Shown: piece by piece, positions 1 to 28,063 of the stretch
Layout of the letters: the number at the start of each line of letters is the position of its first letter
Position numbering within the stretch: the stretch's first letter is position 1
Virus record (IMG/VR): IMGVR_UViG_3300042453_001289
Coordinates: 1-28,063 of that record
Length of the DNA: 28,063 nucleotides
Reading direction: 5' to 3' (one strand)
Origin: a virus
Made by a program: the position numbers and the translations under genes
The notes under the pieces: model-generated
The model's input: only the letters and a program-made list of their open reading frames with translations
Told to the model about the DNA's origin: nothing
Databases searched by the model: none

Positions 1-1
1 T

Positions 2-271
2 CTTTTAGCTCTATTGGATGACGTTACGCAACGCACGAACCTTAATCTTCCAGTTCAAGTACAAGCAATTCAAGGAATCTCTCAATCTGTAAAAGTATTG
101 TCAGATATCATAGACCGACCAGATCAAGGCGAACGGATTATGAATCTAATCGCAAAGTCGAACCCACAAGCTATGTCCCAAGTCGGACAGATGGGTCAAA
201 GCCGAACACCAGATCAGACACCGCAGACAACCGATAATCTGCAACAGACAACACCACAACCTAGACCATGA
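2..271 (+). CDS. Phage protein cut by the left edge, possibly small terminase subunit (C-terminal part)
   Basis: The frame is open from base 2 to the TGA at 269-271. No ribosome site is visible in front of the first in-window start-like codon (TTG at 14), so the gene most likely begins outside the window. The visible 89 or so residues comprise a helical stretch (DVTQRTNLNLPVQVQAIQGI and following) and a Gln/Thr/Pro-rich tail that looks disordered. It ends in an ATGA overlap with the terminase large subunit gene. The small terminase, which recognises viral DNA for packaging, usually sits in this position. The assignment is positional inference only, since no DNA-binding domain lies in the visible part. 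Confidence 0.6.
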   Translation, partial: LLALLDDVTQRTNLNLPVQVQAIQGISQSVKVLSDIIDRPDQGERIMNLIAKSNPQAMSQVGQMGQSRTPDQTPQTTDNLQQTTPQPRP

Positions 272-1743
272 AGTGTCTACACTGTTACACCGCAGAGATG
301 AAAAAACCAGAGAACCAACACCCAGCTTACGTAGAATGTCCGAACTGTATGGCAATCGAACTTCTATATAAGCCGCAAGAGTATCAAAGGTCAGCACATA
401 CCGTTCCATACCAGAAAAACAAAGACGGCTCTTTGAAAATTCAGATTGTGGGTTTCTTCGGAGGATTCGGCTCAGGAAAATCTAAGGCATCTCTCCAAGA
501 AGTGTTTATGCGAGCGTTAGAGAATCCAAGAGGGACAGGACTTCTCACCGCACCCACACTTCAACAGTTGAAACGGACGACCCTCAAAACGTTCTTTAAT
601 GAAGTCTGTCCACCACCGTTGATAGAACGCTATAACAAAGCAGACGGGGAAATCGAACTGAAGAACGGGTTTGTGTTCTATACGATTCCTTCAGATGACG
701 AAGAAAAGCTACGCTCTATCAACGCAGGTATTATTCATATGGAAGAAGCGAGCGGCATCAAGTTGTCCATCTACGAACAGTTACTGAATCGTATGAGGGA
801 CTTCAACGTGAAGAATAAGATGTTTGCTGTGTGTTCTAACCCAGATATGGGATGGATTAAAGATGTGTTCGTGGATAACGAAAAACGAAAAGATCCGAAC
901 CATCCAGAACACAATCTGTACAATCCGTACATAAACGCGTTGGTTTGGGAAACAGCACTCAACAAACACCTTCCACCAGACTTTATCGAGGTGAATAGCC
1001 GCGGTAAACCAGACTGGTGGATACAGCGATATCTGAAAGGTAGCTTCGAACATTCGGAAGGGATGGTTTATCCTAACGTTTCGAAGACGTTCGTAGACCC
1101 GTTCAATATACCAAGCCACTGGGAAAAGTTTGTTACACTCGACCACGGTCTAAGGAACCCAACAGCAGTATTGTTCGGAACGATAGATAAGGATAAAGGT
1201 ATCGTCTATATCTATGACGAGTATTACAAAGCCAATACCCTAGTTCCAGAGCATGCCAAGGAACTTAAACCTAAAATAGAAAAGATACCCCACGGTAGAC
1301 TACGGTTTATGGTAGGCGACCCTTCGATTCGAAACAAAACAGACCCGATTAACGGAAAGTCGGTACAGGCATTGTATCAGGAATACGGACTTTTCTTTAC
1401 AGAGGGGAACAACAACATCGAAGCAGGGATATTACGAGTAAACAGTTACATCGAACGTGGAAGATTGAAGATATTCAATAATTGTATAAACTTGCGTAAA
1501 GAGATTATCAACTACAAGTTTCCAGAACTAAAAACGGATAACTACAACAAGAACCTTGACGAGAAGCCTGTTAAAGCAAACGACCACGCTTGCGATTCTC
1601 TTAGGTACGGGATGATGCGATTACCAGAAGACCCTGATATGTTAGCAAACGATTCGTACAACCCACCTAAGCGTGTCACACAAGACGAGCCAGAGTACGA
1701 ATACGAGGACTTCTCAGGTCGTGGATTTTTATCTTTTGTATAA
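268..1743 (+). CDS. terL: Terminase large subunit (packaging ATPase and nuclease)
   Basis: This 491-aa motor protein pumps DNA into the prohead through the portal and cuts the concatemer. A zinc-finger-like start (C3, C6, C24, C27) comes first. The ATPase has a Walker A GGFGSGKS at residues 65-72 (K71) and a Walker B with acidic pair GIIHMEE at 154-160. A likely coupling motif CSNP lies at 189-192. The RNase H-like nuclease follows, with candidate acidic residues D292 (TLDHG), D351 (VGDPS) and D439/D443 (NDHACDS). Full set and length are normal for the family. The ATG at 268 overlaps the upstream stop as ATGA, implying translational coupling. The N-terminal CxxC pairs are an addition not found in every large terminase. 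Confidence 0.97.
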   Translation: MKCLHCYTAEMKKPENQHPAYVECPNCMAIELLYKPQEYQRSAHTVPYQKNKDGSLKIQIVGFFGGFGSGKSKASLQEVFMRALENPRGTGLLTAPTLQQLKRTTLKTFFNEVCPPPLIERYNKADGEIELKNGFVFYTIPSDDEEKLRSINAGIIHMEEASGIKLSIYEQLLNRMRDFNVKNKMFAVCSNPDMGWIKDVFVDNEKRKDPNHPEHNLYNPYINALVWETALNKHLPPDFIEVNSRGKPDWWIQRYLKGSFEHSEGMVYPNVSKTFVDPFNIPSHWEKFVTLDHGLRNPTAVLFGTIDKDKGIVYIYDEYYKANTLVPEHAKELKPKIEKIPHGRLRFMVGDPSIRNKTDPINGKSVQALYQEYGLFFTEGNNNIEAGILRVNSYIERGRLKIFNNCINLRKEIINYKFPELKTDNYNKNLDEKPVKANDHACDSLRYGMMRLPEDPDMLANDSYNPPKRVTQDEPEYEYEDFSGRGFLSFV

Positions 1744-1753
1744 GGAGAAAACT

Positions 1754-2035
1754 ATGTCAAAACTTTATCCACACGCAATCTATTATACAGATGGAAGTTA
1801 CATGATTTACGATTTTAACGCGTCTGATGTAAAATCTATTGTTAAGCATTTACAGACCGAAGATAAAGGATTTTTAGAACTAAGCGTGGGGTTCCTTACA
1901 TTTAAAGAAGTTCGTGCCATTATTAAACAGAAAGAAAAGGAAGAAGAACCGACAGAAGCAGAAGACGTAGACCCAGAGTTGTCTTTTAGCGTTCGGTCGT
2001 ACTTGAATCAATTGCGAGGAGTGGAAAGATATTGA
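1754..2035 (+). CDS. Small phage protein of unknown function between terminase and portal
   Basis: A 93-aa protein that I do not recognise. It begins at ATG 1754, preceded by TAAGGAG at 1741-1747 at a good distance; an upstream in-frame start at 1673 lies inside the terminase gene and has no ribosome site. The first 60 residues look like a small mixed alpha/beta fold with many aromatic residues (YYTDGSYMIYDF). A charged Lys/Glu linker (KQKEKEEEPTEAEDVD) and a short C-terminal helix follow. Its stop overlaps the portal start as TTGA. Position suggests a packaging or portal accessory role, but nothing in the sequence proves it. Confidence 0.85.
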   Translation: MSKLYPHAIYYTDGSYMIYDFNASDVKSIVKHLQTEDKGFLELSVGFLTFKEVRAIIKQKEKEEEPTEAEDVDPELSFSVRSYLNQLRGVERY

Positions 2036-3945
2036 GAAACGACCAACAGATTGTCCAAAAGCTCTACCAACGTTTCCGTAAAGCTCAAACAGCGGTACAG
2101 AATAAACAGATGTTGTGGGCAGAAATGGATATGTTTGACCGAGGGGAACAATGGAAGAACGAATCCATTCCACCTTGGATTCCAAAACCGATTACAAACT
2201 ACATTAGATACGTTCGTACATTAAAAAGAGCAAATCTAGCGTCTGCTATCCCACGCCCTACGTTTACAGCTTTAGTTCCAGAGTTTAAAGAGCAAATCTC
2301 TAAGCTACAAAAAGCTCACGACCACGTATGGGAAACACAGAAAGTAGCTCGAGATGTGCGAGAGTGCATCGACAGAGCGTTGCTACAAGGTACCGCTATT
2401 GCGTACATCTACAATGACGACTACTTCTATGGTGGACAATATTTCGGGGAGAGTGACCCACGCAATCGCTTGTACCAAGGCAAGATTTGTGTCAAGCGTT
2501 ATCCTTTAGTTAACTTCTTTCCAGACCCTGATGCCTACGAACTAGACGAGTGTAAGTGGATTGAGTGCACAGAACTCATGCCTTTAGCTAAAATCAAAAC
2601 AAATAAGGTATTTAAGGACTATGTTATCGAAACATACGGCAAAAACAAGCTAGATATGCTTGTAAGCACCGAGTTAGAGTTCGATTCAAGTGCTAATGGA
2701 ACCATTTTTGATCGTGATTCACCACCTGATACGTCTACACAGAACATCGTAGGTGATGAAATGGCAACCGTGCACATTCATTGGGAGCGATTTGTGAACG
2801 ATGACGGTCGTATGCAGTTAGATGTTACCTATTACCTGCGAAATACCGACTTTTTCCTCTTAAAAATTGAAGATATGCAACCTAATGAGTATCCGTTTGC
2901 TATCTTGTATGACGAAAAAGAAGAAAACGACTTCCACGGAACGTCTATGACGCAACAAATCCTTGAAAATCAAAAGGTCATTAACAAATTAGACCAGATT
3001 GTGTCGATTATTGGTACCTTGCATCAAAATCCGCAGAAGATTGTGTCCAGAGAATCGGGTATTAACGCTCAAGAACTCGCTCGGACAGGCACATTGCCCG
3101 GGAAAGTATGGACAACCAATGCAGATGTATCAGGTTCTATCTTTAATGTACAACCTCCTGAGATTCCAATGGGTGCAATGCAATTAAAAGAACGAATGGT
3201 ACAAGATATTCGTGATATTGCAGGTATCAACGAAGCGTATACAGGTCAGTCTGTAGGCTCACTTACGACTTCTACAGGTGTAAACAGTTTGATCGAACGA
3301 GCTACCATTCGAGATAAAGATAAAATGATTCAGATAGACGCTTTTGTTGAAAGAATCAGTCATTTGATTGTATTGAATATACTTTATAAGTGGAAAGATA
3401 TGCGACCAATTACAACAACAGCACCAAATGGAGAACCTAGTTTCGATATGTACCAACCTGTTGACGAAATCACTGCATCTAACTTAGAATGGATAGTGAA
3501 GTCAGATGTGTATGCTAGAGCACCAATTACCCAAGCATCTAAACGACAACAAGCCGATGCTCTCATCCAGATGCAAGGTCAATTTAATTATAACCCACCA
3601 CTTATCACACCTGAAGAATGGATTCAATTCCAAGAATTTGAAATTCGAGAAGATATTTTGTATCGTATGGAGCAAGACCGTATTACGATGCAACAAAACG
3701 AAGCTCAAGACTTGGCTGGAATTGTGTCACAACTAGTTCAGCAAGCAACCCAAGGTATGGCTCAAGGTATGCCAGCAGAAGAAGTTCAAGCCATGATTCA
3801 ACAATCCGCTCAAGAAATCGTTCAACAACGCCAGACTGAAGAAATGCGTAATGGTAGCCGACCTAGAGATGCCGCACAAGCACCACAGGCTCCACAAGGT
3901 ACAACAGGTGCCTTAGCAATGCAAAATATGGCGAGGGGGATTTAA
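2032..3945 (+). CDS. Portal protein
   Basis: This 637-aa protein should form the dodecameric ring at the capsid vertex that takes the packaging motor, passes DNA and binds the tail. It starts at TTG 2032, supported by GAGGAG at 2016-2021 and by the TTGA overlap with the gene before. The N-terminal helical region with WxE/W motifs (MLWAEMDMFDRGEQWKNES), the wing-like beta region, and the long helical C-terminal third rich in Gln (about 500-600) resemble portals of short-tailed phages. The last 40 residues (Pro/Ala/Gln) look disordered. The call rests on overall composition, length and position directly after the large terminase; I saw no single diagnostic motif. Confidence 0.88.
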   Translation: MRNDQQIVQKLYQRFRKAQTAVQNKQMLWAEMDMFDRGEQWKNESIPPWIPKPITNYIRYVRTLKRANLASAIPRPTFTALVPEFKEQISKLQKAHDHVWETQKVARDVRECIDRALLQGTAIAYIYNDDYFYGGQYFGESDPRNRLYQGKICVKRYPLVNFFPDPDAYELDECKWIECTELMPLAKIKTNKVFKDYVIETYGKNKLDMLVSTELEFDSSANGTIFDRDSPPDTSTQNIVGDEMATVHIHWERFVNDDGRMQLDVTYYLRNTDFFLLKIEDMQPNEYPFAILYDEKEENDFHGTSMTQQILENQKVINKLDQIVSIIGTLHQNPQKIVSRESGINAQELARTGTLPGKVWTTNADVSGSIFNVQPPEIPMGAMQLKERMVQDIRDIAGINEAYTGQSVGSLTTSTGVNSLIERATIRDKDKMIQIDAFVERISHLIVLNILYKWKDMRPITTTAPNGEPSFDMYQPVDEITASNLEWIVKSDVYARAPITQASKRQQADALIQMQGQFNYNPPLITPEEWIQFQEFEIREDILYRMEQDRITMQQNEAQDLAGIVSQLVQQATQGMAQGMPAEEVQAMIQQSAQEIVQQRQTEEMRNGSRPRDAAQAPQAPQGTTGALAMQNMARGI

Positions 3946-3946
3946 T

Positions 3947-4090
3947 TTGAAATCAAAACCATCTACTCAAGCAATGAAAAGCCAAATGCAAGCAATGAGG
4001 CGTCAAATGGAACTTCGACAGTCTATGCCTACTTCAAAGCCAGAACGAGCGATGGCAAAAGCAAAGAAAGCCATGAAGGGTAAGTATTAA
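3947..4090 (+). CDS. Tiny basic, methionine-rich protein
   Basis: A 47-aa open frame starting at TTG 3947, one base after the portal stop, with a strong GAGGGGGA at 3933-3940 just upstream; the TTG start depends on that site. By my count it has 9 Lys, 4 Arg and only 2 acidic residues, with 8 Met. It ends in a Lys-rich tail (AKAKKAMKGKY). No family is recognised. It begins a run of small, mostly basic genes between portal and scaffold. DNA or RNA binding, or internal head packing, would fit the charge but is inference. Confidence 0.75.
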   Translation: MKSKPSTQAMKSQMQAMRRQMELRQSMPTSKPERAMAKAKKAMKGKY

Positions 4091-4091
4091 T

Positions 4092-4361
4092 ATGAAATCT
4101 CCTGCATGGCAACGCTCCGAGGGTAAAAATCCTAAAGGTGGCTTGAATGCGAAGGGCAGGGCAAGTTATAATAAGGCTACAGGGGGAAACTTAAAGCCCC
4201 CTGTTTCCCGTGAAGAAGCCCAAAGCTCTCCTAAAAGTGCCGCTAGACGCAAGTCCTTCTGTGCTAGAATGTCAGGCATGAAGGCAAAAAATACATCATC
4301 TAAAACAGCCAATGACCCAAATTCTCGTATTAACAAATCTCTAAGAAAGTGGGATTGTTAA
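4092..4361 (+). CDS. Small conserved phage protein, DUF6321-like
   Basis: An 89-aa basic protein. The pattern SPAWQRSEGKNPKGGLNAKG, then LKPPVS, then KSFCARMSGMK, and finally NDPNSRINKSLRKW plus C, matches in layout a family I recall as DUF6321, common in phages of aquatic bacteria and found near their structural genes. The function is not known. The invariant-looking Cys (FCARM) and terminal WxC are present. The gene starts at ATG 4092, two bases after the preceding stop, and its own stop shares a base with the next ATG, so the run is translationally coupled. Family naming is from memory and should be confirmed by profile search. Confidence 0.87.
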   Translation: MKSPAWQRSEGKNPKGGLNAKGRASYNKATGGNLKPPVSREEAQSSPKSAARRKSFCARMSGMKAKNTSSKTANDPNSRINKSLRKWDC

Positions 4362-4495
4362 TGGACAAGATTCGGAAAGTAATGAAAGAGTTCAAAAAAG
4401 GCGAACTCAATATCGGCAAAAGTAAGAAAAAAGTAAAAAGTCGCAAGCAAGCAATTGCTATCGCATTATCAGAACAACGAAAGAGGGGGAAATAA
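4361..4495 (+). CDS. Tiny basic protein, DUF6496-like
   Basis: A 44-aa open frame whose ATG shares its first base with the upstream stop. Thirteen Lys and four Arg against four acidic residues make it strongly basic. The pattern KVMKEFKKGELNIGKSKKKV followed by KSRKQAIAIALSEQRKRGK matches a small family I recall as DUF6496 (motif VMxEFKxGxLxxG, then VKSRKQAIAIALSE). That family occurs in many phages and bacteria without known function. The C-terminal helix with RKQAIAIALSE is the conserved part. Its short length is normal for this family, which supports it as a real gene despite its size. Confidence 0.85.
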   Translation: MDKIRKVMKEFKKGELNIGKSKKKVKSRKQAIAIALSEQRKRGK

Positions 4496-4496
4496 T

Positions 4497-4625
4497 ATGG
4501 TATCGATGCCAACAGGTGGTAAGTATTCGGATAACTACATTCAAAACGCAAACATGGAAAAGATGGTATCTAATAAGGGCGGCGGTAAGGTAATCAATCC
4601 TTGCGGTTACGGCTCGAAGAAATAA
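4497..4625 (+). CDS. Tiny protein of unknown function
   Basis: A 42-aa open frame at ATG 4497, one base after the preceding stop, with AGAGGGGG at about 4482-4489 as ribosome site. It contains Gly, Asn and Lys in loops (MPTGGKYSDNY, SNKGGGKVINPCGYGSKK) and one Cys. I do not recognise a family. Tight packing between coupled neighbours and a good ribosome site are the reasons to call it; chance cannot be wholly excluded at this length. Confidence 0.65.
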   Translation: MVSMPTGGKYSDNYIQNANMEKMVSNKGGGKVINPCGYGSKK

Positions 4626-4637
4626 TGAGGTGATTTT

Positions 4638-5027
4638 ATGGCTATGCAAGACCCATTTGAGCCATTTAAAAAAATGATGTCCCAGTATTACGGTAACCCA
4701 ACTAAACAAGATTTAAAGGACACTTTGAAAAAATTACCAAAAGAAAAAAGAGTAAAAGATTTAATAAAAGCCGCTGAAATAACTTCTTACTTTATACCAA
4801 CTGGTGCTGGTGTAGGCGTGGGAGCTAAAGCGGCTACTAAAGCTCCACAAGTTGTAAAAGCTTTAAAAGCAGTTCCAGATTTACCAAAACCTGCAAAGCG
4901 AGAACTTGACCCAGCTTTGTTAAAAGAATTAGAGGATTTTATTAATAAAAACTTGTTACCAGAAAACGTAGCAGATTTTAAAAGTTTTGCTGTAAAAAAG
5001 AAAATGAAAATGAAAAATAAAAAATAA
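4638..5027 (+). CDS. Small basic phage protein of unknown function
   Basis: A 129-aa protein starting at ATG 4638 behind GAGGTGA. The first 45 residues are charged and helical; residues about 50-70 are Gly/Ala/Val-rich (TGAGVGVGAKAA) and only weakly hydrophobic, so a membrane segment is possible but unconvincing. The tail is a Lys/Met run (KKKMKMKNKK). It is the last gene before an intrinsic terminator, closing the packaging transcript. Base use is more AT-rich than the terminase gene. No family recognised. Confidence 0.8.
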   Translation: MAMQDPFEPFKKMMSQYYGNPTKQDLKDTLKKLPKEKRVKDLIKAAEITSYFIPTGAGVGVGAKAATKAPQVVKALKAVPDLPKPAKRELDPALLKELEDFINKNLLPENVADFKSFAVKKKMKMKNKK

Positions 5028-5051
5028 TCCACTCACTGAGTGGATTTTTTT
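5028..5051 (+). terminator. Intrinsic terminator after the packaging genes
   Basis: The stem TCCACTC pairs with GAGTGGA around a three-base loop (ACT) and is followed by seven T (5045-5051). It starts one base after the stop codon of the 129-aa gene. It separates the packaging and small-gene transcript from the capsid transcript, whose promoter begins directly downstream. Confidence 0.9.
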
Positions 5052-5087
5052 ATCACTATTGCAAATGTGATAAATATTTGTTATCAT
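5051..5087 (+). promoter_or_regulatory. Overlapping inverted repeats covering the promoter (candidate operator)
   Basis: The 22-base dyad TATCAC-TA-TTGCAA-AT-GTGATA (5051-5072) is symmetric at 18 of 22 positions and centred exactly on the -35 box. A second dyad, TGATAA (5068-5073) with TTATCA (5081-5086), overlaps it and covers the -10 box. The half-site TGATA thus occurs three times in alternating orientation. Such placement would let a dimeric protein block polymerase; no regulator gene for it is visible in the window. Confidence 0.55.
5059..5087 (+). promoter_or_regulatory. Sigma-70/sigma-A type promoter for the capsid genes
   Basis: A -35 box TTGCAA (5059-5064), a 17-base spacer and a -10 box TATCAT (5082-5087) with an extended -10 TGT directly before it. 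The match is 4 of 6 at -35 and 5 of 6 at -10. It lies right after a terminator and about 100 bases before the scaffold start, the only gap of that size in the + strand unit. Use by the host polymerase is inferred from the boxes. Confidence 0.75.
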
Positions 5088-5184
5088 GTAATTGGGATAC
5101 TAGGTCAAATTTCGTTTGGTGGCGTATACACTCCTAACCCACACATTTTCGCTTCCCAAGCGTAAAAAGGGAAAGGGGACAGTT

Positions 5185-6009
5185 ATGGCAGAAAACACAG
5201 TTTTAGATGAAGATATTTTTTCATTTGACGATGAAGATGAAGAAATCGAGCTAGGGGAAGAACTTGAAGAAGAAGAAGTAGAAGAAGAAGACGGTTACGA
5301 AGAATTAGAAGAAGATGCAGAAATAGAAGAAGACGAAGTAGAAGAAGTAGAAGAGGAACCACCTAGCAAGAAAAAGCAAACTCCAGAAGAAAACGCAAAG
5401 TTTGCTGAAATGCGTAGGCAAAGCATCATAGATCAGCGTGTAAAAGATGAATTGGCAAACTCTGTCGAATATAAGACTACTCAGTTATTGGCACAAATGT
5501 ATGGAGTTTCTCCAGATCAATTATATCAAAAAATAGAGGAAGCTCGTGTAGCAAAACAAGCTGAAGAACAAGGCATACCACTTGAAGTTGCGAGAAGTCT
5601 TGAACAATATAAAAATGAGTTGGGTACATACCAACAGAAACTTCAACAATTAGAATTTCAATCATGGTCGTCACAAATTGATTCTCAAGCAAACGAAATT
5701 AAAAAACAATTTCCTATGCTAACAGACGATGATTTACATGATTCAAAAGTATATTTGCTTCAAACCATTCGCAATCCAAATATGCCATTGGAACAAGCTG
5801 TATTTGCATTACACGGTGCTAAAATTACGAATGCTTACAAAAGTAATGTTCGTAATGAAGTCCTCGCTGAAGTGTCGGGTCGCAAAAAAGGAGCGTTACC
5901 GCCACAAACTAGGAAAGCAAGCACCGCCCAATCCCTTTCGCAAGATGAGGTATTAGCGGCTAAGGCTTTAGGTGTATCTATAGATGATTACCTTAAATTT
6001 AAAGATTAA
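5185..6009 (+). CDS. Capsid scaffold protein
   Basis: A 274-aa protein that probably fills the prohead and guides coat assembly before being expelled or cleaved. Position between the portal and the coat gene supports this. Residues 1-60 contain 36 Asp/Glu by my count. A Lys-rich hinge (PPSKKKQTPEE), long helices with Gln-rich coiled-coil pattern (about 140-190) and a helical C-terminus follow (ALGVSIDDYLKFKD); scaffolds typically bind coat through such a tail. The start is ATG 5185 with AAAGGGG upstream; a longer frame from 5116 lies in the leader and lacks a ribosome site. The very acidic N-terminus is stronger than usual. Confidence 0.85.
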   Translation: MAENTVLDEDIFSFDDEDEEIELGEELEEEEVEEEDGYEELEEDAEIEEDEVEEVEEEPPSKKKQTPEENAKFAEMRRQSIIDQRVKDELANSVEYKTTQLLAQMYGVSPDQLYQKIEEARVAKQAEEQGIPLEVARSLEQYKNELGTYQQKLQQLEFQSWSSQIDSQANEIKKQFPMLTDDDLHDSKVYLLQTIRNPNMPLEQAVFALHGAKITNAYKSNVRNEVLAEVSGRKKGALPPQTRKASTAQSLSQDEVLAAKALGVSIDDYLKFKD

Positions 6010-6024
6010 GAGGAGGTTTTACAG

Positions 6025-6417
6025 ATGGGATTCTACTATCGTAGATCAATCGTAGGCGATTCCGTACTTCCTGCAAAGGATTATTCTATCGCAAGCGGAA
6101 CTACCATTGTTCCAGGTGATATTGTTCGCCTTAATAGCTCTGGAGAGATTGTAAAAGCAACTACTACGGATACAACTATCCTAGGTATTGCAGAAGGAAC
6201 AGATTTTGTTAATGGTAAAGCAAAAGTTCGCATCTCTGGAGAGGCAGTCTACCAAGCTGATTTTGTTGGCACAGGTACACTAACTGTAGGTGTAGCTTAC
6301 GGTATTGATGGTTCTGGTAACCTTGATACTGCTGATACTACTACCACAATTGCACGAATCGTAGAAGTTGTTGATAGCAAGCCTTACGTTGTTATTACTC
6401 AACGACAAATGGTATAA
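6025..6417 (+). CDS. Capsid decoration/stabilisation-like protein (DUF2190-like)
   Basis: A 130-aa beta-rich protein with ATG 6025 behind a perfect AGGAGG (6011-6016). The pattern is typical of small head decoration proteins: an early segment on the theme of a value plus persistence (GTTIVPGDIVRLNSSGEIVKA), then TTILGIAEGTDF, then an ISGEAVY strand and a GVAYGID segment. It resembles the DUF2190/gpD-like group that binds the outside of HK97-type shells. Location between scaffold and coat fits. Specific family is from pattern memory, not a search. Confidence 0.75.
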   Translation: MGFYYRRSIVGDSVLPAKDYSIASGTTIVPGDIVRLNSSGEIVKATTTDTTILGIAEGTDFVNGKAKVRISGEAVYQADFVGTGTLTVGVAYGIDGSGNLDTADTTTTIARIVEVVDSKPYVVITQRQMV

Positions 6418-6430
6418 GGGGGGAACGTAG

Positions 6431-7327
6431 ATGACGGTTTCAACAGCACAAGTAAACTATGGCAAATTACTCGAGCCGGGCTTACGTAAGATTATTTTCG
6501 AAACTTACAATGAAAAGCCAGAGCAGTACAGCCGTGTGTTCAATGTAATTTCTTCGCAGAAAGCCATTGAAACAGATGCTCGTATGGGCGGTTTCTCGAT
6601 GTTCAACGAGAAAGCTACGCTTGATACTACTGAATACGAAGACATGACAAAACTTGATACTGTTCAGTACAAGCATGTTACTTACTCCAAGGGATTCCTT
6701 GTTGAAAAGGAGCTTGTTGATGATGAGCAGTATGGTCAAATTAAGAAGGCGGCTCAAGCGTTGGCTCGTGCGGCTCGTTCCACAGTTGAAGTTAAGGCGG
6801 CTTCTGTACTAAACAGTGCGTTTACTACTTCGACTAGTAACTGGAACGGCGAAGCATTGATTGCAACTAACCACGCATTGCTTGGTGGCGGAACTTCTTC
6901 CAACAGCCTTGGAACAGTTGCACTTACTGAACCAAACCTTGAACTCGGATTTAAGCTAGCTCGTGAGCAAGTTGATGAGCGTGGATTGAAAATTCAAATG
7001 AATCCAAACTTGCTAATTGTTCCTCCGGGACTTGAGTTTACTGCTGAAAAGATTGCAAAATCCGTTCAGTTGCCCGGTTCGCAAGAAAATGATATCAACC
7101 CATTGCGTGGTCGTTTCCAAGTTATCGTTATGGATTACTTGACTGACGTTAACGCATGGTTCTTGGCTGACACTGCTATGATGCCTTTGAACTTCTTCTG
7201 GCGTGAGAAGATGTCCTTCAAGTCCGAAAACGACTTTGACACAGACGTAGCGAAGTACAAAGCTCGTATGCGTTTCAGTTATGGTTGGACTGACTGGAGA
7301 GGTATTCTCGGTTCGAACCCCAGCTAA
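6431..7327 (+). CDS. Major capsid protein (HK97 fold, Mu gpT-like)
   Basis: A 298-aa coat protein forming the icosahedral shell. ATG 6431 follows AAGGGGGG at 6416-6423. The N-terminal part contains RVFNVISSQKAIETDARMGG; a long spine-type helix (KKAAQALARAARSTVEVKAA) is followed by a loop with GEALIATNHALLGGG. A P-domain strand reads NPNLLIVPPGLEFTAEKI, and the C-terminus holds aromatic strands (AWFLADTAMMPLNFFWREK; RFSYGWTDWRGILGS). The NP-LLVPP and ATNHxL patterns are those of Mu gpT-type coats. Its base use is noticeably more GC-balanced than its neighbours, as usual for a highly expressed coat gene. A hairpin follows the stop. Confidence 0.93.
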   Translation: MTVSTAQVNYGKLLEPGLRKIIFETYNEKPEQYSRVFNVISSQKAIETDARMGGFSMFNEKATLDTTEYEDMTKLDTVQYKHVTYSKGFLVEKELVDDEQYGQIKKAAQALARAARSTVEVKAASVLNSAFTTSTSNWNGEALIATNHALLGGGTSSNSLGTVALTEPNLELGFKLAREQVDERGLKIQMNPNLLIVPPGLEFTAEKIAKSVQLPGSQENDINPLRGRFQVIVMDYLTDVNAWFLADTAMMPLNFFWREKMSFKSENDFDTDVAKYKARMRFSYGWTDWRGILGSNPS

Positions 7328-7354
7328 TCCTTAATCTATAATTAAATGACCTTT

Positions 7355-7380
7355 GGGGGATGTGCTTTCGAGCCTCCCCC
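7355..7380 (+). other. Stable RNA hairpin after the coat gene
   Basis: GGGGGA (7355-7360) pairs with TCCCCC (7375-7380). An inner GCT/AGC stem capped by TTCG lies inside. No T run follows, so it is not a standard terminator; it could be a partial terminator, a processing site or 3' protection for the coat mRNA. Confidence 0.65.
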
Positions 7381-7406
7381 TCAGTTACTATAAGGAGGTT
7401 TTATCA

Positions 7407-7673
7407 GTGCCACAATATAAAGAACTTGGTGTTAAAGAAGTTTTAGGTGGGGAAACAGCAGTTGCAGTTACTCCAAACAACAGTACTGATTTAGCTACAT
7501 TTCCTACTCGAGGAATTTATGTAGGTGTGTCTGGAAATATAAAAGTTGATATGGCTGGAACAGGAACTGCTATTATACTTAAAAATTTAGCGGCAGGCGT
7601 TGTTCATCCTCTAGCTGTAAAACGGGTTTATTCGACCGATACTACAGCAACTGATATCGTGGCGGTGTACTAA
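7407..7673 (+). CDS. Small beta-rich capsid-associated protein, resembles gene-transfer-agent spike base family
   Basis: An 88-aa protein starting at GTG 7407 with AAGGAGG at 7392-7398; a longer frame from 7353 would run through the hairpin and is rejected. The pattern is VAVTPNNSTDLA, FPTRGIYVGVSGNIKVDMAG, then a glycine turn, AAGVVHPLAVKRVYSTDTTA and TDIVAVY. This resembles small phage proteins annotated as spike base (Rcc01079-like), which in the Rhodobacter gene transfer agent sit on the capsid and anchor a spike. The family motif ratRgIyVG...GDlxVtm...lPixVxrVxxTGTTATdIvAlY fits well by eye. Neighbouring coat and LamG fibre genes fit the same role. Confidence 0.8.
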   Translation: MPQYKELGVKEVLGGETAVAVTPNNSTDLATFPTRGIYVGVSGNIKVDMAGTGTAIILKNLAAGVVHPLAVKRVYSTDTTATDIVAVY

Positions 7674-8491
7674 TGGTTGGGTTAGGGCTTGGTTTAGGTA
7701 CAGGCTTGCAAAATTACGTACCTTTTACACCTACAAATTTACCAGACTTAAAACTCTGGCTACCTGCCGACCGTATCAACCAAGCCAACAACACAGCAGT
7801 AGCGACTTGGAGCGACCAAAGCGGCAACGGCTATGACGCGACACAGTCCACCACAGCGGCGAGACCGACTTATATAGCGAGTGGGCTAAATGGGCTACCT
7901 GTGGTGCGGTTCGACGGGACAGATGATACTTTATCAGTACCGAGTAGTACGGCGACCTTTAAGTTTTTGCATAGTGACGTTTCTACGGTTTTTATCGTGG
8001 CAAAAGCAGGAGTAGTGTCAGACCCTGGTGTGGCCTATGGATTTTTACACACCGCAACAGGAACATCAGCAACAGGTTTTTATATAAGATTCACCGATAT
8101 AAGCCCGACCAATGACCGAATAGGACATAATATTTACTTTGGAACTGTTGGGCAAACTGTAGTGTCAAATAGTACACCTATCAACACATTTACAGCTAAT
8201 CAATTTAATTTTTTAAGCGTTTTATCCAAACCAAGCGATGCGGTGGCGGCAGAAAGGTCTGCTATATCAATAAATGGAGCGGTTGCAACACAATCGAATG
8301 TGCAAACAAACACTCCATCCACTTCGAATGCTACAAATGATTTAATAATAGGTGGCTCAATTTCTTCTACCACGCCATTCCTAAACGGCGACATAGGAGA
8401 AATCATCGTCTACAATCGCGCACTAAACACAAGCGAGCTTGCACAAGTCCACAAGTATCTTTCAATGAAATGGGGTATCACTCTTGCATAA
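7673..8491 (+). CDS. LamG/concanavalin-like fibre or capsid spike protein
   Basis: A 272-aa protein whose ATG shares a base with the preceding stop. After a Gly-rich start (GLGLGLGTGL) comes a domain of the LamG/concanavalin A-like lectin type. It opens with LKLWLPADRI, AVATWSDQSGNGYDATQ, RPTY and NGLPVVRFDGTDDTLSV, and closes with NGDIGEIIVYNRALNTSE and VHKYLSMKWGI. These are the standard ends of this domain in bacterial and phage surface proteins that bind glycans. A tail fibre or capsid spike role is inferred from position directly after the base-like gene. The ends are GC-rich and the middle AT-rich, a sign of mosaic origin. Confidence 0.85.
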   Translation: MVGLGLGLGTGLQNYVPFTPTNLPDLKLWLPADRINQANNTAVATWSDQSGNGYDATQSTTAARPTYIASGLNGLPVVRFDGTDDTLSVPSSTATFKFLHSDVSTVFIVAKAGVVSDPGVAYGFLHTATGTSATGFYIRFTDISPTNDRIGHNIYFGTVGQTVVSNSTPINTFTANQFNFLSVLSKPSDAVAAERSAISINGAVATQSNVQTNTPSTSNATNDLIIGGSISSTTPFLNGDIGEIIVYNRALNTSELAQVHKYLSMKWGITLA

Positions 8492-8738
8492 AATTATAGT
8501 TATTACAAAATCACAAAAATCGAGTGCAAATGCGTTTTGTAATTCAATCGGAGCTGAGGGTGAAACTTTCACAAATGGATTGTATACAAATGGCGTATTA
8601 ACACATTATTGGGCAGGATGGTTAGTAACAGACAACCAATGGGAACTATTAAAAGAACGCAACTATCAATTCTTTGATTCACCTGATGGAGCACTGTCTG
8701 TAACAAAACTTGAACAATCACAGGAGATGGTAGAATGA
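8484..8738 (+). CDS. Small phage protein of unknown function
   Basis: An 84-aa protein read from TTG 8484, overlapping the LamG gene by 8 bases; TGGGGT at 8471-8476 is a modest ribosome site and no other start fits. The core SIGAEGETFTNGL followed by THYWAGW and a short helical end resembles a small conserved protein found next to tail or fibre genes in other phages, without known function. Its stop overlaps the next gene as ATGA. Confidence 0.75.
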   Translation: MHKIIVITKSQKSSANAFCNSIGAEGETFTNGLYTNGVLTHYWAGWLVTDNQWELLKERNYQFFDSPDGALSVTKLEQSQEMVE

Positions 8739-8887
8739 ATTCAGTTACTAGAGAAGACGCATTTTTAGAATTTCAAATTAATAGACTGATTCAAGAAATC
8801 CGAGAAATCAAAACTATGATTGAACCTAAACCTGTCGTAGAGAAGCCTGTTTCGATAAGGGGGAGAAAGAAACGTGATACTCTCTGA
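8735..8887 (+). CDS. Tiny helical protein of unknown function
   Basis: A 50-aa open frame at ATG 8735 with a strong CAGGAGA site just upstream and an ATGA overlap with the gene before. The first 30 residues form a likely helix with coiled-coil spacing (FLEFQINRLIQEIREIKTMI). A Pro/Val linker and a basic tail (RGRKKRDTL) follow. It overlaps the adaptor gene by 14 bases. No family recognised; possible oligomerisation helix. Confidence 0.7.
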   Translation: MNSVTREDAFLEFQINRLIQEIREIKTMIEPKPVVEKPVSIRGRKKRDTL

Positions 8888-9467
8888 AATGATTAATTTA
8901 ACAAATTCATATATAGATGATGTAGCATCTAACGATGAACTTATTCGTTGGTTAAATATGGGTAAAGACCGTATGGCAATTGAGGTAAAATCTATTTTTC
9001 CTGACCTGCCTACGGTTGCACAAGACCAGACATTGACTGCTACGTTTATATTTTCTGCTAAATACCATGAAGTTCCTTGTTTGTATGCCGCCGCTATGTA
9101 TCGTGGTCAGGAGTCTTCTTTAAACGAAAAAAACAGTTTTATGCAACAATTTGAGCTTGGCTTACGTAATTTTTCGGAAAACTACAACCCTCCAATGCAA
9201 TATCGTGACGAACATAATATCATTCAGTATACTGCAACTGCGGCACAGACTGATTTTGTGATTGCAAATGATATGTTTACGCCTTTCTATGGAGATGTAC
9301 GATTTTATGTAAATAGCATTCCAAATGATTACTTTGTCGTTCAAAGTAAAATTTTGTTTAAATATGTTGGCGTTACCCCTCTAGTTAATGGTGACAAAGT
9401 AACTCTTGTATTTGAACAAAACGCTAATTTTATAGAACCACCTTATCATTGGATGAGGAGTTGGTAA
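8874..9467 (+). CDS. Head-tail adaptor-like connector protein
   Basis: A 197-aa protein starting at GTG 8874, with AAGGGGGAG upstream. The N-terminal helical segment (ILSEMINLTNSYIDDVASND, ELIRWLNMGKDRMA) and the central YAAAMYRGQ helix are typical of head completion adaptors that bind below the portal. The second half is a beta domain (QTDFVIANDMFTPFYGDVRF, VNGDKVTLVFEQ). It lies between capsid and nozzle genes, the normal place for an adaptor. The extra beta domain makes it longer than minimal adaptors. The assignment is by fold pattern and position. Confidence 0.75.
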   Translation: MILSEMINLTNSYIDDVASNDELIRWLNMGKDRMAIEVKSIFPDLPTVAQDQTLTATFIFSAKYHEVPCLYAAAMYRGQESSLNEKNSFMQQFELGLRNFSENYNPPMQYRDEHNIIQYTATAAQTDFVIANDMFTPFYGDVRFYVNSIPNDYFVVQSKILFKYVGVTPLVNGDKVTLVFEQNANFIEPPYHWMRSW

Positions 9468-9470
9468 CTC

Positions 9471-12008
9471 GTGGTAAGAGCTAATTTTGCACCAGACCCG
9501 TCTATACAACGTTTTGAAGCCTATATGAATTTCATAGGCGGATTAAACATAGAAACATCTAACGAAACACTTAGAGAAAATGAGTTTACAGTGTTCGATA
9601 ACTTAGACTTATCCACTCGTGGGTCAGCTAAGCGTAGAACAGGTCGTATTAATACACTAGGTTTTGAGTTTGGTAGTACAGATGTTGGTCAAGGTATGTT
9701 TTTCTTTTATCGAGCAGACCAAACAACACCTGACAGAATTTTAGCTATTAACGGTAAGCTGTATCGGTTTCCTCCAACACCATGGTCGGTAAATAGTGAA
9801 ACTCCAACAGGCACAATTAATGGCACAAATAAAGTGTTTACTTTAGCTAACCCATTTATTCAAAAAGCAATTACTTACCCTGTTGCTGATAACCAAACGC
9901 TTGTTGCTAATGATTTAGTTATTCTTAATACCTCAAATAAAATTGAAAAATACGTATCAACAGGTACAATTATGGGTTATGTTAAGTCTTTTGATAGTAT
10001 TAAAAGAACAGCAGAAATTTATGAATTTGTTGCAACGGTTGACGGTACTATAACTAGTGCATTTACTTTAAATTTTCGTACGGGAGTAATTACATTTACA
10101 AATGCACCTGCAACAAGTGTCAGTATTAAATATAAATATCAGCTTAAACTGATTACTGTAGAAAATTTGCCGAGCAACACTTTTCAAACAACAAAAGCAA
10201 TTGAAGCTGTTCAGGTGGATAACGATTTATACATTGCAACAGGCACTGAGTTTTGTATGATTGGTTATAGTGATGACCCTGCATGGGTGGCATCTACAGC
10301 TTATGTAATTGGTGATCGTGTAATCGTAACAGCCACAGGTCGATTGTATGTGTGTACAATTGCAGGAACTTCTGATGCAACTACAGCCCCGTCACATACG
10401 TCAGGTGCCGCAACAAATGGAACTGCAACATTTACTTACATCGGCGTTGTGTCAGAAAAGACATATGCAAAAGTTGTCGAGCCTTACAAACCTAGCGTTC
10501 TTGAAGTTCTTAACATTGGTACAAATGGTTTGGCATCAAATCCTAATACATGGATACAGGATACAACAGACGAATTAAGTGCCGCCGCATTAACGATAAA
10601 AACAGTGACACCATCGACCTTTACTCCTGTAGTTAATCAAACTGTTACTTTTACAGTTTACTATACAAAAACGTCAGGGATTACAACAGCTCAAGGTCAA
10701 TGGGAGTATAAACGTTCGGATGAAACAACATGGGCAACAATTAAAGCATTCACCGATTTTCCATCAGGTAAAACGCATGATTTTGTATTTCCTAGCGGAA
10801 CTAAGTACGACATCCGTGTATCAGTTCGAGATAAAGCCCATCATTCTAATCTAGTCGTATTTTACTTAGATGAATACAATGTAAACTTATATAATCCTGT
10901 TAATGATGCAGTTTTAAGAACCACAAGTATTGATAAATGCACAAAGATTAGATTGCATTGGGACAGATTGATTCTTTCAGGTGATGACACAGACCCTTAT
11001 CAAATTTATATTTCAGATTTAAATGCACCAAACTATTTCCCAACAACAAATACAATTAACTTTGACATTGGAAAGAAAGAAGCAATTGTTTCTATCGTTC
11101 GCTATAAAAGCGACTTGATTATATTTACAAGGTCAACAGTACAAGGATTGTATGGTAAAAGTCCCGAAGATTACACTAGACGAATTATCCACGACAATAT
11201 TGGTTGTATTGCACCATTGTCGGCTAAAGTAATTCGAGATGATATATTCTTCTTGTCTGACCAAGGCTTGTACCGATTGTATCCAACCCCTCTAGCTTTT
11301 GAGAATTTACGATTAACTAGAGTTGACACACAGATTCGTTCTGCGATTCCGTATGACGAAAAATCAAGTGCGATGGTGTATGACAATCAGTATTGGATTT
11401 GTTTCCCTAGCCAATCCTTAATTTATCGTTATTACTACGACATCGGTTCATGGACAAGGGATAAATCAAACTATCTAAATATCATAGAATTTGAACAATA
11501 TGCGGAAGATATTTACAATTTTACAGAAAAAGGGAACTTGTGGTTACACGACACTTCAGTGTATTATGATATTAATAGTGCAACTCCTTACGAAATGATT
11601 GTAAATACCAAATTTCTTGATTTATCGGCACAATTTAACTATAAAAAGATTCGCAGAATGTATGTGCTTGGTAGACATTTTAATGGTGTAAACAACAACA
11701 TGGAAGTAAGAGTATACGCCGACTCAGCACTAGTTTTAACACCAGATTCAGGGTATGCTAGTGTTGACCCTGCAACAAACACTGTCATTTGGAACACAAC
11801 AACCCAGCCAAATATGTATTTCTACACAGGTACGGATTTTGGTTCATGGTTGATAGGACAGTCAGCATGGGGAGATGTACAATTGTCAGTGCAACGAGCA
11901 GATGTCAGAGGGAAATCAAGACGTGTGAAAGTTAGTTTCTTACATGATCTTAACGCACCATTTGAACTTTATGGATTCGGCTTAGAATACAAGATTAAAA
12001 GAGTTTAG
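9471..12008 (+). CDS. Tail nozzle-like protein with carbohydrate-binding and Ig-like inserts
   Basis: An 845-aa protein beginning at GTG 9471, with GAGGAG about 12 bases upstream. The N-terminus (FIGGLNIETSNETLRENEFT, then DNLDLSTRGSAKRRTGR) is the typical opening of beta-propeller nozzle or tail tube proteins of short-tailed phages (compare P22 gp10 and T7 gp12). Repeated propeller strands include FIFFLSDQGLYRL-type and YWICFPSQSLIYRYYYDIGSW. Two inserts are visible: a small carbohydrate-binding-like module around residues 270-325 (WVASTAYVIGDRVIV ... GRLYVCTIAG) and an Ig-like segment around 375-455. It would seal the tail end before ejection. Confident for tail protein, moderate for the exact homologue. 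Confidence 0.83.
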   Translation: MVRANFAPDPSIQRFEAYMNFIGGLNIETSNETLRENEFTVFDNLDLSTRGSAKRRTGRINTLGFEFGSTDVGQGMFFFYRADQTTPDRILAINGKLYRFPPTPWSVNSETPTGTINGTNKVFTLANPFIQKAITYPVADNQTLVANDLVILNTSNKIEKYVSTGTIMGYVKSFDSIKRTAEIYEFVATVDGTITSAFTLNFRTGVITFTNAPATSVSIKYKYQLKLITVENLPSNTFQTTKAIEAVQVDNDLYIATGTEFCMIGYSDDPAWVASTAYVIGDRVIVTATGRLYVCTIAGTSDATTAPSHTSGAATNGTATFTYIGVVSEKTYAKVVEPYKPSVLEVLNIGTNGLASNPNTWIQDTTDELSAAALTIKTVTPSTFTPVVNQTVTFTVYYTKTSGITTAQGQWEYKRSDETTWATIKAFTDFPSGKTHDFVFPSGTKYDIRVSVRDKAHHSNLVVFYLDEYNVNLYNPVNDAVLRTTSIDKCTKIRLHWDRLILSGDDTDPYQIYISDLNAPNYFPTTNTINFDIGKKEAIVSIVRYKSDLIIFTRSTVQGLYGKSPEDYTRRIIHDNIGCIAPLSAKVIRDDIFFLSDQGLYRLYPTPLAFENLRLTRVDTQIRSAIPYDEKSSAMVYDNQYWICFPSQSLIYRYYYDIGSWTRDKSNYLNIIEFEQYAEDIYNFTEKGNLWLHDTSVYYDINSATPYEMIVNTKFLDLSAQFNYKKIRRMYVLGRHFNGVNNNMEVRVYADSALVLTPDSGYASVDPATNTVIWNTTTQPNMYFYTGTDFGSWLIGQSAWGDVQLSVQRADVRGKSRRVKVSFLHDLNAPFELYGFGLEYKIKRV

Positions 12009-12022
12009 AAAGGAGTGGTTAT

Positions 12023-12391
12023 ATGGCACAAGTTAATCCGGGGTCACTAACAGATTGGCAAAATGGTCAAACAATTACAGCAGAAGCGTACAAACAAGAA
12101 CGTGAAATTATTTATACTGCAATTAATGCTTTTGTTTCAACTACTAATGGCTCTAGCGGTGCTGACCAAGTAGGTGCAACACAACTTATTGCAGGTAGTG
12201 GAACAACAGTGCAAGCTATCTTAGAGTATTTGTATACCCAATTGTTAAATGTGACACTCGGACAAATTCCAGATGGGTCACTGACTGACGTGAAACTCAG
12301 CGATGCGGCAGGTCAAATCAAATCAAACTTAGTTATAAAGTCAATTGGTTCACAAATTTATTCTTATAGAAACTTTGGAGGTGCATTATAA
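12023..12391 (+). CDS. Tail fibre or fibre-anchor protein
   Basis: A 122-aa protein with ATG 12023 behind AAAGGAG. The first part NPGSLTDWQNGQTITAEAYK then QEREIIYTAINAFV is a pattern seen at the N-terminus of many phage tail fibres. The middle holds a helix and a short repeat theme (IPDGSLTDVKLSDAAGQIKS) common in fibre shafts. At this length it could be a fibre anchor or an independent small fibre part to which the next gene products attach. Overlaps the next ATG by one base. Confidence 0.75.
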   Translation: MAQVNPGSLTDWQNGQTITAEAYKQEREIIYTAINAFVSTTNGSSGADQVGATQLIAGSGTTVQAILEYLYTQLLNVTLGQIPDGSLTDVKLSDAAGQIKSNLVIKSIGSQIYSYRNFGGAL

Positions 12392-12828
12392 TGCCAGCTA
12401 ACACACTACCGATTTTTCCCTTAACTCCCAAGGTGGAGTGGGGCAAAGTGGACACAGCCAACACAGCCAAGGATGGCACAGGGACTGTCGTAACCGTATT
12501 CACCGCAGGAGCTAACGGGTCGCGGATTGACCAAATCAAGGTTCGCGCACTCGGAACCAATGTCGCCACCGTCATCCGATTTTTCGTCAACAATGGAAGC
12601 ACCAACGCGACCGCGGCCAACAACTCTCTGGTACACGATACGACGATCGCGGCTACGACCAACTCCGAAACCGCGGCACTGGTGGACAACAACATCACAT
12701 TGACGGTCAACACAACCGAAACTGTCCCACCGATTCCTTATTTGCCAGCGGGCTATAAAATTAATATCACCATAGGCACGACAGTTGCCTCAGGGCTACA
12801 AGTCACCGTCTGGGGAGCGGACTATTAA
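12391..12828 (+). CDS. Beta-rich tail-associated protein
   Basis: A 145-aa protein starting at ATG 12391, with GGAGGTG at 12377-12383. The pattern LPIFPLTPKVEWGKVDTANT, AKDGTGTVVTVFTAGANGSR, IDQIKVRALGTNVATVIRFF, and late YLPAGYKINITIGTTVASGL matches a small all-beta protein that I have seen near tail fibre genes in many phages, without defined function. It is much richer in GC (62 percent in 12601-12660 by hand count) than the genes before it (32 percent in 11641-11700). That suggests recent transfer along with the next two genes. Confidence 0.8.
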   Translation: MPANTLPIFPLTPKVEWGKVDTANTAKDGTGTVVTVFTAGANGSRIDQIKVRALGTNVATVIRFFVNNGSTNATAANNSLVHDTTIAATTNSETAALVDNNITLTVNTTETVPPIPYLPAGYKINITIGTTVASGLQVTVWGADY

Positions 12829-13784
12829 TGAGTTTTAACGATGGCATCATTCAAAAGCCGAATATCCTTGACAAGCAACGGAATAAAAAATATGCCAGCT
12901 TTAGCCCACTTTTTAGACCCCGCCAACCAAAGGAAGCCCTAGAAATCGAAGTCGAGTATCTTGTCATCGCTGGTGGTGGCGGTGGTGGCGGAGCAGGTGG
13001 CTCAAGCAACGCATCAGGAGGCGGGGGAGCTGGTGGTTATCGCTCTTCCGTCACGGGCGAAAACTCTGGAGGCGGCGCGTCTGCCGAGACCAAAGTCAAA
13101 TGGAAGTTTGCCCAAAGCTTTACGGTCACCGTCGGCGGCGGAGGGTCAGGTGGCACATCTACCAACCGCGGCACTGACGGAACTGGCTCCACTTTCACTG
13201 TCACCTCAACAGGTGGGGGTGGTGGCTCAAGTCCATTTAGCGGCCAACCCGCTCAGTCTGGAGGCTCTGGTGGTGGTGGAGGTTCCTCTACAGGCACCGC
13301 AGGAGCATCGGGAACCACGAATCAAGGTTTCGCTGGAGGAAACGGCGGCGGCAATGGAGTCACTGGAGGCGGCGGTGGAGCTTCGGCAGTCGGGGTCGAC
13401 GGAGACGCAGGAGCGGCGAGAAAAAGCGGAAACGGCGGAGCGGGGGTCTCGTCATCCATCACAGGCTCAAGCACAGCAAGAGCTGGCGGCGGCGGCGGCG
13501 GTCAAGGCTCGCTCGCTCTTGCCATCGGCACAGGCGGAACTGGCGGCGGAGGCGATGGCGGCGGCACTGGAGTGGCAGGAACAGTCAACACAGGTGGCGG
13601 CGGAGGTGGGGGTGGAAATGGCGGAGTCGGTGGTAACGGTGGCTCGGGCGTGATCATCCTCAGATACAACGCGGCCTATCCCGAACTGAAATCCATCGGA
13701 GCAGGACTAACTTATTCTTTAAACACCAGCGGAGGCTTCAAAATCTACACGTTTACAGCAGGTACCGACACCATAACGATATGA
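12828..13784 (+). CDS. Glycine-rich tail fibre or adhesin
   Basis: A 318-aa protein whose ATG shares a base with the previous stop. After a basic N-terminal linker of about 40 residues comes a strand YLVIAGGGGGGGAGGSS that opens a glycine-rich domain of about 230 residues. It closes with GGSGVIILRYNAAYPELKS and a short beta domain (YSLNTSGGFKIYTFTAGTDT). Runs such as GGGGGQGS suggest polyglycine-helix packing, as in some phage adhesin tips; this is by analogy. The domain type is known in many phage fibres. GC is about 70 percent at 13501-13560. A 230-aa frame on the same strand is only its shadow. Confidence 0.83.
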   Translation: MSFNDGIIQKPNILDKQRNKKYASFSPLFRPRQPKEALEIEVEYLVIAGGGGGGGAGGSSNASGGGGAGGYRSSVTGENSGGGASAETKVKWKFAQSFTVTVGGGGSGGTSTNRGTDGTGSTFTVTSTGGGGGSSPFSGQPAQSGGSGGGGGSSTGTAGASGTTNQGFAGGNGGGNGVTGGGGGASAVGVDGDAGAARKSGNGGAGVSSSITGSSTARAGGGGGGQGSLALAIGTGGTGGGGDGGGTGVAGTVNTGGGGGGGGNGGVGGNGGSGVIILRYNAAYPELKSIGAGLTYSLNTSGGFKIYTFTAGTDTITI

Positions 13785-13792
13785 GGTGACAA

Positions 13793-14095
13793 ATGGCACA
13801 CTATGCTTTTTTAGACGAAAACTCAATCGTCACAGAGGTTATCACAGGCAAAGACGAAAACGAGGATGGCATTGACTGGGAACAGTATTACGGCGAGTTT
13901 CGCGGGCAAGTCTGCAAGCGGACATCCTACAACACTCGCGCAGGAACTCACATCTCAGGAGGCGAACCGTTTCGCAAAAACTACGCAGGGATAGGGTACA
14001 CTTACGACCCTGACAGAGATGCCTTTATCCCACCAAAACCAGATGGAGACTATATTTTAAACGAAGAAACATGCTTATGGGAGATGTTGACATGA
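13793..14095 (+). CDS. Conserved small fibre-associated phage protein
   Basis: A 100-aa protein with ATG 13793 behind GAGGTGA. The start AHYAFLDENSIVTEVITGKD and the segment FRKNYAGIGYTYDPDRDAF followed by IPPKPDGDYILNEETCLWE match a well-known small phage protein family, found next to fibre genes in many cyanophages and other aquatic phages. Its role is not established; fibre assembly or attachment has been considered plausible because of location. It is the last gene of the GC-rich block. Its stop overlaps the glycosyltransferase start as ATGA. Confidence 0.85.
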   Translation: MAHYAFLDENSIVTEVITGKDENEDGIDWEQYYGEFRGQVCKRTSYNTRAGTHISGGEPFRKNYAGIGYTYDPDRDAFIPPKPDGDYILNEETCLWEMLT

Positions 14096-14715
14096 CAAAA
14101 GTATTAGTAGGGGTTCCAATCTATCGATCAGTTGAATTTAAAGTTTTTGAAAGTTTTTTAAGACTAGCTGGTTTAAAAAGCGAAACAAAACTTCAATTTT
14201 GTCTAATTTCAAGCTCATTAATTTATAATGCAAGGCAGTACATTGCAGAAGAATTTTTAAAAAGTGACTGTGACTTCCTGATGTTTATTGATTCAGATAT
14301 GACTTTTCACTCTAAAAGTATTGACATTTTGTTGGCACATGACAAAGAATTTGTAACTGCTAAAGCATTTAAACGAGAAAAACCTTATCAACCATGTTTC
14401 TACACCGGAATTAAATATGTTGATGGGCAACCCATGTTTCAAGCACCAAGTAGCTATGATGCAGAATTACTTCCCATTGAAGGTGCAGGACTTGCTTGTG
14501 CACTAATCAAGCGTTCAGCATTTGAAAAAATAGAAAAACCGTACTTCTTTCCTTATCCCAATCTTGGTGAAGACTTGACATTTTGTTTAAAACTTAGAAA
14601 AGCAGGAGTAGAATTGTTTTGTGATACTACATTGCAGTTCGGACATCTAAGTCAAATGGAAGTCTTCGAGCAAGATTTTGTAGATGCTTATGCAAAATTA
14701 GGTAAAAAAGAATGA
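14092..14715 (+). CDS. Glycosyltransferase, GT-A fold (first of two)
   Basis: A 207-aa enzyme that should transfer a sugar from a nucleotide sugar to a target not evident from sequence. Start ATG 14092 has GGGAGATG upstream and overlaps the previous stop; a longer frame from 14071 is less likely. VLVGVPIYRS begins the first Rossmann-like strand; the metal-binding DSD is at residues 67-69 (FIDSDMT), a GAGLACALIKRS loop follows, and the acceptor-side acidic pair GED is at 159-161 with H185 (FGHLS) after it. All key parts of a small GT-A domain are present. It lies between fibre and lysis genes, so viral fibres or host wall glycans are candidate acceptors. Confidence 0.85.
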   Translation: MTKVLVGVPIYRSVEFKVFESFLRLAGLKSETKLQFCLISSSLIYNARQYIAEEFLKSDCDFLMFIDSDMTFHSKSIDILLAHDKEFVTAKAFKREKPYQPCFYTGIKYVDGQPMFQAPSSYDAELLPIEGAGLACALIKRSAFEKIEKPYFFPYPNLGEDLTFCLKLRKAGVELFCDTTLQFGHLSQMEVFEQDFVDAYAKLGKKE

Positions 14716-15425
14716 AAATACTCATCGGTGCTCCCGTAAAACAAGACGAAACAATCTTTCAATATTATCTGAAATCTTTAGCAAATTTAGAATGTGAACA
14801 TCAAGTAGATTGGTTTTTTATCCTTCACAATTCGCCTGAATTAAAAAAATACTTAAAGCCTGAACAATACGATCTATACATTAACAATACAGAATACGAA
14901 GTCAACACCACTCATTATTGGCGAAAAGAAAACTTAAAAGACGTAACAATGATGAAAAATACTTTATTACAAAAAACGCTTGAAGAAGGCTACGACTATT
15001 TTTTTCTAGTTGATTCAGATATCATTCTACACCCGAAAACATTACAACATTTAATTATGCAGAATCAGCCGATAATATCGGAGATATTTTGGACGGCTTG
15101 GAATCCAGGCGAGGAACTTATGCCGAACGCATGGGATTATGATTTTTACGGGTTCAAACAACAAAATGATTGGCGCAAATTTGAGCAAAAAGCAGTTTGG
15201 CAAGTCGGTTATAGCGGAGCTTGCATATTAATTCATCGTGATGTTATAGAAGCAGGTGTTAACTATTCACCGATTCATAATGTATCATTCTCAACGTGGG
15301 AAGACCGAGCATTTTGTATTAGAGCCGCAGTACATGGATTTCAAGTTACAATGGATACACATTATCCAGCCACTCATTTATACCGAAAAGAAGACGTTGA
15401 CGCTTATAAATTAAAGGAGGTTTAA
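14712..15425 (+). CDS. Glycosyltransferase, GT-A fold (second of two)
   Basis: A 237-aa enzyme, coupled to the first by an ATGA overlap. MKILIGAPVKQD forms the first strand; DSD at residues 101-103 (FLVDSDIIL) is the metal site, WED at 196-198 (FSTWEDRAFC) the likely catalytic acid region, and H222 (ATHLY) the late His. It shares the layout of its neighbour but not close sequence, so it is not a simple recent duplicate. Two different transferases in a row suggest a two-sugar modification. Acceptor and donor cannot be read from the sequence. Confidence 0.85.
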   Translation: MKILIGAPVKQDETIFQYYLKSLANLECEHQVDWFFILHNSPELKKYLKPEQYDLYINNTEYEVNTTHYWRKENLKDVTMMKNTLLQKTLEEGYDYFFLVDSDIILHPKTLQHLIMQNQPIISEIFWTAWNPGEELMPNAWDYDFYGFKQQNDWRKFEQKAVWQVGYSGACILIHRDVIEAGVNYSPIHNVSFSTWEDRAFCIRAAVHGFQVTMDTHYPATHLYRKEDVDAYKLKEV

Positions 15426-15426
15426 C

Positions 15427-15822
15427 ATGAAACAACTAGCGGCAAATAGTGGTGTAGCATTTGTTGGCTCCATCGTTGGGTATTTATTTGGGGGGTGGAG
15501 CGAATTGTTGGCATTGTTCTTTTTCGTAGTTATTGTAGACTACATCACAGGCGTACTAGCGGCGATAACCGAAAAGAATCTTAGTTCCTCTGTAGGTTAT
15601 AAAGGGCTTGTTAAAAAGTTTGGTATGGTTATTGTAGTTGCAATGGCGTATCAATTAGATAAATTTACAGGTACAAACGTTATAATGTCTGGTGCTATTT
15701 TCTTTTTCGTAGCTAACGAACTCGTATCTATTACTGAAAACTATGGTCGTATCGGATTACCATTACCGCCACAGCTTAAAAACGTCATAAAAATACTGAG
15801 GGATAAAAATGACAATATTTAG
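15427..15822 (+). CDS. Holin
   Basis: A 131-aa membrane protein with ATG 15427 behind AAAGGAGG, so strongly translated. Hydrophobic stretches lie at about residues 8-22, 25-45 (ELLALFFFVVIVDYITGVLA), 68-80 and 88-102. The VDYITGVLAAITEKNLSSSV and GLVKKFGM patterns are typical of the phage holin family often named toxin secretion/phage lysis holin (Phage_holin_4). Holins open the membrane at a set time so that the lysin reaches the wall. It overlaps the lysin gene by 14 bases, the classical lysis cassette. Confidence 0.93.
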   Translation: MKQLAANSGVAFVGSIVGYLFGGWSELLALFFFVVIVDYITGVLAAITEKNLSSSVGYKGLVKKFGMVIVVAMAYQLDKFTGTNVIMSGAIFFFVANELVSITENYGRIGLPLPPQLKNVIKILRDKNDNI

Positions 15823-16372
15823 TGGATATCGAACTACAAGTCCGTATGGTGATCGTATACATCCAATAAAAAAGACAAAAATATTTCATCGAGGGATCGA
15901 CTTAGTTATAGGCAATAAAAAACCGATACTATCATTTACGGATGGCGAAGTAATATTTGCTAAAGAAGGTAAGGAAGGTTCAGGATTTGGTAATTATGGA
16001 AACGTTGTCGCTGTTCGAGATAAGAACGGTGCATTGCATTGTTACGCACATCTTGATACAATAGGAGTGAATGTTGGCAATATAGTGAAACGTGGCGACC
16101 CGATAGGCACAGAAGGGAACACAGGACAATCGGCAGGTTCACATTTGCATTACGAAGTACGTCTTAAAGATACTCCAAGTTTTGGGTTTGGCACTCATAC
16201 AGACCCTACAGAATACTTAACTAAATTCTATGAAGAAGAATTAAAAGTTAGCCCATGGGCGAGAGAAGCAGTAGAATGGGCAGTTAAAAATAAAATTACC
16301 GACACAGATGGTTTGAAGGAAACGCTAACAAAAGAGCAAATAATTACACTACTCTATCGAGCGAAAGGATGA
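15809..16372 (+). CDS. Endolysin: M23 endopeptidase with SLH-like C-terminus
   Basis: A 187-aa lysin that should cut peptide cross-links in host peptidoglycan. Start ATG 15809 has TGAGGG upstream. The LytM/M23 metallopeptidase core spans about residues 8-135. Zinc ligands are H27 and D31 (HRGID) and H114 in HLH (112-114); H81 (YAHLD) is the other active-site His. Residues 147-187 (SPWAREAVEWAVKNKITD, then LTKEQIITLLYRAKG) resemble one S-layer homology repeat, usually found in threes and binding secondary wall polymers. No signal peptide is seen, consistent with holin-dependent export. Confidence 0.93.
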   Translation: MTIFSGYRTTSPYGDRIHPIKKTKIFHRGIDLVIGNKKPILSFTDGEVIFAKEGKEGSGFGNYGNVVAVRDKNGALHCYAHLDTIGVNVGNIVKRGDPIGTEGNTGQSAGSHLHYEVRLKDTPSFGFGTHTDPTEYLTKFYEEELKVSPWAREAVEWAVKNKITDTDGLKETLTKEQIITLLYRAKG

Positions 16373-16378
16373 TTTTGA

Positions 16379-16954
16379 ATGGCAGAAAAATCAAGATGGA
16401 AACAAAATTTAGAGGATGAAATCAAAAAAATTAGTCCGGAAAAGCGTAATGAAATCAAAAGAAAAGCCTACGCAGGAAAAGCATTAACAAATAAATCAGA
16501 TCAAGCCGCTAATTATTTATACAATCAATTTAAAAATGAATCAACAGCTTTAGCAAAAAATTTAAAAGCCGAGAATACTAGTTCAGGTAAACTAATGTCA
16601 GAATATGAGAGCCTTAATAAAAAGAAAAGAAAAAGTGTTGAAGAAGGTACAAAAGAAAAAACTATGAAGCCAATTGTTGACCTTGGTATGGGTGGGTTAG
16701 ACTACAACGCACTAAAACCAGCAGATATTCCTAGCTTACCTTCCGACAAAGCGTTGTATGGCGAAGACTCAAAAGCACCTACAATGACAGCAAAACAACA
16801 AATGGAATACGATGAAAGAGTTAGGCGGTCAGACCCTGAATATGTAAAGTCTGAAATGGCTCGTACGGAGCGAGTTATGAAAAATAGAATAAAAGCAGGC
16901 TTAGATGTAACCGCACAAATCAAATACATGAAACAGTTAAAATCTTACAAATAA
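16379..16954 (+). CDS. Basic helical protein of unknown function, possibly virion-internal
   Basis: A 191-aa protein with ATG 16379 after AAAGGATG. It is charged throughout, Lys-rich, and predicted mostly helical by eye, with a lower-complexity middle (MKPIVDLGMGGLDYNALKPA) and a charged end (MARTERVMKNRIKAGLD). It has no membrane segment and I recognise no family. Placed between the lysis genes and the two large ejection-type proteins, it could be a third internal virion protein, as in T7-like gene order. It ends just before an intrinsic terminator. Confidence 0.82.
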   Translation: MAEKSRWKQNLEDEIKKISPEKRNEIKRKAYAGKALTNKSDQAANYLYNQFKNESTALAKNLKAENTSSGKLMSEYESLNKKKRKSVEEGTKEKTMKPIVDLGMGGLDYNALKPADIPSLPSDKALYGEDSKAPTMTAKQQMEYDERVRRSDPEYVKSEMARTERVMKNRIKAGLDVTAQIKYMKQLKSYK

Positions 16955-16962
16955 AGCTAATT

Positions 16963-16991
16963 GCCAATGATTTGCGTCATTGGCTTTTCTT
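16963..16991 (+). terminator. Intrinsic terminator after the lysis region
   Basis: The 8-base stem GCCAATGA (16963-16970) pairs with TCATTGGC (16977-16984) around the loop TTTGCG and is followed by TTTTCTT. It begins eight bases after the stop of the 191-aa gene and its T run almost touches the ribosome site of the next gene, leaving no space for a new promoter. Confidence 0.85.
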
Positions 16992-17013
16992 AGAAAGGAG
17001 TGAAAGTTATTAT

Positions 17014-18912
17014 ATGCAATCACTAATGAATTTTTGGGATTTTGTTCCTGATAGTGTTAAAAAAAGCATGGGTTTTGGTACAATTGGTACAACACAACAA
17101 AAACAACCAAACAACCAATCTCAGCAACAACAAGTTGACCAGTCAAATAGAACTGGTCGTGGATACCGTACAGGGGTACCAACAAATGCTCCAGTTACAA
17201 CCCAAATGAATAGTTTGCAACCTTTATTTCAAAATGTTGTATACAACCCATCAACTTATGTAAATCCATCAGTAGCAAAAGGAACTACTACGGGAGCCGT
17301 AACATCAGCATCTATAGCAAAACCAGCATCTGTAACAACATCAGCATCAGCACCAAAAGCAACACCAAAAGTAACTGTTACATTACCTAATGGTACAAAA
17401 ACAACAGGGTTTATTAATCCTAAAGACAACAAAACATATTTTGATTCAGGATTTACAAAACCTGTAACAACAGCAGGTGCTAAAGTTACTAAAATTACAG
17501 GTGATAAACGAGAAGACTTTACTGTCGGTGGAACAGCGGCTCCTACAGGTGGAACAGGTGGTGGTACTGGTGGCACTACAGGTGGTGTGGCTGTAGGCGG
17601 TAATGTAGCTGGCACAGGAACAACAGGCGGTACTGAAACAGGAGCGGTTGGTGCTGGCGGTACTCAAGCAGGTACAGGTGGCACAGCGGCTCCAAAAGAA
17701 ACTCAAGCTACAGCTTTTTTACCTGACGGAAAAGGTGGTTTTACAGAAACACAAGCCTATGTTCGTGATGGTATAACTTACTATAAAGATGCAAACGGTG
17801 TTGAACAACGAGTTCCTGTTAATGCCATAGTGGATGTTAATGGTAAATTTTTTCAACGTGGCGAAACAGGTGGTAAACAATTATCAAGTACTGATATTAC
17901 AAATTTTCAAGCAGGATTGCAAGCTCAAAAACAAATCACTGCTCAAACTGACCAGATTAATAATTTCATGACCCGTCTTGATGCTAATCGCAATCAAGCG
18001 ATTATTGGTGCTGAACGGCAAGCTGAGATGGCAAGACAAGGTATGCAGAACCAAATGTTTCAAGATTGGTTAGGCGTAAGACAAGCCATGACGAATCGTG
18101 GGCTTACTGGTTCAGGTATCGCAGAAGACGCAAACACTCGACTTGCTTTAGGTCAACAACAACAATTGGCTAATCTGTTTACAGGTTTAAGCACTCAAAT
18201 CAACGAGATTAATCAAAATGCTGATTTGACTAAACAAGAAAAAGAACAACAAATTCTTGATTTGCAGAACTCGTATTTTGATTTACAACGTCAAATTGCT
18301 AGCGGCATGACCGAACAACAGTTAGCTCAACAAAAAACACAAGCTGAAATTCAACAAAATATTGACAAACAAAATCTTGAATTTGCAAAAGTTTTTGGGT
18401 TTGACCCTAAGACAGGGATTAAAACAGTTGAAGCTCAACAACTTGCGGCAAAAGTTGAAAATGATTTAAGAAATTACGGGTTGGATATTGCTAGATTAAG
18501 TGGATATTTAACAAGTAAAAATGATAAAGGTGAAACAGTAAGTATTCCTACTTTAGATCGTGATAAATTTGTTGAAGATCAAAGACAAGCTCAGGCGGCT
18601 AGACAAGATAAAATTAATGCAACGACTGCACAACTCATTGCTGATGGTCAAAAAGCTCAAGCTAAGGCTTATGATGATAAAGCAACAAGAATTGATAAAA
18701 GTCTTAAGAGTACAGAAGAAACAAATCATAAAGTATACAAAGCTATGGCTGATGTTTGGGCAAAAATTCCTGAAAAAGAAAGAGATAAAGATGCAGGAAT
18801 ACAAGCAAAAGCTAACCTTGATAATGCTTGGCAAGCGTGGTTAAAATCTGTTAATGAATTAAACTTATACAATAGCAATCCATCGGAATATATTAAAAAT
18901 TCAACCCTCTAA
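17014..18912 (+). CDS. Large internal virion/ejection-type protein with Gly-rich linker
   Basis: A 632-aa protein. Start ATG 17014 follows AAAGGAG (16994-17000) at a slightly long distance; a longer frame from 16972 would begin in the terminator. Residues 1-60 are Gln/Asn-rich. A Thr/Ala/Ser-rich region precedes a repeat-like stretch of GGTGGGTGGTTGG type (about 185-230), followed by a small beta segment (ETQAYVRDGITYYKDANGVE). From about 300 on there are long Gln-rich helices (AERQAEMARQGMQNQMFQDW; KQEKEQQILDLQNSYFDLQR). Long helical, low-complexity proteins here in podovirus gene order are generally ejected with the DNA. Function is inference; no enzyme motif is visible. Confidence 0.8.
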   Translation: MQSLMNFWDFVPDSVKKSMGFGTIGTTQQKQPNNQSQQQQVDQSNRTGRGYRTGVPTNAPVTTQMNSLQPLFQNVVYNPSTYVNPSVAKGTTTGAVTSASIAKPASVTTSASAPKATPKVTVTLPNGTKTTGFINPKDNKTYFDSGFTKPVTTAGAKVTKITGDKREDFTVGGTAAPTGGTGGGTGGTTGGVAVGGNVAGTGTTGGTETGAVGAGGTQAGTGGTAAPKETQATAFLPDGKGGFTETQAYVRDGITYYKDANGVEQRVPVNAIVDVNGKFFQRGETGGKQLSSTDITNFQAGLQAQKQITAQTDQINNFMTRLDANRNQAIIGAERQAEMARQGMQNQMFQDWLGVRQAMTNRGLTGSGIAEDANTRLALGQQQQLANLFTGLSTQINEINQNADLTKQEKEQQILDLQNSYFDLQRQIASGMTEQQLAQQKTQAEIQQNIDKQNLEFAKVFGFDPKTGIKTVEAQQLAAKVENDLRNYGLDIARLSGYLTSKNDKGETVSIPTLDRDKFVEDQRQAQAARQDKINATTAQLIADGQKAQAKAYDDKATRIDKSLKSTEETNHKVYKAMADVWAKIPEKERDKDAGIQAKANLDNAWQAWLKSVNELNLYNSNPSEYIKNSTL

Positions 18913-18930
18913 GTAAAGAAGGTGATTAGG

Positions 18931-21900
18931 ATGTCAATGAAAGAATCGGATATTTTAGATAGTATTTTATCTGCAAGAAAAAAAGAAAAAGAAACTCCAA
19001 ATCCTTATTTAAAAGAAATAATGTCAGTTCAAGATCGAGCTTTAAAGTATGACCCGTTAGCATTAACTAAATCAAAGTATGAGTTTAATTTAGGTCAATC
19101 AGGTGGGCAAGTCCCACCTATGGATTTTTCTATTGTAACAGGAGCAGGAAAAGAAAAGAAACCAAAAGGTGAAAATCCTTTTATTACTTTATTGTCTGCA
19201 CTTAATGGTGTTGTTGGCTTTATTCCTAATCAAATCTACAATTGGACAGATGGTAAAGCTGACTATAAAGATATACCTATAATCGGGAGTCAGTTCGACC
19301 CTCTTAAAGCAGGGTTAAAGAGCCAAAAAGATGCATGGAAAAATGGCGTATTTGACTGGAACGACATTCCGGGCATTGGTGTTTTAGCAGGTATGGGCAA
19401 AACCTACAAAACAGGTAAAGATATTTTAGTTGATAATCTAGGTGCAGAAAAATGGAAAGATGTTAAATACTCAGAAATTCGTAATAAAGATAAACCTTGG
19501 TATAGTAAAGAAAATATTGGAAAAATGTTTCAAGCTACGGACTGGGTTGATGTTTTAGGTTTAGGAATTGACATTGTTGCTGACCCTACAACATACTTAA
19601 CCTTTGGTGCTACAGGTGCCATAAAAGCATCAAGAGCGGCGGCTACTGCGGCAACAAAGTCTACCTTAGATGACTTAGTAAAACAAGGTGTTTCTGTTGT
19701 TGGAAAAGTTGATAAAAGTAAAGCACCGAATCAGGCTCTTGCCGATGTGGTTGAAGCGTCTGTTGAGAATAAAATGAAACAAGACTTTGCTCAACAAGTT
19801 GGAAAAAGTTTTGATGAGTATAGTAAAGATATGGATGCATTACGACAACAGGTTGAAGACCCTAACTTAAGACCAGCAGGGTTTGATGAAACATCAGCTA
19901 AGTCTGCTTTAGATTCTTTTGATGAAACATTTAGCAACATTCGTAAAGAATCTCAGTTAAAAGCACAAGAAGCATTTAACTTTGTAGATAACAAGATGAA
20001 AGAAGCTAGGCTCAGTATGCAGGATAAGCTCATTTCAATTGACATTCCTTTCACAGACTTTGTAAAAAGTTTTGGTAAAAAGCCAAAAATATTTACGAAA
20101 CTTGATCGGACAATTGATACAGTTGGTGAAACTGCAGTTCGTAACACTCTAAAGTTCTTAGGCTTTAAAGACTTGAAACAGATGGATGAAGTTGCTAAAC
20201 GGTTGTACGGAACTGAAAAGATATCTGGTATGACTTTGCAAGCGTCTAAACACTTTCAAGAAACAATTCAAAACTTCAACCAGAAACTGTCAAATAATAT
20301 TCTCAAAGCATTACATAAAGCAGGAACATCTGAAAGTGTTGCCGCGGAAGTTACTCGGGTATTGAATAACTATTCATTCAAGAACCAGCTTGGTGAAAAC
20401 ATAAGTAAAGTGCTAAGTGAGATAGACCCTGCAAACATTCGTTTTTCAACACGACAAAACGATGCTTTAATTAATGACCAACTTAAATTATATACAGATG
20501 AAATGAATGCTTTAAATATAATTCCGTTAGATGATGCTACTTTGCGGAATATGATGATGCAAGGGTTAGACCCAAACAATTTAAATGTTATGAAGGCTCA
20601 TCAGAACTTACTAAAAGGTCTAAGAGAACAACTAACTGCAAGCAACGCACCGCCTGAACAACTTGCTATTTTAGATAAACTTAAATTAAAATTCCAAGAG
20701 CAAGTTAAAGTTCAACGCGAACAAACCATAAAAGACCTTGAACCTGTACTTAAAAATATTGCAAATGATGTTGATACTGAAGTTAGTGCTTTTAGAAGTG
20801 CATTGCTTGGACAGATTGACCCTAACAATCCAACTCAAAAAGAGTTAAATGATTTAATTCAAAAACGAACATCAGAAGAAGAAGCTCTGACAACTCAACG
20901 ACAGGTAGACGAAGATACTCTAGTTGAACAACGTAGACTAGAGGAAGAATCGCTGACAAAAGAGATCGTTAGGTTAGACCAGTTAGCACAGGATTTAAAA
21001 AAGAATAAATCAAAATTTGCGTCAATTACAGAATTCTCAACTAAAGCGGATGAACTATATACTAAATTAATTGATGGTCAAACAACACCTAAGTATGCTG
21101 AATACAATGACAGCATGGTTCAGTTAATGCAATCTCAATTTAACTTTAAAAATATTGAGTTAAAAGACCAAAAAACGCGTTCTAAAGTCGACCAACAAAA
21201 ACGAGATGAATTACTTTACAACGGTGTACACAATGTTGCTACATCATTAAAAATGCTTTCGCAATACGGTTTTAAACAAGATTTTAGTGATTTAGATTTA
21301 GTTTTTGATTTGGTAAATGGTAATACAAAAGCGTTAGCTTCTTATCGCAGGGTTGGTTACAATGTTAAACAAATTTTAATTAATAATAACGGTGAAGCAT
21401 CATTTGTTCATGAATTTATGCATTATCTTGACGATACAATTCATCGAGCAGTTCATGATATTTATTTTCCAAACAAAGGCGATTACCAAAATAATTTGAA
21501 AACAGGTGATAGTCCTCTTGGCGGTGTATGGGCTAAGGGTAGTAAAAACGGCTTTTATAAAGAAGCAACAATTACTTTACCAGATGGCACGACAAAAACA
21601 GTAAAACATCCGTTTCATGATATTGCAAAAGATTTATTTAACAATAATGACTTTGTTAAAAATACTAAAGCAAATAAAGGCGATAGATATATTTATCAAG
21701 ATATTGAGATAATGTCTAGGTTTCTTAGTAGAGCTATGTATGAAAGATTAGGACTTGCACAGACTAAAGGCTTAAAGTTAGACCAAAATTTTATTGATCA
21801 TTTAAAAAATTACGCAAGTAAGCAAAGCCATGAACGTGAGGATATTTATACCGCACAAATTTTAGATGATGTCTTAAATAAATTAGATTCACTTTTTGAA

Positions 21901-24144
21901 GGTTACGGTCTTAAACAAGATGTAAAAGTATTAAAAACTCAAGAACGAAAAGTTATTAGCGACCAGAAAAAGAACATTAACAAAAACATTAAAGGCTTAG
22001 ATGCTAAATATCAGAAACAACTAAATGATGTCGAACAAAAATACCAAACAGATATTCAAAACTTGCAACAGAAGTATGACCCTGATATTGCTAAAGCACA
22101 AACAAAACTTGCTAAGTTTGAAAGTGACGTGCCAACTCTACAAAGAGAATTTGTGACGGCTAATAGGTTTCAGCAAGACATCACCAATCGCCGTTTAACA
22201 AGGTCAAAGTATTGGAACCCACATAGTCTTAGCTCAAAACAGAACTTCACTGAAAGTTTTGGTAAAGCTATTGCTGAAGCTGAAACCATGACTTACGGTG
22301 AAAAGGTTCGGATGCAAAACAATTTACGTGAAATTGATAAAGCAACTAAAGAATTTACGCAAGATGAACTTGCAGTTATCCCATACCTTTTACAAAACGC
22401 TTTCCCACGAGGGATGACAAAAGATCAGTTTTTAGCTAGCCGCGGAGTTACAAATGTAGCAAAAGTTGAAAACATTGTTAAGAAAATGGCAGACACTTAC
22501 GAAGAACTTGGCGTACTTGAACAGGAAATTGGGGCTATCGTTCGGTTAGGTGAAAACTATTTCCCTCATGTTTATACAAAGCCTGATGCGGAAGCCTTAG
22601 CCGAACTTGAAAGTTTAGCTAAAGATTTTCCTGATGACCCGTTAGTTAAGGAACTTATGGGAAGAAGTCAAAAGTTAGGATTCGATAAGGCTAGAAGAAG
22701 TTTTCAAACATTAGCAGACCTAGATGACTACATTGATAAAGTTGATGATCAAATCCGAAACGCAACAGACCCAGATCAAATTGCATTATTAGAAGGAAAG
22801 AAGACTCGTCTTGAAGGTCTGATTGAGCGTAATCCAATTAATGCTATGGCTATTCGTATGTCCCGTTCAATTCGAGCTAGAGTTAACAAACAATTGTATG
22901 ACAACTTCGAACGTAACAGTATGCTTGTTCGGAAGAAAAATTTAAGCAATGTGTCTTATGATAAGTCCATGATGAAAACGTTAGAAAAAGAAGAAGCAAG
23001 ACTGTTAGGTTTAGAACCCGGAGATTTGATTAATAAAGAAATATTCGATGGATTAAAGAAAATAGATGGATTGTTGAAGGATGATAAGATTGATCGTATT
23101 CTTCAACAAATTGATTCGGTGCAATCTATATGGAAACAAGTCATCACTTCATTAGTCCCTAAGTATTATGTGTACAACTTAATCGGCAACATCTTCAATA
23201 ATGCTTTAGCAGGTGTGTCGATGTCTTCATACCGTGAAGCCGCAAGTTTAGTTAAACGAATTAAAACTAAAAAATTAACACCACAAGACAAAAAACTCTT
23301 TAATAACGCAATACAAGATGGGGTTATTTATCAAGGTTTCTTGACAGATATGGGTAAGTATTTTAAAAACTTAGACCCAAATGAAGCGTATCAACCAACT
23401 TATGGGCAAAGATTTCAAGAATTCGTTGGAGAAAAAACAAAGAACATTCCTGTACTCGGAACTGAAAAGTTAAGTTACAAACGAAACCTTGAAAAAGTTG
23501 GAGAAATCACCGATGACTTTACAAGATTAGCAAACTATATTGATAACTTGAAGAAAACAGGTTCACGTGAATTAGCTAGAGCGTCTGTTGCAAAGTACTT
23601 GTTTAACTATCGAGAACTATCTCGTGGCGATCGTTACATTCGTCAGTTGTTGCCTTTCTGGACATGGACTCGTAATAATATACCTTTGCAGTTAGAGAAG
23701 TTATTCACTGAACCACGATTTGCTCTTACATGGTTAAAGATTAAAAGAGAAATGCAAGGCGATCTAGAAGACGAAGATGTGCCAGATTGGATTTTAGAAA
23801 GTAGTTTTATGATTGGCGACAAAGCATTTGACCCACGACTTCCAATGACAGACTTAAACATGATATTTAAAAATACTCCGCCAGAACTGTTTTCTGAATG
23901 GATGGGTATGATGAACCCAGTTGTAAAAAATGTGATCGAGTTGTCTATGAATAAAAAATTCTTTAACCAAAGACCAATTTATTATGGCGAAACTCCTGCA
24001 CAAGACTACACAGCTTATGCACTACAGCAACTTGGTCAGTATGGTTCAACGACAGCTAACATTTTGTTTAAAGAAGAAGCAAATATTCCAGAAGAAATTG
24101 CTAAAATATTTACACCTGTTCCTAGAGAAATTCCGGGGAGGTAA
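18931..24144 (+). CDS. Giant ejection-type polyvalent protein with HExxH zincin motif
   Basis: At 1737 aa this is the largest gene. Start ATG 18931 has AGAAGGTGA upstream; GTG 18922 is an alternative. Near residue 217 is ADPTTYLTFGATGAIKASRA, a motif of large internal phage proteins. Coiled coils lie at about 634-693 and 1007-1067. HEFMH at 827-831 (in EASFVHEFMHYLDD) is an HExxH zinc site resembling HEWGHALDN of large-polyvalent zincin domains; E926 (DIEIMSRFLSRAMYE) could be the third ligand. The C-terminal part, YYVYNLIGNIFNNALAG (from 1412) and LPFWTWTRNNIP (about 1574), resembles LPD38-type ends of phage polyvalent proteins. Likely enters the host with the DNA; a peptidase role is unproven. 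Confidence 0.87.
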   Translation: MSMKESDILDSILSARKKEKETPNPYLKEIMSVQDRALKYDPLALTKSKYEFNLGQSGGQVPPMDFSIVTGAGKEKKPKGENPFITLLSALNGVVGFIPNQIYNWTDGKADYKDIPIIGSQFDPLKAGLKSQKDAWKNGVFDWNDIPGIGVLAGMGKTYKTGKDILVDNLGAEKWKDVKYSEIRNKDKPWYSKENIGKMFQATDWVDVLGLGIDIVADPTTYLTFGATGAIKASRAAATAATKSTLDDLVKQGVSVVGKVDKSKAPNQALADVVEASVENKMKQDFAQQVGKSFDEYSKDMDALRQQVEDPNLRPAGFDETSAKSALDSFDETFSNIRKESQLKAQEAFNFVDNKMKEARLSMQDKLISIDIPFTDFVKSFGKKPKIFTKLDRTIDTVGETAVRNTLKFLGFKDLKQMDEVAKRLYGTEKISGMTLQASKHFQETIQNFNQKLSNNILKALHKAGTSESVAAEVTRVLNNYSFKNQLGENISKVLSEIDPANIRFSTRQNDALINDQLKLYTDEMNALNIIPLDDATLRNMMMQGLDPNNLNVMKAHQNLLKGLREQLTASNAPPEQLAILDKLKLKFQEQVKVQREQTIKDLEPVLKNIANDVDTEVSAFRSALLGQIDPNNPTQKELNDLIQKRTSEEEALTTQRQVDEDTLVEQRRLEEESLTKEIVRLDQLAQDLKKNKSKFASITEFSTKADELYTKLIDGQTTPKYAEYNDSMVQLMQSQFNFKNIELKDQKTRSKVDQQKRDELLYNGVHNVATSLKMLSQYGFKQDFSDLDLVFDLVNGNTKALASYRRVGYNVKQILINNNGEASFVHEFMHYLDDTIHRAVHDIYFPNKGDYQNNLKTGDSPLGGVWAKGSKNGFYKEATITLPDGTTKTVKHPFHDIAKDLFNNNDFVKNTKANKGDRYIYQDIEIMSRFLSRAMYERLGLAQTKGLKLDQNFIDHLKNYASKQSHEREDIYTAQILDDVLNKLDSLFEGYGLKQDVKVLKTQERKVISDQKKNINKNIKGLDAKYQKQLNDVEQKYQTDIQNLQQKYDPDIAKAQTKLAKFESDVPTLQREFVTANRFQQDITNRRLTRSKYWNPHSLSSKQNFTESFGKAIAEAETMTYGEKVRMQNNLREIDKATKEFTQDELAVIPYLLQNAFPRGMTKDQFLASRGVTNVAKVENIVKKMADTYEELGVLEQEIGAIVRLGENYFPHVYTKPDAEALAELESLAKDFPDDPLVKELMGRSQKLGFDKARRSFQTLADLDDYIDKVDDQIRNATDPDQIALLEGKKTRLEGLIERNPINAMAIRMSRSIRARVNKQLYDNFERNSMLVRKKNLSNVSYDKSMMKTLEKEEARLLGLEPGDLINKEIFDGLKKIDGLLKDDKIDRILQQIDSVQSIWKQVITSLVPKYYVYNLIGNIFNNALAGVSMSSYREAASLVKRIKTKKLTPQDKKLFNNAIQDGVIYQGFLTDMGKYFKNLDPNEAYQPTYGQRFQEFVGEKTKNIPVLGTEKLSYKRNLEKVGEITDDFTRLANYIDNLKKTGSRELARASVAKYLFNYRELSRGDRYIRQLLPFWTWTRNNIPLQLEKLFTEPRFALTWLKIKREMQGDLEDEDVPDWILESSFMIGDKAFDPRLPMTDLNMIFKNTPPELFSEWMGMMNPVVKNVIELSMNKKFFNQRPIYYGETPAQDYTAYALQQLGQYGSTTANILFKEEANIPEEIAKIFTPVPREIPGR

Positions 24145-24148
24145 ATAA

Positions 24149-24970
24149 ATGTCGTTTAACAATCTGAAACAACTAGAATCAGAACTTGCGGAGCATTATA
24201 TGTTCCGCAGGTTCGAAGATTCAGAGCGGTTGTATTTCACAGATTTAAGCGACCTGCATATCGGGCATAAAGGATTTGACGAAAAGAACTTCCGTAAGAC
24301 CGTAGATATAATTGCTCAAATACCAAACTTTCTAGTTATCCTTGGAGGAGATAGCATCAACCATGCCAATAAAGGGTCAAAGTCTTCACAGTACGAAGAA
24401 TCAATGACCCCACGAGAGCAGGTTCTATATCTAGAGAAGCTCATTGCTCCTATCAAAGATAAAATCATAGGCAAAGTAGACGGTAACCACGATGGTACCA
24501 GAGCAAAAGAGTTTAACGATATATCACCTATGGAATGGTTTTGTGACCGTAATAACATCCGATACTTTAAAGAGTATGCGATACTTCATTTCTCGATGAA
24601 GGACTCATCATTCACACATTATATTCATCATCGTTCAGGTAGTACAGGAAAGAACTTGAATGCGGCTAAAATGCAAGCAAAAGGTGAGGAATATAGATGT
24701 GATGTGATTTGGGGTGAACACACGCATAAAAGGCATTGGTCATCCGAAGTCTATGTTGACATAGATTTACGGAACCAAAAGCCTGTTATACGTGAACAGT
24801 ATTTTGTTAATGCTAACACATTTCTAAACTGGTCTGGCTATGCAATTGAATCTGGGTATCGTATTAATAAAACGGGTATCAACATTGTCGAGATGAGAAG
24901 CAAAGACAGAGTGCGAAATATAAAAGTTTTAGATATGGATACCTTTATTCAATTACAGGCGAACTCATAG
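24149..24970 (+). CDS. Calcineurin-like metallophosphoesterase
   Basis: A 273-aa enzyme of the two-metal phosphoesterase superfamily. Metal-binding motifs appear in order: DLHIG (D35, H37), GGD (66-68), GNHD (112-115), a His pair (H160/H161) and GEHTH (189-193). All are intact, so it should be active on a phosphodiester or phosphomonoester, but the substrate is unknown. Phage relatives are often grouped with Mre11/SbcD-like or DNA-repair phosphatases only by fold. ATG 24149 is behind GGGGAGG. It ends the late + strand unit and overlaps, tail to tail, the last gene of the - strand unit by 26 bases. Being in the late unit is unusual for a nucleic-acid enzyme. Confidence 0.9.
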   Translation: MSFNNLKQLESELAEHYMFRRFEDSERLYFTDLSDLHIGHKGFDEKNFRKTVDIIAQIPNFLVILGGDSINHANKGSKSSQYEESMTPREQVLYLEKLIAPIKDKIIGKVDGNHDGTRAKEFNDISPMEWFCDRNNIRYFKEYAILHFSMKDSSFTHYIHHRSGSTGKNLNAAKMQAKGEEYRCDVIWGEHTHKRHWSSEVYVDIDLRNQKPVIREQYFVNANTFLNWSGYAIESGYRINKTGINIVEMRSKDRVRNIKVLDMDTFIQLQANS

Positions 24971-25106
24971 ATAAATAATCTAGCATTTCATCAATAATAT
25001 ACTCAAGTACAAACTGACGGACAACCATATCCTGTTCAACAAGACCATTGTGGATGTATTCGTACAACTCCTCTTTGTCAATCATTAATAGAATAGATTG
25101 TTTCAT
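24945..25106 (-). CDS. Small acidic protein of unknown function
   Basis: A 53-aa open frame on the minus strand, ATG at 25106-25104, with AGGGGGAG five bases upstream and an ATGA overlap with the resolvase stop. The sequence is acidic and helical (IDKEELYEYIHNGLVEQDMV, then RQFVLEYIIDEMLDYL). No family recognised. It ends inside the 3' end of the phosphoesterase gene on the other strand. The strong ribosome site and coupling support it as real. Confidence 0.75.
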   Translation of the reverse strand: MKQSILLMIDKEELYEYIHNGLVEQDMVVRQFVLEYIIDEMLDYLSMSSPVIE

Positions 25107-25600
25107 TTCGACTCCCCCTTGTACTTGGTATAATATAAACCGTGGCGAATGGCATCACGCATGTGGTCATTCGTCTTTTTGTCTTGACAATAGTATAGCT
25201 TATTTCGCTTTTCAATGATACCTTGTTTGACTAAAATTTCGTCTGAGAATCGAATCTTACAGCTTGGGTCTTGAAAATGAATTGGAATACCAAAATCTCC
25301 ACAATAGTAACGAATGACCCCAATGAGTTGTGGTGTTTCTAGTGTTGACCATGACTGAGCCATAGCTTTACTAGCTTGTAGTTTGTAAGATTCGCAAACA
25401 ACTTCTAGGTCATCTTCATCCCATGAATGGTTCTCACGAACTTTGCTTAAAATCCTACTCCAATAAAGTATTTGAGTTTCAAAATCTTCCGATCGGATAT
25501 CGCCAAAATCTTTTAGTTTTCCGTCAATGAATAGTGCCCATCCTGTAATACCTTTACCTTCGTGGAAGTTTCCTGACGGGTCAAGTGCAAGTATCTTCAT
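25103..25600 (-). CDS. RuvC-like Holliday junction resolvase
   Basis: A 165-aa nuclease of the RNase H-like RuvC group, probably cutting four-way junctions or branches so that replicated DNA can be packaged. Acidic residues are D7 (LALDPSG), E70 (VVCESY), and D145/D149 in NDHMRDAIRHGLYY. GITGWALF near residues 17-24 and ETPQLIGVIRYYC around 88-100 are standard for phage RuvC-like proteins. The ATG overlaps the previous stop as ATGA. T7-like phages usually use an unrelated endonuclease I here, so this is a functional replacement. Confidence 0.9.
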   Translation of the reverse strand: MKILALDPSGNFHEGKGITGWALFIDGKLKDFGDIRSEDFETQILYWSRILSKVRENHSWDEDDLEVVCESYKLQASKAMAQSWSTLETPQLIGVIRYYCGDFGIPIHFQDPSCKIRFSDEILVKQGIIEKRNKLYYCQDKKTNDHMRDAIRHGLYYTKYKGESK

Positions 25601-25815
25601 ACGTCACACTTTCCGCCGCGGCAATCCATTCCGTACACTTCTGCTTCCGTAGGCATCTTGTAGTGTCTAATACTTTCCCACATCGAGCGGTGAAAAATGT
25701 CACCGTTATAATACTTTAGAGATTCCTCATACAACTCTGCGAAGTGTGGCTTACAAACTCGAATCAATGAAAAGTTAATCTCAGATTTACGATCGCACTT
25801 AGGTACAGCACACAT
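25597..25815 (-). CDS. Small Cys-rich, probably zinc-binding protein
   Basis: A 72-aa protein between polymerase and resolvase. The ATG at 25815 is chosen because AAAGGA lies 8 bases upstream; starts at 25824 (ATGA overlap with the polymerase stop) or 25839 are alternatives. C2, C7, C21 and H24 (CAVPKC ... CKPH) form a likely zinc site; C65 and C70 (DCRGGKC) form another pair. The middle is helical and aromatic. No family recognised. Zinc-binding replication accessory or nucleic-acid binder are possible by context only. Confidence 0.75.
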   Translation of the reverse strand: MCAVPKCDRKSEINFSLIRVCKPHFAELYEESLKYYNGDIFHRSMWESIRHYKMPTEAEVYGMDCRGGKCDV

Positions 25816-25820
25816 AGTCG

Positions 25821-27902
25821 TCATCCTTTCTCTGCCCAATTTGTAGTTGTCTTTTCAATCTCAGCGATGATTGGAACTTGAATCTTTGGTGTATACTCCA
25901 TAATCTTTTGAATCTCTGGGATAATCCATTCTTCTCCATCGTAGACTTCGAACTGTAGTTCATCGTGAACGTACAATAGTAGTCTGCTTTTAAGCGAGTT
26001 TGTTTCTAAAAATCGGTCAATCTCAATCAATTTTAGCTTTAAATCGTCTGCACACGTACCTTGAATCAGGTAATTACCGCACTTGTAGAACCTTTTATTG
26101 TCTGATAGGTAATACCTTCTACCATAAACGTTTTCTACGAAGCCTTTCCTATGCATCGCTTCAGATACTTTATTCTGATACTCGACTACAATCGGGAATG
26201 AATCGGTGTATCCATCAGCTAGAGCTTTCGCTTCGTCTAAAGAAATTTCAAGAGCGTCTGATGCTTTCTGATATCCGCCACCATAATTTCGCATGAAGTT
26301 AAACATCTTACCAACGTTTCTCCATGCCTTAAATTGTTTCTCATCCAACGTGCTTCTGTCAATGCCCAATTTTTCTAAAGCTCGCAACGTGGTCTGTGTA
26401 TGCACGTCTGTTGGTGTCCATGGTGTGCCTGATTCTGTTAGCCACGCAGAGTTGCCGTCATACTGCTCTTTCCATCGTTTACGTTCTTCCATATCACTGT
26501 AATTGTAGGTTTCCCCTGTTCTAGCGTGTACGCAGTTAAATGGCATATATGCTCGGCACAAGTTTGTATCTCCACCGAAGTAGAGCGTATAGTGACTTTG
26601 CACTCGCAGTTCAACTTGTGAGAAATCCAAGTAATAGATTGAGCTATAGCCATTGCCTGTTGGGGTAAACACTTTCCGAGGAAAAAATAGTTCCTCACCC
26701 GTTTCGTGATGATAGAGAGCACTTCTTGGAAATTGTTGAGCATCACCTGAAAACCTCCCTGACACAGGATGGAATTGTCCAAGCTGGAAGTAGAATCTAC
26801 CGTCATGCTCTGTGTTGTCAATGATACGATCAATATAGGTAGACAACCATTTTTCTGCTGTACGCCATTTCATGATGATAGAAGCTAATTCATCGCCATC
26901 TCGTTCCATCTTCTTCAGGAATGCCTTGTCTGTTGACCGCGGCGTTTCTTGCAAAATCTCCTGATAAATTTCTTTTATCACTGTGTGTTGTCCTGAATTA
27001 AAAGTCTTATCAGATAGTTCATGAGCTTTGGTCTTCAGGTCTTCGATGTATTCTTCTAACTTGTACTTTGATTCGTGTAGGTATAGCTGATCGGTTTGTA
27101 TCCCAACACGTTCTGTCTTGAATGTGATGCGGATGTTTGCAAACTCACATTCAAGTATCTTCCATTGCTCCCGATGCCGTACCACAGGTTCTGCTCTTTC
27201 CACAATCTGTGCGGTTAGAATTACGTCTGTCGCCAAGTAGGGTAGCATGATTTCCATAGGAACATCTTGATACGTAGGCTTGGGATATGTCTTCTTCCAA
27301 TCATTGTGGGTTTCAGTAACTTCAGGTGGGATGTCCTCCTTGCCGTCAAGGGCGGCTTGATAACGCTTCAATGACCATCCATGAAATTTTAAAAGAGCAA
27401 TCAATACTTTTCTGTCTTGTGATTCCTTAGCTCTTAACCATGCTTTAACTGCGTGTTCGTATTGGTCTGAGTTTGAATCGATGTACTTCTTTGCAATAGT
27501 CTTGAGAGCTAGGGAATCCCCGCCATCTCGTATACTGATTGCTTCGAAGCTCAGTCTGCACAAGCCCATCGTGTCGCCCCAATTGCGAATCTTGAGTATT
27601 TCGGAATCACCGACAACGTTGGCAGTCATGTGCATATCAAAGGTCGTATTGTGTGCATATACACGCTTGACTACCGAACTCCAATGTACGAGATACTTTA
27701 AGATTTCTTTCTCGGCAGGAAACACGAACACTCGGTTACGGAAACATATAGCGGCTAAGAAGGGTCGGTCTTTCTTCAGATGTATGCCTGTGGTTTCTGT
27801 GTCGTATGTGATGAACTCTGGCTTATCCCGAAGCAACGCACTTGTAATCACAGAAGGGTTGTCAGTATATTCAACGATGTATTCTTTGTCTGCTATTTTC
27901 AT
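25821..27902 (-). CDS. polA: DNA polymerase, family A, with 3'-5' proofreading domain
   Basis: A 693-aa replicative polymerase of T7-like size. The exonuclease comes first: Exo I D34/E36 (YDTETTG), Exo II D89 (NTTFD), Exo III Y222/D226 (YLATD), so proofreading residues are intact. The polymerase has SGRFSGDAQQFPR near 381-393, motif A DFSQVELR (426-433), motif B R528/K532/F536/YG at 540-541, and motif C HDE (646-648). There is no 5' nuclease domain. F536 sits where Phe or Tyr sets dideoxynucleotide discrimination; Phe predicts discrimination. Start ATG 27902 has AAGGGAG upstream and overlaps the preceding stop. It is the core of the minus-strand replication unit. Confidence 0.97.
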   Translation of the reverse strand: MKIADKEYIVEYTDNPSVITSALLRDKPEFITYDTETTGIHLKKDRPFLAAICFRNRVFVFPAEKEILKYLVHWSSVVKRVYAHNTTFDMHMTANVVGDSEILKIRNWGDTMGLCRLSFEAISIRDGGDSLALKTIAKKYIDSNSDQYEHAVKAWLRAKESQDRKVLIALLKFHGWSLKRYQAALDGKEDIPPEVTETHNDWKKTYPKPTYQDVPMEIMLPYLATDVILTAQIVERAEPVVRHREQWKILECEFANIRITFKTERVGIQTDQLYLHESKYKLEEYIEDLKTKAHELSDKTFNSGQHTVIKEIYQEILQETPRSTDKAFLKKMERDGDELASIIMKWRTAEKWLSTYIDRIIDNTEHDGRFYFQLGQFHPVSGRFSGDAQQFPRSALYHHETGEELFFPRKVFTPTGNGYSSIYYLDFSQVELRVQSHYTLYFGGDTNLCRAYMPFNCVHARTGETYNYSDMEERKRWKEQYDGNSAWLTESGTPWTPTDVHTQTTLRALEKLGIDRSTLDEKQFKAWRNVGKMFNFMRNYGGGYQKASDALEISLDEAKALADGYTDSFPIVVEYQNKVSEAMHRKGFVENVYGRRYYLSDNKRFYKCGNYLIQGTCADDLKLKLIEIDRFLETNSLKSRLLLYVHDELQFEVYDGEEWIIPEIQKIMEYTPKIQVPIIAEIEKTTTNWAEKG

Positions 27903-28063
27903 ATGCCGACTCCCTTCTGTGATAACGGTATTAGGTTTGCTTTCTCTTGTTCTCCTCGATAGTGCTCTACAGCTAAGCGAAGACGTCTTGTTGGTTCTAT
28001 GCCGTTTGATGATACATTTATGAGTGCTGTTGCTGACATATTACTTACCAAACGTCTAAACGC
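27899..28063 (-). CDS. Small protein upstream of polymerase, possibly running off the right edge
   Basis: The frame is open to the right edge. The first in-window ATG (28039-28037) would give a 46-aa protein beginning MSATALINVSSNGIEP. Only a weak ribosome site precedes that ATG, so the gene may begin outside the window. It ends in an ATGA overlap with the polymerase start, which makes it part of the same transcript. No family recognised; a likeness of SSNGIEP to ribonucleotide reductase was considered and dropped. Confidence 0.6.
   Translation of the reverse strand, partial: AFRRLVSNMSATALINVSSNGIEPTRRLRLAVEHYRGEQEKANLIPLSQKGVGI

Follow-up and report, generated by a model that had tools for sequence, protein, structure and literature searches.

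A candidate zincin-type metallopeptidase site in the exchangeable middle of a giant ejection-type podophage protein

A giant 1737-aa protein is encoded on the forward strand, at 18931-24144, of the window that we analyzed, a stretch of 28,063 nucleotides comprising positions 1 to 28,063 of IMG/VR virus record IMGVR_UViG_3300042453_001289. The original prediction placed a zinc metallopeptidase site in the middle of this protein (P0001) and suggested that the phage injects it along with its genome. Does this locus deliver a peptidase into the host cell, and if so, what might that peptidase act upon? The gene starts with the ATG at 18931; the AAGAAGG ahead of it provides the ribosome-binding site and is itself overlapped by an in-frame GTG at 18922. 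Translation confirmed HEFMH at residues 827-831 (21409-21423, + strand; context EASFVHEFMHYLDD) and showed it to be the sole HExxH in the protein. H827 and H831 are the presumed zinc ligands and E828 the presumed general base of a candidate zincin domain that we delimited, from the motif and a low-confidence model, to residues 747-985 (21169-21885, + strand).

We compared this motif with what chance would provide. Histidine content in the giant protein is low (0.8%), and HExxH is expected 0.0115 times per shuffled protein, or 0.0072 times analytically. The residues SFVHEFMHY (824-832) also satisfy an extended, PROSITE-style zinc-protease signature, which we take to be [GSTALIVN]-{PCHR}-{KND}-H-E-[LIVMFYW]-{DEHRKP}-H-[LIVMFYWGSPQ] and for which the chance expectation is 0.00028. 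The HEFMH motif is far beyond chance. A bare HExxH is nonetheless insufficient proof, since one relative (L024) has a chance HELTH within YLFNYHE, a conserved but non-catalytic motif of its C-domain; that HELTH fails the longer signature. L024 thus provides a precedent for the explanation that HEFMH arose by chance within a helical insert and forms no zinc site, to which we return below.

E926, the glutamate of DIEIMSRFLSRAMYE situated 99 residues past H827 (21706-21708, + strand), had been proposed as the third zinc ligand. To provide reference helices, we used phage proteins with HE-hydrophobic-x-HY-hydrophobic-DD together with relatives of the zincin of phage BA3, many of which have an E-x-x-A-[ERFYD]-type helix 23 to 162 residues downstream of the motif, and all glutamates of the window protein were scored against 15 such helices. 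Of the six glutamates from residue 832 to 1000, E926 scored best (-5.8, versus -13.4 for the next), and it ranked third of 109 across the whole protein. Support for E926 is therefore moderate, although the modelled helix into which it falls has a pLDDT of only about 50. A single copy of the candidate domain is known.

Structure prediction was less informative. AlphaFold2 returned a pLDDT of 39 for the domain alone and of 57 when guided by an alignment of 17 zincin segments, only one of which reaches the E926 helix. The guided model places a helix (752-778) ahead of three strands (789-791, 801-806 and 815-818), a helix that carries HEFMH (822-845), a hairpin (878-892), and a helix that carries E926 (916-946). 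Helix, three strands, HExxH helix, and Glu helix is also the order described for the MPTases of polyvalent proteins (PMC5512222), an agreement that is partly circular since the alignment contained zincins, and Foldseek found no zincin among PDB or viral models. Given the circularity of the guided model and the negative structural search, we conclude that neither model counts as support, even though the expected order of elements did appear.

Searches for relatives of the domain gave a similar picture. Neither the protein nor the domain had a significant match in Pfam, PHROGs, NCBIfam, or PDB sequences, scans of IMG/VR found no relatives of the domain, and tblastn of the domain returned nothing from phage records and chance matches only from plasmid records. 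The MPTase-PolyVal profile (PF18818) did not match the window even at an E value of 10. A profile of BA3-type zincins aligned with the motif segment over 13 columns only (P 0.0043), and the upstream strands scored at chance against the polyvalent-zincin profile (-3.0, against a shuffle 95% point of 0.2). A scan for HE[FLIMV]xHY[FLIMV]DD recovered 44 stretches and yielded phage zincins whose third helix is of the E..A type. Among these, L095 came nearest to the window in layout, with HELMHYFDD followed 100 residues on by TEIMAFS (99 in the window). We rejected L095 as a demonstrated homologue because its score was reached by 14 of 300 shuffles in which the motif was kept, and similarity to known phage zincins outside the motif was not above chance. 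Judged by sequence, the candidate domain is an orphan to which no known zincin family can be assigned.

This orphan status, the restriction of similarity to about 13 columns, the HELTH of L024, and the Foldseek result are all what a chance motif would produce. However, the full signature is expected only about 0.0003 times, the E926 helix fits, and polyvalent proteins of similar type provide a prior for zincins (PMC5512222), so we consider a chance origin rather improbable. That the domain is a zincin is, in our assessment, probable.

By sequence comparison, the protein around the candidate domain belongs to a family of podophage giants in which a conserved N-domain and an LPD38-related C-domain flank a variable insert. 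The N-terminal scaffold region (residues ~25-442; 19003-20256, + strand) was detected by blastp to the giant of a closely related virus, G004, and to several other giants, and conservation of this part (~25-440) extends across the family. The insert (residues ~520-1087; 20490-22191, + strand) is absent or different in all relatives, and within it long, helical, coiled-coil-like stretches appear to flank the HExxH domain on both sides. The C-terminal scaffold (residues 1088-1737; 22192-24141, + strand) was delimited by alignments A1 and A3 and by hhalign, and these 650 residues are kept at 29-39% identity in at least eight other IMG/VR virus records and one MAG contig; when ~790 genomes of two phyla were searched, the C-domain proved to be very rare. 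Most giants of the family have 1.0-1.4 kaa, with most or all of the middle missing.

The C-terminus had been called LPD38-like, a description that survives at a greater distance than the name suggests. The LPD38 profile itself (PF18857) scored 10.2 bits on the window, below its 27-bit cut-off, whereas hhalign of the window's C-domain family (A3) against LPD38 members (A4) gave 95.7% and an E value of 9.3e-9 over 162 columns. At the superfamily level, then, profile comparison makes the C-domain a distant homologue of LPD38. True LPD38 is found at a comparable late position in gp20 of Bacillus phage Page (2.6e-30), and true LPD38 phage giants carry variable enzymes, including a methyltransferase, an inorganic pyrophosphatase, and a sub-threshold match to an ADP-ribosyltransferase. 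The LPD38 giants of BA3 (L052) and X14 (L057) have an unannotated zincin-type site in mid-protein, HEMAHYLD...EGFAEF, without a Pfam match, and this type of domain is conserved in 19 IMG/VR loci; the LPD38 giant of MinM2 contains two HExxH. We recognized no second effector domain in the window giant with Pfam, PHROGs, or NCBIfam, and the candidate zincin thus stands alone in a protein whose polyvalent counterparts have two or more disparate effector domains per polypeptide.

Comparison with G004 revealed how this giant gene behaves among close relatives. The two viruses are near-identical in their terminase (96.7% amino acid identity), portal (99.8%), capsid protein (MCP, 96.6%), and M23 endopeptidase (95.7%), and most other genes are ~86-97% identical in DNA. 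The block at 18922-24970, however, is replaced relative to G004 (L019/L025). The G004 giant (L025) has 2298 aa, is 27-35% identical to that of the window over the aligned parts, contains no HExxH, and has an insert of ~1150 aa in which no domain was recognized. Directly 3' of the giant gene, the window encodes a calcineurin-like phosphoesterase (24149-24970, + strand; phrog_7339, E 3e-27) for which tblastn found no homologue in G004, in a second related virus (G006), or in phage API480, and DNA beyond 24970 is 95.8% identical to that of G004. Given that G004 is near-identical and yet has a divergent giant and no phosphoesterase, with identity resuming beyond, we conclude that the giant gene and the phosphoesterase gene were exchanged together as one block.

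G006 (IMG/VR 3300045999_008377) is more distant, with a portal 56% identical to that of the window, and its giant has the same N- and C-scaffold. In the interval that corresponds to the window insert, the G006 giant has a zincin-type HEIGH...SEWFADQ (L028:6846-7445). The domain around it has a match to phrog_4529, 'minor head protein and DNA pilot' (3.6e-5), and a weak one to phrog_87, 'metallo-protease'. We detected no sequence similarity between the HEIGH domain and the candidate domain of the window. Since two different zincin-type sites share one interval, while the sister allele has none, the candidate peptidase looks like exchangeable accessory cargo. The original reading of a zincin site in a polyvalent-type giant was thus strengthened by the motif, by E926, by the related C-domain, and by the separate site in G006, although neither PF18818 nor Foldseek linked the domain to known zincins.

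Other genes of the window also differ in distribution or order among these viruses. A LamG-like protein, recognized by eye (7673-8491), is present in G006 and not in G004 and represents another exchanged virion gene, and two neighboring glycosyltransferase-like genes, also recognized by eye (14071-15425), have no homologue in G004, G006, or API480. Immediately ahead of the giant gene lies a 646-aa protein (16972-18912) that is 47% identical to its G004 counterpart over most of its length; it has no family match and is probably a second ejection protein. The lysis genes stand upstream of these ejection-type genes, whereas in API480 the giant gene stands before the lysis genes.

What, then, could the domain do? 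Opening of the cell wall had been one suggestion, and we rejected it as the main role: a holin-like gene and, after it, the gene for an M23 metallo-endopeptidase lie at 15427-16372, common to the window and G004 at 96-98% identity, and this near-identical phage does without the HExxH domain. Obligatory processing of virion proteins is unlikely as well, in that G004 carries an allele without the domain. Accessory-cargo status argues against both of these roles, and our comparisons favor peptidase action inside the host.

The main rival to this reading is that the zincin-like peptidase has the giant protein itself as substrate and frees parts of it, either ahead of packaging or once inside the cell. 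For the MPTase domains of polyvalent proteins, self-cleavage has been put forward as a general function (PMC5512222). DdrB of phage P1 is processed before packaging, and the window domain sits between two conserved scaffold parts that a cut would separate. However, we found no second effector domain that would need release, and the sister allele and compact relatives keep their N- and C-domains without such an HExxH, so that cleavage is unnecessary for scaffold function. We regard self-cleavage as unlikely. It is also conceivable that a zincin-like fold or metal site serves as a structural element of the virion or ejection channel and cleaves no protein, a reading that could explain the poor match of the domain to catalytic families; in addition, one HEFIHYLDD protein from the motif scan (L038) weakly matches the virion ring family CrAss_Ring_3_4 (E 0.0003, below cut-off). 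Structural derivatives of zincins often lose the glutamate of HExxH, whereas all four catalytic-type residues are present here, which makes a structural role very unlikely.

Our preferred reading is therefore that of an injected peptidase acting inside the host. On this reading the protein would be an ejection-type giant of a podophage built on the polyvalent plan, in which the N-domain and LPD38-related C-domain presumably form a scaffold for packaging and delivery. The region between them would hold exchangeable cargo, here a divergent zincin-like metallopeptidase domain that would bind zinc through H827, H831, and E926 and use E828 as general base. The giant protein would be packaged and enter the cell with the phage DNA, as suggested by its family, its late-gene position, and the LPD38 giant gp69 of phage JC1, for which CsCl-purified virions yielded 51 unique peptides (PMC9144972). 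Early in infection, the peptidase may then cleave a protein of the host or of a competing element, an accessory activity that is replaced in the sister phage. We hold this whole chain, from ejection-type giant to cleavage in the host, to be evenly poised between right and wrong.

Injected phage peptidases are widely predicted and hardly tested, and the window phage and G004 form a natural pair with and without the domain; the exchange between them is the more interesting by-product of this analysis. If the domain is real, it could reveal which host protein a phage gains from cleaving as infection begins, be it a defence factor, RNA polymerase, or the product of a competitor. More speculatively, and with our own expectation leaning against it, the domain may represent an undescribed zincin family serving as exchangeable cargo of podophage ejection proteins, with near-identical phages swapping the giant gene and so alternating between different injected peptidases or other effectors. 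If this were true, swapping of the giant gene would correspond, in phages, to polymorphic effector exchange. The comparisons also define a wider family of LPD38-related giant ejection-type proteins, missed by Pfam, in which the frame is fixed and the middle exchangeable.

Several known systems resemble this locus in part. No domain is commoner in polyvalent proteins than the zincin, which occurs in ~36% of them (PMC5512222). Like MPTase-PolyVal (PF18818; Iyer et al. 2017, PMC5512222), the window domain pairs an HExxH with a later glutamate modelled on a helix of its own, lies midway along a giant late phage protein, and has a variable insert between the two helices and a plausible order of helix, three strands, and helix; unlike it, the window domain has no profile match at an E value of 10, its upstream strands are unrecognizable by sequence, and it is accompanied by no other recognized effector domain. 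The LPD38-terminated podophage giants of Bacillus phage Page (gp20), Thalassomonas phage BA3, Shewanella phage X14, and Escherichia phage PTXU04 share a C-domain that is homologous by profile comparison and a variable middle with enzymes, and BA3 and X14 also share a zincin-type site, whereas the C-domain of the window and the eight relatives aligned with it branch off separately, under the Pfam cut-off. The virion RNA polymerase gp50 of phage N4 is likewise a giant that the virion delivers, and it contains an HExxH zincin region (PMC5512222), although the window giant has no recognized RNA polymerase domain. Among short-tailed phages, T7 gp16 and the P22 ejection proteins are also large, predominantly helical late proteins whose enzyme domains can be exchanged (PMC8954989), but we found no sequence relationship between them and the window giant, and the T7 enzyme is a transglycosylase. 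Zincins in giant injected phage proteins are thus a known theme, of which the window site is a probable further, sequence-orphan case.
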